From positions 1,984,001-2,048,000 of the forward strand of contig NZ_CP033969.1 of the NCBI RefSeq assembly GCF_003854935.1: a DNA stretch of 64,000 nucleotides. The letters are read 5' to 3'. Every line of letters starts with the position of its first letter. Positions within the stretch are counted from its first letter, which is position 1. The notes under the pieces are model-generated. The model was not told the origin of the DNA and searched no databases. It saw only the letters and a program-made list of their open reading frames with translations. The DNA comes from Cupriavidus pauculus (GTDB lineage Bacteria > Pseudomonadota > Gammaproteobacteria > Burkholderiales > Burkholderiaceae). Positions 1 through 64,000 of the stretch are shown piece by piece. Both the position numbers and the translations under genes were made by a program.

Positions 1-39
1 GCCATGCAGCGACCATGACGCGCGTGCCGGGCTGCCCCC

Positions 40-1626
40 TCACTCCTTCCTGAAGAACTGCGCCAGCGACCATTCGTCGGTCCGGGCTTCGTACCGGATG
101 CCCTTGCGCATGGCCCACATGGCGAGCTGGCTGTGCGACGGGATGATGGCGTGGTCGTCCAGCGCGAACCTGGCGGCCGTGCGGGCGTTCTGCTCGCGGT
201 CCTTGTCGCTGGAGACCGTGGTCAGCGAGGTCTCGATCAACTGGTCCAGCCGGGGGTTGCTGTACTTGCCCCAGTTCCACGTGCCGTAGCCGGTCTTCGG
301 GTTTGGCGTGCCGGTGATGGAGCGCAGCGCCACGTCGGCGGCGGCCGATCCCCATCCCAGCATCTGGAACGCGAAGTCGCCCTGGCGGGCGCGCGTGAAG
401 TAGGCGGCCACCGGCATCGTCTCGACCTTGGTCTGGATGCCGATGCGCGTGAGCATGCCCGCCGTGGCCTGGGCCACCTGGGCGTCGTTCAGGTAGCGGT
501 TGTTGGTGGCGTGCAGCGTCATCGCGAAGCCGTTGGGGTAGCCGGCCTGGGCCAGCAGCTTCTTCGCGCCCTCGACGTCGTAGGCGTCGGGCTTGGTGCC
601 GGGATGGCCGAAGATCTGCGGCGACACGATCGACGACGCCGGCACGGCCAGCCCCTCCATGATCCGGCTGACGATGGCGTCGCGGTTCAGCGCCTTGCTG
701 ATCGCGGCGCGCACGCGGGCGTCCTTGAACGGGTTCTTGCCCAGCGGCTTGCCGGCCTTGTCGGTGACGAACGGCGGGTTGTCGCGCGACTGGTCCATCT
801 GCCAGAAGATCGTGCGCCACGACGTGGTCTGCTCGATCTTGAACTTCGGGTCCTGCTTGATCTTGGCCACGTCGGCGGCCGGGATGCTCTCGATCACGTC
901 CACGTCGCCGGCCAGCAGCGCGGCGGTGCGCGCGCCGTTGTCGGTCAGGATGCGGAAGACGGCGCGCTCGAAAGCGGGCTTCGGGCCCCAGTAGTCGGGG
1001 TTGCGCTGCATCACGATCTCCTGGCCGCGCGCGAACCGGACGAACTTGTACGGGCCCGTGCCGATCATCGCCTTGCCCGAATCGAAGTCGGCCTGGTTCA
1101 GGTCGGCGGCCACCTTCTTCGGCATGATCGGCACGCTGTTCAGGTCGTTGGCCAGGTTGGCGTAGTTCGGCACGTTCATGGTCAGCCGCACGGTCAGCGC
1201 GTCGGGCGTGTCGATGCGGGCGATGGGCTTGGTGTAGCTGGTGAACGATCCCGGCGCGTTGGTCAGCTTCTCGGGCCGTTCGAGCGACGCCTTGACGTCC
1301 TCGCTCGTGAACGGCGCGCCGTCGTGCCACTTCACGTTCGGGCGCAGCTTGATCTCCCAGGTGGTGGCGTTGACCGGCTTCCACGACAGCGCCAGGCCGG
1401 GCATGTAGCGCGCGTTCTTGTCCATGAACACCAGCGACTCGAAGACGTGCAGCGCGATGGCGTTGTTGGGCCCGGCGTTGTTCCAGTGCGGGTCCATCGA
1501 CGTCACGTCGGCGGCCAGGCCGATGCGCAGGTCCTCGGCCTGGGCGGCGTGGGCGGGCAGCAGGGTCAGCGCGGCGGTGGCGAGCGTCATCGAAAGCGAG
1601 GCTTGCAGCAGCGTGCGGCGGATCAT
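40..1626 (-). CDS. Peptide/nickel-type ABC transporter substrate-binding protein
   Basis: Periplasmic solute receptor of the SBP_bac_5 (DppA/OppA) family, 528 aa, which would deliver a peptide or similar ligand to an inner-membrane ABC permease. Residues 1 to about 30 form a signal peptide (RR near the start, hydrophobic core, AHAAQA cleavage region). Family landmarks are SMDPHW near residue 43, GTGPYKF near 191 and NPDYWGP shortly after. Full length for the family. No permease or ATPase genes lie to its right; being on the minus strand, its operon partners would lie beyond the left edge. The ligand cannot be read from the sequence. Sure of the family, not of the substrate. Confidence 0.9.
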   Translation of the reverse strand: MIRRTLLQASLSMTLATAALTLLPAHAAQAEDLRIGLAADVTSMDPHWNNAGPNNAIALHVFESLVFMDKNARYMPGLALSWKPVNATTWEIKLRPNVKWHDGAPFTSEDVKASLERPEKLTNAPGSFTSYTKPIARIDTPDALTVRLTMNVPNYANLANDLNSVPIMPKKVAADLNQADFDSGKAMIGTGPYKFVRFARGQEIVMQRNPDYWGPKPAFERAVFRILTDNGARTAALLAGDVDVIESIPAADVAKIKQDPKFKIEQTTSWRTIFWQMDQSRDNPPFVTDKAGKPLGKNPFKDARVRAAISKALNRDAIVSRIMEGLAVPASSIVSPQIFGHPGTKPDAYDVEGAKKLLAQAGYPNGFAMTLHATNNRYLNDAQVAQATAGMLTRIGIQTKVETMPVAAYFTRARQGDFAFQMLGWGSAAADVALRSITGTPNPKTGYGTWNWGKYSNPRLDQLIETSLTTVSSDKDREQNARTAARFALDDHAIIPSHSQLAMWAMRKGIRYEARTDEWSLAQFFRKE

Positions 1627-1650
1627 GGGCGGGCTCCTGGTACGGTCCGT

Positions 1651-1681
1651 GGGATAGGCATGGGCGCTATTGTGCCGTCAA
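1651..1681 (-). promoter_or_regulatory. Candidate sigma70 promoter for the substrate-binding protein gene
   Basis: On the minus strand TTGACG (1676-1681) is followed after 18-19 bp by CTATCC/TATCCC (1651-1657). The -35 is good and the -10 is weak. It sits about 25 bp upstream of the start codon at 1626 in the divergent gap with the methyltransferase gene. Confidence 0.35.
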
Positions 1682-1722
1682 ATGTACATCCATGTCTGGT
1701 CGGGCGGGCGGCGCCGGGCCGG

Positions 1723-1728
1723 TACAAT
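1723..1728 (+). promoter_or_regulatory. -10 element TACAAT just upstream of the TrmB-like gene
   Basis: TACAAT ends 7 nt before the ATG at 1736, so a transcript starting the usual 6-8 nt downstream would begin at or next to the start codon. No clear -35 and no Shine-Dalgarno sequence are visible. Confidence 0.4.
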
Positions 1729-1735
1729 CGCGGCC

Positions 1736-2407
1736 ATGTTTGCCAATTCCCGCACCATTTCGTCGGCGCAGACCGACATCCACGAGCATCTGGCCGCGCG
1801 CGTGCGGCGCCATCTGGACGAGCCGTTCCGCAAGCCGATCGGCGCGCCGAGCCAGCAGGCGTTTGACCGGGCCATCGACGCCTGGCAGCGGGCCGGCGGT
1901 CAGCCGCTGATCGTCGATGCGGGATGCGGCATCGGCGAGAGCACGCTGCGGCTGGCCACGGCGTTCCCCGACCATTATGTGATCGGCATCGACCAGTCGG
2001 AAAAGCGCCTGACCGCCGGCAAGGACTGGTGGGACGGCGATATGCCGGCCAACTTCCACTGGGCACGGGCGGACCTCGTCGACGTCTGGCGCCTGCTCCA
2101 GCAGGGCGGGGTGCCCGTGGCGCGGCATTACGTGCTGTATCCGAATCCGTGGCCCAAGATCGGCCACCTGGGGCGGCGCTGGCAGGGCCATGCGGTGTTT
2201 CCGGCGCTGGCCGCGTGCGGCGACTATCTCGAATGTCGCAGTAACTGGAAGGTCTATATCGACGAATTCGCCGCCGCGCTGACGCTCGTCGGCCGGTCAG
2301 CCAGCACCGAGCCGTGGCAGCCGCAGGCGCCCATGACGCCGTTCGAGCGCAAGTACGGCGCGTCCGGGCACGGGCTCTGGCGCTGCGTGACCGTGCGGCA
2401 GCCATGA
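1736..2407 (+). CDS. SAM-dependent methyltransferase related to TrmB (tRNA guanine-N7)
   Basis: A 223-aa Rossmann-fold methyltransferase. DAGCGIGES near residue 60 is the SAM-binding motif I, and VIGIDQSE follows. YPNPWPKIGHLGRRW near residue 135 matches the TrmB hallmark (PDPWPK followed by a basic stretch), which supports action on tRNA G46, but the rest is divergent and a canonical trmB may exist elsewhere. I chose the ATG at 1736 over the upstream ATG at 1670: the protein from 1736 begins with a normal family N-terminus, and the -10 TACAAT lies between the two ATGs. No ribosome binding site precedes it. It ends at a terminator shared with the convergent DUF2863 gene. Family assignment good; exact substrate inferred. 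Confidence 0.75.
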   Translation: MFANSRTISSAQTDIHEHLAARVRRHLDEPFRKPIGAPSQQAFDRAIDAWQRAGGQPLIVDAGCGIGESTLRLATAFPDHYVIGIDQSEKRLTAGKDWWDGDMPANFHWARADLVDVWRLLQQGGVPVARHYVLYPNPWPKIGHLGRRWQGHAVFPALAACGDYLECRSNWKVYIDEFAAALTLVGRSASTEPWQPQAPMTPFERKYGASGHGLWRCVTVRQP

Positions 2408-2434
2408 AAAAACCCGCCGGACTGGCGGGTTTTT
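2408..2434. terminator. Bidirectional intrinsic terminator
   Basis: AAAAACCCGCC / GGCGGGTTTTT, an 11-bp stem with a GGACT loop, A-rich on one side and T-rich on the other. It lies between the convergent TrmB-like and DUF2863 genes and can serve both. Confidence 0.85.
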
Positions 2435-2456
2435 CGTGGGCGACGCGGGGCCGGTG

Positions 2457-3659
2457 TCAGTGGAACAGCGGCTGCTGCGTCGGGGCGTCCTCGGGCAGTT
2501 CGGCGTGGACGATCTCGCCGGAACGGTCCGCATAGAGCGGCGTGCCGCAATCCTCGCAGTATTCCGGGTCGAACAGCGCCGCGTGGCGGAAGATGTCCTC
2601 GACGCCGGCGTTGCGCAGTTCCTCGCAGATCTGCTCCACCGGATTGCCCTTTTCCTCGGCGTCCACCTCGCCCGACTCGCGGCCGTAGACCGGCCAGACG
2701 ATGCCGTAGATTACGTCCTTCTCGCCGCGCATGGTGAAGCCGACGCGGTACTCCTCGACCACTTCCTCGCCAAAGCCGGCCACCACGGCGGCCAGCTGGC
2801 CGGCCGGGATGTCCAGCGTGCCGCACAGGTAGTTCACGGCCGCGCGCACGGTCAGCGGACGGATGCTCTTGTCCGATTCGCGGCAGGACAGGAAGAAGGC
2901 GTCCGGCAGCAGCAGTTCGAACTCGCAGCCGGGCAGCAGCACGGCCACGGTGGGCTGCACCTGGTTGCGCCATTGCTCCAGGCAGACCGAGCGCTCGGCG
3001 TGGTGTTCCTTGGCGTCCTCCTGCCAGCGGAACAGCGCGCCCTCGTGCGGCGCCACCACCACGGCCAGCAGGTAGCGCGGATCGGCCAGGATCGGCGCGG
3101 TCTCGGGCAGGTCGCGCAGGTCCACCTTGGGCATCGTGCCGGCCAGCGCGGCCGACGCCAGCTTGTGCGTCAGCGCGAACGTGTCGCTGTGGCTGCGCGG
3201 CAACTGGTCGATGCTGTACAGATAGGGCGAAAGGGCAACCTGGGTGCCGGTGGCCAGCACGTGCGCCTGCAGGTGCACGGCCAGCGTCTGGGCCAGTTCG
3301 GGCTTGAGCGCACCGGACGGGATGGCGTAGCGGGTGTGCGCCAGGATCGGCGCGGCGATCAGCAGGGCGTCGTGGCGAACCCCGTCGATCTCGATCGTGG
3401 CCGACTCGGCCAGCGTTTCGGCCTGTTCGGCCAGCACGTCGGACGCATCGGCATTGTGCTTGAACAGGTGTTCGAGCGCCGCGTCGAGGGCGGTCTGGCT
3501 GCCGTTCTTCAGCAGCCGGTACAGCCGCTGGGACAGCCGACGCTCCCAGTATCCGTCCTCCATGCGGCTGCCCGAGGCGTCCAGGGCCAGTGCATCGGCC
3601 ACCAGGCGCTCGGCGTCAGGCGAGAGTCGGGGAGAAGACTTGGGGCGAAAACCTGCCAT
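2457..3659 (-). CDS. DUF2863-family protein of unknown function
   Basis: A 400-aa cytoplasmic protein without a signal peptide or membrane segment. I believe it belongs to the beta-proteobacterial DUF2863 family, whose function is unknown to me. The N-terminus is basic and Ser-rich; the body is acidic and Leu/Ala-rich. Near the C-terminus a CEDCG motif (FDPEYCEDCGTPLYAD) could bind a metal, but only one CxxC pair is evident. It is a single gene that converges on the TrmB-like gene. A -10-like TAGAAT lies about 35-40 bp upstream of the start. The family name is from memory and a domain search would settle it. Confidence 0.65.
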   Translation of the reverse strand: MAGFRPKSSPRLSPDAERLVADALALDASGSRMEDGYWERRLSQRLYRLLKNGSQTALDAALEHLFKHNADASDVLAEQAETLAESATIEIDGVRHDALLIAAPILAHTRYAIPSGALKPELAQTLAVHLQAHVLATGTQVALSPYLYSIDQLPRSHSDTFALTHKLASAALAGTMPKVDLRDLPETAPILADPRYLLAVVVAPHEGALFRWQEDAKEHHAERSVCLEQWRNQVQPTVAVLLPGCEFELLLPDAFFLSCRESDKSIRPLTVRAAVNYLCGTLDIPAGQLAAVVAGFGEEVVEEYRVGFTMRGEKDVIYGIVWPVYGRESGEVDAEEKGNPVEQICEELRNAGVEDIFRHAALFDPEYCEDCGTPLYADRSGEIVHAELPEDAPTQQPLFH

Positions 3660-3761
3660 AGATAAAGCGTCCGTTTTTCAGTAAAACGGTATTCTAACCG
3701 CTGCGTTGACACGCGCAGTCCTCGCAAACCCCTTGTGGGCCGATGAGGGCCGTTTTCCGGG

Positions 3762-3896
3762 TTACTTCTGCGTGGCCGGGGCGTGGGATTCGGTGCTGTG
3801 CGTCTCGCCGCCCATCGACACGTCGCCGCCGCCCTTGGTGAGCAGGTACAGCGCCGCGCCGGCAATCACGACGAATGCGATCAGGATCTTGACCAT
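3762..3896 (-). CDS. Small single-pass membrane protein (44 aa), function unknown
   Basis: A 44-codon gene starting at the ATG complementary to 3894-3896, with a clear ribosome binding site (GGAGA, 8 nt upstream). The product starts MVKILIAFVVIAGAALYLL, one N-terminal transmembrane helix, followed by a Lys/Gly turn and a polar tail rich in Ser, Thr, His and Gly (about 22 residues). The lack of Cys in the helix end argues against a lipoprotein. It lies alone between acnA and the DUF2863 gene on the same strand. No function recognised. Helix, RBS and codon use together support a real gene. Confidence 0.6.
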   Translation of the reverse strand: MVKILIAFVVIAGAALYLLTKGGGDVSMGGETHSTESHAPATQK

Positions 3897-4077
3897 CGTT
3901 TTGTCTCCAGTCTTGTAGGTATCGGGCGGCGGACGACGCCGCGCCAGTGTGGAGACCAGTCTGGCAGGGCAGGCTTGCGCGGAACTTACGCGCTGGGGTG
4001 GGGATTACCCGCAAGGCCGGCCGCCGCCCGGCGCCGCGCTCCCCGTGGCAGGGAGGGGCGCCGGGCCGGCCGCGCGG

Positions 4078-6783
4078 TCAGGCCACCAGAAGCTGGCGCA
4101 GTACGAACGGCAGGATGCCGCCGTGGTTGTAGTAGTCCACCTCGATCGGCGTGTCGATGCGCAGCAGCACCGGCACGCGCTGGGTGTCGCCGTTGGCGCG
4201 GTGGATGACCAGCACCACGTCCTGCTGCGGCTTCAGCTCGCCCTCGATGCCTTCCACGTCGAACGTCTCGTTGCCGATGATGCCCAGCGACTGGGCGCTG
4301 TCGCTACCCTTGAACTGCAGCGGCAGCACGCCCATGCCCACCAGGTTGGACCGGTGGATGCGCTCGAAGCTGCGCGCGATCACGGCCTTCACGCCCAGCA
4401 GCTGCGTGCCCTTGGCGGCCCAGTCGCGCGACGACCCCGTGCCGTACTCCTCGCCGCCGAACACCACGGTCGGGGTGCCCTCGGCGATGTACTTCATCGC
4501 CGCGTCGTAGATCGACATCTCGTCGCCGGTGGGCTGGTGCAGCGTGATGCCGCCTTCCACGCGCGAGCCGTCGCCCTTGGGCGGGATCATCAGGTTCTTG
4601 ATGCGGACGTTGGCAAACGTGCCGCGCATCATCACCTCGTGGTTGCCGCGGCGCGAGCCGTAGCTGTTGAAGTCGGCCTTGAGCACGCCGTGCGACAGCA
4701 GGTACTTGCCCGCCGGCGAGGTGTCCTTGATCGAACCGGCCGGCGAGATGTGGTCGGTCGTCACCGAATCGCCAAAAATGCCCAGCGCGCGGGCGCCGCG
4801 GATCGTCACGGCCTCGTCGCTCGGCTCGATCGTGAAGTCCTGGAAGAAGGGCGGTTCGGCGATGTAGGTCGACGTCGGCCAGTCGTACACCTGGCCCGAC
4901 GTGCCCTTGATGTTGGCCCACAGCTTGCTGGGCTTCTTGACCTGCTCGTAGTTGCCCTTGAACGTCTTGGCGTCCAGCGCGAACTTGAGCAGCGCGTGGA
5001 TTTCTTCCGACGTCGGCCAGATATCGCCCAGCCAGATGTCGCGGCCGTTCTTGCCCTTGCCCACCGGCTCGGTCATCAGGTCGCGCGTGACCGTGCCGGC
5101 GATGGCGTAGGCCACCACCAGCGGGGGCGACGCCAGGAAGTTGGCGCGGATGTTCGGGTGGATGCGGGCCTCGAAGTTGCGGTTGCCCGACAGCACGGCG
5201 GCGGCCACGATGTCGTTCTCGACGATCGTCTCGTTGAGCGCCTGGGTCAGGTCGCCGGCGTTGCCGATGCAGGTCGTGCAGCCATAGGCCGTGACGCCGA
5301 AGCCGAGCTTTTCCAGGTAGGGCAGCAGGCCGGTGGCGGTCAGGTACTCGGTCACCACGCGGCTGCCCGGGGCCAGCGACGTCTTGATGTGCGGCGCCAC
5401 GTTCAGGCCCGCTTCCACGGCCTTCTTGGCCAGCAGGCCGGCGGCCAGCAGCACGCTCGGGTTCGACGTGTTCGTGCACGACGTGATGGCCGCGATCAGC
5501 ACGTCGCCGTTGTGTACCTTCACGCCGTCGGCGTTGACGTATTCCCTGGCCAGGTCGGCCGGGTCCTTGTTGAAGCCGTTCTCGGCCACCGGCTTCGAGA
5601 ACAGCGACGCGAACGTACTCTTGACGTGGCCGATCTCGATGCGGTCCTGCGGACGCTTGGGGCCGGCCAGCGACGGCGCCACGGTGCCCAGGTCCAGCGT
5701 CAGCGTCTTGGTGTAGTCGATCTCGCCGGCCTGCGGCACGCCGAACATCTGCTGGGCGCGGAAGTAGCCCTCAAATGCGGCGATTTCCTCGTCCGTGCGG
5801 CCCGTGCCGCGGAAATAGTCGATGGTCTTCTCGTCGACCGGGAAGAAGCCCATCGTCGCGCCGTACTCGGGCGCCATGTTGCCGATGGTGGCGCGGTCCG
5901 GCGTGGTCAGGCTGGCCGTGCCTTCGCCGAAAAATTCGACGAACTTGCCCACGACCTTCTCGCGGCGCAGCATCTCGGTGATCGTCAGCACCAGGTCGGT
6001 GGCCGTCACGCCCTCGCGCAGGCGGCCCTTCAACTCCACGCCGACCACGTCGGGGGTCAGGAAGTAGACGGGCTGGCCCAGCATGCCGGCCTCGGCCTCG
6101 ATGCCGCCCACGCCCCAGCCCACCACGCCAATGCCGTTGATCATCGTCGTGTGCGAATCGGTGCCGACGAGCGTGTCCGGATAGTAGACGCCGTCCTTCC
6201 GGTGCACGCCGCGCGCCAGGTATTCCAGGTTCACCTGGTGGACGATGCCGAAGCCGGGCTGCACCACGCCGAACGTGTCGAACGCCTGCATGCCCCACTT
6301 CATGAACTGGTAGCGCTCGTTGTTGCGCTGGAATTCGAGCTGCATGTTCAGGTCCAGCGCCTTCTTCTCGCGGAAGTGGTCGATCTGCACCGAGTGGTCG
6401 ACCACCAGGTCCACCGGCACCAGCGGCTCGATCTTCTTGGGGTTCTTGCCCATCTTCTCGGCCACGTTGCGCATGGCGGCCAGGTCGGCCAGCAGCGGCA
6501 CGCCCGTGAAGTCCTGCAGCACCACGCGCGCCACCACGAACGGAATCTCGTCGACACGGTCGGCATTGGGCTGCCAGTGCGCCAGTTGGCGGACGTGTTC
6601 CTCGGTGACCTTCTTGCCGTCGCAGTTGCGCAGCACCGATTCCAGCACCAGGCGGATCGACACCGGCAGGCGTTCGACCTTCACGCCCAGCGCCTTGCCC
6701 AGCTGGGGCAGGGAGTAGTACTGGCCGCTGCCGCCGGTGGCGAGCTTGAATTGCTGGAGGGTGTTATTGAGGTTGTGGGGCAT
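4078..6783 (-). CDS. acnA: Aconitate hydratase AcnA
   Basis: Interconverts citrate and isocitrate in the TCA cycle through a [4Fe-4S] cluster; cytosolic. 901 aa, the usual size of the AcnA/IRP1 type. Cluster ligands are visible in TSCTNTSNP (Cys near residue 436) and [11 protein letters not shown] (two Cys near 502 and 505). The C-terminal swivel domain carries the [19 protein letters not shown] segment with the active-site Ser/Arg. The start is preceded by TTGGAGTC. It is transcribed alone, apart from the other TCA genes to its right. The 205-bp upstream gap has no promoter I can call with confidence. Confidence 0.97.
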
Positions 6784-6989
6784 TGCCTGACTCCAATCGA
6801 GGGATGACGCGGACTCTGTTTCTGGATACTTGTTCTTCAGACCCCGGTGCGCGAAAGGGTTCCGCCGCCTGTGCCTGGCGGCGCGGCCGGCAGACCCCGG
6901 GCGCGCACCGTAACAACGATTCGGTGCAGCCAGTTTCCGCGCGGCGAGCGACCCATCATGCCGCGCGGATGTTTAGGCAAGGTGAAACT

Positions 6990-7544
6990 TTACTGCTTCG
7001 GCGCAGCTTGTGCAGCAGGCTGGGCAGCCTCGGCCGGGGCTGCGGGCTGGGCCGGGGCCATCAGCAGCGGGGCGGACACCGGGGCGCGCAGCGCGCCGGC
7101 CTGCGTCGGGGCCGAGCCGCCGGCCTGCATGTCGGCGTTCTGGCATTCGTCGGCCAGGCGCTGGCCCATGTTCTTGTTGAACAGCATGGCCTTGCTCGGG
7201 ATCACGACGAGGTCCAGGCCCGAGCTCTGGTCGAAGTAGCGGTCGGCGCCGGTGACGGTGCTCTGGCGCGGCAGGCGGTAGTTCTTGCCGTCCCAGTGCA
7301 CGGTGATGACTTCATCGCGCAGCATGTTGCCGCTGATCCAGATGGCATGGCCCAGTTCGCACTGCCACTTCTCGCCCGACGGCTCGACGGGGGCGGGCGC
7401 GGCGGCGGCGGTCTTCTTGGTGGACTTCTTGGCGGGCGCCTTCTTGGTGGCAGCCGGCTTCTTGGCGGGTTCCTGGGCCTGGGCGGCACCGGCGGTGGTC
7501 AGGGTCAGGGCGCCAATGCAGGCTGCCAGCACGAGTTGTTTCAT
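6990..7544 (-). CDS. Secreted protein, possible MliC-like (lysozyme inhibitor) fold
   Basis: A 184-aa exported protein. Start chosen at the second ATG because GGAAGG precedes it and a signal peptide (MKQLVLAACIGALTLTTAG, cleavage near AQA) begins there. A Lys/Ala/Pro-rich linker of about 35 residues follows, then a compact domain of about 75 residues with two Cys (WQCELG and DEC) and the run GKNYRLPRQSTVTGADRY. Two Cys bracketing a G-x-x-Y-x-L-P ... SG-x-x-Y pattern recalls the MliC/PliC lysozyme-inhibitor fold, but this is an inference from pattern only. The tail is Ala/Pro/Gln-rich. Single gene; the neighbour acnA is unrelated. Confidence 0.7.
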   Translation of the reverse strand: MKQLVLAACIGALTLTTAGAAQAQEPAKKPAATKKAPAKKSTKKTAAAAPAPVEPSGEKWQCELGHAIWISGNMLRDEVITVHWDGKNYRLPRQSTVTGADRYFDQSSGLDLVVIPSKAMLFNKNMGQRLADECQNADMQAGGSAPTQAGALRAPVSAPLLMAPAQPAAPAEAAQPAAQAAPKQ

Positions 7545-7811
7545 GTGGGTTTCCTTCCGGATTGCTTGGGTAGTCAAAGGGGGCTCGTTGTAGTGAACAG
7601 TCCGGGGCGGGCGTTCCGCGAGGGTGCCACGGGACGCCCCGGCAACTTTCCGCCGCTATTCTCTACGATTTGCCTGGGCGGGCGAAGCACGTCTGATATT
7701 GGTTACACAATCCCGCGCGGCTGGTTTGTCATCGGCCACTTGGCGGCAAAAGTGAACCGCCGATGTGCGCGATGACGGGCCGTTGCGCGGGATCAAGGCC
7801 ATTCCGGGGCT

Positions 7812-8792
7812 TCAGCCGAAGAACAGGTCGGCCACCGGCGCGGGCAGCCGGGTGCCCGTGGCGTGGGCGCGCTGCAGCAGCGACCAGTAATAGCGATAGC
7901 TGGCGCGGTCATGCAACTGGCCGTCGTGGCGGATCGGCGCCCAGTTGTTCTCGTGGGCGGCCAGCAGGATCTGGCTGGCGGCGCCGATCTCGCCGTCGGT
8001 GGGGCGGAACGCCGCCACGATCGGTTCGATCTGGCCCGGATGGATGCTCCACTTGCGCAGGTAGCCGAACTCCGCGCGGGCCCGGCGGGCGTCGTCGCCA
8101 GCCCGCTCGGGCGTTTGTACGTCGGTACTCACATTGTGGGAAGGCACCTTGCCGTGGCGGTGACAGGCGGCAGAGATCTCCAGCATCGCGCGGCGCACCA
8201 GCGGATGCTCGAACTGCGCCGGCGAGCGCATGGCCTCGCCCGGGATGGCGCCGTGGTGGGCCGAGACGAAGTCCATCAGCCCGAAACTCAGGCATTCCAC
8301 CTGCACCAACGAGGCGATGTCGAACACCTGTTCCAGCGCTGAATGTGTCTCGATCAGCACATGGATCGGAATATGGCGGGCGATGCCGGCCGCCCGGGCC
8401 ACCTGGTTCACGTGATCGGTCACGCGCGCCACCTCGACCACGTCGGTGACCTTCGGCACGACCACATAGGCCAGCCGCGCGCCGGCGGCGGACACCAGGA
8501 TGTCCACGTCCTCGCGCCATGACGGGTGCGCCGGGTCGTGGATGCGCACGCCCACGCGGTTGTGCGCGTTGTCGGCGCTGTTGATCAGTTGCGCGCAAAG
8601 GCTGGCGTGCTCGCGCTCCAGCCCGACGGCGGCGCCGTCCTCGCAGTCGAACGTGATGTCGAACACGGGGCCCGACGCCTGCTGCAGCGCCAGCGACTTG
8701 CGCATGAGCTTTTCGCTGCCCGCATAGTGGTCGCAGACGGGGAGCTGCACCGGTACGGCTTCGCCCTGGAACAAGACCTCGGATGGATGCAC
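7812..8792 (-). CDS. HpcH/HpaI-family CoA ester lyase (CitE/malyl-CoA lyase-like)
   Basis: 326-aa TIM-barrel lyase of the HpcH/HpaI aldolase / citrate lyase beta superfamily. Members cleave CoA thioesters such as malyl-CoA, citramalyl-CoA or citryl-CoA with Mg2+. The FDCEDGAAVG segment and PIHVLIETHSAL (with the metal-binding Glu) and the C-terminal KWSIHPGQIEPI are characteristic. No citrate lyase alpha/gamma genes are nearby, so a stand-alone malyl- or citramalyl-CoA lyase role is more likely than true citrate lyase. The start is a GTG with no Shine-Dalgarno; a TTGACA-like promoter lies directly upstream. Separated from mdh by the mdh terminator. Confidence 0.8.
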   Translation of the reverse strand: MHPSEVLFQGEAVPVQLPVCDHYAGSEKLMRKSLALQQASGPVFDITFDCEDGAAVGLEREHASLCAQLINSADNAHNRVGVRIHDPAHPSWREDVDILVSAAGARLAYVVVPKVTDVVEVARVTDHVNQVARAAGIARHIPIHVLIETHSALEQVFDIASLVQVECLSFGLMDFVSAHHGAIPGEAMRSPAQFEHPLVRRAMLEISAACHRHGKVPSHNVSTDVQTPERAGDDARRARAEFGYLRKWSIHPGQIEPIVAAFRPTDGEIGAASQILLAAHENNWAPIRHDGQLHDRASYRYYWSLLQRAHATGTRLPAPVADLFFG

Positions 8793-8799
8793 GGTGGTT

Positions 8800-8827
8800 G
8801 ACGTATGGAGCGGGGGGAAGTTGTCAA
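8800..8827 (-). promoter_or_regulatory. Candidate promoter of the CitE-like gene
   Basis: A consensus -35 TTGACA (8822-8827) on the minus strand, 16-bp spacer, weak -10 TACGTC (8800-8805). It would start transcription almost at the GTG at 8792. Confidence 0.4.
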
Positions 8828-8846
8828 GACAAAGCGGCCGCCCAAT

Positions 8847-8896
8847 GAAAAACCGGGGTCCGCGCCGACTGTTAGATCGATGCGGACCCCGGTTTC
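8847..8896 (-). terminator. Intrinsic terminator after mdh
   Basis: A 14-bp perfect stem (8850-8863 with 8882-8895) and five T residues on the minus strand, 23 bp after the mdh stop. Confidence 0.9.
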
Positions 8897-8918
8897 ACTG
8901 AGCGCCAGGCGCTACAGG

Positions 8919-9902
8919 TCAGCCCAGCAGATGCTGCACGCCGGCACGCTCTTCTTCCAGTTCCTTGAGCGTGATGTTGATCTTTTCCTGGCTGTAGGCG
9001 TCGATCTCCAGACCCTGGACGATCTCGTACTTGCCGTTGGCCGTGGTGACCGGGTAGCCGAACATCACGTCCTTCGGAATGCCGTATTCGCCGTTCGACG
9101 GGATGCCCATCGTCACGACCTTGCCGTTCGAGCCCAGCACCCAGTCACGGACGTGGTCGATGGCGGCGTTGGCAGCCGAGGCGGCCGACGACAGGCCACG
9201 GGCCTCGATGATGGCGGCGCCGCGCTTGCCCACGGTCGGCAGGAACACGTCGTTGTTCCAGACCGGATCGTTGATCATGTCCTTGACGCTCTTGCCGTCG
9301 ACGGTCGCGTAGCGGTAGTCGGCGTACATCGTCGGGCTGTGGTTGCCCCAGACGAACAGCTTCTCGATCGACGACACCGGCTTGCCGGTCTTGGCGGCGA
9401 TCTGCGACAGCGCGCGGTTGTGGTCCAGGCGCAGCATGGCGGTGAAGTTCTCGCGCTTCAGGTTCGGCGCGCTCTTCATGGCGATGTAGGCGTTGGTGTT
9501 GGCCGGGTTGCCCACCACCAGCACCTTCACGTCGCGGCTGGCCACTTCGTCCAGCGCCTTGCCCTGCACCGTGAAGATCTGGGCGTTGGCTTCGAGCAGG
9601 TCCTTGCGCTCCATGCCCTTGCTGCGCGGACGGGCACCCACCAGCAGGGCCACGTCGGCGTCCTTGAAGGCGACCTTGGGGTCGTCGGTGATGACCACGC
9701 CGGCCAGCAGCGGGAACGCGCAGTCTTCCAGTTCCATCACCACGCCCTTGACGGCGGCCTGGGCTTGCGGGAGGTCGAGCAGTTGGAGGATGACCGGCTG
9801 GTCTTTGCCGAGCATGTCGCCGTTGGCGATGCGGAACAGCAGGGAATAGCCGATCTGGCCAGCGGCGCCGGTCACTGCGACGCGCATTGGGGCTTTAGCC
9901 AT
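8919..9902 (-). CDS. mdh: Malate dehydrogenase
   Basis: Oxidises malate to oxaloacetate with NAD in the TCA cycle. 327 aa, the LDH-like MDH type typical of Burkholderiales. The N-terminal [14 protein letters not shown] is the NAD-binding glycine loop; [16 protein letters not shown] is the mobile active-site loop; [11 protein letters not shown] contains the catalytic His. I chose the ATG at 9902 (MAKAPMRV) because the NAD fold starts there and TTTGGAGA precedes it; the reading frame is open much further upstream but that part is leader. It is driven by a strong promoter at 10209-10237 and has a leader of about 300 nt. Confidence 0.96.
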
Positions 9903-10208
9903 GAGTAAGTCTCCAAACGAAAAGAGGGGGTAACCGGTCGGTGGCGCCCGGCCATCCAGCGTCTGGAGCGGGCCGGCACAGCACCGGGTGCTGGTTCGCG
10001 TGTCGCCACGGGGCAGGCGGGCATCCGCCACAGCCCACGCTGCCCGCATCCGGCCGGCAACGAGGAGCGCGCGGGCCATGGGCAGGCGTCGAGGGCGACA
10101 AGGCGTAATACTACTACTGCTGTGTGGTGCGTCGCATCCCGAAGGTTTCACCCCGCGGCGGGGTAGCCCGGGAGGAACCTGGCGGGGGCGGCGGCGCGGA
10201 CTTGCGCG
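9903..10208 (-). other. Long 5' leader of mdh (about 300 nt)
   Basis: The distance from the predicted mdh transcription start to the ATG is about 300 nt. The stretch is GC-rich and can form several hairpins, for example CCCGGGCTACCCCGCCGCGGGG near 10150-10180 on the minus strand. I recognise no known riboswitch. The open frame running through it looks like a shadow of mdh's base composition rather than a gene. Confidence 0.5.
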
Positions 10209-10237
10209 AGTGTAGGGTGCGTCCCGACCGCTGTCAA
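10209..10237 (-). promoter_or_regulatory. Strong sigma70 promoter of mdh
   Basis: On the minus strand a perfect -35 TTGACA (10232-10237), 17-bp spacer and -10 TACACT (10209-10214). The GntR-type palindrome begins 5 bp further upstream. Confidence 0.75.
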
Positions 10238-10242
10238 TTCAT

Positions 10243-10267
10243 ATGTCTTATATAAGACATAAGACAT
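10243..10267. promoter_or_regulatory. GntR-type operator: 18-bp perfect palindrome plus a third half-site
   Basis: ATGTCTTATATAAGACAT (10243-10260) is a perfect 18-bp palindrome, followed at once by AAGACAT (10261-10267), which repeats the right half in the same orientation. It lies between the mdh -35 box and the gntR gene. HutC-type GntR proteins often bind such A/T-centred palindromes in their own promoter regions, so autoregulation and control of mdh are likely (inference). Confidence 0.7.
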
Positions 10268-10316
10268 TTCATAGTGCGCTGGACGCGATTCTCGCTTTTG
10301 TGGTTGAATCCGGCCT

Positions 10317-11156
10317 ATGTCATCCCTGCCTACGTCCCCGTCCGCCGCAGCCGCCAATGGCGCGCCGGAATCTGGCGCCCCACAGAGCGGTGCCGGGACG
10401 CAGCCGCCCGCGCCCGCCGCGGGCGCCGCCGCCGCGCCATCGCCCACGTTCAGCCCGCTCTACCAGCAGATCAAGGCCCTGATCATGCAGAGCCTGCAGA
10501 CCGGCGAGTGGAAGCCCGGCGAGATGATCCCGAGCGAGATGGACCTCGCCGCCCGGTACAAGGTAAGCCAGGGCACGGTGCGCAAGGCCATCGACGAACT
10601 GGCGGCCGACAACCTCGTGGCGCGCCGGCAGGGCAAGGGCACCTTCGTGACCACCCATTACGAGGACGTGGTCAAGTTCCGCTTCCTGCGCCTGGTACCC
10701 GACGAGGGTGAACCCCACTATGGCGCCAGCCGCGTGCTTGAATGCAAGCGGCTGCGGGCGCCGGCCGAGATCGCCCGGCTGCTGGACATCCGCACCGGCG
10801 ACAGCGTGGTGCAGATCCGCCGGGTGCTGACGTTTTCCAACGAAGCCACGGTGCTGGACGAGATCTGGCTGCTGGGCGCCAACTTCAAGGGCCTGACGGC
10901 CGAGAAGCTCAACGAGTGGAAGGGCCCGATGTACGCGCTCTTCGAAACCGAATTCGGCACGCGGATGATCCGCGCGACGGAAAAGATCCGGGCCGTCGCT
11001 GCCGATAACACGGCAGCGGAGCTGCTGTCGGTGGCGCCCGCATCGCCGCTGCTGTCCGTGGAGCGGGTGTCGTTCACCTACGGCGACCGCCCCGTGGAAG
11101 TCCGCCGTGGCCTGTATGTCACCACGCGCCACTACTACCAGAACGACCTGAGCTGA
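10317..11156 (+). CDS. GntR/HutC-family transcriptional regulator
   Basis: 279-aa repressor-type regulator. The first 45 residues are a Pro/Ala/Gly-rich disordered tail. A winged helix-turn-helix follows (YQQIKALIMQSLQTGEWKPG and SQGTVRKAIDELAADNLV, about residues 50-110), then a UTRA ligand-binding domain to the end. It is divergent from mdh and directly upstream of the sdh operon, so it plausibly senses a TCA-related metabolite and controls mdh and/or sdh; the effector is unknown. The ATG has no Shine-Dalgarno, and a weak promoter (TGGACG, 18 bp, TTGAAT at 10304-10309) ends 7 nt before it, which suggests a leaderless or near-leaderless mRNA. Confidence 0.88.
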   Translation: MSSLPTSPSAAAANGAPESGAPQSGAGTQPPAPAAGAAAAPSPTFSPLYQQIKALIMQSLQTGEWKPGEMIPSEMDLAARYKVSQGTVRKAIDELAADNLVARRQGKGTFVTTHYEDVVKFRFLRLVPDEGEPHYGASRVLECKRLRAPAEIARLLDIRTGDSVVQIRRVLTFSNEATVLDEIWLLGANFKGLTAEKLNEWKGPMYALFETEFGTRMIRATEKIRAVAADNTAAELLSVAPASPLLSVERVSFTYGDRPVEVRRGLYVTTRHYYQNDLS

Positions 11157-11529
11157 CCTGTCATGACGGTGGAATGTCTGTCCCGTATGCCGACTATTGC
11201 GTCGCGTATATGGGACGCGTGCCGACCATTGCAGGTCGTGAATGGAATGGCGGAATATCTGGGCGCCAGGACGGTGCGCGGGTTGTTGCGTGCGATTGTC
11301 GGGCACGCCGCGCTGGTGCGCGATAGGCGAAAATTATTGGTGCGGCGCGCAACAAAGGCGCTAAAATCACGTGGATTTGCTCCCCTGCATCCATTTGCAT
11401 CCAGTGCACCCACACCACTTGATGCAGTACGGTGCATTCACGGTACCCGCTGTGCCGCGCCAATGCAATCGGGAGTAATGGCAGTGTCGTTCTTTTGCTG
11501 TTTTCTTTTCACCGCAAATGGGGTCTCGC
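11157..11529 (+). promoter_or_regulatory. sdh operon upstream region (373 bp) with dyad, direct repeats and -10 box
   Basis: No gene is visible. A 13-nt direct repeat TGCCGAC(T/C)ATTGC occurs at 11188-11200 and 11220-11232, 32 bp apart. An imperfect dyad GTCCCGTATnCCGAC / GTCGCGTATATGGGAC spans 11180-11216. TTGTTGCG (11283-11290) and CGCAACAA (11348-11355) form an 8-bp inverted repeat. TAAAAT (11362-11367) is the best -10, with TTGGTG 19 bp upstream, giving a leader of about 160 nt. These are sites where a regulator could act on sdh; none matches the GntR palindrome at 10243. Confidence 0.45.
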
Positions 11530-11940
11530 ATGGCTGAAGCCGCCAAACAAGCCAGGCCGGAGTTCCGGAACATCGGTATCGCGCAAATCTCGCGCTACCG
11601 GTTGCCCTGGGCCGGCAAGGTATCCATCCTGCATCGCGTAAGCGGTGCGTTGATGTTCCTCCTCCTTCCCTTCGTTCTGTACCTGTTCGAGCAGAGCGTC
11701 ACGTCCGAACTGAGCTTTGCCAAGTTCTCGGCCCTGCTGTCCAACGGCTTCGTCAAGCTGGTGATCCTGGCGCTGATCTGGGGTTACCTGCATCACTTCT
11801 GCGCCGGTATCCGCTTCCTGCTGCTCGACGTGCACGTCGGCGTGTCGAAGCCCGCCTCGGCCTCGTCGGCCAAGGCCGTGCTGGTGGTAAGCCTGCTGCT
11901 CACCCTGGTGTTCGGGCTCAAGCTGTTCGGCCTGTTCTGA
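11530..11940 (+). CDS. sdhC: Succinate dehydrogenase cytochrome b556 subunit SdhC
   Basis: Membrane anchor of complex II, 136 aa with three transmembrane helices. It binds heme b and helps form the ubiquinone site. Signatures seen: SISHRVSG-type motif (here SILHRVSGALMF) and HHFCAGIRFLLLD with the heme His. Start at the ATG at 11530 (MAEAAK) rather than the in-frame ATG 12 nt upstream; both are near a GGGG. First gene of sdhCDAB; only 12 nt separate it from sdhD. Confidence 0.95.
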   Translation: MAEAAKQARPEFRNIGIAQISRYRLPWAGKVSILHRVSGALMFLLLPFVLYLFEQSVTSELSFAKFSALLSNGFVKLVILALIWGYLHHFCAGIRFLLLDVHVGVSKPASASSAKAVLVVSLLLTLVFGLKLFGLF

Positions 11941-11952
11941 GGAGAGAGTCAA

Positions 11953-12318
11953 GTGGCAAACAATAATATCGGTCCCAAGCGTCTTGTCGTCGGTGCGCAC
12001 TACGGTCTCAAGGACTGGCTTGCGCAGCGCGTTACCGCCGTCATCATGGTGGTGTTCACCGTGGTGCTCGCCGGGGTGTACCTCGCCTTCGGCAATCCTT
12101 CGTACGAAGGCTGGTCGGGTCTCTTCGCCAACCAATGGATGAAGCTCCTGACGTTCCTGACCGTGCTGTCGCTGCTGTTCCATGCCTGGATCGGCATCCG
12201 CGACATCTGGATGGACTACGTGAAGCCCATGGCCGTGCGCCTGGTGCTGCAAGTTCTTACGATTCTGTGGCTCGTGGGTTGCGCGGGCTACGCTGCTCAG
12301 ATTCTCTGGAGGGTGTAA
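11953..12318 (+). CDS. sdhD: Succinate dehydrogenase membrane anchor subunit SdhD
   Basis: 121-aa hydrophobic anchor of complex II with three transmembrane helices. LFHAWIGIRDIWMDY carries the second heme-ligand His and the conserved quinone-site Asp/Tyr. It starts with GTG after the good Shine-Dalgarno GGAGAGAG. Three nucleotides separate it from sdhA, so translation is probably coupled. Confidence 0.95.
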   Translation: MANNNIGPKRLVVGAHYGLKDWLAQRVTAVIMVVFTVVLAGVYLAFGNPSYEGWSGLFANQWMKLLTFLTVLSLLFHAWIGIRDIWMDYVKPMAVRLVLQVLTILWLVGCAGYAAQILWRV

Positions 12319-12321
12319 TAA

Positions 12322-14100
12322 ATGGTCGCAGTCAAGACTGGATTGCCGCGTCGCAAATTTGACGTGGTCATCGTCGGGGCGGGCGGCGCCGGGATGCGCG
12401 CATCCCTCCAGCTCGCGGAAGCCGGCCTGAACGTGGCCGTGCTCTCGAAGGTATTCCCGACCCGCTCGCACACGGTGGCGGCGCAGGGCGGCATCGGTGC
12501 CTCGCTCGGCAACATGAGCGAGGACAACTGGCACTATCACTTCTACGACACCATCAAGGGCTCCGACTGGCTGGGCGACCAGGACGCCATCGAGTTCATG
12601 TGCCGGGAAGCCCCGAAGGTCGTGTACGAGCTCGAACACTTCGGCATGCCGTTCGACCGTAACGCCGACGGCACGATCTACCAGCGTCCGTTTGGCGGCC
12701 ACACCGCCAACTACGGCGAGAAGCCGGTGCAGCGTGCCTGCGCCGCGGCTGACCGTACCGGCCACGCGCTGCTGCACACGCTGTACCAGCGCAACGTGCG
12801 CGCCAAGACCCACTTCTTCGTCGAATGGATGGCACTGGACCTGATCCGCGACGAGGAAGGCGACGTGCTGGGCGTGACCGCGCTGGAAATGGAAACCGGC
12901 GAGGTCTACATCCTCGAAGCCAAGACCACGCTGTTCGCCACGGGCGGCGCGGGCCGGATCTACGCGGCTTCCACCAACGCCTTCATCAATACCGGTGACG
13001 GCCTGGGCATGGCGGCGCGCGCCGGCATTCCGCTGGAAGACATGGAATTCTGGCAGTTCCACCCGACCGGCGTGGCCGGCGCGGGCGTGCTGATCACGGA
13101 AGGCGTGCGCGGCGAGGGCGGCATCCTGCGTAACAAGGATGGCGAGCGCTTCATGGAGCGCTATGCCCCGACGCTGAAGGATCTGGCGCCGCGCGACTTC
13201 GTGTCGCGCTCGATGGACCAGGAAATCAAGGAAGGCCGTGGCTGCGGCCCGAACGGCGACTACGTGCTGCTCGACCTGACCCACGTCGGTGCCGAGACCA
13301 TCATGAAGCGCCTGCCGTCGATCCGCGAGATCGGCATGAAGTTCGCCAACGTCGACGCGATCAAGGAACCGATCCCCGTCGTGCCGACCATCCACTACCA
13401 GATGGGCGGTATCCCGACGAACTTCCACGGCCAGGTCGTGGTGCCGAAGAACGGCAACCCGAACGAAGTGGTCAACGGCTTCTACGCGATCGGCGAATGC
13501 TCCTGCGTATCGGTGCACGGCGCCAACCGCCTGGGCACGAACTCGCTGCTGGACCTGGTGGTATTCGGCCGCGCGGCCGGCAACCACATCGTGGCCAACG
13601 CGACCAAGCAGAAGGAACACAAGCCGCTGCCGGCCGACGCCGCCGACCGCGCGATGGCCCGCCTGGCCAAGCTGCAGGCGACGACATCGGGCGAGTACAC
13701 CCAGGACGTGGCCAACGACATCCGCCGCAACATGCAGTCGCATGCCGGCGTGTTCCGTACGCAGAAGCTGATGGACGAAGGTGTCGAGCGCATCCTGGAA
13801 GTGGCCGAGCGTGCCGACAACATCCACCTGAAGGACAAGTCCAAGGTCTTCAACACCGCGCTGGTGGAAGCCCTGGAAGTGGCCAACCTGGTGGAAGTGG
13901 CCAAGGCGACGATGATCTCGGCCGCCGCCCGCAAGGAATCGCGCGGTGCCCACGCCCACAGCGACTTCCCGAACCGCGACGACGACAACTGGCTCAAGCA
14001 CACGCTGTTCTACAGCGAAGGCAACCGCCTGGACTACAAGCCGGTCAAGATGCAACCGCTGACGGTGGAATCGGTGCCGCCGAAGGCCCGTACTTTCTAA
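12322..14100 (+). CDS. sdhA: Succinate dehydrogenase flavoprotein subunit SdhA
   Basis: Catalytic subunit oxidising succinate to fumarate, 592 aa. The N-terminal GAGGAGMRA loop binds FAD. RSHTVAAQGG (near residue 49) contains the His that carries covalent FAD. HPTGVAGAGVLITEG and RLGTNSLLDLVVFGR are conserved dicarboxylate and FAD segments. Covalent flavin attachment would need SdhE, encoded two genes downstream. Confidence 0.98.
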   Translation: MVAVKTGLPRRKFDVVIVGAGGAGMRASLQLAEAGLNVAVLSKVFPTRSHTVAAQGGIGASLGNMSEDNWHYHFYDTIKGSDWLGDQDAIEFMCREAPKVVYELEHFGMPFDRNADGTIYQRPFGGHTANYGEKPVQRACAAADRTGHALLHTLYQRNVRAKTHFFVEWMALDLIRDEEGDVLGVTALEMETGEVYILEAKTTLFATGGAGRIYAASTNAFINTGDGLGMAARAGIPLEDMEFWQFHPTGVAGAGVLITEGVRGEGGILRNKDGERFMERYAPTLKDLAPRDFVSRSMDQEIKEGRGCGPNGDYVLLDLTHVGAETIMKRLPSIREIGMKFANVDAIKEPIPVVPTIHYQMGGIPTNFHGQVVVPKNGNPNEVVNGFYAIGECSCVSVHGANRLGTNSLLDLVVFGRAAGNHIVANATKQKEHKPLPADAADRAMARLAKLQATTSGEYTQDVANDIRRNMQSHAGVFRTQKLMDEGVERILEVAERADNIHLKDKSKVFNTALVEALEVANLVEVAKATMISAAARKESRGAHAHSDFPNRDDDNWLKHTLFYSEGNRLDYKPVKMQPLTVESVPPKARTF

Positions 14101-14130
14101 GCGGCGCCAGAGAAAACAGGACCCACAGAA

Positions 14131-14832
14131 ATGAAGCGTATTTTTGAAGTCTACCGCTACGATCCGGACAAGGACGCAGCCCCCCGCATGCAGACCTACG
14201 AGGTCGAGCTCGACGGTCACGAGCGCATGCTGCTGGACGCGCTGGTCAAGCTGAAGAAGCTGGACGAGACGATCTCGTTCCGCCGGTCGTGCCGCGAAGG
14301 CGTGTGCGGCTCGGACGCGATGAACATCAACGGCAAGAACGGCCTGGCCTGCCTGACGAACATGCGCGAGCTGCCGGACCGCATCGTGCTGCGTCCGCTG
14401 CCCGGCCTGCCGGTGGTGCGCGACCTGATCGTCGACATGACGAACTTCTTCAAGCAGTACCACTCGATCAAGCCGTTCCTGATCAACGACGAGCCGCCGC
14501 CCGAGAAGGAACGCCTGCAGTCGCCGCAGGAACGTGACGAGCTGGACGGCCTGTACGAGTGCATTCTCTGCGCAAGCTGCTCCACGTCGTGCCCGTCGTT
14601 CTGGTGGAACCCGGACAAGTTCGTCGGCCCGGCCGGCCTGCTGCAAGCCTACCGCTTCATCGCGGACAGCCGCGACCAGGCCACCGGCGAGCGCCTGGAC
14701 AACCTGAACGACCCGTACCGCCTGTTCCGCTGCCACAGCATCATGAACTGCGTCGACGTGTGCCCGAAGGGCCTCAATCCGACCAAGGCGATTGGCAAGA
14801 TCAAGGAACTGATGGTTCGCCGCGCTGTTTGA
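14131..14832 (+). CDS. sdhB: Succinate dehydrogenase iron-sulfur subunit SdhB
   Basis: Electron-transfer subunit of complex II, 233 aa. CREGVCGSDAMNINGKNGLAC-type [2Fe-2S] ligands lie in the N-terminal half. CILCASCSTSCPS and CHSIMNCVDVCPKGLNP hold the [4Fe-4S] and [3Fe-4S] ligands. It passes electrons from SdhA to quinone at SdhCD. A structured hairpin follows the stop. Confidence 0.97.
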   Translation: MKRIFEVYRYDPDKDAAPRMQTYEVELDGHERMLLDALVKLKKLDETISFRRSCREGVCGSDAMNINGKNGLACLTNMRELPDRIVLRPLPGLPVVRDLIVDMTNFFKQYHSIKPFLINDEPPPEKERLQSPQERDELDGLYECILCASCSTSCPSFWWNPDKFVGPAGLLQAYRFIADSRDQATGERLDNLNDPYRLFRCHSIMNCVDVCPKGLNPTKAIGKIKELMVRRAV

Positions 14833-14845
14833 TCGGCCGGTATAA

Positions 14846-14887
14846 ACTGCCTGATGCGTCCGTGCAGCATGCGGACAGTCAGGCAGT
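14846..14887 (+). other. Two-tier hairpin between sdhB and sdhE
   Basis: Outer stem ACTGCCTGA / TCAGGCAGT (9 bp) and inner stem GTCCG / CGGAC (5 bp) with a 9-nt loop. No T-run follows, so it is not a standard terminator. It may mark an mRNA processing or stabilising point between the sdh genes and sdhE-gltA. Confidence 0.55.
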
Positions 14888-14963
14888 CTGCAGTTGATGT
14901 AAGCGGCGCGTCAGCCCGATGCGGTATCAAGTCGGGCGGGCCGCCGGTCAAAGAAGGCTGACC

Positions 14964-15245
14964 ATGAGTCTTTCCACCACATTCTCCCATCAGGCCGACC
15001 CGCACAAGCGTGCCCGTCTTCGCTGGCGCGCCCGCCGCGGCCTCCTGGAGAACGACATCATCGTCGAACGTTTCTTCAACCGTTACGAGGAGAGCCTGTC
15101 CGATGAGGACGTGGCATCGCTGAGCGAGCTGTTCGAACTCAGCGACAACGAGTTGATGGACCTGCTGCTTGCCCGCAAGGAGCTGGACGGTGAGCTCGAC
15201 ACGCCCCCGATGCAACGGGTACTCAGCCTGCTGCGTTCGGTCTGA
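14964..15245 (+). CDS. sdhE: FAD assembly factor SdhE
   Basis: 93-aa protein of the SdhE/YgfY (Sdh5) family, which promotes covalent FAD attachment to SdhA. The diagnostic RARRGLLEND segment (family RGxxExD motif) lies near residue 25. Start at ATG 14964 with AAGAAGG upstream. It is placed between sdhB and gltA, as expected for its client. Confidence 0.93.
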   Translation: MSLSTTFSHQADPHKRARLRWRARRGLLENDIIVERFFNRYEESLSDEDVASLSELFELSDNELMDLLLARKELDGELDTPPMQRVLSLLRSV

Positions 15246-15264
15246 GTTTGGTCAACACTATTAT
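15236..15264 (+). promoter_or_regulatory. Candidate internal promoter for gltA
   Basis: -10 TATTAT (15259-15264) with a weak -35 TTCGGT (15236-15241) and a 17-bp spacer. It would give a leader of about 17 nt that keeps the GAAGGA ribosome binding site of gltA. Confidence 0.4.
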
Positions 15265-15287
15265 TCACAGTATTTGAAGGAACCGAC

Positions 15288-16589
15288 ATGACGCCGTCCG
15301 ATGTGAAAGCCACGCTATCGTTTTCCGATGGTTCCCCCAGCGTTGAGCTGCCGATCTACCAGGGCACCGTTGGCCCGGATGTGATCGACATTCGCAAGCT
15401 GTACGGTCAAACCGGCAAGTTCACCTATGACCCGGGGTTCATGTCGACCGCTTCGTGCAACTCCAAGATCACCTACATCGACGGTGACAAGGGCGAGCTG
15501 CTGTACCGCGGCTACCCGATCGAGCAACTGGCGCAGAAGTGCGACCACCTGGAGACCTGCTACCTGCTGCTGAAGGGCGAGCTGCCGAACGCCAAGCAGA
15601 AGGAAGAGTTCGTGGGCTCGGTGATGAACCACACGATGGTGCACGAGCAGCTGCAGTTCTTCATGCGCGGTTTCCGCCGCGACGCCCACCCGATGGCCGT
15701 GCTGACGGGCCTGGTTGGCGCGATGAGCGCGTTCTACCACGACGCGATGGACATCGACGATCCGCACCAGCGCGAGATCTCGGCCATCCGCCTGATCGCC
15801 AAGATGCCGACCCTGGTCGCCATGGCGTACAAGTACAACATCGGCCAGCCGTACATCTACCCGCAGAACGACCTGTCGTACTCGGGCAACTTCATGCGCA
15901 TGATGTTCGGCACGCCGTGCGCGCCGTACACCGTGAACCCGGTGCTGGAGCGTGCGCTGGACCGCATCTTCATCCTGCACGCCGACCACGAGCAGAACGC
16001 GTCGACGTCGACCGTGCGCCTGGCCGGTTCGTCGGGCACGAACCCGTTTGCCGCCATCGCCGCCGGCGTGGCCTGCCTGTGGGGTCCGGCCCACGGCGGC
16101 GCCAACGAGGCCGCGCTGAAGATGCTGGAGGAAATTGGCAGCGTCGACAACATCAACGAGTTCATCAAGCAGGTCAAGGACAAGAACTCGGGCGTGCGCC
16201 TGATGGGCTTTGGCCACCGCGTGTACAAGAACTACGACCCGCGCGCCAAGCTGATGCGCGAGACGTGCCATGAAGTGCTGAACGAGCTGGGCCTGCACAA
16301 CGACCCGCTGTTCAAGCTGGCCATGGAGCTGGAAAAGATCGCCCTGGAAGACGAATACTTCGTCAGCCGCAAGCTGTACCCGAACGTGGACTTCTACTCG
16401 GGTATCGTGCAGCGCGCGCTGGGCATCCCGACCTCGCTGTTCACCTGCATCTTCGCCCTGGCACGTACGCCGGGCTGGATCTCGCAGTGGGAAGAGATGA
16501 TCACCGATCCGGAATACAAGATCGGCCGTCCGCGCCAGCTCTTCAACGGCGCCGCCGCCCGCGACGTGCCGGACATGGCCAAGCGCTAA
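15288..16589 (+). CDS. gltA: Citrate synthase GltA
   Basis: Condenses oxaloacetate and acetyl-CoA to citrate. 433 aa, the hexameric, NADH-sensitive type II form of Gram-negative bacteria. Catalytic residues are seen in GPAHGGANE (His near 268), GFGHRVYK (His near 309) and NVDFYSG (Asp near 367). The ribosome binding site is GAAGGA. It closes the sdh cluster and is followed by a strong terminator. Confidence 0.97.
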
Positions 16590-16614
16590 GCCGCCTGGCG
16601 GTCCGCCGTCCCCG

Positions 16615-16645
16615 AAACGCCCCGGTTCACCGGGGCGTTTTTTTT
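16615..16645 (+). terminator. Intrinsic terminator after gltA
   Basis: AAACGCCCCGG, loop TTCA, CCGGGGCGTTT, then a T-run to 16645, 26 bp after the gltA stop. Confidence 0.92.
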
Positions 16646-17168
16646 GCCTCGGCGGCGGGTGCGGCCCGTGCCGGACGAGCGCAACCCGGCCCGCCGCCGG
16701 GTCATGCACCAGCGCTGGGAAACCGGGTTTTGTCGATGGTTCATGCCGCCGGACGGTTGCAACCCGCCGCAAAAATTGTCGGATTTTCGCCAAAGCCGAA
16801 TAACTTGGCTTCATCGGGGTGCAACTTTCCCCCTATAATGCGGGCTGCTTTGCCGACCGGCAGCCGGGCCACCCTTCCGGCCAGCCGCGTTGGGGAAGCG
16901 GGGCAGGCGAAGCGCTTGCGCAATAGAGAACGCATCAACGTTGTCTTTCCGAACTCAGGCGTACGCCGCACCGGGCCATCCGGTGACGCGCACGCCAGCA
17001 CGCGCCGGGCCCCGCATCCGCTTCACCGTCTTCATCGCAGGCCCGGCTTCCGCTTTGGGCCGTACCGTCCGCCACGTCAGGCGACGCTTCCTCCTCGCGG
17101 GTGTTGTTCGATTGCGCCGGTCATGCCGACTCTGCCCGGAATGACCCCTAATAATCGAGGAGCTCCTG
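16646..17168 (+). promoter_or_regulatory. livK upstream region (about 520 bp) with TATAAT promoter and long leader
   Basis: No gene is visible. A perfect -10 TATAAT lies at 16834-16839, with a poor -35 (TTCATC at 16810-16815, 18-bp spacer). Transcription from here would leave a leader of about 325 nt before livK. GGTTGCAACC, a 10-bp palindrome, lies near 16757 upstream of the promoter and a GTGCAAC half recurs inside the spacer. I see no known riboswitch or leader ORF rich in branched-chain codons. Confidence 0.45.
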
Positions 17169-18293
17169 ATGACGTCCCGTCTCACGTCCACTGCCATTGC
17201 CGCCGCCGTAGCCACGGCCGGCCTCGCTGCCTTCACCTCGGCCCAGGCCGAAACCGTCAAGATCGCCATCGCCGGCCCCATGAGCGGCTCGGTGGCCCAG
17301 TACGGCGACATGGTCAAGGCCGGCGCCCTGACCGCCATCGAACAGATCAACGCTGCCGGCGGCGCCAATGGCAACAAGCTCGAAGCGGTGCTGATGGACG
17401 ACGCCTGCGAACCCAAGCAGGCCGTGGCCGTGGCCAACAAGGTCGTCAGCCAGGGCATCCACTACGTGATCGGCCACGTGTGCTCGGGTTCGACGATCCC
17501 GGCATCGGACATCTACGAGAACGAAGGCGTCGTGATGGTCACGCCGTCGGCCACCGCGCCACAGCTGACCGAGACGAAGAAGCGCAACTTCATCTTCCGC
17601 ACGATCGGCCGCGACGACCAGCAGGGCCCGGCAGCCGCGCAGTACATCATCGGCAAGGTCAAGCCCAAGAAGGTGGCCGTGCTGCACGACAAGCAGTCGT
17701 ACGGCCAGGGCATCGCCAGCTCGGTCAAGAAGGATCTGGAAGCGGCCAAGATTCCCGTGGCGGTGTTCGAAGGCATCAACGCCGGCGATTCCGACTACTC
17801 GGCCGTGATCACCAAGCTGAAGTCGCAGGGCGTGGACTTTGTTTACTTCGGCGGCTACCACCCCGAAATGGGCCTGCTGCTGCGCCAGGCGCGCGAGCAG
17901 GGCGTGAAGGCCACGTTCATGGGCCCCGAAGGCGTGGGCAACAAGGACGTGACCGCCATCGCCGGCCCGGCATCGGAAGGCATGCTCGTGACGCTGCCGG
18001 CCGACTTCTCGGCCGATCCGGCCAACGCCGGCCTGGTCAAGGCATTCGCCGACAAGAAGCGCGACGCCAACGGCCCGTTCCAGATGCCCGCCTACGCCGC
18101 CGTGAAGATCATCGGCGACGCCATTGCCGGCGCCAAGAGCACGGACCCGACCAAGGTGGCCGCGTACATGCACAAGAACGCGTTCACCACGCCGATCGGC
18201 AAGGTCGAATACGACGCCAAGGGCGACCTGAAGTCGTTCAAGTTCGTCGTCTACACGTGGCACAAGGACGCCACCAAGACCGCCGCCAACTAA
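17169..18293 (+). CDS. livK: Branched-chain amino acid ABC transporter substrate-binding protein
   Basis: Periplasmic receptor of the Leu/Ile/Val-binding family (Peripla_BP_6), 374 aa. Signal peptide at residues 1-27 (cleavage after SAQA). The mature start ETVKIAIAGPMSG and YVIGHVCSGSTIPAS are typical; a DACEPKQAV segment supplies one ligand loop. First gene of livKHMGF, and separated from livH by a hairpin terminator that probably lets the receptor be made in excess of the membrane parts. Confidence 0.93.
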   Translation: MTSRLTSTAIAAAVATAGLAAFTSAQAETVKIAIAGPMSGSVAQYGDMVKAGALTAIEQINAAGGANGNKLEAVLMDDACEPKQAVAVANKVVSQGIHYVIGHVCSGSTIPASDIYENEGVVMVTPSATAPQLTETKKRNFIFRTIGRDDQQGPAAAQYIIGKVKPKKVAVLHDKQSYGQGIASSVKKDLEAAKIPVAVFEGINAGDSDYSAVITKLKSQGVDFVYFGGYHPEMGLLLRQAREQGVKATFMGPEGVGNKDVTAIAGPASEGMLVTLPADFSADPANAGLVKAFADKKRDANGPFQMPAYAAVKIIGDAIAGAKSTDPTKVAAYMHKNAFTTPIGKVEYDAKGDLKSFKFVVYTWHKDATKTAAN

Positions 18294-18312
18294 ACCCGGC
18301 GCCATCCTGGCG

Positions 18313-18348
18313 AAACGCCCCGCGGCCAACCGGCCTGCGGGGCGTTTT
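18313..18348 (+). terminator. Terminator/attenuator between livK and livH
   Basis: AAACGCCCCGC (18313-18323) pairs with GCGGGGCGTTT (18337-18347), with an inner GGCC stem and a TTTT tail. As no new strong promoter is seen before livH, it is probably a partial terminator. Confidence 0.75.
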
Positions 18349-18431
18349 GGTATCGGTCCGATGTCGATTATCCGCCACATGACGGCGGCCCGCCTCGCAC
18401 GTCGGACTCACCCGATCCACAAGGTCCCCGC

Positions 18432-19358
<927 letters not shown>

Positions 19359-19372
19359 GGGGAGGGACTTTC

Positions 19373-22112
<2,740 letters not shown>

Positions 22113-22127
22113 TTCAGTCCCCGGTTT

Positions 22128-22160
22128 GCTCCGCTCTCCCCCACGGCGGGAGAGCGGAGC
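22128..22160. repeat. REP-like hairpin after livF
   Basis: A 13-bp perfect stem GCTCCGCTCTCCC / GGGAGAGCGGAGC with a 7-nt loop and no T-run. The CTCTCCC...GGGAGAG core recurs at 42079-42104, suggesting one dispersed palindrome family. It may also stop or stabilise the liv mRNA. Confidence 0.6.
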
Positions 22161-22461
22161 CGCCTCCGGCCACCGGCCACCCCGGCCGCCCCGGCCCCTT
22201 CCCGCCCCCTTCGCCATCCACGAAATCCCCCTTTCGCCAATGACCGTCGCCCCGGCGGGCCGGGCGGTCCGCTGGCGGCGGGCAGCGGTGGCATAATCGC
22301 TTGCGATGTCAAGCAATCCCCGGCGTCGCCGGAAACGCAGCAGAATGGCTCCTGCCTGCCCGCGATGGCATCCGGAATAACAACTCCCCTGCAAACCAAC
22401 GCGCGGATTCGCGCCGGTCGTCCCCTCCGGGGGTGCGGTCGGACGGTCTGCCCCCCGCATC
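22161..22461 (+). promoter_or_regulatory. leuC upstream region with -10 box and a doubtful mini-ORF
   Basis: CATAAT (22292-22297) is a good -10 with no clear -35. Eight bases later an ATG (22306) opens a 24-codon frame to TAA at 22378-22380 that has an Arg/Lys-rich run (PRRRRKRSR) and no Leu codon, so it is not a leucine attenuator. The remaining sequence to leuC (22462) shows no intrinsic terminator. Confidence 0.35.
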
Positions 22462-23871
22462 ATGGCAAAGACGCTCTACGACAAACTCTGGGATGACCAC
22501 ACCGTCCACGTCGAGGAAGACGGCACCACGCTGCTCTACATCGACCGCCACCTGCTGCATGAAGTGACCAGCCCGCAGGCGTTCGAGGGCCTGAAGCTGG
22601 CGGAGCGTCCGGTGTGGCGCATCAGCGCGAACCTGGCCGTGTCGGACCACAACGTGCCGACCACGGACCGCACGCAAGGCATCGCCGACCCGATCTCGAA
22701 GCTCCAGGTCGATACGCTGGACGCCAACTGCGACGCCTACGGCATCACGCAGTTCAAGATGAACGACCACCGCCAGGGCATCGTCCACGTGATCGGGCCG
22801 GAGCAGGGCGCCACGCTGCCCGGCATGACCGTGGTCTGCGGCGACTCGCACACCAGCACGCACGGCGCGTTCGGCGCGCTGGCCCACGGCATCGGCACGT
22901 CCGAGGTGGAGCACGTGCTGGCCACCCAGACGCTGCTGGGCAAGAAGGCCAAGAACATGCTGATCCGCGTGGAAGGCAAGCTGCCGCGCGGCTGCACCGC
23001 CAAGGACATCGTGCTGGCCATCATCGGCAAGATCGGCACGGCCGGCGGCACGGGCTACACGATGGAATTCGCCGGCTCGGCCATCCGCGAGCTGTCGATG
23101 GAAGGCCGCATGACGGTCTGCAACATGGCCATCGAGGCCGGTGCGCGCGCCGGCCTGGTGGCCGTGGACGACATCACGCTGGAATACGTGAAGAACCGCC
23201 CGTATGCGCCCCAGGGCGTGGAATGGGACCAGGCCGTGGCCTACTGGCGCACGCTGCATTCCGACGCTGGCGCCCACTTCGACAAGGTCGTGGAGCTGCG
23301 CGGCGAGGAAATCCGCCCGCAGGTCACCTGGGGCACGTCGCCCGAGATGGTGGTCAGCATCGAGGACCGCGTGCCGGACCCCGAGAAGGAAAAGGATTCG
23401 AACAAGCGCAACGCCATGGAGCGCGCGCTGGAGTACATGAACCTGCAGCCGAACACGCCGATGGAGTCCATCCGCATCGACAAGGTGTTCATCGGGTCCT
23501 GCACCAACAGCCGCATCGAGGACATGCGCGCCGCCGCGTGGGTCGTGCAGAAGCTGGGCCGCAAGGTGGCCGGCAACGTGAAGCTGGCGATGGTGGTGCC
23601 GGGTTCGGGCCTGGTCAAGGAACAGGCCGAGCGCGAGGGGCTGGACAAGGTGTTCAAGGCCGCCGGCTTCGAATGGCGCGAGCCGGGCTGCTCGATGTGC
23701 CTGGCGATGAACGCCGACCGGCTGGAGCCGGGCGAGCGCTGCGCGTCCACGTCGAACCGCAACTTCGAAGGCCGCCAGGGCGCCGGTGGCCGTACCCACC
23801 TGGTGAGCCCGGCCATGGCCGCCGCGGCCGCCATCGAGGGGCATTTCGTCGACATCCGCAAGCTCGGCTGA
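22462..23871 (+). CDS. leuC: 3-isopropylmalate dehydratase large subunit LeuC
   Basis: With LeuD isomerises 2- to 3-isopropylmalate in leucine synthesis. 469 aa, aconitase-type. [4Fe-4S] ligands are in [12 protein letters not shown] (Cys near 347) and CSMCLAMN (near 410). [20 protein letters not shown] is a strong LeuC signature. The gene for LeuD follows after a small lipoprotein gene. Confidence 0.97.
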
Positions 23872-23920
23872 CCGCCGGGACGGGTCATCGGGTCAACCAC
23901 GACTTTCGAACAGAGAGAAC

Positions 23921-24052
23921 ATGAAAAAGATCGTGATCACGCTGCTGGCATGCCTGGGCATGCTGCAACTGGCTGGCTGCAACACGATTGCCGGCTTTGG
24001 CAAGGACACGCAGGCTGCCGGGCAGGCCCTTGAGAACGCCGCCCGGAAGTAA
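23921..24052 (+). CDS. Entericidin-like small lipoprotein
   Basis: 43-aa precursor with a lipoprotein signal: [20 protein letters not shown], lipobox LAGC with the lipidated Cys at residue 20. The mature part (about 24 residues) is [19 protein letters not shown]..., which matches the entericidin A/B family (small amphipathic lipoproteins). Ribosome binding site GAGAG upstream. It lies between leuC and leuD, 10 nt before the leuD ATG, so it is expressed with the leucine genes. No antidote partner is visible. Too short to appear in many annotations. Confidence 0.85.
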
Positions 24053-24062
24053 GGACATCACC

Positions 24063-24713
24063 ATGGAAAAGTTCACCGTACACAGCGGCATCGCGGCACC
24101 GCTCGACCGCGAAAACGTCGACACCGACGCCATCATCCCGAAGCAGTTCCTGAAGTCGATCCAGCGCACGGGCTTCGGACCGAACCTGTTCGACGAATGG
24201 CGCTACAAGGACGTCGGCCAGCCTGGCCAGGACAACAGCAAGCGTCCGCTGAACCCGGACTTCGTGCTGAACCAGCCGCGCTACCAGGGTGCGTCGATCC
24301 TGCTGGCGCGCAACAACTTCGGCTGCGGCAGCTCGCGCGAGCACGCGCCGTGGGCGCTCACGCAATACGGCTTCCGCGCCGTGATCGCGCCCAGCTTTGC
24401 CGATATCTTCTTCAACAACTGCTACAAGAACGGGCTGCTGCCGGTGGTGCTGACCGAGCAGCAGGTGGACCACCTGTTCAACGAGACCAACGCGTTCCAG
24501 GGCTACCAGCTCACCATCGACCTGGACCGACAGGTGGTGACCACGCCGGGCGGCACCAGCTACCCGTTCGACATCGCCCCGTTCCGCAAGTACTGCATGC
24601 TGAACGGCTTCGACGATATCGGCCTGACGCTGCGCCACAAGGACAAGATCAAGGCGTTCGAGTCCGAGCGGCTGACCCGCATGCCGTGGCTGGGCAACCG
24701 GCTGGTGGGCTGA
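24063..24713 (+). CDS. leuD: 3-isopropylmalate dehydratase small subunit LeuD
   Basis: 216-aa swivel-domain subunit partnering Leu[18 protein letters not shown] is the substrate-binding Ser/Arg loop, and [18 protein letters not shown] is typical of the C-terminal part. Start at ATG 24063 (MEKFTVHSG), the conserved LeuD N-terminus; the AAGGA of the preceding stop region serves as ribosome binding site. Confidence 0.96.
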
Positions 24714-24738
24714 TCCCGAAAACTAAAGGAAATACGAC

Positions 24739-25806
24739 ATGAAGATTGCAGTCCTGCCGGGCGACGGCATCGGTCCCGAGATCGTTGCCGAAGCCGTCAA
24801 GGTGCTCAACGCGCTGGGCGAGAATTTCGAGATGGAAACCGCCCCGGTGGGCGGCGCCGGCTACGAGGCCGAAGGCCATCCGCTGCCCGAGAACACGCTG
24901 AAGCTGGCCAAGGAGGCCGACGCCATCCTGTTCGGCGCCGTGGGCGACTGGAAGTACGACAGCCTGGAGCGCCCGCTGCGCCCCGAGCAGGCCATCCTGG
25001 GCCTGCGCAAGCACCTGCAGCTGTTTGCCAACTTCCGCCCGGCAATCTGCTATCCGGAACTGACCGGCGCGTCGAGCCTGAAGCCCGAGCTGGTGGCCGG
25101 ACTGGACATCCTGATCGTGCGCGAACTGAACGGCGACATCTACTTCGGCCAGCCGCGCGGCGTGCGCGAGGCGCCGGACGGCCTGTTCCAGGGCGCCCGC
25201 GAAGGCTTCGACACGATGCGCTACAGCGAGCCCGAGATCCGCCGCATCGCCCATGTGGCGTTCCAGGCGGCCGCCAAGCGCGGCAAGAAGCTGTGCAGCG
25301 TGGACAAGGCCAACGTGCTCGAAACCTTCCAGTTCTGGAAGGACATCGTGATCGACGTCAGCAAGGAGTACCCGGACGTCGAGCTGTCGCACATGTACGT
25401 GGACAACGCCGCGATGCAGCTGGTGAAGGCGCCCAAGAGCTTCGACGTGATCGTCACCGGCAACATGTTCGGCGACATCCTGTCGGACGAGGCGGCCATG
25501 CTGACCGGCTCGATCGGCATGCTGCCGTCGGCGTCGCTGGACGCGAACAACAAGGGCCTGTACGAGCCGTCGCACGGCTCGGCGCCGGACATCGCCGGCA
25601 AGGGCGTGGCCAATCCGCTGGCCACGATCCTGTCCGCCGCGATGATGCTGCGCTACTCGCTGAACCGCGCCGAACAGGCCGACCGCATCGAGAACGCCGT
25701 CAAGAAGGTGCTGGCGCAGGGCTACCGCACCGGCGACATCCTGACGCCGGGCTGCAAGCAGGTTGGCACCCGGGAAATGGGCGAGGCGGTGCTGGCGGCG
25801 CTGTAA
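24739..25806 (+). CDS. leuB: 3-isopropylmalate dehydrogenase LeuB
   Basis: Oxidative decarboxylation of 3-isopropylmalate with NAD, the last dedicated step before transamination in leucine synthesis. 355 aa. [11 protein letters not shown] opens the protein; [15 protein letters not shown] and [19 protein letters not shown] hold substrate and metal residues. AAAGGAAA is the ribosome binding site, 25 bp after leuD. Confidence 0.97.
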
Positions 25807-25990
25807 GCACCCGCCGCAGCCGGCGGGGCGGGCGGCACCGGCGCGCGATCGGCATCCGATGCCGGTTGCGCAATGTTTTGCCGTCCGCCGGCTCCCCCGG
25901 CCCCGTCCGGTGCGCCGCAGGGGCCGGAAAGCCACCCCGCAAGCACGAAAACACCCGTCATTTCCCCTGCGGCATCGCCGCAAATTCGTG

Positions 25991-25996
25991 TAGACT
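25991..25996 (+). promoter_or_regulatory. -10-like TAGACT before the asd leader ORF
   Basis: TAGACT ends 8 nt before the ATG at 26005; no convincing -35 is visible. If used, the leader ORF would be read from a nearly leaderless transcript. Confidence 0.35.
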
Positions 25997-26004
25997 CTCC
26001 CGTC

Positions 26005-26133
26005 ATGGCCCGAAACCCCCAGTCCCTCCTGACTGCTTTTGCTGCCCGCACCGCCCCCCGCGGCGCGATTGGCATGGGTTCGACCGGCCTGACCGCAACG
26101 ACGATTAAAACCATTACCAAAACGATCCGCTAG
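26005..26133 (+). CDS. Putative Thr/Ile/Lys leader peptide of asd
   Basis: A 42-codon ORF ending at TAG 26131-26133, 90 bp before asd. Its last 13 residues are TATTIKTITKTIR: six Thr, three Ile and two Lys. These are aspartate-family products made downstream of Asd. Codons there include ATT and AAA, whereas this genome otherwise prefers ATC and AAG. ACGACG (26098-26103) pairs with CGTCGT (26140-26145), and AACGATC (26121-26127) pairs with GATCGTT (26133-26139), with the stop codon starting in the loop. A shorter start at ATG 26074 would give a 19-residue peptide close in size to E. coli ThrL. Neither start has a clear ribosome binding site. Regulatory role is an inference. Confidence 0.55.
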   Translation: MARNPQSLLTAFAARTAPRGAIGMGSTGLTATTIKTITKTIR

Positions 26134-26149
26134 ATCGTTCGTCGTGCCT

Positions 26150-26199
26150 GCCCGTCTTCCCCGCGCAGCCACGCCGGGCGAAGCAAAATGGCGGGGAAG
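26150..26199 (+). promoter_or_regulatory. Mutually exclusive hairpins between leader ORF and asd
   Basis: CTTCCCCGC (26156-26164) can pair with GCGGGGAAG (26191-26199), 9 bp. GCCCG (26150-26154) can pair with CGGGC (26175-26179). The two pairings cross and cannot form together. No T-run follows, so a classic intrinsic terminator is not seen. The asd ribosome binding site GAGG (26214-26217) lies just downstream. Confidence 0.45.
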
Positions 26200-26223
26200 T
26201 TCACATCACATCCGAGGTAAGTC

Positions 26224-27360
26224 ATGATTGTAGGTCTCGTCGGTTGGCGAGGAATGGTCGGCAGCGTCCTGATGCAGCGCATGCAGGAAGAGGGCGATTT
26301 CGACCATATCGAGCCCGTTTTCTTCAGCACGTCCAACGCCGGCGGCAAGGCCCCGGCCATGGCGAAGAATGAAACCACGCTGAAAGACGCGAACGACATC
26401 GACGCACTGAAGCAGTGCGACGTGGTGCTCACCGCCCAGGGCGGCGACTACACGAACGACGTCTTCCCGCGCCTGCGCGCCGCCGGCTGGAACGGCTACT
26501 GGATCGACGCCGCCTCGTCGCTGCGCATGAAGGACGACGCGATCATCGTGCTCGACCCGGTCAATCTGGGCGTGATCAAGGACGCGCTGTCCAAGGGCGT
26601 CAAGAACTTCATCGGCGGCAACTGCACAGTCAGCTGCATGATGATGGGCCTGGGCGGCCTGTTCCAGGCCGACCTGATCGAGTGGATGACCTCGATGACC
26701 TACCAGGCCGCCTCGGGCGGCGGTGCCCAGCACATGCGCGAGCTGCTGACCCAGTTCGGCACGCTGAACGCCGCGGTCAAGCCGCTGCTGGACAACCCGG
26801 CGTCGGCCATCCTGGAGATCGACCGCCAGATCCTGTCGACCCAGCACGGCCTGTCCGCCGACGAGACCAAGCAGTTTGGCGTGCCGCTGGCCGGCAACCT
26901 GATTCCGTGGATCGACAAGGACCTCGGCAACGGCGTGTCCAAGGAAGAGTGGAAGGGCGCCGCCGAGACCAACAAGATCCTGGGCCGGGGAGAGGGCTTT
27001 GTCGGGGCCACCGGCGCCGCGCCGATCGCCGTGGACGGCCTGTGCGTGCGGATCGGCGCCATGCGCTGCCATTCGCAGGCGCTGACGATCAAGCTGCGCC
27101 GCGACGTGCCGCTGGACGAGATCGAAGGCATGCTGGCCGCCAACAACCAGTGGGCCAAGGTCGTGCCGAACACCCGCGAGGCCAGCATGAAGGACCTGAC
27201 GCCGGCCGCCGTGACCGGCACGCTGACGATTCCGGTGGGCCGCCTGCGCAAGATGCAGATGGGCGGCGAGTACCTGTCGGCCTTCACCGTGGGCGACCAG
27301 CTCCTGTGGGGCGCGGCCGAGCCGCTGCGGCGTATGCTGCGCATTCTGATCGAGGACTGA
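26224..27360 (+). CDS. asd: Aspartate-semialdehyde dehydrogenase
   Basis: Reduces aspartyl phosphate to aspartate semialdehyde, the branch point to Lys, Met, Thr and Ile and to diaminopimelate. 378 aa, the Gram-negative type. [15 protein letters not shown] binds NADP; the catalytic Cys is in [13 protein letters not shown] (near residue 133); [14 protein letters not shown] follows. GAGGTAA is the ribosome binding site. Preceded by a Thr/Ile/Lys-rich leader ORF, and followed by fimV-truA-trpF in the order also known from other proteobacteria. Confidence 0.97.
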
Positions 27361-27615
27361 CCCCCTCTTTGGCCTTGCCGCTTCGTTGCAGCAAGGCAAC
27401 AGAATGACCTGCTTTCTCATCGACGCCGCGCCCGGAGCGCGGCGTTGTCGCATCCGGAACCCTTTTTTTCACAGGCTTGGGTCACAATACAGCCGGCATG
27501 CGCTTGGCCACGGGGTCATCGCCGCCGCGCATCTGGCATGCACGGCAGCGACATGGGCGCGCACCAGGACGGGCAACAAGCCCGGCCGGTTCAGCGCCCG
27601 CCAGCCAGCCATTTG
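27361..27615 (+). other. asd-fimV intergenic region
   Basis: A 9-bp hairpin ACGCCGCGC / GCGCGGCGT (27423-27445), with T-rich sequence only about 18 nt later (27463-27469), may weakly end asd transcription. No gene is visible in the rest. Confidence 0.4.
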
Positions 27616-27643
27616 TTGGGATCGGGTTAACTTTTGCTACTAA
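27616..27643 (+). promoter_or_regulatory. Candidate fimV promoter containing a GTTAAC site
   Basis: TTGGGA (27616-27621), 16-bp spacer, TACTAA (27638-27643), 20 bp before the GTG start. GTTAAC (27626-27631) falls in the spacer; this matches GTWWAC, a motif I recall being methylated by orphan enzymes in Burkholderiales. Confidence 0.4.
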
Positions 27644-27663
27644 AACCATAAACGGAGCACGAG

Positions 27664-30498
27664 GTGAGTGTGAGCCTACATCGCCGGAAAGATGCGCCTA
27701 CTGTCCGTCAGCGCTGGTCAACGCTGGCCGTCACGGCATTCGGTCTGCTGCTTGCGCAGCCAGCCGCCTATGCCGCGGGGTTCGGACAATTAAGGGTCCA
27801 ATCCAACCTGGGGCAGCCGCTCCAGGCTGAAATCGATATCACCGGCGTGACGCCCGAGGAAGCCGACAGCCTGGCTGTCAAGCTGGCCCCGGCGTCCGCC
27901 TATTCCCGTGCCGGGCTGACCTATCTGTCGGCCATCTCCAGCGTCCGGCTGGACGTGCAGAAGCGTCCGAACGGCAGCTACGTGGCCACCGTGCGGTCCA
28001 ACCAGCCGCTCAGCGAGCCGTTTGTCGACATCCTCGTCGACATGACGTGGTCCAGCGGCAAGATCACCCGCGCCTATACGTTCCTGCTGGATCCGGCCGG
28101 CGCCAAGCCGTCGAACCAGGCGTTCTCGCCGACCACCGTGGTGCAGGCCGCGACCCCCGATGCGTCGCCCGCCGCCGCGCCGGTACCGGCGCCGGCGCCC
28201 ATGGCCGCCGCGCCCGCCGCACCGTCCGCCGCCCCCACGCCGGCGCCCGCGCGCCAGCCGCGCCGCGCCGCGCCGCCCGCTGCCGTGGGCGATGGCGTGG
28301 CCGCCAACGGCAACTACACGGTCCAGCGCGGCGACACGCTCTATGCCATTGCCGGCGAAGCCGCGCAGGGCCAGGACGCCGTGTCGCTGGAGCAGATGCT
28401 GCTGGCGCTGTATCGGAACAATCCCAACGCCTTCATCGGCGGCAACATCAACCGGATCAAGTCTGGCGCCGTGCTCAAGGTGCCGAGCGCCCAGCAGGCC
28501 CAGTCCGTCAGCCCGCGCGAGGCCCGCCGCGAGGTGGTGGCCCGCACGCAGGGCTTCGACAGCTACCGCAGCCGCCTGGCGGCTGCCGCCGCGGCGAAGT
28601 CCGTGGAAGCCGGGTCGGGCCGCGAGCAGTCGGGCAACGTGACCGCCCGCGTGCAGGACACCACGGTGCCGAACGCCGGCCCGCGCGACGAACTGAAGCT
28701 GTCGAAGGGCGACAAGGCCGACAAGGGCGCGCAGGCCAAGGCCGAAGCCGAGGTGGCGAACCAGCGCAAGCTCAAGGAAGCCGAGTCGCGCGTGACGGAC
28801 CTGGAGAAGAACATCTCCGACATGCAGCGCCTGATGGAGCTGAAGAACGCGGAGATCGCCAAGCTCAACCAGGGCAACCAGGCCGCCAAGGCCGCGGCTG
28901 CGCCGGCCACCGCTGCGGCAGGCACCAAGCCGGCGGACGCCGCCGCGCCCGCGCCGACCGTGGTCCCGGCCGAGCCGGCCAAGGCCGCCGCCCCGAGCAC
29001 GGCCACGCCAGAACCGGCCCCGGCCGCCACGGCCGATGCGTCGGCGGCGACCGCTGCCACCGCTGCGGCCGCAGCCACCGCCGCAGCCGCCTCGGCCCCC
29101 GCTGCCACCACCCCGGCCGCCGCCGCATCCGCGCCGCAGGGCGCCGCTTCGGCCACTGCCGCCGCGCCGGCTTCGGCACCGGCTGCCGCCAGGAAGGCGC
29201 CGCCCGTTGTCCAGCCGATCGCCGAGCCGTCGTTCGCCGACGAACTGCTGGCCAATCCGATGCTGCTGCCCGGCGTCGGTGTGCTGGTTGCGTTGCTTGG
29301 CGGTTATGCGTACTATCGCCGCCGCCAGAAGCAGAAGGCCGGCGAGAACACCGGCTTCGGTGACAGCATCCTGTCCCAGGAAAGCACGGTCATGGCCGGC
29401 GGACACTCGTTGTTCGGTACCGCCGGCGGCCAGAGTGTCGACACGTCGCAGCACAGCGTGTTCGGTGCCGACTTCCGCATCGGCAACAACTCGCCCGAAG
29501 CGACGGAAGTGGATCCGATTGCCGAGGCCGAGGTGTACATCGCGTACGGACGCGACGTGCAGGCAGAGGAAATCCTGCGCGAAGCGTTGCAACAGAATCC
29601 GGAGCGCCAGGCCATCCGCCTGAAGCTGCTGGAGATTTACAACACTCGTCAGGATGTGGAAGGTTTCCGGGTGATTGCAGAAGAAATGTTCGCCCAGGTA
29701 GGCGGACAAAGCGCGGACTGGCAGCAGGTCGCGGAAATGGGTCGCAAGCTGGATCCGGGCAACGCGCTGTACCTGTCGGTGGCGCCCGAGGTGATGGCGG
29801 AAGCCGATACGACCACCCCGGTGGCCGACCAATGGCGTACGCAGGACCCCGCGCAGTCGCTGCAGGCCGCGCCGCAGGCGTCGGCCATGCCGGACCTGGC
29901 GCTGCCGCTCGACGCCTTCCCGGCGCCGGCCCCCGGCGAGCCCATCGTGGCACCGGCGTCGGCATCGATGGTCTTCGGCAACGAGCACGCCGAGCCGGTG
30001 GCCCGCCTGGACGACATCCTCGACGAGGGTCACGACGCCGCCCACGTGCCCGCGCTGGACACCCCCACGCGCTCGCGCCCGCTGGAATTCGACATGTCCG
30101 CCCTGTCGCTCGACCTGAATCCGGCCACGCCGGACGCGGGCGGGCTGCAGCCGGCGCCGCTGGCCACGGCCACGTACGACGCGCCGTCGCTGGCCGAATC
30201 GACCGTGCCGCTGCCGGCCCCGACGATGCTCCAGAACGGCAAGCTGGTCGAGCCGATCGACCTGAGCCGCGTCACGTCCGAAGGGCTGGGCGACGCCACG
30301 CATGGCGTTTCCGCCAGCACGCTGTCCGCCACGGGCATGGACGGCAGCCGCGACATGCAGATCAAGCTGGACCTGGCGCGCGCCTATATCGAGATCGGCG
30401 ACAAGGAAGGGGCGCGCGAACTGCTGCAGGAAGTGGTCGAGCAGTCCGACGACCCGCTGCAGACCGAGGCCCGCACGCTGCTGCGCGACGTGGCCTGA
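27664..30498 (+). CDS. fimV: FimV/HubP-family polar protein
   Basis: 944-aa inner-membrane, peptidoglycan-binding protein of the FimV/HubP family, which organises cell poles and supports type IV pilus or motility functions. Order of parts: signal peptide (about 1-38), FimV N-terminal domain (GFGQLRVQSNLGQPLQAEI onward), LysM (NYTVQRGDTLYAIAG, about 216-275), a coiled coil (about 355-405), a long Ala/Pro-rich stretch, one transmembrane helix (about 530-550), an acidic cytoplasmic region, and a C-terminal TPR-like FimV motif (DMQIKLDLARAYIEIGDKEG, near 896). It starts with GTG. Ended by a strong terminator. Confidence 0.93.
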   Translation: MSVSLHRRKDAPTVRQRWSTLAVTAFGLLLAQPAAYAAGFGQLRVQSNLGQPLQAEIDITGVTPEEADSLAVKLAPASAYSRAGLTYLSAISSVRLDVQKRPNGSYVATVRSNQPLSEPFVDILVDMTWSSGKITRAYTFLLDPAGAKPSNQAFSPTTVVQAATPDASPAAAPVPAPAPMAAAPAAPSAAPTPAPARQPRRAAPPAAVGDGVAANGNYTVQRGDTLYAIAGEAAQGQDAVSLEQMLLALYRNNPNAFIGGNINRIKSGAVLKVPSAQQAQSVSPREARREVVARTQGFDSYRSRLAAAAAAKSVEAGSGREQSGNVTARVQDTTVPNAGPRDELKLSKGDKADKGAQAKAEAEVANQRKLKEAESRVTDLEKNISDMQRLMELKNAEIAKLNQGNQAAKAAAAPATAAAGTKPADAAAPAPTVVPAEPAKAAAPSTATPEPAPAATADASAATAATAAAAATAAAASAPAATTPAAAASAPQGAASATAAAPASAPAAARKAPPVVQPIAEPSFADELLANPMLLPGVGVLVALLGGYAYYRRRQKQKAGENTGFGDSILSQESTVMAGGHSLFGTAGGQSVDTSQHSVFGADFRIGNNSPEATEVDPIAEAEVYIAYGRDVQAEEILREALQQNPERQAIRLKLLEIYNTRQDVEGFRVIAEEMFAQVGGQSADWQQVAEMGRKLDPGNALYLSVAPEVMAEADTTTPVADQWRTQDPAQSLQAAPQASAMPDLALPLDAFPAPAPGEPIVAPASASMVFGNEHAEPVARLDDILDEGHDAAHVPALDTPTRSRPLEFDMSALSLDLNPATPDAGGLQPAPLATATYDAPSLAESTVPLPAPTMLQNGKLVEPIDLSRVTSEGLGDATHGVSASTLSATGMDGSRDMQIKLDLARAYIEIGDKEGARELLQEVVEQSDDPLQTEARTLLRDVA

Positions 30499-30588
30499 CC
30501 CTCGCCGGCCCGCGGGTTTCGCCCCAAAGGCCGGTATGATGCAGGGTTTGCGGCACGCCGGAGATCGGGCGCGCCGCGGCCCGAAGCG

Positions 30589-30626
30589 ATGCGCCGGAAG
30601 CGTCCCTTCCGGCGCATTTTGTTTTT
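30589..30626 (+). terminator. Intrinsic terminator after fimV
   Basis: A 12-bp perfect stem ATGCGCCGGAAG / CTTCCGGCGCAT, loop CGTCC, then TTTTGTTTTT. The ATG at its left base is not the truA start. Confidence 0.93.
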
Positions 30627-30642
30627 GCGCATCGTCCCCTCC

Positions 30643-31464
30643 ATGAATCGCATCGCCATCGGACTCCACTACGACGGGTCGGCCTTCTCGGGCTGGCAGT
30701 CGCAGCCCCACCGCAATACCGTGCAGGACCATCTGGAAGACGCCATCGAGCGCTTTGCCGGGACACGCCTGCTGACCACGGTGGCGGGGCGGACCGACAC
30801 CGGCGTGCATGCGCTGGGGCAGGTGATCCATCTCGATACGGTGCTCGATCGCGACAAGTTCTCGTGGGTGCGCGGCGTCAACGCATTCCTGCCGCCGTCC
30901 ATCGCGCTGCAATGGGCCGAGCCGGTCGACGCGGGCTTCCACGCGCGCTTCCTGGCCTACGAGCGGATGTACTACTACGCGCTCTACACCGGGCCGCACC
31001 GGGTGCCGATGATCCACGGCCGGGCCGGCTACCAGATGCTGCCGCCGGGCCAGCGGCTCGATGTGGACGCGATGCGCGCGGCGGCCGCCTGCCTGATCGG
31101 CGAGCACGACTTCTCGGCCTTCCGCGCCGCCGAATGCCAGGCCAGGTCGCCGGTCAAGACACTCTACGACGTGACGATCCAGGCCGACGGGCCGTGGGTG
31201 TTTCTGCGATTCCGCGCCAGCGCCTTCCTGCACCACATGGTCCGCAACCTGATGGGTTGCCTGGTGGCCGTGGGGCGCGGGCGCTACCCGCCCGAGTGGC
31301 TGGCGGAGGTGCTGGCCGGCCGCAGCCGGCAGAAGGCCGCGCCGACGTTCATGCCCGACGGCCTGTACCTGGTCGGCGTAAAGTATCCTGAGCCGTACCG
31401 GCTTCCCCGGGCGGATGCGTCCGCCAGCCTCTTCCACGGAGTGTTTGCCGATGATGGCGCCTGA
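30643..31464 (+). CDS. truA: tRNA pseudouridine(38-40) synthase TruA
   Basis: Isomerises uridine at positions 38-40 of the tRNA anticodon arm. 273 aa. The catalytic Asp is in [13 protein letters not shown] (near residue 51). [16 protein letters not shown] is typical of the C-terminal half. I chose ATG 30643 ([12 protein letters not shown]) because the upstream in-frame ATG lies inside the fimV terminator. The gene overlaps trpF by 14 nt. Confidence 0.95.
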
Positions 31465-32164
31465 TTCCGGCCCCGTGCCCCCGCGCACACGCATCAAGAT
31501 CTGCGGCCTGACGCGGCCGGAGGACGTCCGCGCGGCCGTGGACGCCGGCGCCGACGCCATCGGCCTGGTGTTCTACGACAAGAGCCCGCGCTACGTCGAC
31601 GTCGCCCACGCCGCCGCGCTGGCCGAGCAGGTGCCGCCGTTCGTGACCGTGACCGGGCTGTTCGTCAATGCCGATGCCGAGGAAGTGGCCCACGTGGCCG
31701 AGCGGGTGCCGTTGACGCTACTTCAGTTCCACGGCGACGAATCGCCGCAGCAATGCACCGAGACGGCGCGGCGCTGCCGGCTGCCATTCATGCGCGCGGC
31801 CCGTGTCCAGCAGGGCCTTGATTTGGTAGAATTCGCCGATCAATACCGTGACGCCGCCGGCCTGTTGCTCGACGCCTTTGTCGAGGGCTACGGCGGTGGC
31901 GGCCACGTCTTCGACTGGACCCTGATTCCTGCCCCATGGCTTCCGCCCAATCCTGCCAACCCGTCCGCAAACGACGCACCTCGCATCGTTTTGAGTGGTG
32001 GGTTGAACGCGCAAAACGTCGCTGGTGCGATTGAGCGCGTGCGCCCCTACGCCGTCGATGTCAGCAGCGGCGTGGAGGCGAGCAAGGGTGTGAAAGACCA
32101 CGCCCGCATTGCCGCATTCGTGCGCGCGGTGCGGATGGCGGACGCAGCCCTGGCCGGCCGGTAG
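31451..32164 (+). CDS. trpF: Phosphoribosylanthranilate isomerase TrpF
   Basis: Amadori rearrangement step of tryptophan synthesis, (beta/alpha)8 barrel, 237 aa. [20 protein letters not shown] holds the catalytic Cys, and the C-terminal DVSSGVE carries the catalytic Asp. Two adjacent ATGs (31451, 31454) are possible starts; both lie within the truA end. A GC-rich gap of about 98 bp precedes trpB. Confidence 0.96.
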
Positions 32165-32262
32165 CCCCTGGCCGGCCCTGCGCCACCCCCCGCCCGCTGC
32201 CCGATTCCGAATTTGATGCGCTCCGCCGCCCGCTGCGCGGAGCGCCACCTGAGAGCCTGGAC

Positions 32263-33456
32263 ATGTACGACTTGCCCGATTCCCGAGGCCATTTCGGCCC
32301 CTACGGCGGTAGCTTCGTTTCCGAAACGCTGGTCCACGCGCTGGACGAGCTGCGCGAAGCCTATGCGCACTACCAGCAGGACGCCGATTTCAACGCCGAA
32401 TTCCAGCGCGAGCTGAAGCACTTCGTCGGCCGCCCGTCGCCGATCTACCACGCCCAGCGCTGGAGCGAGACGCTTGGCGGCGCGCAGATCTACTTCAAGC
32501 GCGAGGACCTGAACCACACCGGCGCGCACAAGATCAACAACGTCATCGGCCAGGCGCTGCTGGCCCGTCGCATGGGCAAGAAGCGCGTGATCGCCGAGAC
32601 CGGCGCCGGCCAGCACGGCGTGGCCACGGCCACCATCGCCGCGCGCTTCGGCATGGAATGCGTGGTCTACATGGGCTCCGAGGACGTGCGCCGCCAGGCG
32701 GCCAACGTCTACCGCATGAAGCTGCTGGGCGCCACGGTGGTGCCGGTGGAAAGCGGCTCCAGGACGCTCAAGGACGCGCTGAACGAGGCGATGCGCGACT
32801 GGGTGACCAACGTCGAGACCACGTTCTACATCATCGGCACGGTGGCCGGCCCGCATCCGTACCCGATGATGGTCCGCGACTTCCAGTGCGTGATCGGCGA
32901 GGAATCGAAGGTGCAGATGCCCGAGATGACCGGCCGCCAGCCGGACGCCGTGATCGCCTGCGTGGGCGGCGGTTCGAACGCGATGGGAATCTTCTACCCG
33001 TACATCGGCCACGAGGACGTGCAGTTGATCGGCGTGGAGGCGGCCGGCGACGGCCTGGAGACGGGCCGCCACGCGGCGTCGCTGACCGGCGGCTCGCCCG
33101 GCGTGCTGCACGGCAACCGCACCTACCTGCTGCAGGACGACAACGGCCAGATCATCGAGACCCATTCGGTGTCGGCCGGCCTGGACTACCCCGGCGTGGG
33201 CCCGGAGCACGCGTGGCTCAAGGACATCGGCCGCGCGCAGTACGTGCCAATTACCGACGACGAGGCGCTCAAGGCGTTCCATGACTGCTGCCGGATCGAA
33301 GGCATCATCCCGGCGCTGGAGTCCAGCCACGCCATCGCCTACGCCTGCAAGCTGGCGCCGACGCTGCCGAAGGACAAGCTGCTGCTCGTGAACCTGTCCG
33401 GCCGCGGCGACAAGGACATGCACACGGTGGCCGAACGTGCGGGGCTGAAGCTGTAA
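32263..33456 (+). CDS. trpB: Tryptophan synthase beta subunit TrpB
   Basis: PLP enzyme that joins indole and serine. 397 aa. The PLP Lys is in HTGAHKINN (near residue 90); [10 protein letters not shown] binds the cofactor phosphate. Its stop TAA overlaps the start of the methyltransferase gene (TAATG), so TrpA is separated from TrpB by an unrelated gene although the two proteins form one complex. Confidence 0.97.
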
Positions 33457-34382
33457 TGCGCGCGCTGCCCCCTGAAACTGCATCGTCACAACTGGAAGAG
33501 GGCGGCGCCGCTGCGCCGTTCGACATCCTCGACACCGACGTGGTCCGCCTGTACCAGGAAGACGCGCTCGAAGGCATCCGGCGCATCCCGGACCAGTCGA
33601 TCGACCTGATCGTCGCCGATCCGCCCTACGGCCTGGGCAAGGACTACGGCAACGACTCCGACCTGCTGTCCGGCGACGCCTACCTGGAATGGTCCGAGCG
33701 CTGGATGGACGCCATCATCCCCAAGCTGGCGCCCAAGGGCACGCTGTACCTGTTCTGCACGTGGCAGTACTCGCCCGAGCTGTTCGTCATGCTCAAGAAG
33801 CGGCTGACGATGATCAACGAGATCATCTGGGACCGCCGCGTGCCCAGCATGGGCGGCACCACGCGCAAGTTCTCGTCGGTGCACGACAACATCGGCTTCT
33901 TTGCCCGCCAGCGCGACTACTACTTCGACCTGGACCCGGTGCGCATCCCCTATGACGCCGAGACCAAGAAGGCGCGCAGCCGGCCGCGTTTCGAAGGCAA
34001 GAAGTGGCTGGAAGTGGGCTACAACCCCAAGGACCTGTGGAGCGTGCCGCGCATCCACCGCCAGGACCCCGAGCGCGCCGACCATCCGACGCAGAAGCCG
34101 CTGGAGATTGTCGAACGCATGGTGCTGTCGAGCTGCCCGCCCGGCGGCATCGTGCTGGACCCATTCACGGGCAGCGGCACCACGGCGGTGGCCTGCGTGC
34201 GCCACGGCCGGCGCTTTGTCGGCTTCGAGATGAATCCGCAGTATGCCGCGCTGGTGCGCGAGCGCGTGACGGCCGCCCAGCCGGTGTACGCGCAGATCCA
34301 GCCCGATACTCCCGCAACGACCCCCGACGCCGCCAACGACGATGCCAATGACGACGCATCGGCCGTGCAGCGCCTGATCTGA
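33456..34382 (+). CDS. Orphan beta-class DNA (N4/N6) methyltransferase inside the trp operon
   Basis: 308-aa DNA amino-methyltransferase. Motif [14 protein letters not shown] near residue 53 precedes motif [14 protein letters not shown] near 234, the beta-class order. A target-recognition stretch with Arg/Lys (KKARSRPRF) lies between. No restriction endonuclease gene is adjacent, so it is an orphan modifier. It is coupled to trpB by a TAATG overlap and trpA follows 20 bp later. I recall that orphan enzymes at this location in Ralstonia/Burkholderia methylate GTWWAC; the specificity here is an inference. Confidence 0.92.
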
Positions 34383-34402
34383 GACTCCCGGCAAGGCCAA
34401 CC

Positions 34403-35200
34403 ATGTCCCGTATCCAGAAGACTTTCGCGGCGCTGGCCGCGCAGAACAAGAAGGGCCTGATTCCGTTCATCACCGCCGGCGACCCGGCGCCCGCGCTGAC
34501 CGTGCCGCTGATGCACGCGCTGGTGGCCGGTGGCGCCGACGTCATCGAGCTCGGCGTGCCGTTCTCGGACCCGATGGCCGACGGCCCGGTGATCCAGCGC
34601 GCCTCCGAGCGGGCGCTGGCGCAAGGCGTGTCGCTGGCGCAGGTGCTGGCCTGGGTGGCCGAGTTCCGCCAGACCGACGACGCCACGCCCGTGGTGCTGA
34701 TGGGCTACGCCAACCCGATCGAGCGGATGGGCGAGGCGGCCTTCGCCAAGGCCGCCGCGGCGGCTGGCGTGGACGGCGTGCTCGTGGTCGACTATCCGCC
34801 CGAGGAATGCGAGTCGTTTGCCGGGCTGATGCGCGACAACGGCATGGACCCGATCTTCCTGCTCGCGCCCACCTCGACCGATGCCCGCATCGCGGCCGTG
34901 GCCCGCGTGGCCAGCGGCTATCTCTATTACGTGTCGCTCAAGGGCGTGACCGGATCGGCCACGCTGGACCTGGACAGCGTGGCCGCCCGCCTGCCGCTGA
35001 TCAAGCAGCATGCCAACCTGCCGGTGGGTGTCGGCTTCGGCATCCGCGACGCCGAGACGGCGCGCGCCATCGGCAGCGTGGCCGATGCCGTGGTCATCGG
35101 CAGCCGGCTGGTGCAGTTGCTGGAGGATGCGCCGCGCGACCAGGCCGTCGAGGCGCTGCGTACCTTCATCGCCGGCATCCGCCAGGCGCTGGACGCGTAA
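34403..35200 (+). CDS. trpA: Tryptophan synthase alpha subunit TrpA
   Basis: Cleaves indole-3-glycerol phosphate and channels indole to TrpB. 265 aa barrel. FITAGDPAP starts the barrel; [18 protein letters not shown] contains the catalytic Glu and Asp. [14 protein letters not shown] binds phosphate. Last gene of the trpF-trpB-methyltransferase-trpA group; a strong terminator follows. Confidence 0.97.
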
Positions 35201-35234
35201 GCCTTGACAGCCGTGTGACGCCTGCTGAAAAAAT

Positions 35235-35276
35235 ACGCGCCGATTGTGCTGTTCGATGCACAATTGGCGCGTTTTG
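35235..35276 (+). terminator. Intrinsic terminator after trpA
   Basis: ACGCGCCGATTGTGC pairs with GCACAATTGGCGCGT (15 bp with one G-T pair), 8-nt loop, TTTT tail. Confidence 0.9.
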
Positions 35277-35393
35277 CTTAGCCGCGTGACGGCCCGGCGT
35301 GGTAAATTCGCGGCCTGATTCCCTGCCGTCCCGGTGTCCGACCTCTCAGAGAGGGGCGTCGACGCGCGCGGCAGCTATCCGAAAGGAGCTTTC

Positions 35394-36266
35394 ATGAGCT
35401 GGTTGGATAAACTCCTGCCTCCCAAGATTCAACAGACCGATCCTTCCACCCGCAAGGGCATTCCGGAAGGGCTGTGGGTCAAGTGCCCGTCGTGCGAGTC
35501 CACCCTGTACCGCACCGACGTGGAAGCCAATCTGCATGTCTGCCCGAAGTGCGACCACCACATGCGGATCCGGTCGCGCGAGCGCCTGGACAAGCTGCTG
35601 GACGCCGAGGGCCGCTTCGAGATCGGCCAGGAAATCGTGCCGGTGGACGCGCTGAAGTTCAAGGACACCAAGAAGTACCCGGACCGCATCAAGGCCGCCA
35701 TGGAAGACACGGGCGAGACCGACGCGATGGTGGTGATGGGCGGCGCGATCCACACGATTCCCGTGGTCGTGGCCTGCTTCGAGTTCGAGTTCATGGGCGG
35801 GTCGATGGGCTCCGTCGTCGGCGAGCGTTTTGCCCGTGGCGCGCAGGCCGCGCTGGAGCAGAAGGTGCCGTTCATCTGCGTGACCGCCACCGGCGGCGCG
35901 CGGATGCAGGAAAGCCTGCTGTCGCTGATGCAGATGGCCAAGACCACGGCCATGCTGAACCAGTTGTCCAACGCCAGGCTGCCGTTCATCAGCGTGCTGA
36001 CCGACCCGACGATGGGCGGCGTGTCGGCATCGTTCGCCTTCCTGGGCGACGTGGTGATTGCCGAGCCCAAGGCGCTGATCGGCTTTGCCGGCCCGCGCGT
36101 GATCGAGCAGACCGTGCGCGAGAAGCTGCCGGAAGGCTTCCAGCGCGCCGAGTTCCTGCTGCAGAAGGGCGCCATCGACATGATCGTCGACCGCCGCCGC
36201 CTGCGCGGGGAAATCGCCCAGGTGCTGGCGCTGCTGCAGAAGCAGCCGGCCGATGCGGTGGCCTGA
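35394..36266 (+). CDS. accD: Acetyl-CoA carboxylase carboxyltransferase subunit beta AccD
   Basis: 290-aa subunit of the carboxyltransferase making malonyl-CoA for fatty acids. The N-terminal zinc ribbon is visible as CPSCESTLY and CPKCDHH (about residues 30-55). The crotonase-like core has [18 protein letters not shown] and [20 protein letters not shown]. Start at ATG 35394 after AAAGGAG. A -10-like TAAATT lies about 90 bp upstream. Confidence 0.96.
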
Positions 36267-36290
36267 CGCGGTAGCGTGATTTGCAGGACA

Positions 36291-36329
36291 ATGGCGCGGG
36301 TGCCACCACCCGCGCCATTTTGCTTTTTG
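36291..36329 (+). terminator. Intrinsic terminator between accD and folC
   Basis: A 12-bp perfect stem ATGGCGCGGGTG / CACCCGCGCCAT, loop CCAC, followed by TTTGCTTTTTG, 24 bp after the accD stop. Confidence 0.92.
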
Positions 36330-36355
36330 TAGTGTCGAAAGTGTCGTCAACGAGC

Positions 36356-37666
36356 ATGCCCATCTTCCACAATCTCCCCGACTGGCTTCACCACCTGGAA
36401 ACCGCCCATCCCGTGGGCATCGACATGGGTCTGACGCGCATCACGCGCGTCAAGGAAGCACTGGGTCTGCGCATCGACGCCGTGGTGTTCACGGTGGGCG
36501 GCACCAACGGCAAGGGGTCGACCTGCGCGATGCTCGAACGCATCCTGCTGGAGGCCGGCTACAAGGTGGGGCTGCACACGTCGCCGCACCTGATCTCGTT
36601 CAACGAGCGCGCCCGCCTGAACGGCGAGCAGGCCACCGACGCGCAGCTGCTGCCGCACTTCGAGGCCGTCGAGCGCGCCCGCACCAGCTTTGCCGATCCG
36701 GTCAGCCTGACCTACTTCGAGTTCACGACGCTGTCCATCATCCACATGTTCGCGGCGGCCGGGCTGGACGCCATGATCCTGGAAGTGGGGCTGGGCGGCC
36801 GGCTGGACGCGGTCAATGTGATCGATACGGACTGCGCGGTGATTACCAGCGTCGATATCGACCACACCCAGTATCTGGGCGACACGCGCGAGAAGATCGG
36901 CTACGAGAAGGCCGGCATCTTCCGCCCGCATGTGCCGGCGATCTGCGGCGACCCGATGCCGCCGCAATCGGTCATCGACCATGCCGAGGCCGTCGGGGCC
37001 GACCTGTGGCTCGTGGGCCGCGACTTCCGCCACCAGGCCGCGCCGGGGCAGGAGCGCCAGCAATGGGACTGGACCGGCCGCGACCGCAAGCTCAACGGGC
37101 TTGGCTATCCGGCCCTGCGCGGCGCCAACCAGTTGCTGAACGCGTCGGCGGCGCTGGCCGCGCTGCAGGCCATGCGCCCGCGGCTGCCGGTCAGCGCGCA
37201 GGAAGTGCGCAACGGGCTGGCGTTCGTCGAACTGCCGGGCCGCTTCCAGGTGATGCCGGGCCGCCCGGCGGTGATCCTCGATGTGGCGCATAACCCGCAC
37301 GCGGCGGCCACGCTGGGTCAGAACCTGGAGAACATGGGGTTCTTCCGCTACACCTACGCCGTGTTTGGCGCAATGGCGGACAAGGACATCGCCGGCGTGC
37401 TGCAGCATGTGGCCGACAAGGTGGACCACTGGTGCCTGTGCGACCTGCCGACCGAGCGGGCCGCCACGGCCGCCCAGGTGCGCGAGGCACTGGACGCCAC
37501 CGGTTTCCACGAGGGCCCGGACAATACGGCGGCATGCTTCGCAAGTCCGGAACTGGCGTATCGCGACGCCATCGGCAGGGCAACCGAGAATGATAGAATC
37601 CTGGTCTTCGGATCGTTCTACACGGTGGCCGGCGTGATGGCATACCGCGCCACGCAGGCCAACTGA
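36356..37666 (+). CDS. folC: Folylpolyglutamate / dihydrofolate synthase FolC
   Basis: Adds glutamate to dihydropteroate and to folates. 436 aa, Mur-ligase type. P-loop GGTNGKGST near residue 48; LEVGLGGRLDAVN and HTQYLGDT follow; VILDVAHNPHAA lies in the C-terminal domain. I chose ATG 36356 (MPIFHNLPDW), downstream of the accD terminator; the longer frame would begin before it. No clear ribosome binding site. Confidence 0.94.
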   Translation: MPIFHNLPDWLHHLETAHPVGIDMGLTRITRVKEALGLRIDAVVFTVGGTNGKGSTCAMLERILLEAGYKVGLHTSPHLISFNERARLNGEQATDAQLLPHFEAVERARTSFADPVSLTYFEFTTLSIIHMFAAAGLDAMILEVGLGGRLDAVNVIDTDCAVITSVDIDHTQYLGDTREKIGYEKAGIFRPHVPAICGDPMPPQSVIDHAEAVGADLWLVGRDFRHQAAPGQERQQWDWTGRDRKLNGLGYPALRGANQLLNASAALAALQAMRPRLPVSAQEVRNGLAFVELPGRFQVMPGRPAVILDVAHNPHAAATLGQNLENMGFFRYTYAVFGAMADKDIAGVLQHVADKVDHWCLCDLPTERAATAAQVREALDATGFHEGPDNTAACFASPELAYRDAIGRATENDRILVFGSFYTVAGVMAYRATQAN

Positions 37667-37726
37667 TACCAGGCTGAACTCCCGGGCCGGAACGACATCA
37701 CACCGAACACCACTCTTTGGGCATCT

Positions 37727-38455
37727 ATGGGCCTGCTTTCGCTGTTCTCGTCCCGCAAGGGCACTGACCCGGCACCCGAACGGGGTCGCCGTACCCGCGC
37801 GGAACCCGGCGCCGGCATCGGCGCATCGCGCCGGCCTGTCGATGAGTACGCCGACGACAGCCTCGACCCCGACTTTCCCCAGAAACAACGCGCCCGCCGC
37901 CGCCTGATCGGCGCCGTGGTGCTGCTTGCCGTGGCCGTCATCGTCCTGCCGATCGTGTTCGAGCACAAGCCGCGCCCGGTGTCCGACGACGTGGCCGTCA
38001 GCGTGGCCAACGGGCAGGGCGCACAGAAGCCGAAGGTCGAGGCCCGCAGGGCGCAGGCGCTGCCGCCGTCGGCCGGCACGGCCCGCAACGACGCCGCGCT
38101 GGACGCCGGCGAGGAAATCGTCAGCACGCCGGCCGCCGACAAGCCGAAGGCCGCCGATACGAAGGTGGCGGACAAGCCCGCGGACAAGCCGGCCGACAAG
38201 CCCGCCGACGCCAAGCCGGCCGCCAATACCAAGTACCTGATCCTGATCGGCGCGTTCTCGTCGGAAGAACGCGCAAGGAACTGGCTGGCCAAGCTCAAGG
38301 AGAGCAAGGTGCCGGCGTATGTGGAAAAGAAGACGCTGGCCGACGGCGAGCGGATCCTGCTGCGTGCCGGCCCGTTTCCGAGCCGCGACGCGGCCGATGC
38401 GGCGGACCGGAAGGTGAAGTCGATCGGCCTGACCTCGAAGATCGTCGAGCAATAG
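37727..38455 (+). CDS. SPOR-domain protein (DedD-like)
   Basis: 242-aa bitopic membrane protein. Basic N-terminus, one transmembrane helix (about residues 64-82, LIGAVVLLAVAVIVLPIVF), an Ala/Lys/Pro/Asp-rich periplasmic linker with a repeated DKPA motif, and a C-terminal SPOR domain (KYLILIGAFSSEERARNWL to the end) that binds denuded peptidoglycan at the septum. The folC-SPOR-cvpA-purF order matches the dedD neighbourhood in other proteobacteria. Confidence 0.9.
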   Translation: MGLLSLFSSRKGTDPAPERGRRTRAEPGAGIGASRRPVDEYADDSLDPDFPQKQRARRRLIGAVVLLAVAVIVLPIVFEHKPRPVSDDVAVSVANGQGAQKPKVEARRAQALPPSAGTARNDAALDAGEEIVSTPAADKPKAADTKVADKPADKPADKPADAKPAANTKYLILIGAFSSEERARNWLAKLKESKVPAYVEKKTLADGERILLRAGPFPSRDAADAADRKVKSIGLTSKIVEQ

Positions 38456-38559
38456 GGCATCCAACGACGCATCGGACGCATTGGCAACCCGGACCGGCCG
38501 CGCCAGGCATTGCGCGGCGGCAGTCCGGCCCCATCTGAACAGGAACCGGCGCCGCACGC

Positions 38560-39057
38560 ATGGCTTTTACCTTCTTTGACTACGCCGTCGCTTTCATCCT
38601 GGTGGCGTCGGCGCTGATCGGCGTGCTGCGCGGACTGGTGCGCGAGGTGCTGGCGCTGGTGGGCTGGGTGGTGGCGTTCGTGCTGGCCTATCACTTTGGC
38701 GGCATGGCCGCCGGATGGATGCCCGAGACGCTGCCCGGCGGCGCGCTGACGCGCAGCGCGCTGGGCTTCCTGGCAGTGTTCTTCGGCACGTGGATCGTGT
38801 CGGCGCTGGCCGGGGCGATCCTGGGCCAGTTGCTGGAAACCACGGGTCTGAAGCCGGCCGATCGCGGGCTGGGCCTGGTGTTCGGGCTGGCGCGCGGCGT
38901 GCTGATCGTGATGCTGGTGGTCGTGGTGGCCGGGCTCACCAAGCTGCCCGAGGAACCGTTCTGGCGCGACGCGGTGTCGCGCCCGTATGTGATGCAGGCC
39001 ATGGACGAACTGCGGCAGTGGCTGCCGCCCGACCTGGCGAAGTATGTGAAGGCCTGA
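38560..39057 (+). CDS. cvpA: CvpA-family membrane protein
   Basis: 165 aa with four hydrophobic segments. FFDYAVAFILVASALIGVLRGLVREV is the CvpA signature (first about 30 residues). In E. coli the homologue is needed for colicin V production and forms an operon with purF; the exact role is not settled. Here it again precedes purF, separated by 138 bp. Confidence 0.93.
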   Translation: MAFTFFDYAVAFILVASALIGVLRGLVREVLALVGWVVAFVLAYHFGGMAAGWMPETLPGGALTRSALGFLAVFFGTWIVSALAGAILGQLLETTGLKPADRGLGLVFGLARGVLIVMLVVVVAGLTKLPEEPFWRDAVSRPYVMQAMDELRQWLPPDLAKYVKA

Positions 39058-39195
39058 CCCCGTAGCGGGCCTGACCGGATCGAAAGACGCGGCTGCTGGA
39101 CGAACCCACGGCCGCGGCGCAGTATCAACGCAGTTCCGTCGCGTACATGACGGAATGGCGCCCCCTGAATCATTTGCCTTTCCTGGGAGTTCGGC

Positions 39196-40722
39196 ATGTG
39201 CGGTATCGTCGGCGTGGTTTCCACCAGCCCTGTCAACCAACTGATCTATGACAGCCTGCTGCTGTTGCAACACCGCGGACAGGATGCAGCCGGCATCGCC
39301 ACGGCCAACGGCAGCACCTTCCACATGCACAAGGCCAACGGCCTGGTGCGCGATGTCTTCCGCACGCGCAACATGCGCGGCCTGCCCGGCACGTCGGGCA
39401 TCGGCCAGGTGCGCTACCCGACCGCCGGCTCGTCGAGCGAGGAAGAGGCCCAGCCGTTCTACGTGAACGCGCCGTACGGCATCATGCTGGCCCACAACGG
39501 CAACCTGACCAATTCCGAGCAGCTTCGCGAGGAAATGTTCCGCCGCGACCGCCGCCACATCAACACGCACTCGGACTCCGAGGTGCTGCTGAACGTGCTG
39601 GCCGACGAGCTGCAGCGCGCCAGCGGCGGCAAGACGCTGGACCCGGCCACGATCTTCCAGGCGGTGAGCGGCATGCATCGCCGCGTGAAGGGCGCCTACG
39701 CCATCACCGCGCAGATCTCGGGCTACGGCCTGCTGGCCGTGCGCGACCCGTTCGGCATCCGCCCGCTGTGCATCGGCAGCATCGACACGCCGACCGGCAA
39801 GGAATACTTGATCGCGTCGGAATCGGTGGCGCTGGAAGGCATGGGCTACACGATGGACCGTGACGTGGCGCCGGGCGAGGCGATCTTCGTCGACCTGGAC
39901 GGCAAGCTCCACAGCCAGCAGTGCGCGGAAAACCCGCAGCTCACGCCGTGCATCTTCGAATACGTCTACCTGGCCCGTCCGGACTCGTGCATCGACGGCG
40001 TGCCCGTCTATGACGCCCGGCTGCGCATGGGCGACTACCTGGCCGAGAAGATCCGCCGCGAAGTGCCGGCCGGCGAGATCGACGTGGTCATGCCGATTCC
40101 CGATTCCAGCCGTCCGGCCGCCATGCAGGTGGCCAACGCGCTGGGCGTGCCGTACCGCGAGGGCTTCTTCAAGAACCGCTACGTGGGCCGGACCTTCATC
40201 ATGCCGGGCCAGGCCGTGCGCAAGAAGTCGGTGCGCCAGAAGCTGAACGCCATGGGCGTGGAGTTCCAGGGCAAGAACGTGCTGATCGTCGACGACTCGA
40301 TCGTGCGCGGCACCACGTCGTTCGAGATCGTGCAGATGGCGCGCGACGCCGGCGCCAAGAAGGTGATCTTCGCCTCGGCCGCGCCGCCGGTGAAGTTCCC
40401 GAACGTGTACGGCATCGACATGCCCACGCGCAGCGAACTGGTGGCCCACGGCCGCACCGACGAGGAAGTGGCGCGCATGATCGGCGCGGACCAGCTGGTC
40501 TACCAGGACGTGGAGGCGATGAAGCAGGCCGTGCGCGACATCAACCCGAACCTGCGCGACTTCGATGCGTCGTGCTTCGACGGCAAGTACGTGACCGGCG
40601 ACATCGACGAAGCCTACCTGGACCGCCTGGAAACGGCGCGCAGCCAGGCCGACCGCGAAGGCCCGAGCGGCGATACCGAGCGTTCGCAACTGCACCTGCA
40701 GCGTTCGGGCGGCAACGAATAA
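39196..40722 (+). CDS. purF: Amidophosphoribosyltransferase PurF
   Basis: First committed step of purine synthesis: glutamine and PRPP to phosphoribosylamine. 508 aa. The Ntn nucleophile Cys2 is exposed by removal of Met1 (MCGIVGVVS). HRGQDAAGIA lies in the glutaminase domain; the PRPP loop is VLIVDDSIVRGTT near residue 362. Ribosome binding site GGGAG. Confidence 0.97.
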   Translation: MCGIVGVVSTSPVNQLIYDSLLLLQHRGQDAAGIATANGSTFHMHKANGLVRDVFRTRNMRGLPGTSGIGQVRYPTAGSSSEEEAQPFYVNAPYGIMLAHNGNLTNSEQLREEMFRRDRRHINTHSDSEVLLNVLADELQRASGGKTLDPATIFQAVSGMHRRVKGAYAITAQISGYGLLAVRDPFGIRPLCIGSIDTPTGKEYLIASESVALEGMGYTMDRDVAPGEAIFVDLDGKLHSQQCAENPQLTPCIFEYVYLARPDSCIDGVPVYDARLRMGDYLAEKIRREVPAGEIDVVMPIPDSSRPAAMQVANALGVPYREGFFKNRYVGRTFIMPGQAVRKKSVRQKLNAMGVEFQGKNVLIVDDSIVRGTTSFEIVQMARDAGAKKVIFASAAPPVKFPNVYGIDMPTRSELVAHGRTDEEVARMIGADQLVYQDVEAMKQAVRDINPNLRDFDASCFDGKYVTGDIDEAYLDRLETARSQADREGPSGDTERSQLHLQRSGGNE

Positions 40723-40751
40723 CAACGACACCTACTGGGCAGCACTGCAGC

Positions 40752-41960
40752 ATGAGCGATCCGAACCAAGACGAGTCCTACGGCATCGATACCCTCGGCG
40801 TGCGCGCCGGCACCCTGCGCTCGGCCGAGTTCATGGAGCATTCCGAGGCGATGTACCTGACCTCGAGCTTCTGCTTCAACTCGGCCGCCGAGGCCGCCGA
40901 GCGCTTTGCCAATTCGGAAGAGGGCTACACCTACTCGCGCTTCACGAACCCGACCGTGTCGATGTTCCAGGCGCGGCTGGCGGCGCTGGAGGGTGCCGAG
41001 GCGTGCATGGCCACGGCATCGGGCATGAGCGCGATCCTGTCGGTTGCGCTGGCGTCGCTGCAGGCCGGCGACCACCTGGTCAGCTCGCGCTCGATCTTCG
41101 GGTCGACCATGACGCTGTTCAACACGATCCTGGCCAAGTTCGGCGTGGAGACGACGTACGTGGACAGCGGCGACCTGGGCGCGTGGCGCGCGGCCGTCCG
41201 CCCGAACACGAAGCTGTTCTTCCTGGAAACGCCGTCGAACCCGCTGACCGAGGTGTCGGACATTGCCGCCGTGGCGGACATCGCCCACAACGCGGGCGCG
41301 CTGTTCGTGGTCGACAACTGCTTCTGCTCGCCCGCGCTGCAGCAGCCCATCAAGTTCGGCGCCGACGTGGTGGTGCATTCGGCCACCAAGCACATCGACG
41401 GCCAGGGCCGCGTGCTGGGCGGCGCCGTGGTGGGCAAGCGCGACTACATCATGGGCAAGGTGTTCCCGCTGGTGCGGACGGCGGGCCCGACGATGTCGGC
41501 GTTCAACGCGTGGGTCATGCTCAAGGGCATGGAGACGCTGGCGATCCGCATGGAGCGCCACTCGCAGAGCGCGCTGCAACTGGCCCAGTTCCTGGAGTCG
41601 CACCCGGCCGTGAACCGCGTGTTCCATCCGGCGCTGCCGTCGCATCCGCAGTACGAGATCGCCCGGCGCCAGCAGAGCGGCGGCGGGGCGATTGTCTCGT
41701 TCGAGCTGAAGGGCGACACGCCGGAGCAGATGCGCGCCAACGCCTGGCGCGTGATCGACAGCACGAAGCTGTGCTCGATCACCGGCAACCTGGGCGACAC
41801 CCGCACCACGATCACCCACCCGTACACGACTACCCACGGCCGCGTTGCGCCCGAAGCCAAGGCCGCGGCCGGCATCAGCGAAGGGCTGATCCGGCTGGCA
41901 GTGGGCCTGGAATCGGTCGAAGACCTCAAGGCCGATCTGCTGCGGGGGCTGGGGCAGTAG
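40752..41960 (+). CDS. metZ: O-succinylhomoserine sulfhydrylase MetZ
   Basis: 402-aa Cys/Met-metabolism PLP enzyme that makes homocysteine directly from O-succinylhomoserine and sulfide. The PLP Lys is in VVHSATKHIDGQGRVLGG (near residue 212); YSRFTNPTVSMFQ and ETPSNPLTEV are family segments. I chose ATG 40752 (MSDPNQDESYG) because the frame upstream overlaps purF. Could be called a cystathionine gamma-synthase homologue, but the GQGRVLGG variant and the purF-metZ context favour MetZ. Confidence 0.93.
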   Translation: MSDPNQDESYGIDTLGVRAGTLRSAEFMEHSEAMYLTSSFCFNSAAEAAERFANSEEGYTYSRFTNPTVSMFQARLAALEGAEACMATASGMSAILSVALASLQAGDHLVSSRSIFGSTMTLFNTILAKFGVETTYVDSGDLGAWRAAVRPNTKLFFLETPSNPLTEVSDIAAVADIAHNAGALFVVDNCFCSPALQQPIKFGADVVVHSATKHIDGQGRVLGGAVVGKRDYIMGKVFPLVRTAGPTMSAFNAWVMLKGMETLAIRMERHSQSALQLAQFLESHPAVNRVFHPALPSHPQYEIARRQQSGGGAIVSFELKGDTPEQMRANAWRVIDSTKLCSITGNLGDTRTTITHPYTTTHGRVAPEAKAAAGISEGLIRLAVGLESVEDLKADLLRGLGQ

Positions 41961-41987
41961 TCCTAACGCCCGCTGCGGGTTGTCTCT

Positions 41988-42009
41988 CCGCTCCCGCGCG
42001 CGGGAGCGG
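41988..42009. repeat. 22-bp perfect palindrome, REP-like
   Basis: CCGCTCCCGCGCGCGGGAGCGG, perfectly self-complementary, followed by GGGCCGGGGAGAAGGGG. With 42079-42104 it forms a REP-pair-like arrangement after metZ. Confidence 0.65.
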
Positions 42010-42078
42010 GGCCGGGGAGAAGGGGCGGCGCCTCAAGACGCGATGGTCTCAGCTTGCACCACTGGCCCTCTCCCCCAA

Positions 42079-42104
42079 CCCCTCTCCCGCGTGCGGGAGA
42101 GGGG
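42079..42104. repeat. REP-like hairpin CCCCTCTCCCGC/GCGGGAGAGGGG
   Basis: A 12-bp perfect stem with a 2-nt gap, 70 bp after the first palindrome. The CTCTCCC/GGGAGAG core is shared with 22128-22160. Confidence 0.65.
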
Positions 42105-42127
42105 AGTCACCCCCCCCTGCATACCCT

Positions 42128-42188
42128 CACCGCGTACCCCTACCGCATACCCCTTACCGCATACCCCTACCGCATACCCCTTACCGCA
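42128..42188. repeat. Short tandem repeat overlapping the 3' end of the ABC-2 permease gene
   Basis: Units TACCGCATACCCC(T) of 14, 13 and 14 bp start at 42141, 42155 and 42168, preceded by a diverged copy (42128-42140) and followed by TACCGCA at 42182. The stop codon of the minus-strand permease gene (42181-42183) lies at the last junction, so the array looks like amplified copies of the gene's own 3' end. Confidence 0.8.
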
Positions 42189-43035
42189 GCATCCGTCGCC
42201 GCAGCAGCACCAGCGCCACCACCAGCGCCACGGCTGCGTAGGCTGCCAGCACGATCACGTGCAGCGCGGCGTGTTCCACGGGCCGGCCCAGCATCAGCGG
42301 ACGGATCAGCGCCACCGCGTGCGCCAGCGGCAGAAGCTGCGTGGCTTTCTGCGCGCCTTCCGGTAGCTGTTCGAGCGGGAAGAAGACGCCGGACAGCAGC
42401 AGCATCGGCGTCATGATCAGCGTCTGGTAGAACATGAAGAAGTCGTAGCTCGGCGCCAGCGCCGTCACGATCATCGCCAGGCTGGCGAAGGCAATGCCGG
42501 CCAGCACGATCACGGGCAGCGCCGCCAGCGCGCCGGGGAACTGCGCGTAGCCGAGCAGCCCGGCCACGATCATGATCGCGGCGCCCGACAGCACCGCCTT
42601 GCTGGCGGCCCATAAGACTTCTCCCAGCACGACATCGCCCAGTGTCAGCGGCGCGTGCATGATCGCCTCCCACGTGCGCTGGACGTGCATGCGCGAGAAC
42701 GCCGAGTACATCGACTCGAAGCTCGCCGACATCATCACGCTCGACGCCGTGGTCCCGGCCGCCAGGAACGCGATGTACGACACGCCGTGTACCTGCCCGA
42801 CCAGCAGGCCCAGCCCCAGGCCCAGGCCGAACAGGTAGATCATCGGGTCGGCCAGGTTGCCGATCATCGAGGGGATGGCCAGCTTCTTCCAGACCATGTA
42901 GTTGCGGTACCAGACCATCATCCAGTTGCGCGCGTTGCGCGGCAGCAGGGGCTGGGGATAGTGCTGGCGCGGCGGGGCCGCCGCCAGGGCAGGGGACGCG
43001 GCCACGTCGGGGTTGCGGGGGTCCTGTTCGCTCAT
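42181..43035 (-). CDS. ABC-2 type transporter permease (NodJ-like)
   Basis: 284-aa export permease with six hydrophobic segments. N-terminal 35 residues are polar; NARNWMMVWYRNYMVWKKL is followed by the first helix. LMLSGVFFPLEQLPE is the conserved ABC-2 loop. It pairs with the ATPase gene 9 bp upstream. NodIJ-type exporters move lipochitin oligosaccharides in rhizobia, but close homologues are widespread in Burkholderiales without nodulation, so the substrate is unknown. Confidence 0.88.
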   Translation of the reverse strand: MSEQDPRNPDVAASPALAAAPPRQHYPQPLLPRNARNWMMVWYRNYMVWKKLAIPSMIGNLADPMIYLFGLGLGLGLLVGQVHGVSYIAFLAAGTTASSVMMSASFESMYSAFSRMHVQRTWEAIMHAPLTLGDVVLGEVLWAASKAVLSGAAIMIVAGLLGYAQFPGALAALPVIVLAGIAFASLAMIVTALAPSYDFFMFYQTLIMTPMLLLSGVFFPLEQLPEGAQKATQLLPLAHAVALIRPLMLGRPVEHAALHVIVLAAYAAVALVVALVLLRRRMLR

Positions 43036-43044
43036 GTCGATGTC

Positions 43045-44010
43045 TCAGTCTCTCATCTCGCGGCCGGTCAGCTTCAGGAACACGTCCTCAAGGTTGGCCG
43101 GGCGGTGCAGGTAGCGGACGCCGCCCTTGCCGTGCAGCGCGGCGAGCAGCGGGTCGGGGTCGCGGACGTAGCAGAACAGCGTCTCGCCGCGCATTTCGGT
43201 GCGTTCGGCCAGCGGCGTCAGCGTGTGGCGCAGCGGTTCGAGTTCGTCGCCATAGACTTCCACGACGTCGCAGCCGATCTCGCGGTCGATCAGCTCGTGC
43301 GGCTTGCCCTCGGCGATCTTGCGGCCGGCGTCGATCACGCACAGGTGATTGCAGAGCCGCTCGGCTTCTTCCATGAAGTGGGTGGTCAGCAGGATCGTCT
43401 TGCCGGCGGCCAGCAGCGACTTCAGGCGCTCCCAGATCAGATGGCGCGCCTGGGGGTCCAGGCCGGTGGTCGGCTCGTCCATGACCAGCAGGTCTGGATC
43501 GTTGATCAGCGCGCGGGCCACGGTCAGGCGCCGCCGCATGCCGCCGGACAGCTCGCGCACCTGGGCGTCGGCCTTGTTTTCCAGCCGGGCAAATTCCAGC
43601 AGCTTCGGCACGCGCGCGTGGATCTCGGCCGACGACAGCCCGAAATAGCGGCCGAAGATCCGCAGGTTCTCGATGACCGAGAAATCGGGGTCGAGGTTGT
43701 CGAATTGCGGCACCACGCCCACGCGCATGCGCGCCTGGGGCGCCCGCTCGGGAATCGGCTCGCCGCACAGCGTCAGCGTGCCCGACGCCGGCGTGGTCAG
43801 CCCCAGCAGCATGCGCAGCGTGGTGGTCTTGCCGGCGCCATTGGGGCCGAGCAGTCCGTAGCACTGGCCGGGCTGGACTTCGAGGTCGAGGTTGTCGACG
43901 ACCACCTGGTCGCCGTAGAGCTTGCGCACGTTGCGCATCTGGAGGATGGCAGTCAAGGCTGGGTCCCGGAAGGCGGATGCCACCATTATGCCGGCCATCG
44001 CCGGGCCCAT
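43045..44010 (-). CDS. ABC-2 exporter ATP-binding protein (NodI/DrrA-like)
   Basis: 321-aa ATPase. Walker [14 protein letters not shown] near residue 49, signature [10 protein letters not shown] near 150, Walker [14 protein letters not shown] near 171, switch His in [11 protein letters not shown]. The C-terminal extension of about 80 residues is DrrA/NodI-like. Start uncertain: ATGs at 44010 and 43986 and one before MRNVRKLYG all lack a ribosome binding site. In one operon with the permease. Confidence 0.88.
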
Positions 44011-44077
44011 TGTTGGTGCGTCGCGGTTTCTCCATTCCAGCAGCGCCGACGACGGGTGCGGCGCCGCGGCACGGGCG

Positions 44078-44106
44078 AAAAAAAACCGCCAGCGAACTGG
44101 CGGTTT
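44078..44106 (-). terminator. Intrinsic terminator after rpsU
   Basis: On the minus strand AAACCGCCAG / CTGGCGGTTT, 4-nt loop and a run of eight T, 19 bp after the rpsU stop. Confidence 0.92.
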
Positions 44107-44124
44107 CTTCGGGCAATGCGCGAA

Positions 44125-44337
44125 TCAGTAGAGCTTCTTCGGCAGCATTTGCATGCGCAGACGCTTGCGCAGGCGAGCCTCGGCAGCCTTCTTCTTGCGC
44201 TTGCGCTCGGTCGTCGGCTTTTCGTAGGCGGTACGGCTCTTCAGTTCCACGATCAGGCCAGTCTGCAGAATGGCGCGACGGAAACGACGCATTGCAACTT
44301 CAACGGGCTCGCCCGGTTTCAGAACGATCTTAGTCAA
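44125..44337 (-). CDS. rpsU: 30S ribosomal protein S21
   Basis: 70-aa basic ribosomal protein that helps 16S rRNA base-pair with m[22 protein letters not shown] and the C-terminal [18 protein letters not shown] run are typical. The start codon is TTG (complement of 44335-44337), with GAAGGA upstream; no ATG fits the conserved MTKIVLK start. A hairpin (ACCGCC / GGCGGT, 44356-44370) lies directly 5' of the ribosome binding site. Monocistronic with its own terminator. Confidence 0.95.
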
Positions 44338-44687
44338 TTCAGTCCTTCAGGAATAACCGCCAGGGGCGGTGGGTTCATAGGAGGGAAACGTGTCACGTCG
44401 GGCTCCGGAGCCTTCGGCAACGGTGGTATCGCACGCTGCGGCCAATGCCGCGGTGCGCCCCCTAGAACCTGCTGCGGATCGAGATCCGTACTGCCAGTAT
44501 CAGGGGTGACTGGCCAAATTTTCCTAGCTAGGTAAAAACTTGGCGACTACCTGTTTCCGTGGATATTGCGCAAGAAATACGCCGGTAAGCTTTTACAGGT
44601 ATACCGGACGGGAGTCAAGCCATTCAGGGCAATCCAAGATCATACACCAGATTGCGGCCGGGGCCACAGGTTGTCGACTGGTTTGCA
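44338..44687 (-). promoter_or_regulatory. rpsU upstream region with four dyads
   Basis: No gene is visible. In order from rpsU on the minus strand: ACCGCC/GGCGGT hairpin (44356-44370); CGGATC/GATCCG (44475-44488); GCCAGT/ACTGGC (44493-44514); and the palindrome CCTAGCTAGG with flanking T4/A5 (44519-44537). GTATAC, another GTWWAC match, lies near 44608. The sequence is markedly less GC-rich than its surroundings. I cannot assign a promoter with confidence. Confidence 0.45.
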
Positions 44688-45308
44688 TCAAGGCAACAGC
44701 GTGGCCCAGGCAGAGGCGGCCAGCACCACCGCCATGAGACGCTCGAAGCGCTTCATGTGCCGGGGCGAGCGGATCAGCCGCGCGGCACCGGCGCCCAGCA
44801 GCGCCCATGTGGTCATGCACGGCAGTGAGACGACGAAGAACAGCAGCGACAGCAGCGCCACGCGGTGTGACGAATCGGCCCCGTCACCCGCGAACACGCT
44901 GACGACGGCCAGCGCCATCATCCACGTCTTGGGATTGACCACCTGCAGCCCGGCCGCGCCGGCCAGGCCCAGCGGGCGGCGCGCGCTAGTGGAGGCCGCG
45001 TCACCGGCATCGATCCCGGCCGCCGGGCCGCGCCAGATCTGCCACGCCAGCCACGAGAGCCAGCCGACGCCAATCCACGCCATCGCGTGCTGGATCTGCG
45101 GATGCGCCGCCAGCGCGCCGCCCAGGCCGATGCCTACCGCCAGCACCAGCAGCGCCGCGCCGCCGCAGGCGCCGAGGATGATCGGCACCGTGGCCAGCAC
45201 GCCGCGCCGGGCGCTGTGGCTCAGCACGATGACGTTGGTCGGCCCGGGCGTGATCGAGGCGACGACCGCAAACATCAGGAAGGGGAGGAGGGGCAGGGTT
45301 TCGAGCAT
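44688..45308 (-). CDS. LysE-family amino acid exporter
   Basis: 206-aa membrane protein with six hydrophobic segments. It opens with VVASITPGPTNVIVLSHSAR, the LysE/RhtB hallmark (TPGPN-type motif). VNPKTWMMALAV follows in the middle. It exports an amino acid or derivative, substrate unknown. It lies 24 bp after an AraC regulator on the same strand, probably its controller. Confidence 0.9.
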   Translation of the reverse strand: MLETLPLLPFLMFAVVASITPGPTNVIVLSHSARRGVLATVPIILGACGGAALLVLAVGIGLGGALAAHPQIQHAMAWIGVGWLSWLAWQIWRGPAAGIDAGDAASTSARRPLGLAGAAGLQVVNPKTWMMALAVVSVFAGDGADSSHRVALLSLLFFVVSLPCMTTWALLGAGAARLIRSPRHMKRFERLMAVVLAASAWATLLP

Positions 45309-45332
45309 GCGGCCATTGTTGCGGCCGCGCGC

Positions 45333-46172
45333 CTAGGCGTCTGGAAGATTTGAGCAGCGCCGGCGGTAGTGGGCCGGGGTCAGGCCATAGGCGCGGCGGA
45401 ACCAGCGTCCCAGATGGCTCTGGTCGGCAAAGCCCAGTGCCACGGCCACGTCGGCCGGCGTCGCGCCACGCGCCAGCATGTGGCGGGCCCGGGAGAGCCG
45501 CAGTTGCACCAGGTAGGCATGCGGCGCCAGTCCGAACGCGGCCTTGAAGGCGCGGGTGAGGCGGTAGCGGTCGACGCCACTGGTGGCTGCCAGCGTGTCG
45601 AGTCCGATGTCTTCGTCGAGGTGATCGTGCAGGTAGTCGCGGGCCCGCTGGGCGACAAGCGGCAGCCTGGGATCGATGTCCCGCTGCGCGCGCCACTGGA
45701 ACTTGGCCGTCAGCCGGGCCAGCAGGGCGTCGAGCGCCGACTGTCGCACGATGCGCAGCTCGGGCTGCTGGAGCACCGCGAAGGCGTGGCGGATGGCGTC
45801 GATCAGCAGCGGGTCTTCGCCAAGCGTCTGCGGAAAGCCGGGCTGGCCGTGCGCGGGCGCGTGGTCGAACAGCGCGCCCAGTTCGCGCGTCATCCACTGG
45901 GCATCGACGTAGAGCATCGAATAGGTGAAGCCCTCGGGCGCCACGGCGTCGCCGTCGTGGATCTCGCCGGGCTCCAGCGTGAACACCTTGCCGGGCATGC
46001 TGTGCTGGACTTGCCCGCGGCAACGGAACTGCTGGATCCCCGCTTCGGTGTAGCCGACGAGATAGCTGTCGTGCCAGTGCGGGTCGTAGGCGTGGCCTTC
46101 GAAATGGGCGCGAATCGTCTCGATGCCGGTTTCGGCATCCTGTTTCAGTTCGATCCAGCTTTGGGGGCTCAC
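45333..46172 (-). CDS. AraC-family transcriptional regulator
   Basis: 279 aa when started at GTG 46172 (SPQSWIEL...), with AGGACG upstream. A longer frame to 46295 runs into the tRNA-Asn terminator and is unlikely. N-terminal cupin ligand domain (HWHDSYLVGYTEAGIQQF, GKVFTLEPGEIHDG) and C-terminal double helix-turn-helix (LAATSGVDRYRLTRAFKAAF; VAVALGFADQSHLGRWF). The downstream LysE gene is the probable target. Confidence 0.88.
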   Translation of the reverse strand: MSPQSWIELKQDAETGIETIRAHFEGHAYDPHWHDSYLVGYTEAGIQQFRCRGQVQHSMPGKVFTLEPGEIHDGDAVAPEGFTYSMLYVDAQWMTRELGALFDHAPAHGQPGFPQTLGEDPLLIDAIRHAFAVLQQPELRIVRQSALDALLARLTAKFQWRAQRDIDPRLPLVAQRARDYLHDHLDEDIGLDTLAATSGVDRYRLTRAFKAAFGLAPHAYLVQLRLSRARHMLARGATPADVAVALGFADQSHLGRWFRRAYGLTPAHYRRRCSNLPDA

Positions 46173-46269
46173 TGCGGCGTCCTGGTCCGGGGTCTGCGGC
46201 GATCCATCATAGCGGGATCGCGCCGGTCGTTCTGGAACGTTTGTGCGGAGGAGGGTGAAACGGGGACGG

Positions 46270-46302
46270 AAAAAAAAAGGCCGATGCTTTCGCATCGGCC
46301 TT
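46270..46302 (-). terminator. Intrinsic terminator after tRNA-Asn
   Basis: AAGGCCGATGC / GCATCGGCCTT, 11-bp stem with GAAA loop on the minus strand and a long T-run. Confidence 0.94.
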
Positions 46303-46316
46303 CCTCTTCTATCGGT

Positions 46317-46392
46317 TGGCTCCCCGACCTGGGCTCGAACCAGGGACCTACGGATTAACAGTCCGGCGCTCTACCGACTGAGCTATCGGGGA
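46317..46392 (-). tRNA. tRNA-Asn (anticodon GTT)
   Basis: 76 nt including encoded CCA. Acceptor TCCCCGA / TCGGGGA, D-arm GCTC...GAGC, anticodon loop CTGTTAA, T-arm CCTGG TTCGAGC CCAGG, discriminator G. The top pair of the anticodon stem is C27-U43, a mismatch, where E. coli tRNA-Asn has G-U. It has two candidate promoters and its own terminator. Confidence 0.97.
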
Positions 46393-46407
46393 ACAGCTGA
46401 GAAAGAA

Positions 46408-46437
46408 ATTATAACCAGCTTCTCTTCGTTTCGTCAA
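46408..46437 (-). promoter_or_regulatory. Promoter P1 of tRNA-Asn
   Basis: TTGACG (46432-46437), 18-bp spacer, TATAAT (46408-46413) on the minus strand, placing the start about 9 nt before the tRNA 5' end. Confidence 0.8.
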
Positions 46438-46558
46438 CAACTTTTTAACGTTTTGTTTGCGTCAGAAGCTGTTTCCCAAACTCTGGTTCGCCTCGAAACC
46501 GGCCTGCAGTGGGCGTTTCCGCCGGATGCTGCGTTGCCGTGTTCAACAGCGAGGCCGC

Positions 46559-46586
46559 ATTATAGCCAGCTTTTTCTTTTGTGCAA
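46559..46586 (-). promoter_or_regulatory. Upstream promoter P2 with the same AAGCTGGYTATAAT core
   Basis: TTGCAC (46581-46586), 16-bp spacer, TATAAT (46559-46564). The 13-14 bp around the -10 repeat those of P1. Between them lie about 120 bp without a gene. Confidence 0.55.
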
Positions 46587-46613
46587 ACAAAAAAATCGCC
46601 CGGAGGCGATTTT
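46586..46613 (-). terminator. Intrinsic terminator after the ferredoxin reductase gene
   Basis: AAATCGCC / GGCGATTT with a CGGA loop (46593-46612) and a T-run on the minus strand; its tail touches P2. Confidence 0.85.
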
Positions 46614-46633
46614 CCTGCGACCAGGCCGTTGGC

Positions 46634-47737
46634 TCAGTCGAACACCGGCGTTTCCACGCCCAGCACCTTGTGCAGCTTCGGCGAGGTCGTGGTGTATTGC
46701 ATGTGGATCTTCTTGTCCGGGAAGATGTACGGCGCGGCGCCGAACGCGGCCAGCGCGGCCTCGTGGAAGCCCGACAGGATCAGCTTCTTCTTGCCCGGAT
46801 AGGTGTTGATGTCGCCCACCGCGAAGATGCCCGGGATGTTCGTCTCGAACTTCTCGGTATCCACCTTGATCTGCTTGCGCTCCAGTTCCAGGCCCCATTC
46901 GGCGATCGGGCCCAGCTTCGGCGACAGGCCGAAGAACACCAGCAGGTCGTCCAGCGGCATGCGGCGCGTCACACCGTCGCCGCCGGTGACCTTGATCTCG
47001 GTCAGCACGCCGTCCTTCTCTTCATAGCCGCCGATCTGGCCGACCATGAACTGCATTTCCATCTGGTCGCACAGCTCGCGCATCTTGGCCACCGACGCCG
47101 GCGCGGCGCGGAAGCCGTCGCGGCGGTGGATCAGCACGATCGACTCGGCCTTGCCGTGCAGGTCCAGCGCCCAGTCCAGCGCCGAATCGCCACCGCCGAC
47201 GATCACGAGGTTGCGGCCGTGGAAGCGGGCCGGCTCCTTCACGCGGTAGAAGAGCTGCTTGCCCTCGAACTTGTCGATGCCTTCCACCTTGACCGTGCGC
47301 GGCTGGAACGAGCCCACGCCGGCGGCGATGAAGATCGTCTTGGTGATGAAGCGGGTGCCGAGCGACGTCTCGACGTAGAAGCGGCCGTCCTCGCGGCGCT
47401 CCACGACGCTGACTTCCTGGCCCAGGTGGAACGTGGGCGAGAACGGCTCGATCTGCTTGAGCAGGTTGTCGGTCAGTTCCTGGCCCGTGCAGATGGGCAC
47501 GGCCGGGATGTCGTAGATGGGCTTGTCCGGATACAGTTCCACGCACTGGCCGCCCACCACCTTGAGCGAGTCGATCACGTGCGCCTTGATTTCGAGCAGA
47601 CCCAGTTCGAACACCTGGAACAGGCCAACGGGCCCCGCGCCCACGATCAGCGCGTCGATTTCCAGCGGCTGGCCGCCGGTGTTGCCGCCCGCCTGCTGGG
47701 TCGCGTCGGCCACGGGATTTGGAATGCTCAAGTCCAT
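46634..47737 (-). CDS. Ferredoxin-NADP reductase (thioredoxin reductase-like type)
   Basis: 367-aa FAD/NADPH oxidoreductase. FAD loop VGAGPVGLF near residue 32; NADPH loop [12 protein letters not shown] near 178; C-terminal [24 protein letters not shown]. It lacks the CxxC of thioredoxin reductase; [19 protein letters not shown] is the pattern of the YumC-type ferredoxin-NADP reductase. fdxA lies 141 bp upstream on the same strand and is a natural partner (inference). Confidence 0.88.
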
Positions 47738-47878
47738 ATTCGTCCTGATACGTTGTGGGCACGTCCGGTGCCCGGTATTACGGGAAAGCGCGCGTGGGGA
47801 CGGCTTTCTGTGACGCGTTGCCGGCGCGTCCCGGCAGCGGCTGCGGGGGCAATGGCCGCCTGTCGCGTCAGTCTTTTC

Positions 47879-48202
47879 TTAGCGCTGCAGGTATTGCAGC
47901 TTGTCGGTGGCGTCCTTCCATTCCTCGGCCTCGGCCAGCGGGGCCTTGGTCTTGGTGATGGAGGGCCAGTTACGGGCCAGCTCGGCGTTCAGTTCGATGA
48001 ACTGCTGCTGGTCGCCCGGCACGTCTTCCTCGGCGTAAATCGCGTTCACCGGGCATTCGGCCACGCACACGGCGCAGTCGATGCATTCGTCGGGATCGAT
48101 GGCCAGGAAGTTCGGGCCTTCGCGGAAACAATCGACCGGACACACATCAACGCAGTCGGTGTAACGGCAACGGATGCAGGATTCGGTGACAACGTGAGTC
48201 AT
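47879..48202 (-). CDS. fdxA: 7Fe-type ferredoxin FdxA
   Basis: 107-aa ferredoxin with one [3Fe-4S] and one [4Fe-4S] cluster of the Azotobacter FdI type. Cluster ligands: [18 protein letters not shown] and [17 protein letters not shown]. The C-terminal 45 residues form the usual helical extension. I chose ATG 48202 (MTHVVTESC), the conserved start; the 50 upstream codons are leader. Promoter at 48285-48312. Confidence 0.95.
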
Positions 48203-48284
48203 TTCGGTTCCAGAAAAACGGATCGGTCTTCGATGGGGATATTGTCCAGGGCCGGATTCTTGCCAGCCGCTCTGCGAGCTGTCC

Positions 48285-48312
48285 GTTACACGTCGATGGC
48301 CGCGCGTGTCAA
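48285..48312 (-). promoter_or_regulatory. fdxA promoter
   Basis: TTGACA (48307-48312), 16-bp spacer, TGTAAC (48285-48290) on the minus strand, giving a leader of about 75 nt. Confidence 0.5.
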
Positions 48313-48595
48313 TCGGGATAACTTGGGGCGAGCGAGGGCCGAGGCCTTTCAAAGACCGATATTGTAGCTGAGCCTTCTCGCAAGGATAGCCAGTCTATAT
48401 AGCCGGGTCAGATAGTTTTCTTATTTCTTTATGTACTTTCGGTGCGAAACCGGCCCCGGCGCGGCCTGCGGGGCCGGTTTGGCGCCAGATTCGGGCGGAA
48501 CGGGCGCGCAGGCGGCGGGCGCACGGACTACTATGTCCCTGTGCCACACGTGGCTTTTTCGCCAGTTGGCGGTCGACCCAACCCCGGCGTTCCGA
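48313..48595. other. Intergenic region between fdxA and the small exported protein gene
   Basis: Contains a second minus-strand -10-like TACAAT near 48365, an AT-rich stretch (about 48380-48440) and a 12-bp perfect hairpin at 48447-48480. No gene seen. Confidence 0.4.
48447..48480. terminator. Strong hairpin, possible bidirectional terminator
   Basis: AAACCGGCCCCG / CGGGGCCGGTTT, a 12-bp perfect stem with a 10-nt loop and only three T on either side. It lies upstream of both flanking genes, so its role is unclear. Confidence 0.4.
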
Positions 48596-48628
48596 ATGAT
48601 TGGAGGCAAACTTGCGCGAGTCATCCCC

Positions 48629-49177
48629 ATGCCAGCCCGCCTGACCGTGACCCTGACCGGCCTCGTTGCCGGCGCCATGCTCCTGGGCGCCGTGGTGCCG
48701 GCCGGCGCCCAGGCCGACAGGGTCGCCGACATGAAGGCCGACATGAAGGCCGACAAGATGGCCGACAGCGTCGTGTCGCGCCTGGTGGCATGGCGCGCCC
48801 GGACCGACCAGCCGGTGGCGCTGCCCGCGCTGACCGCGTTCGACTGGGACAGCTTCAGCGTCGTCCGCACCCCGGCGGGCATGGCCATGGCCAACTGCAA
48901 CCGCGACGGCTTCCTGCCGTGCGACAAGGACCTGCAGCCGTCGCCCGACACGCTGGTCCAGGTCCTGCGTTTCGACCGCGCCGGGCAGCCGGTCTACCAG
49001 GAGCGCATCATGGTCGCCTCCGCCCAGTTCTCCGATCCGCTGCCGCACGCCGTGCCGCGCACCCGGGCCACGCTGGTGACCTGTGCCGACGATGCCGGCC
49101 AGCGGCGCTGGTGCCTGCAGCCGCAATCGCCGGCACACGGCGCCCCGTCCGCGCTGCGCAGCCTCGACGGCGGCTGA
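48629..49177 (+). CDS. Small exported protein of unknown function
   Basis: 182 aa from ATG 48629 (MPARLTVTLTG), with a signal peptide to about residue 29 (AGAQA). An alternative start at 48596 adds 11 residues; GGAGG follows it too early to serve 48629 well. The mature part begins with a Lys/Asp/Met-rich repeat (ADMKADMKADKMADS). It has four Cys (NCNRDGFLPCDKD and TCADD...WCLQP), suggesting disulfides in the periplasm. No family recognised. It precedes pncB by 102 bp on the same strand. Confidence 0.65.
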   Translation: MPARLTVTLTGLVAGAMLLGAVVPAGAQADRVADMKADMKADKMADSVVSRLVAWRARTDQPVALPALTAFDWDSFSVVRTPAGMAMANCNRDGFLPCDKDLQPSPDTLVQVLRFDRAGQPVYQERIMVASAQFSDPLPHAVPRTRATLVTCADDAGQRRWCLQPQSPAHGAPSALRSLDGG

Positions 49178-49279
49178 GCGGGCAAGACCCTTGCCGCGCC
49201 CGGGCTGCCGCGCATGCGGCACGTGACTTTCGGTTAGCATGGTGGCCTGACTCTGCCACGCCCCCGCCCTGGCTTCGCT

Positions 49280-50455
49280 ATGATCATCCGCTCCCTGCTC
49301 GACACCGACCTGTACAAGTTCACGATGATGCAGGTGGTCCTGCACCATTTCCCGCAGGCCCAGGTCGAGTACCGCTTCAAGTGCCGCAACGCCGGCGTGG
49401 ACCTGACGCCCTATGTCGACGAGATCCGCGACGAACTGCGCCAGCTCTGCGAGCTGCGCTTTACCGACGACGAACTCGAATACCTGCGCGGCATGCGCTT
49501 CATCAAGAGCGATTTCGTCGATTTCCTCGCGCTGTTCCACCTGAACGAGAAGTACGTGGTCGTCCAGCCGTCGGCCGGCGGCAACGGCGAGATCGACATC
49601 ACGATCCGCGGGCCGTGGCTGCACACGATTCTGTTCGAGATTCCGCTGCTGGCCATCGTCAACGAGGTCTACTTTCGCCGCACGCAGCCGCAGCCGGACC
49701 TGACCGAGGGCCGCCGCCGGCTGGAGGCCAAGCTGGCGCTGCTCAAGGCGTCGCCGTACGCCGACTGCGTGATCGCCGACTACGGCACGCGCCGCCGCTT
49801 TTCCGGCGACTGGCAGGAAGAGGTGCTGCTGTCGATGCGCGCCGTGCTGGGCCCGCAGCTTGCCGGCACCAGCAACGTTCACTTTGCCCGGCTGCACAAC
49901 ATGACGCCGCTGGGCACCATGGCCCACGAATACCTGCAGGCGTGCCAGGCCCTGGGGCCGCGCCTGCGCGACTCGCAGGTCTACGCGCTGGAGAACTGGG
50001 CGCGCGAGTACCGCGGCGACCTGGGCATCGCGCTGTCCGATACCTATGGCTTCGACGCCTTCCTGCGCGATTTCGACCTGTACTTCTGCAAGCTGTTCGA
50101 CGGCGTGCGGCACGATTCGGGCGACCCGTTCGAGTGGGGCGAGCGCATGATCGCGCACTACGCCGCCAACCGCGTCGACCCGCGCGGCAAGACGCTGATC
50201 TTCAGCGACGCGCTGCACATCCCGAAGGTCATCGAGCTGTACGAACGCTTCCGGGGCCGCTGCAAGCTCGCGTTCGGCGTGGGCACCAACCTGACCAACG
50301 ACCTGGGCTACACGCCGCTGCAGATCGTGATCAAGATGGTCCGCTGCAACGGGCAGCCGGTGGCCAAACTGTCGGACACGCCCGAGAAGACCATGTGCGA
50401 CGACCCCGGCTACCTGGCCTACCTGCGTCAGGTGTTCGAAGTGAAGACGGCCTGA
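49280..50455 (+). CDS. pncB: Nicotinate phosphoribosyltransferase
   Basis: NAD salvage: nicotinate plus PRPP to nicotinate mononucleotide. 391 aa. [13 protein letters not shown] opens the protein; [12 protein letters not shown] carries the His-equivalent region; [20 protein letters not shown] and [12 protein letters not shown] are family signatures. No clear ribosome binding site before the ATG. Confidence 0.96.
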
Positions 50456-50506
50456 CCGGCCCGCGACCAACGTATCCGATCCACCGACCGCCATCCGCCC
50501 CCGACC

Positions 50507-51193
50507 ATGGAAACCAACGCCGCCCGTGACCGCATCTTCGCCCGCATCCGCGCCGCCCAGGGCAGGGGGCCGGCCGTGACCCAGGGCGAGCGCGACGCCG
50601 TGGCCGACTACCTGGCCCGGCACCCGCAGGGCCCGCAGCCGCCGGTGCCCGACGACCGCGCCGAAGCGTTCGCCGTGCAGGCGCGCAGGATGGCGTCGAC
50701 GGTGGACCGCGTGGCGACGATGGCCGATGTGCCCGGCGCGGTGGCGCGCTATCTCGACGGCCTGCAGCTCGCCCGCCGCGCGGTGGCGTGGACCGCGCTG
50801 GGCAGCCTGCCGTGGACCGAACAGGGGCTGGACGTGGCGTGCCGCCCGCCGCTGCGCGACGCCGAGGCCGATCGCGACCATGGCGACCTTGTCGGCATCA
50901 CGGGCTGCTTCGTGGCCATCGCCGAGACCGGGTCGCTGATGCTGCTGTCCGGGCCGGACACCTACGCGTCGGCCGCGCTGCTGCCTGAAACCCATATCGC
51001 CGTGGTGCCGGTAGGCCGCATCGTCGCCAACATGGAGGAAGCGTTCGCCCGGATGCGCGCCGAGCACGGGCAATTGCCGCGCGCCACCAACATCATCAGC
51101 GGGCCGTCGCGCACGGGCGACATCGAGCAGACCATCGTGCTGGGCGCGCACGGCCCGTACCGCGTGCACGTGATCCTGGTCGACCAGGACTGA
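50507..51193 (+). CDS. LutC/YkgG-family LUD-domain protein
   Basis: 228-aa protein of the lactate-utilisation C family. N-terminal ARDRIFARIRAAQGR, then a LUD core with ITGCFVAIAETGSLML and the C-terminal SGPSRTGDIEQTIVLGAHGP, the strongest signature. In other bacteria LutC works with LutA and LutB in L-lactate oxidation; neither gene is adjacent here. It sits 51 bp after pncB on the same strand. Confidence 0.85.
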   Translation: METNAARDRIFARIRAAQGRGPAVTQGERDAVADYLARHPQGPQPPVPDDRAEAFAVQARRMASTVDRVATMADVPGAVARYLDGLQLARRAVAWTALGSLPWTEQGLDVACRPPLRDAEADRDHGDLVGITGCFVAIAETGSLMLLSGPDTYASAALLPETHIAVVPVGRIVANMEEAFARMRAEHGQLPRATNIISGPSRTGDIEQTIVLGAHGPYRVHVILVDQD

Positions 51194-51393
51194 CGCATAC
51201 GGGTTTGCGCCAGTCGCGCTCCGGCTGGTGCACTTTCAGACCTTTCTCCAGGGGCTTTGCTTTACACTGGCCCCTTTCCCGCGTGCCGACGTCCCGAACG
51301 CCCTGGGCCCTGCCCGGACGCGCGCGCCTTGCCGCCGGTCCTGCGGCCCATGCCCAGCATGGGCCGCGTTGCGATGAAGGAGAAACCTGCCCG

Positions 51394-52824
51394 ATGCGAC
51401 GTGTCGTCACGCTGCTACCTCAAATGCTGTTCGCCACGATGCTGCTGTGCCCCGCATGGGCCCACGCGGCCGATCTCGATGGCGCCACGCTGTCGCCGAT
51501 CTGGGGCGTGCCGTTCGCCGGCGTCCTGCTCTCCATCGCGCTGTTCCCGCTGTTCGCGCCGAAGTTCTGGCACCACCACTACGGCAAGGTGGCGGCGGCC
51601 TGGGGGCTGCTGTTCCTGGTGCCGTTCGCGGCCCAGTTCGGCCTGCACGCGGCGGCGGCCAACGTCATCCATGCGCTGCTGGGCGAGTACGTGCCGTTCA
51701 TCGTCCTGCTGACGTCGCTCTATGTGGTGGCCGGCGGCATCTGCGTGCGCGGCAACCTGCACGGCACGCCCCGGCTCAACACCGGCATCCTGGCGCTGGG
51801 CACGGTCCTGGCCAGCCTGATGGGCACCACGGGCGCGGCCATGCTGCTGATCCGCCCGCTGCTGCGCGCCAACGACAACCGGCGCCACGTGGCGCACGTG
51901 GTGGTCTTCTTCATCTTCCTGGTGGCCAACGCCGGCGGCTCGCTGACGCCGCTGGGCGACCCGCCGCTGTTCCTGGGCTTCCTGAAGGGCGTGGAGTTCT
52001 CGTGGACGCTGCGCAACATCTTTCCGGAGACGCTGTTCATCTGCGTGGCGCTGCTGATCATCTTCTACGTGATCGACCGGCACTACTACCTGAACCGCGA
52101 GGAGGAACTGCCGCCGGCGCACGACCCGACGCCCGATTCCACCCGCCTGCGGATCGACGGCAAGATCAACTTCCTGCTGCTGCTGGCCGTGGTGGGGCTG
52201 GTGCTGATGAGCGGGCTGTGGAAGCCCGGCATCTCGTTCGACGTGATGGGTACCGACGTGACGCTGCCGGCGCTGGTGCGCGACGTGCTGCTGGTGGGGG
52301 TGACGCTGGTGTCGCTGCTGGCCACGCCGCGCACCGCGCGCAGCGGCAACGAGTTCAACTGGGAGCCGATGCTGGAGGTGGCCAAGCTGTTCGCGGGCAT
52401 CTTCCTGACGATCATCCCGGTCATCGCCATGCTCAAGGCCGGCACCGACGGCGCGTTCGCCGGCGTGATCCGGGCGGTCAGCGACAGCAACGGCCAGCCG
52501 ATCGACAGCATGTACTTCTGGGCCACCGGCCTGCTGTCGTCGTTCCTGGACAACGCGCCGACCTACCTGGTGTTCTTCAACACGGCCGGCGGCGACGCCG
52601 CCACGCTGATGACGCGCGACGCGTCCACGCTGGCCGCGATCTCGGCCGGCGCCGTGTTCATGGGCGCCAACACCTACATCGGCAACGCGCCCAACCTGAT
52701 GGTCAAGGCGATTGCGGAAAGCCGCGGCGTGCGCATGCCGAGCTTCTTCGGCTACATGGCGTGGTCCTGCGGCGTGCTGGTGCCGCTGTTCCTGGTGATG
52801 ACCTTCCTTTTCTTCCACGTATGA
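51394..52824 (+). CDS. NhaD-type sodium:proton antiporter
   Basis: 476-aa inner-membrane antiporter with about 12 hydrophobic segments. Signal-anchor-like start, then GVPFAGVLLSIALFPL. LMGTTGAAMLLIRPLLRAN, NAGGSLTPLGDPPLFLGFL and SSFLDNAPTYLVFFNTA are typical of the NhaD/ion-transporter superfamily; the last carries the conserved Asp. Start ATG 51394 has AAGGAG 12 nt upstream. Its stop overlaps the next start by ATGA. Confidence 0.85.
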   Translation: MRRVVTLLPQMLFATMLLCPAWAHAADLDGATLSPIWGVPFAGVLLSIALFPLFAPKFWHHHYGKVAAAWGLLFLVPFAAQFGLHAAAANVIHALLGEYVPFIVLLTSLYVVAGGICVRGNLHGTPRLNTGILALGTVLASLMGTTGAAMLLIRPLLRANDNRRHVAHVVVFFIFLVANAGGSLTPLGDPPLFLGFLKGVEFSWTLRNIFPETLFICVALLIIFYVIDRHYYLNREEELPPAHDPTPDSTRLRIDGKINFLLLLAVVGLVLMSGLWKPGISFDVMGTDVTLPALVRDVLLVGVTLVSLLATPRTARSGNEFNWEPMLEVAKLFAGIFLTIIPVIAMLKAGTDGAFAGVIRAVSDSNGQPIDSMYFWATGLLSSFLDNAPTYLVFFNTAGGDAATLMTRDASTLAAISAGAVFMGANTYIGNAPNLMVKAIAESRGVRMPSFFGYMAWSCGVLVPLFLVMTFLFFHV

Positions 52825-53825
52825 CTGCCATGAAGCCCTCCATCCTTGTCACGCGCGCGATCTTCCCCGACGTGATCGCCAAGCTGGCGCAGTACTTCGA
52901 CGTCGACGCCAACCAGGAAGACCTGGTGCTGGACGCGGCGGCGCTGCGTGCGCGGCTGGCGGGCAAGGCCGGCGTGCTGGCCAATGCCGCCGACCGGATC
53001 GACGGCGACCTCGTGGCCGCGCTGCCGCAGTTGCGGGCGGTCTGCAACATGGCGGTGGGCTACAACAACCTGGACGTGCCGGCGCTGACGGCGGCCGGCG
53101 TGGTGGCGACCAATACGCCCGACGTCCTGACCGAGACCACCGCGGACTTTGGCTGGGCGCTGCTGATGGCCACGGCCCGCCGGGTCACCGAATCGGAGCA
53201 CTACCTGCGCGCCGGCAAGTGGGAGCGCTGGAGCTACGACATGCTCGTCGGCATGGACGTCCACGGCAGCACGCTCGGCATCCTGGGCATGGGGCGGATC
53301 GGGCAGGGCCTGGCGCGCCGTGCGGCCGGGTTCGGCATGCAGGTGCTCTATCACAACCGCAGCCAGTTGCCGGCCGACGTCGAGCAGTCGCTGAACGCGC
53401 GCTACGTCAGCAAGGACGAACTGCTGGCGCAGTCGGACCACCTGATCCTGGTGCTGCCGTACAGCCCCGCGAGCCACCATGCCATCGGTGCCGCCGAACT
53501 GGCGCGGATGAAGCCGACGGCCACGCTGATCAACCTGGCGCGCGGCGGCATCGTCGACGACGCGGCGCTGGCCGCCGCGCTGCGCGAGCGCAAGATCTTC
53601 GCGGCCGGCCTCGACGTGTTCGAGGGCGAGCCGAGCGTCCACCCGGACCTGCTGACGGTGCCGAACGTCGTGCTGACCCCGCACATTGCCAGCGCGTCGG
53701 AGAAGACGCGCCGCGCCATGGCCAACCTGGCGGCCGACAACCTGATCGCCGCGCTCGATGCCGGGCCGCAGGCCGGCCATCCGCCCACCGTGATCAACCC
53801 CGAGGTCATGTCGCGCCGCCGCTGA
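52821..53825 (+). CDS. D-2-hydroxyacid dehydrogenase (GhrB/glycerate dehydrogenase-like)
   Basis: 334-aa NAD(P)-dependent reductase of glyoxylate/hydroxypyruvate type. NAD loop GILGMGRIGQGLARR near residue 153; substrate Arg in INLARGGIVDD; catalytic Glu and His in FEGEPSVHPDL and TPHIASAS. Start ATG 52821 is in the overlap with the antiporter stop; an ATG at 52830 is an alternative. Confidence 0.9.
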   Translation: MTAMKPSILVTRAIFPDVIAKLAQYFDVDANQEDLVLDAAALRARLAGKAGVLANAADRIDGDLVAALPQLRAVCNMAVGYNNLDVPALTAAGVVATNTPDVLTETTADFGWALLMATARRVTESEHYLRAGKWERWSYDMLVGMDVHGSTLGILGMGRIGQGLARRAAGFGMQVLYHNRSQLPADVEQSLNARYVSKDELLAQSDHLILVLPYSPASHHAIGAAELARMKPTATLINLARGGIVDDAALAAALRERKIFAAGLDVFEGEPSVHPDLLTVPNVVLTPHIASASEKTRRAMANLAADNLIAALDAGPQAGHPPTVINPEVMSRRR

Positions 53826-53848
53826 CGGCACCCGGATCGCCAGTTTTC

Positions 53849-55210
53849 ATGACGTTGATACCCTTGCTGACCCTGGTCGCCGCCGTGGCGGCCGTGATAC
53901 TGCTGGCCGTGCTGCTGGTGCGGCTGTCGCGCCACGCGCCGGGCGACTTGCAGCCGATGCTGGGCGACCTGCGCGACGACGTGCGCGAGGACACCGCGCG
54001 CGGGCTGGAGCGGCTGGAGCGCGAGCTGCGCGCGGAACTGGCCGACAACGCGCGCGGCAGCCGCAGCGAGGCCGGCCAGCAGATGCTGCGCTTCCAGCAA
54101 CAGCTTTCGGCGCAGCTGACCAGCATCGCCACGGTGCAGCAGCAACAGCTTGCGCAGATGTCCGAGGCCAACGAGCGGCGGCTGGCCGACGTGCGCGCCA
54201 CGCTGGAGCAGAAGCTGCGCGACATCGAGGCCAACAACGCGGCCAAGCTGGAGGAAATGCGCCGGACCGTCGACGAGAAGCTGCACGCCACGCTGGAGCA
54301 GCGGCTGGGCGAGTCGTTCAAGCTCGTGTCGGAGCGCCTGGAGCAGGTGCACCGCGGGCTGGGCGAGATGCAGGTGCTGGCGCAGGGCGTGGGCGACCTC
54401 AAGCGCGTGCTGACCAACGTCAAGACGCGCGGCACCTGGGGCGAGGTGCAACTGGCGATGCTGCTGGAACAGATCCTGACGCCGGACCAGTACAGCAAGA
54501 ACGTCGAGACCGTCCAGAGTTCGGGCGCGCGCGTGGAGTTCGCGATCCGGCTGCCGGGGCGCGAGGTCGGCGGCAGCCCGGTCTGGCTGCCCATCGACGC
54601 GAAGTTTCCGAAAGACCAGTACGAGCGGCTGGTCGACGCGCAGGAGCGGGGCGACGTCGACGGCGTCCAGCTGGCCAGCCGCGAGCTCGAAGTGGCCGTG
54701 CGCCGCGAGGCGCAGACGATTGCCGAGAAGTACCTGGCGCCGCCGGCCACCACCGACTTTGCCATTCTGTTCCTGCCGACCGAAGGGCTCTACGCCGAGG
54801 TCCTGCGCCGGCCGGGCCTGACCGACCTGCTGCAGCGCGATTTCCGCGTGACCGTGGCCGGGCCGACGACGCTGACGGCGTTGCTCAACAGCCTGCAGAT
54901 GGGGTTCCGCACGCTGGCGCTGGAAAAGCGTTCGAGCGAGGTGTGGGAGGTGCTGGGCGCGGTCAAGACCGAGTTTGGCAAGTTCGGCGAGGTCCTGGCC
55001 AAGACACGCGACACGCTGGTGCGCGCGGCGCGCAACATCGAACAGGCCGAAGTCCGGACACGCCAGATGGAGCGCAAGCTGCGCACCGTGGAAGCCCTGC
55101 CAGGCGAAATGGCGGAACAGCTATTGGGAACGGCGGCGTCGGGAACGCTGGGGATCGGTACGCCGGCCGGCGACGCGGCGGCGCCGGAAGACGATACGGG
55201 GCGGGAATAG
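53849..55210 (+). CDS. rmuC: DNA recombination protein RmuC
   Basis: 453-aa RmuC family protein, which limits DNA inversion and rearrangement in E. coli. N-terminal transmembrane helix (about residues 5-25), a coiled coil (about 40-170) and the RmuC nuclease-like core with GTWGEVQLAMLLEQILTP, VWLPIDAKFPKDQYERL and FLPTEGLYAEVLRRPGL. The 3' tail is Gly/Ala/Asp-rich. Start ATG 53849 lies 23 bp after the upstream stop. Confidence 0.93.
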   Translation: MTLIPLLTLVAAVAAVILLAVLLVRLSRHAPGDLQPMLGDLRDDVREDTARGLERLERELRAELADNARGSRSEAGQQMLRFQQQLSAQLTSIATVQQQQLAQMSEANERRLADVRATLEQKLRDIEANNAAKLEEMRRTVDEKLHATLEQRLGESFKLVSERLEQVHRGLGEMQVLAQGVGDLKRVLTNVKTRGTWGEVQLAMLLEQILTPDQYSKNVETVQSSGARVEFAIRLPGREVGGSPVWLPIDAKFPKDQYERLVDAQERGDVDGVQLASRELEVAVRREAQTIAEKYLAPPATTDFAILFLPTEGLYAEVLRRPGLTDLLQRDFRVTVAGPTTLTALLNSLQMGFRTLALEKRSSEVWEVLGAVKTEFGKFGEVLAKTRDTLVRAARNIEQAEVRTRQMERKLRTVEALPGEMAEQLLGTAASGTLGIGTPAGDAAAPEDDTGRE

Positions 55211-55294
55211 ATCGCGACACAGCCGGCACGGCGCCGGCGGGTCAAGACCGGGCCGGCAGGCCCGGGGCAGGGCGGTCCGGCGCGGTCCGGTCGC

Positions 55295-55576
55295 TCAGGC
55301 GCGGTCTTCGGGGCTCAGTTCGCGGACGTGGACCTCGATGCCGCCAAAGCGCGCGGCCACCCAGTTGTAGGCCAGGCAGCCCAGCCACAGCAGGCCGAAG
55401 CCGATCAGCGCGTTGAGGATCAGGGCCGTGAAGACGGCAATGCCGGGCAGGTCGCCGTAACGCACGAAGGCGACGAACAGGCCCATGGCGACGATCGGCA
55501 CCGAGAAACACAGGTACACGAGCACGAGCGCGCGGGCAGTCTTGACGGGATGGAGGTACGCGATCTCCTGGTGCAT
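55295..55576 (-). CDS. Small membrane protein, two transmembrane segments
   Basis: 93 aa from ATG 55576 (MHQEIAYLHPVKTAR); a TTG start at 55588 would add four residues. Two hydrophobic helices (about 16-40 and 50-75) and a short polar C-terminus with Glu/Asp. No ribosome binding site for either start; a -10-like TACACT lies at 55620-55625. No family recognised. It converges on rmuC. Confidence 0.65.
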   Translation of the reverse strand: MHQEIAYLHPVKTARALVLVYLCFSVPIVAMGLFVAFVRYGDLPGIAVFTALILNALIGFGLLWLGCLAYNWVAARFGGIEVHVRELSPEDRA

Positions 55577-55776
55577 GACGACGGACAAGATATTGGGGGG
55601 TTCGGATTTTCGTGCTGCAAGTGTAGCGATTGGGGCTTGCGACGCCTAGACCGCCCCCCAAACGGATGAGGCAAATCCCGCTGCATGCGGTGCTTTCGCG
55701 CAAAGAGTGCGGCACAAAAACGACACCGTGCGCCGGGGCCGCGATGGCGCCCCGTGCAGGCCCATCGCGCGCCGGT

Positions 55777-55795
55777 ATGAATCCTTCTCATTCAT
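55777..55795. promoter_or_regulatory. 19-bp inverted repeat resembling a Fur box
   Basis: ATGAATCCTTCTCATTCAT: 6-bp arms around a 7-bp centre. Read on the minus strand, AATGAGAAGGATT matches 10 of 13 positions of the Fur core AATGATAATCATT. It lies between moeA's end and the small membrane protein gene, about 200 bp upstream of the latter. Confidence 0.3.
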
Positions 55796-55840
55796 GCCGA
55801 TGTGCCGGATCGGGGCCGGTCGCGCCGGCACCTGCGGCGG

Positions 55841-57127
<1,287 letters not shown>

Positions 57128-57151
57128 GGCGGGAGGACCGGGGAAGAAGTG

Positions 57152-57751
57152 TCAGGGCGCCTCGTGCTGGCGCAGCTCGTCGGGCGTGTTGAAGTTGGCG
57201 AATGCCATGGCGTCGTCGAACGGCACCTGCGCCAGCCGCTGGCGGGTGACCCAGTGCTCGATCTTGCGGTCGCCCGCATCAAGGTAGGCGCGCAGGCTGG
57301 CGGCGGCCGCGGCCGGCATCAGGCAGAACACGGGCTGCAGGCGGCGCTGGCCGTCGGGCTCGGTCGTCACCGGCACGGCCAGCTCGGCCCCTTCGGCGTC
57401 GATGGCGCGGGCTAGCCGCTGCACCAGGTCATCGGGCAGGAACGGCGTATCGCAGGGCACCGTGACCAGCCACCCGGTGCGGCAGTGGGCCAGCCCGGCC
57501 AGCATGCCGGCCAGCGGACCGGCAAAGTCGGGCATGGTATCGGCGATGACCGGCACGCCAAACGCGGCGTAGCGGTCGGGGTGGCGGTTGGCATTGATCA
57601 GCAGCGGGCCGGCCTGCGGCGCCAGGCGGTCCAGCACGTGGCGCACCAGCGGCACGCCCCGGAACGGCTGCAGGCCCTTGTCGGTGCCGCCCATCCGGCT
57701 GCCTCGGCCGCCGGCCAGGATCAGGCCCGTGATGTCGTCGCGCGCAATCAT
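57152..57751 (-). CDS. mobA: Molybdenum cofactor guanylyltransferase MobA
   Basis: Attaches GMP to molybdopterin to give the bis-MGD cofactor. 199 aa. The nucleotide loop LAGGRGSRMGGTDKGL is near the N-terminus; VPCDTPFLPDDLV contains the metal Asp. Start ATG 57751 overlaps the moaA stop by one base (TGATG), so the frame upstream is moaA's shadow. Confidence 0.95.
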   Translation of the reverse strand: MIARDDITGLILAGGRGSRMGGTDKGLQPFRGVPLVRHVLDRLAPQAGPLLINANRHPDRYAAFGVPVIADTMPDFAGPLAGMLAGLAHCRTGWLVTVPCDTPFLPDDLVQRLARAIDAEGAELAVPVTTEPDGQRRLQPVFCLMPAAAAASLRAYLDAGDRKIEHWVTRQRLAQVPFDDAMAFANFNTPDELRQHEAP

Positions 57752-58875
57752 CAGCCGCCGATGTACGACATCTCGATCTTGCGTTCGGCCCGCGCCGCGC
57801 GAATGGCCGGGTCGCTGCGCTGCTCGGAATAGTTGTCGGTGCGGGCCTGCCAGACCTGCGCGATGGCGTTGCCAATGGCCAGGTCGCTGTGGCCGCCGCG
57901 CAGCAGCGCGCGCAGGTCGTAGCCTTCGGTGGCGAACAGGCACAGGTAGAGCCGGCCCTCGGTGGACAGGCGGATGCGGCTGCAATCGCCGCAGAAGGCG
58001 TGCGTGACGCTGGAGATCACGCCGATCTCGCCCCCGCCGTCGCGGTAGCGCCAGCGCTGGGCGGTCTCGCCCGAATAGTTGGCCTGGACGGCTTCCAGCG
58101 GGAAGGCCTGGTCGATGCGGCGCACCACGTCGGCGGACGGCAGCACCTCGTCCATCTGCCAGTGGTTGCTGGCGCCCACGTCCATGAACTCGATGAACCG
58201 GACGATGATGCCGCTGTGCCGGAAATGCCGCGCCATCGGCACGATTTCCTGGTCGTTGGTGCCGCGCTTGACCACCATGTTGACCTTGATCGGCGCCAGG
58301 CCCACGGCCTGCGCCACCTCGATGCCGTGCAGCACGTCGCGCACGGCAAAGTCCACGTCGTTCATCTTGCGGAACGTGGTGTCGTCGATCGCGTCCAGGC
58401 TGACCGTCACGCGCGTCAGCCCGGCGTCGCGCAGCGACTGCGCCTTGCGGGCCAGCAGCGATGCGTTGGTCGTCAGCGTCAGGTCCAGCGGCTTGCCGGA
58501 CGCGGTCTCGATGCGCGCCAGCATTTCCACGAGCCGTTCGATGTTCTTGCGCAGCAGCGGCTCGCCGCCGGTCAGCCGGATCTTTTCCACGCCCTGCGCC
58601 ACGAACAGCCGGGCCACCCGCTCGATTTCCTCGAAGCTGAGCAGTTCGGAGTGCGGCAGGAACGTGTAGTCCTTGTCGAACACTTCCTTCGGCATGCAAT
58701 AGACGCAGCGGAAGTTGCAGCGGTCGGTGACGGAGATGCGCAGGTCGTGCAGCGGCCGGCCCCGCGTGTCGGCAACGAGCCCGGTCGGCGCCATCAGGCG
58801 CGACGGAATGCTCGGCACCATCGAACGGTATCGATGGTCGCGCAGGTCGAAGATCGGGATGACAGTGTCGGTCAT
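57751..58875 (-). CDS. moaA: GTP 3',8-cyclase MoaA
   Basis: Radical-SAM enzyme for the first step of molybdopterin synthesis. 374 aa, with about 35 more residues at the N-terminus than the family minimum. First cluster [10 protein letters not shown] near residue 55; second cluster [15 protein letters not shown]...CLF in the C-terminal third; it ends in the required GG (YIGG). Start ATG 58875 (MTDTVIPI); no ribosome binding site seen. A -10-like TAGAAT lies about 60 bp upstream. Confidence 0.96.
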
Positions 58876-58934
58876 GGCAGAGTGGGGCCGCGGCCGTCCG
58901 GCGCTTGGGCGCCCCGGGGACCGTTCTGCCTGCC

Positions 58935-58982
58935 ATTCTAGCCGAGGGCGGCGCGTCGCCGCGCGCAACACTGTCATGACAG
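58935..58982 (-). promoter_or_regulatory. moaA promoter region with CTGTCATGACAG palindrome
   Basis: -10-like TAGAAT (58935-58940 on the minus strand) without a clear -35, and a perfect 12-bp palindrome CTGTCATGACAG at 58971-58982, 30 bp upstream, a position suited to a regulator. Confidence 0.4.
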
Positions 58983-59054
58983 ATGTACACATGGTCGCGG
59001 GGCGCGGCAGTACAGTTGGGCGGGCTGTGCCAAGTCAGGCCGGCGGCACAAACG

Positions 59055-59082
59055 AAAAAAGGGACGGCGCCTGCCGTCCCTT
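59055..59082 (-). terminator. Intrinsic terminator after rne
   Basis: AAGGGACGGC / GCCGTCCCTT, 10-bp stem, 4-nt loop, six T on the minus strand. Confidence 0.93.
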
Positions 59083-59105
59083 CTGGTGACCCGCCCGGAG
59101 GTGGG

Positions 59106-62100
59106 TTATTGCTGCTGCTGTTGCTGCGCCATCTCGCGCTGGTTGCCACCGGTTTCCACCAGGACCATCGGACCCTGGGGCAGCGGGGGCAGCGGCTTGC
59201 GCTCGCGCGGCACGCGCGGGGCCGGCGCGATGCGGGCGGCGGCTTCCTGCGCGGCGGCGTGCTTGGCGCTGTCCGTGCGGACCCACTCCAGGCCAGCCGT
59301 TGCCAGCATCGACTCCAGCGCCGGAGCGCTGGTGCCGGCCGGTGCCGGCGCGGCCGGGGCGATCGCGGCCGGAGCCGGCGTTTCCACGGCGGGCACCGGG
59401 GCGGGCGCCACTTCGGCCGTCGCGATCACGGGCTCGGGCAGGGCCGGAGCCGTGGCGACGGGCGCCGGTTCGGCGTGAACCTCGTCGGCACCGTGCGTCG
59501 GCGCCGGCGTCACCACCGGAGCCGGTTGCGGCTGGGCCACGGCGGCGAACACGGGTTCGGCGGCCGGTGCCGGTGCCGGAGCGGCGGCCTCGGACTGCGC
59601 CGGGGCGGCCTGGACGACCGGCTCGGTGGCGACCAGCGCGCTGGCTGCGGCCACTTGCGGGGCCGGCGTCTCGGCCACGGCCGGTTGCACGGCCGGGGCG
59701 GCAGGTTCGGCAACCGGTGCGGCCTGCGCCACCGGGGCGGCTGCCGATGCCGATTCGTCTTCCGACTCGGTCACGCCGGCGCTGACTTCGGCCAGGTTGC
59801 CTTCGTTGCCTTCCACGCCTGCGCCTTCCTCGCGCTCGCGGCGATAGCGGTTGCGGCCACGACGGTTGCGGCGGCGGCGCTCTTCGCCTTCAGCCGTTTC
59901 CGCGCCGGCTTCGGCGCCCGGGGCGCCTGCCGGCAGGTCCAGCGCGGCCATCACGGCCGGTGCGGCCTCGGCGGCTTCCAGTGCCGACTGCGGTGCGACG
60001 CCTTCGACGTTCAGCGCTTCCTCGGACTCGCGGGACTCGCTGCGCTCGCGCTGGCGGTCACGTTGACGCTCGCGGCGTTCCTGGTTGCGCTCGCGGCGCG
60101 CCTCGGTACGCTCGCCCGCGACGACTGCCGGGGCAGCCGCCTGCTGGCCTTCGCGCGGGGCGCGGGGCTGGCGGTCGCCACGCGGCTCGCGCGGTTCACG
60201 GGCTTCGCGCGGCTCGCGGGGTTCGCGGGTTTCACGGGCCTCGCCGCGCTGGGCGTCGGCACGATCGGTGCGTTCCGTACGCTCGCCGCGTTCACCACGC
60301 TCGCCGCGCTGGCCACGGCCCTGGCGCTCGCCGCGGGATTCACCACCACGCTCGCCACGGCCCTGGCGGCCTTCGCCACGCTCGCCGCGCTCACCACGTT
60401 CGGCGCGCTGGCCACGTTCGCCACGACCCGGACGGCCTTCGCCGCGTGCCTGGCCCTCGGCCGCCGGCTTGGCGGCTTCGGCCACCGGCGCGGGGGCCGG
60501 TTTGGCGCCGAACAGGCCCTTCAGCCAGGCGACGAAACCGCCACTTGCCACCGGCTGGGTGGCGGGCGTCGGACGGGCAGCCGGGGCCTCCGGCTTCGGC
60601 GCGCGCTCGGGGCGCGGCACCGACACGGGCGCCGGCGCGTCGGGCGTGATGCCCTTGACGGCGGCTTCCTGGCGCGGACGCGCATCTTCCTTCTTGCGGC
60701 TGCTGTAGCTGGTGTCGGCTTCCAGTTCCTTCGCGGCGGCCTCGGCCATGCGGTAGCTGGCGGTCGAGTCCTCCAGGCGCGGATCGTCGTGGCGCAGGCG
60801 CTCCAGCTTGTAGTGCGGCGTCTCCAGATGCTTGTTCGGGATCAGCAGCACGTTCACCTTGAAGCGCAGCTCGATCAGGTTGATGTCCTGGCGCTTCTCG
60901 TTCAGCAGGAAAGCGGCCACTTCCACCGGCACCTGGCAGTGGATGGCGGCCGTGTTTTCCTTCATCGCCTCTTCCTGGATGATGCGCAGCACCTGCAGGG
61001 CGGACGATTCGGTATCGCGGATGTGGCCTGTTCCATTGCAGCGCGGGCAGGTGATGTGCGAGCCTTCCGACAGCGAAGGACGCAGGCGCTGGCGCGACAG
61101 CTCCATCAGGCCGAAGCGGCTGATCTTGCCCATCTGCACGCGGGCGCGGTCGTGGCGCAGGGCGTCCTTCAGGCGCGTTTCCACGTCCTTCTGGGCCTTG
61201 CCGGACTCCATGTCGATGAAGTCGATCACGATCAGGCCGCCCAGGTCGCGCAGGCGAAGCTGGCGGGCGATCTCGTCGGCCGCTTCCAGGTTCGTGCGCA
61301 GCGCGGTTTCCTCGATGTCCGCACCCTTGGTGGCGCGGGCCGAGTTCACGTCAACCGACACGAGGGCTTCGGTATGGTCGATCACGATGGCACCGCCGGA
61401 CGGCAGCATTACCATGCGCGAGTATGCCGATTCGATCTGGTGCTCGATCTGGAAACGCGAGAAGAGCGGCACGTCGTCGCGGTACTTCTTCACGCGGTTC
61501 ATGTTGTCGGGCATGACCACGCTCATGAAGGCGCGCGCCTGCTCGTAGATCTCGTCCGTGTCGATCAGGATTTCGCCAATGTCCGGCTGGAAATAGTCGC
61601 GGATGGCGCGGATGACCAGGCTCGATTCCAGGTAGATCAGCAGCGGGGCCTTGTTGTCGCCGGCGGCGCCGTCGATGGCCTTCCAGAGCTGGAGCAGGTA
61701 GTTCAGGTCCCACTGCAGTTCCTCGGCGGCGCGGCCGATGCCGGCCGTGCGCGCGATGATGCTCATGCCTTCCGGCACCTGCAGCTGCGCCATGGTCTCG
61801 CGCAGTTCCTGGCGGTCCTCGCCCTCGATGCGGCGCGACACGCCACCACCACGCGGGTTGTTGGGCATCAGCACCAGGTAGCGGCCGGCCAGCGAGATGA
61901 ACGTGGTCAGGGCGGCGCCCTTGTTGCCGCGTTCTTCCTTCTCGACCTGGACGATCAGTTCCTGGCCTTCGTGCAGCGCGTCCTGGATGCGCGCGTTGCG
62001 CACGTCCACGCCGTCCTTGAAGAACGCGCGTGCCACTTCCTTGAACGGCAGGAAGCCGTGGCGCTCTTCGCCGTAGTTGACAAAGCAGGCTTCCAGCGAC

Positions 62101-62252
62101 GGCTCGATGCGGGTGATGACGCCCTTGTAGATGTTGCCCTTGCGCTGCTCGCGCCCGGCAGTTTCGATGTCGATGTCGATCAGTTTCTGACCATCGACGA
62201 TCGCGACGCGCAACTCCTCCTGTTGCGTCGCGTTGAACAGCATGCGTTTCAT
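59106..62252 (-). CDS. rne: Ribonuclease E
   Basis: Endoribonuclease and degradosome scaffold, 1048 aa. Catalytic half: S1 domain (about 35-120), catalytic Asp residues in [13 protein letters not shown] (near 303) and [14 protein letters not shown] (near 346), and the Zn-link [10 protein letters not shown] (near 403). Then a KxGRP-like Arg/Lys stretch, a low-complexity Arg/Gly/Glu block (about 615-740, repeated RGERG and REPRE) that likely binds RNA, a basic segment (about 800-815), an Ala/Pro/Val-rich tail and a terminal run of six Gln. Ribosome binding site GGAGTGAGG. Followed by its own terminator. Confidence 0.95.
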
Positions 62253-63219
62253 CGCAATACCTCACTCCAGTGTCACAGGCACGCTTCTGTCATGAATGGA
62301 TCATGCCTGCGACGGTCCAGGGAGCACGCGAGGAAAGCTGAGCGAGGGCGGGAGAATTGCCGGAGTTGCCGGGCACGCCAGGGTGGCGCGCGCCGGCTGG
62401 GCGCGGGTGAAAGGAGAGGCTGTCGGCGTCCCGGTCATCCGCGATGAAGGCTGCGGCGGGTCCGCTGCTGGGTGGGAGAGGGCAAATGGGCCTTGCTCCT
62501 GGTGCAGCGATGTCTGGCGGATGCCGGCGGGTCCGGGGCGATGGCGGCACGTGGGCCGTGCCAGCGGCACGGCGGCGCTACCGATCGCAGCCGGAGCCGG
62601 GATGGCCAGGACGCGTCAAAGAGCAAGTCATCCGGACGCAGCAGTTGCATGCCGTTGCCAAGCCGACCTGTCCGCGGGCGGGCGCGCCGCTGCTTCTTCG
62701 CGTTCTGCGCTCGGGGCGCCTCGCGCCGGCTCGTCGAACAACGACGGGCGGCGACGGATCGCGGCCGATACTGCAGGTCGGTTGGCAGGGTGTCTCCTGC
62801 CGGGCCGGCACCGGTTCCCGGTGCGGGCGGTCTTCTCTCACCGATGCGGATGCCTGTTGCGATGCCGGCATCCGCATTGAATTCTTTTCTACCTGAACAC
62901 TCAGTTTCCACGTGTCGGCCGGCTGGTTGCCGAAGCCGCCTATGGGCGGCTTCCTGCGCGCCGGCGCGGCGCGTGCGTGCTGCTGTTTGCCACCATTTGC
63001 CCATCTGGCGCCTTGCGGGGTACGCAACAGGCGGGAGACAGGCCGGGCTGGCGGCAACCCGAAGTGTAAAATGCGGAATCTCGCGCGGGTACTGGTGGGA
63101 CTACCCAGAATAATTGCCGGGTGGCCCTGCATGTTCCGTTCCGGTCCGCCGCAATGGGCTGGCTTTCCAGGCCGGGTCCGCGCCAAACATCGCTTACACA
63201 GGTCGCACACTCCCGGTCC
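62253..63219. other. Intergenic region between divergent rne and rluC (about 970 bp), rne leader
   Basis: No gene with supporting motifs is visible; the open frames here are short, Arg/Gly-rich and lack ribosome binding sites. An 11-bp perfect hairpin ATGCGGATGCC / GGCATCCGCAT spans 62844-62877. The plus strand has TAAAAT at 63067-63072. I cannot place the rne promoter. In E. coli a long rne leader mediates autoregulation, so a similar leader is likely (inference). Confidence 0.45.
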
Positions 63220-63248
63220 TTGGCCGGGAATGGCCGGGAAATTATATT
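63220..63248 (+). promoter_or_regulatory. rluC promoter
   Basis: TTGGCC (63220-63225), 17-bp spacer, TATATT (63243-63248). Transcription would start within a few bases of the ATG at 63253. Confidence 0.6.
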
Positions 63249-63252
63249 GAAA

Positions 63253-64000
63253 ATGAATGAGTTACGCCATCAAATTGAAACGGAGCCGCGCTCCCGCGCG
63301 AATGGCCTCCAGGTGGCGTATGTCACGATCGACGAGAGTTCGGAAGGCCAGCGCATCGACAACTTCCTGCTCAAGGTGGCCAAGGGCGTGCCCAAGAGCC
63401 ACATCTACCGCGTGCTGCGTTCCGGCGAGGTGCGCGTCAACAAGGGCCGGATCGATGCAACTTACCGGCTGAAGCTGGGCGATGTCGTCCGGATTCCGCC
63501 GATGCGGGTGGCGGAAAAGGCAGATGGCGAGGCCGCCTACGTGCCGGCCGGCGAGTTTCCGGTGCTGTTCGAGGATACCCACGTGCTCGTCATCGACAAG
63601 CCGGCCGGCGTGGCTGTGCATGGCGGATCGGGCGTGGCCTTCGGGGTGATCGAGCAACTGCGGCGCGCCCGTCCGGACGCCAAGTTCCTGGAACTGGTGC
63701 ACCGGCTGGACCGCGAGACGTCGGGCATCCTGGTCCTGGCGAAGAAGCGCTCGGCGCTGGTCCACCTGCACGAGCAGATCCGCGGCAACGGCATGGACAA
63801 GCGCTACTTCGCCTGCGTGGCCGGCGAGTTTCCAAACGCGCGGCAGCACGTGAAGCTGCCGCTATATAAATACAACACGCCGGACGGCGAGCGCCGCGTG
63901 CGGGTGCAGGCCGACGGCCTGCCGTCGCATACGGTGTTCAACCGGGTCAAGGCGTTCGAGGAATTCACCCTGCTGGAGGCCGAACTGAAGACCGGCCGCA
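63253..64000 (+). CDS. rluC: 23S rRNA pseudouridine synthase RluC (3' end cut by window)
   Basis: Makes pseudouridine at 23S rRNA positions 955, 2504 and 2580. About 249 codons are visible; the rest lies beyond 64000. An S4-like RNA-binding domain (GQRIDNFLLKVAKGVPKSHIY) is followed by the synthase domain, with catalytic Asp in ELVHRLDRETSGIL. I chose ATG 63253 (MNELRHQIE); another ATG at 63257 is out of frame. No ribosome binding site; the promoter lies directly upstream. Divergent from rne, as in many proteobacteria. Confidence 0.93.
   Translation, partial: MNELRHQIETEPRSRANGLQVAYVTIDESSEGQRIDNFLLKVAKGVPKSHIYRVLRSGEVRVNKGRIDATYRLKLGDVVRIPPMRVAEKADGEAAYVPAGEFPVLFEDTHVLVIDKPAGVAVHGGSGVAFGVIEQLRRARPDAKFLELVHRLDRETSGILVLAKKRSALVHLHEQIRGNGMDKRYFACVAGEFPNARQHVKLPLYKYNTPDGERRVRVQADGLPSHTVFNRVKAFEEFTLLEAELKTGR

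Follow-up and report, generated by a model that had tools for sequence, protein, structure and literature searches.

The 64,000-nucleotide stretch of Cupriavidus pauculus DNA analyzed here (the window) carries leuB and asd on the same strand, with a short ORF between them (Table 1). The product of Asd is the common precursor of Lys, Thr, and Ile, and the window Asd is 98% identical to the Asd of two C. pauculus loci. The last residue of the window LeuB, by its NCBIfam match, is residue 355. A preliminary description of this DNA had reported a 42-codon ORF before asd with a tail of Thr, Ile, and Lys (T/I/K). We find the same ORF, with T/I/K at 11 of its last 13 residues and its stop 90 nt 5' of the asd ATG.

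Table 1. Genes, leader ORF, and RNA features of the leuB-asd region, in window positions
Feature	Positions	Strand	Basis or conservation
leuB, upstream gene; product without a T/I/K tail (ends AVLAAL)	24739..25806	+	TIGR00169, 487.9 bits
Promoter-like box TCGTGTAGACT; hexamer TAGACT at 25991-25996, 8 nt before the leader ATG	25986..25996	+	Kept in relatives
Leader peptide ORF, 42 codons plus TAG, probably leaderless	26005..26133	+	Frame and T/I/K tail in 98/98 distinct sequences
Putative sensor codons, C-terminus TATTIKTITKTIR; conserved run at -12 to -2 before the stop	26092..26130	+	82 to 100% T/I/K per position
Helix 1:2, encloses the stop codon; ACGATC 26122-26127 with GATCGT 26133-26138	26122..26138	+	92.6% of cells paired
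Helix 2:3	26135-26141, 26143-26146, 26148-26151 with 26175-26181, 26170-26173, 26165-26168	+	Covarying
Helix 3:4, CUUCCCCGC 26156-26164 with GCGGGGAAG 26191-26199; stem end 24 nt 5' of the asd AUG, without a U-run	26156..26199	+	Kept
asd Shine-Dalgarno (SD) sequence GAGG	26214..26217	+	Sequence
asd, aspartate-semialdehyde dehydrogenase, putative regulated gene (ATG at 26224)	26224..27360	+	TIGR01745, 617.5 bits (cut-off, 402.9)

The promoter-like box upstream of the ORF supports the leader start codon given in the preliminary description. The box or a near variant is found 5' of an in-frame ATG in 97 of 98 distinct sequences from the window's family, with a spacing of 6 to 8 nt in 96 of them and of 19 nt in one; the remaining sequence (L127) has none. 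An SD-like triplet occurs in the spacer between box and ATG in 2 of the 97, and the box with its ATG occurs once in its own 6.18-Mb genome. Based on the spacing of the hexamer, the transcript's 5' end would be no more than about two bases away from the leader AUG, and the leader ORF is probably leaderless. Leaderless mRNAs occur in B. cenocepacia (PMC4603805) and make up 4.67% of primary start sites in C. metallidurans (PMC7563307); the main texts of these two papers contain neither "asd" nor "attenuat."

Two Rfam matches in the interval 22000-30000 scored far below the gathering score and were rejected as chance. A strong GC-rich hairpin is present 3' of asd (27424-27469; stem 27424-27430 with 27438-27444), where a T run begins only at 27463. 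A 43-codon ORF (23921-24052) precedes leuD and encodes what we take to resemble a small entericidin-type lipoprotein.

The Thr/Ile/Lys run in the window's family

In the window's family, 139 loci were flagged. Four were dropped before the counts given here (L136, L171, and L172, which are spurious or decayed, and L148, which is the same place as L111), leaving 135 loci and 98 distinct sequences, of which 40 are left at a 93% identity cut. One locus (L114) has a leader but was missed by the start pattern. Another 64 loci (L017 to L080) were excluded; they have no leader, and the best of them has an upstream ORF with 6 T/I/K among its final 16 residues.

The preliminary description had left open whether the run is conserved in close relatives. 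It is kept in all 16 of them (L001 to L016, of which 15 are titled Cupriavidus and one "Burkholderiaceae bacterium 16"), with no frameshift or loss, and it is conserved together with its frame in the 98 distinct sequences, which come from several genera. Each of the 98 leaders contains Thr, Ile, and Lys among its last 13 residues; Met occurs there in 2/98. The mean number of T/I/K in the last 13 residues is 10.59 in the leader frame and 0.47 and 2.18 in the other two frames. The run is also sharply bounded: each position from -12 to -2 is T/I/K in 82 to 100% of the leaders, position -1 in 7%, and position -13 in 41%. In a chance scan of stops preceded by at least 13 open codons (25,480 ORF ends on both strands of 1.02 Mb from 225 partly overlapping sources), asd leaders were the only ORFs whose last 13 residues include 10 or more T/I/K. 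Amino-acid leader-peptide attenuators of the thr/his/ilv type have a small ORF in which codons for the end products of the controlled pathway are clustered, and both the count in the leaders and the chance scan find this feature here.

The residue order of the run and the N-terminal part of the leader vary across the 98 sequences. The 98 leaders carry 45 different 11-residue runs, which indicates that composition is kept and order is not, and the keeping of composition over order is what sensing of charged tRNA predicts. Comparison across the family therefore establishes, at the level of sequence, the peptide run, its frame, and the priority of composition over order. The claim that AAA and ATT are unusual choices in this leader also held. 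AAA accounts for 98% of the Lys codons in the last 13 residues of the 98 leaders compared with 3% in four window genes, and ATT accounts for 55% of the Ile codons compared with 11%.

An RNA model (R1) built on 45 sequences has matches in 272 of 399 genomes of the family, representing 9 of 25 genera, with a single match per genome except in G159, which has two. In the rows that we compared by eye (e.g., G089, G059, G107, and G079), the element is immediately 5' of asd. One genome of the sample, G082, shares its asd coordinate with Caballeronia sp. M1242 (NZ_CP071130.1). In an order-level sample of 399 genomes and with strict filters, R1 gave 6 matches, all in the window's family; R1 was built from this family alone and is blind to the form found in the sister family. 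In three reduced genomes of 1.1 to 1.2 Mb from one genus (g7; L170 to L172), the leader ORF is broken or the run is lost, as if the regulation were decaying there.

Alternative helices downstream of the run

The hairpin around the leader stop and the two mutually exclusive pairings before the asd ribosome-binding site that had been proposed for this leader are all conserved as pairings, while covariation differs among them. Helix 1:2, a candidate for the protecting helix that overlaps the sensor codons in such attenuators, has no covariation and a mean energy of -4.4 kcal/mol (97 sequences). Alignment A1 (45 sequences) covers 15 pairs of helix 2:3, and 95.0% of the cells are paired, compared with 31 to 69% for slid versions. 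Helix 2:3 has two-sided changes at 4 pairs and in 18 cells, compared with 1.7 and 4.9 in shuffles, although 13 of these 18 cells belong to one CG-to-UA pair and may be one event, and pair types are no more numerous than in shuffles (14 compared with 14.6). Cognate strands of 2:3 (mean, -23.1) outpair swapped strands (-21.3) in 34 of 40 cases, and 0 of 20,000 permutations match this; with a letter-shuffled partner the value is -18.5. Helix 3:4 is paired in 94.0% of cells (slid versions, ≤71.5%), and its covariation rests on two-sided changes in 3 cells. In L127, an AT-rich 1.2-Mb relative from the same genus as the three genomes with decayed or broken leaders, 3:4 is formed by UAUUCUAAG and CUUAGAAUA, which are other letters in the same pairing, and 2:3 is weaker (-10.7).

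The mutually exclusive helices that characterize attenuators of this class are thus found in 2:3 and 3:4, and their mean energies are nearly equal (-22.6 and -21.7 kcal/mol, respectively, in 97 sequences; L127 and L188 fall outside the 3:4 search pattern, and L127 was restored for the helix energies). The geometry is held as well: among the 97 sequences, the 3:4 stem ends 19 to 26 nt before the asd AUG, and the leader stop is 19 to 26 nt from the motif CUUCCCC. We conclude from these sequence comparisons that helices 2:3 and 3:4 and their geometry are conserved features of the leader.

The preliminary description had doubted classic termination on the ground that no T-run is present, and this doubt is upheld: T runs between the 3:4 stem and asd reach a length of 4 in only 2 of 97 sequences and stay below it in the others. 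Nor does any anti-SD segment stand out in the window's family when six leader stretches are paired with the 16 nt that precede the AUG (means, -5.1 to -6.5 kcal/mol). With neither a U-run on 3:4 nor a standout anti-SD segment, the OFF step has no textbook form in this family.

We modeled partial transcripts with a ribosome at different positions, using 96 of the 98 sequences. As long as the transcript lacks region 4, 15.7 pairs of 2:3 are expected with the ribosome 5 codons before the stop and 3.2 with the ribosome at the stop; the values are 13.2 and 11.4 with the ribosome 9 and 12 codons before the stop, respectively, and 6.3 with none. This contrast follows the logic of classic attenuation. 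In equilibrium folding of the full leader with ribosome masks, stalling did not favor 2:3 over 3:4, and accessibility of the asd ribosome-binding site was unchanged, at 0.51 to 0.55 throughout.

The sister family and the LeuB tail

Family f49 belongs to the same order and is, we presume, Comamonadaceae. Our sample consists of 60 loci (59 from 60 genomes, with G976 left out, and G489), and the asd start was located in 57, with L312, L323, and L324 dropped. Counting as a tail any 8 residues close to the ORF end that include 5 or more T/I/K, we found one in 47 of the 57 loci, 69 to 163 nt before asd, and none in 10; some tails are weak (e.g., L321 and L294). In 24 loci, the tail belongs to a stand-alone ORF, which is mostly 6 to 9 nt 3' of a TACAAT-like hexamer (by eye). 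In the other 23, it is a C-terminal extension of LeuB itself (L232, L282 to L285, L288, L291, L294, L298 to L300, L303, L305, L307, L309, L315 to L317, L320, L321, L330, L332, and L338). In four tail-bearing LeuBs that we tested, TIGR00169 covers residues 2 to 350 and the protein continues to residues 362 to 366, while the one tested LeuB of the stand-alone type ends at 356. The added tail is visible in alignment A2.

In both f49 forms, the RNA 3' of the stop is bistable, folding either into a long hairpin of the type CCGGUUCGUC with GACGAGCCGG (mean, -26.7) or locally (-13.7). This holds for 45 of 47 sequences (L285 and L317 are outside the pattern), and the mean energies are weakened by two shortened sequences, L301 and L313. 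In 44 of the 47 sequences, the ribosome test gave the same kind of contrast as in the window's family, with 13.2 pairs when the ribosome is 5 codons before the stop and 3.5 when it is at the stop.

Directly 3' of region 2 in f49 is the segment CGCCC(UU), which is complementary to the asd SD region (AA)GGGCG. Matched variants are found as GCGCC with GGCGC (L297, L301, L313, L318, and L331) and as CCCCU with AGGGG (L281 and L287), and of the stretches that we tried this one pairs best (-10.4 to -11.1 compared with -6.6 to -8.5). When cognate and swapped anti-SD segments were compared, 46 of 10,000 permutations were as good as the cognate arrangement overall, and 230 were as good in the LeuB-tail group; in the stand-alone group taken alone, cognate segments were no better than swapped ones (3,738 of 10,000). 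Some LeuB-tail members have a differing outer stem instead (CCUGGACCCC with GGGGUCCAGG in L285 and CCACAAACCC with GGGUUUGUGG in L288). An SD-complementary segment, which is the feature of a translational attenuator, is thus found in f49 but not in the window's family.

On an f49 tree made from 130 Asd columns, which is weakly resolved (7 of 54 inner branches are well supported), the LeuB-tail label changes 14 times compared with a mean of 18.1 in shuffles, and 16 of 500 shuffles are as low. The well-supported branches force at least 3 changes, which suggests that the attenuation codons moved onto or off LeuB more than once. It is likely that the Thr/Ile/Lys tail of f49 LeuB (e.g., ...DAVVAAITKTITKG) is a leader that has merged with the enzyme and acts as a shortage sensor for asd. 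If this is true, the last codons of an operon enzyme can be the regulatory sensor for the next gene, intra-operon attenuation is directly testable in this system, and odd C-terminal tails of other annotated enzymes may also be regulatory.

Proposed switch, rival readings, and related leaders

Taken together, these comparisons make it very probable that the element is a cis-acting attenuator of asd that senses shortage of Thr, Ile, or Lys. Points that count against it are the equilibrium folding, the lack of covariation in 1:2, the OFF step without a textbook form, the anti-SD comparison within the stand-alone group of f49, and the decayed or broken leaders of g7. We propose that transcription begins at the leader ATG, give or take about two bases, and that translation of the 42-codon leader is leaderless. 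With an ample supply of Thr, Ile, and Lys, a ribosome that has reached the stop codon would cover the start of region 2 and block 2:3, so that 3:4 would form just 5' of the asd ribosome-binding site and asd expression would be low. If charged tRNA for any one of the three runs short, the ribosome would stall in the run and leave region 2 exposed; 2:3 would then form before region 4 is made and prevent 3:4, and asd expression would be high. One sensor for three end products, placed at the branch-point gene asd, would explain joint tuning of Lys, Thr, and Ile in many Burkholderiaceae, and Met would be left out of the sensing. The system would join a leader ORF, probably a leaderless one, to a switch lacking a U-run terminator.

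The readout is slightly more likely to be translational, by occlusion at the ribosome-binding region, than to be termination. This preference is based on the SD-complementary segment in the sister family and on the held spacing to the AUG, and it is weakened by the lack of a standout anti-SD segment in the family of the window. The same sensor could instead control premature transcription termination, either by Rho acting on the C-rich stretch or by 3:4 serving as a terminator without a U-run, and we give this reading somewhat less than an even chance. It is consistent with the pyrimidine-rich region 3' of the leader stop, with a T run of 5 to 7 before asd in 15 of 47 sister-family loci, and with the SD being left free by 3:4 in the window's family; that no anti-SD segment stands out there makes it somewhat more probable. 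However, the absence of any T run longer than 4 after 3:4, the 19- to 26-nt spacing from stem to AUG, and the SD-complementary segment of the sister family argue against termination, as does L127, which is AT-rich and keeps the hairpins but not the C-rich stretch.

Another reading is that the leader is a sequence-specific arrest peptide acting in the ribosome tunnel rather than a sensor of charged tRNA. Known arrest peptides also act at a C-terminus just before the stop, which is where the run is placed, but 45 distinct and permuted runs in 98 leaders and the unconserved residues N-terminal of the run make this very unlikely. Still less probable is a conserved RNA element that is bound by a protein or small molecule and has T/I/K codons as a by-product of its sequence: the stop-proximal RNA is indeed highly conserved, but the T/I/K excess is confined to one frame while the runs differ, and there is no Rfam match above the gathering score in 22000-30000. 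That the ORF encodes a functional small protein and precedes asd incidentally is the least credible reading, since its open frame is kept (37 to 59 codons in 97 sequences) but its sequence outside the run is very different between genera, has no NCBIfam match up to E = 0.1, and ends in a stop at a held distance from the RNA helices.

A leader peptide rich in the relevant amino acids followed by alternative RNA helices is a classic kind of element. The thr operon of E. coli has the Thr/Ile-rich leader peptide thrL, alternative helices, and an aspartate-pathway target, and the leader described here is like it in these three respects; it differs in that asd would be the target, Lys would be sensed as well, translation is probably leaderless, and there is no U-run terminator. 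The Rfam Thr_leader model (RF00506) had no match up to E = 1 in 22000-30000. The asd RNA motif of lactic acid bacteria, an unrelated structured RNA, likewise precedes asd, and the Rfam scan of 22000-30000 gave no such match.

The preliminary description knew of no account of such a leader for asd in beta-proteobacteria. For Burkholderiales, we saw no asd leader among the matches listed in a search of titles and abstract openings, with subscription journals mostly outside its scope; the same search, among the matches listed, gave no LeuB tail as a sensor. The statement needs qualifying for bacteria at large, since a related case has been proposed in Sinorhizobium. The S. meliloti ORF SEP5 is translated, carries six codons for Thr and three for Lys toward its 3' end, and is part of the 5'UTR of a gene named "aspartate dehydrogenase," where it is presented as a possible leader peptide (PMC10117765). 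It resembles our leader as a Thr/Lys-rich ORF upstream of such a gene; it belongs to another bacterial class, and the account given of it describes conservation only in Sinorhizobium and includes neither Ile nor an RNA switch (PMC10117765). S. meliloti trpL, according to the same source (PMC10117765), has a leader ORF at the 5' end of the transcript, as we propose for asd from the hexamer spacing, but trpL senses Trp. A mycobacterial small ORF before cysA2, described as a candidate attenuating peptide, also has its sensor codons clustered at the C-terminus, but these are Cys codons and the hosts are actinobacteria (PMC4633059).

We also sampled 34 other families of the order with one to four loci per family, 40 in all (the asd start is unlocated in 5), and these include one stand-alone run, in L392 of family f14, which ends TTTIITKTVMKG before asd. 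Outside the order, we examined by eye the class of G925 and L260, presumably Alphaproteobacteria, and found small ORFs rich in T/I/K upstream of asd at 5 of the 29 loci whose asd start was located (L260, L341, L346, L353, and L355), ending about 125 to 150 nt before the asd start motif. These ORFs are probably independent of the Burkholderiales form. Six genomes of this set (G925, G1001, G1011, G1042, G1067, and G1086; L341 to L346) have two or three asd-like genes each. In the five besides G925, one asd copy is 67 to 71% identical to the G925 query, and a leader-like ORF is found at 2 of the 6 genes (L341 and L346).
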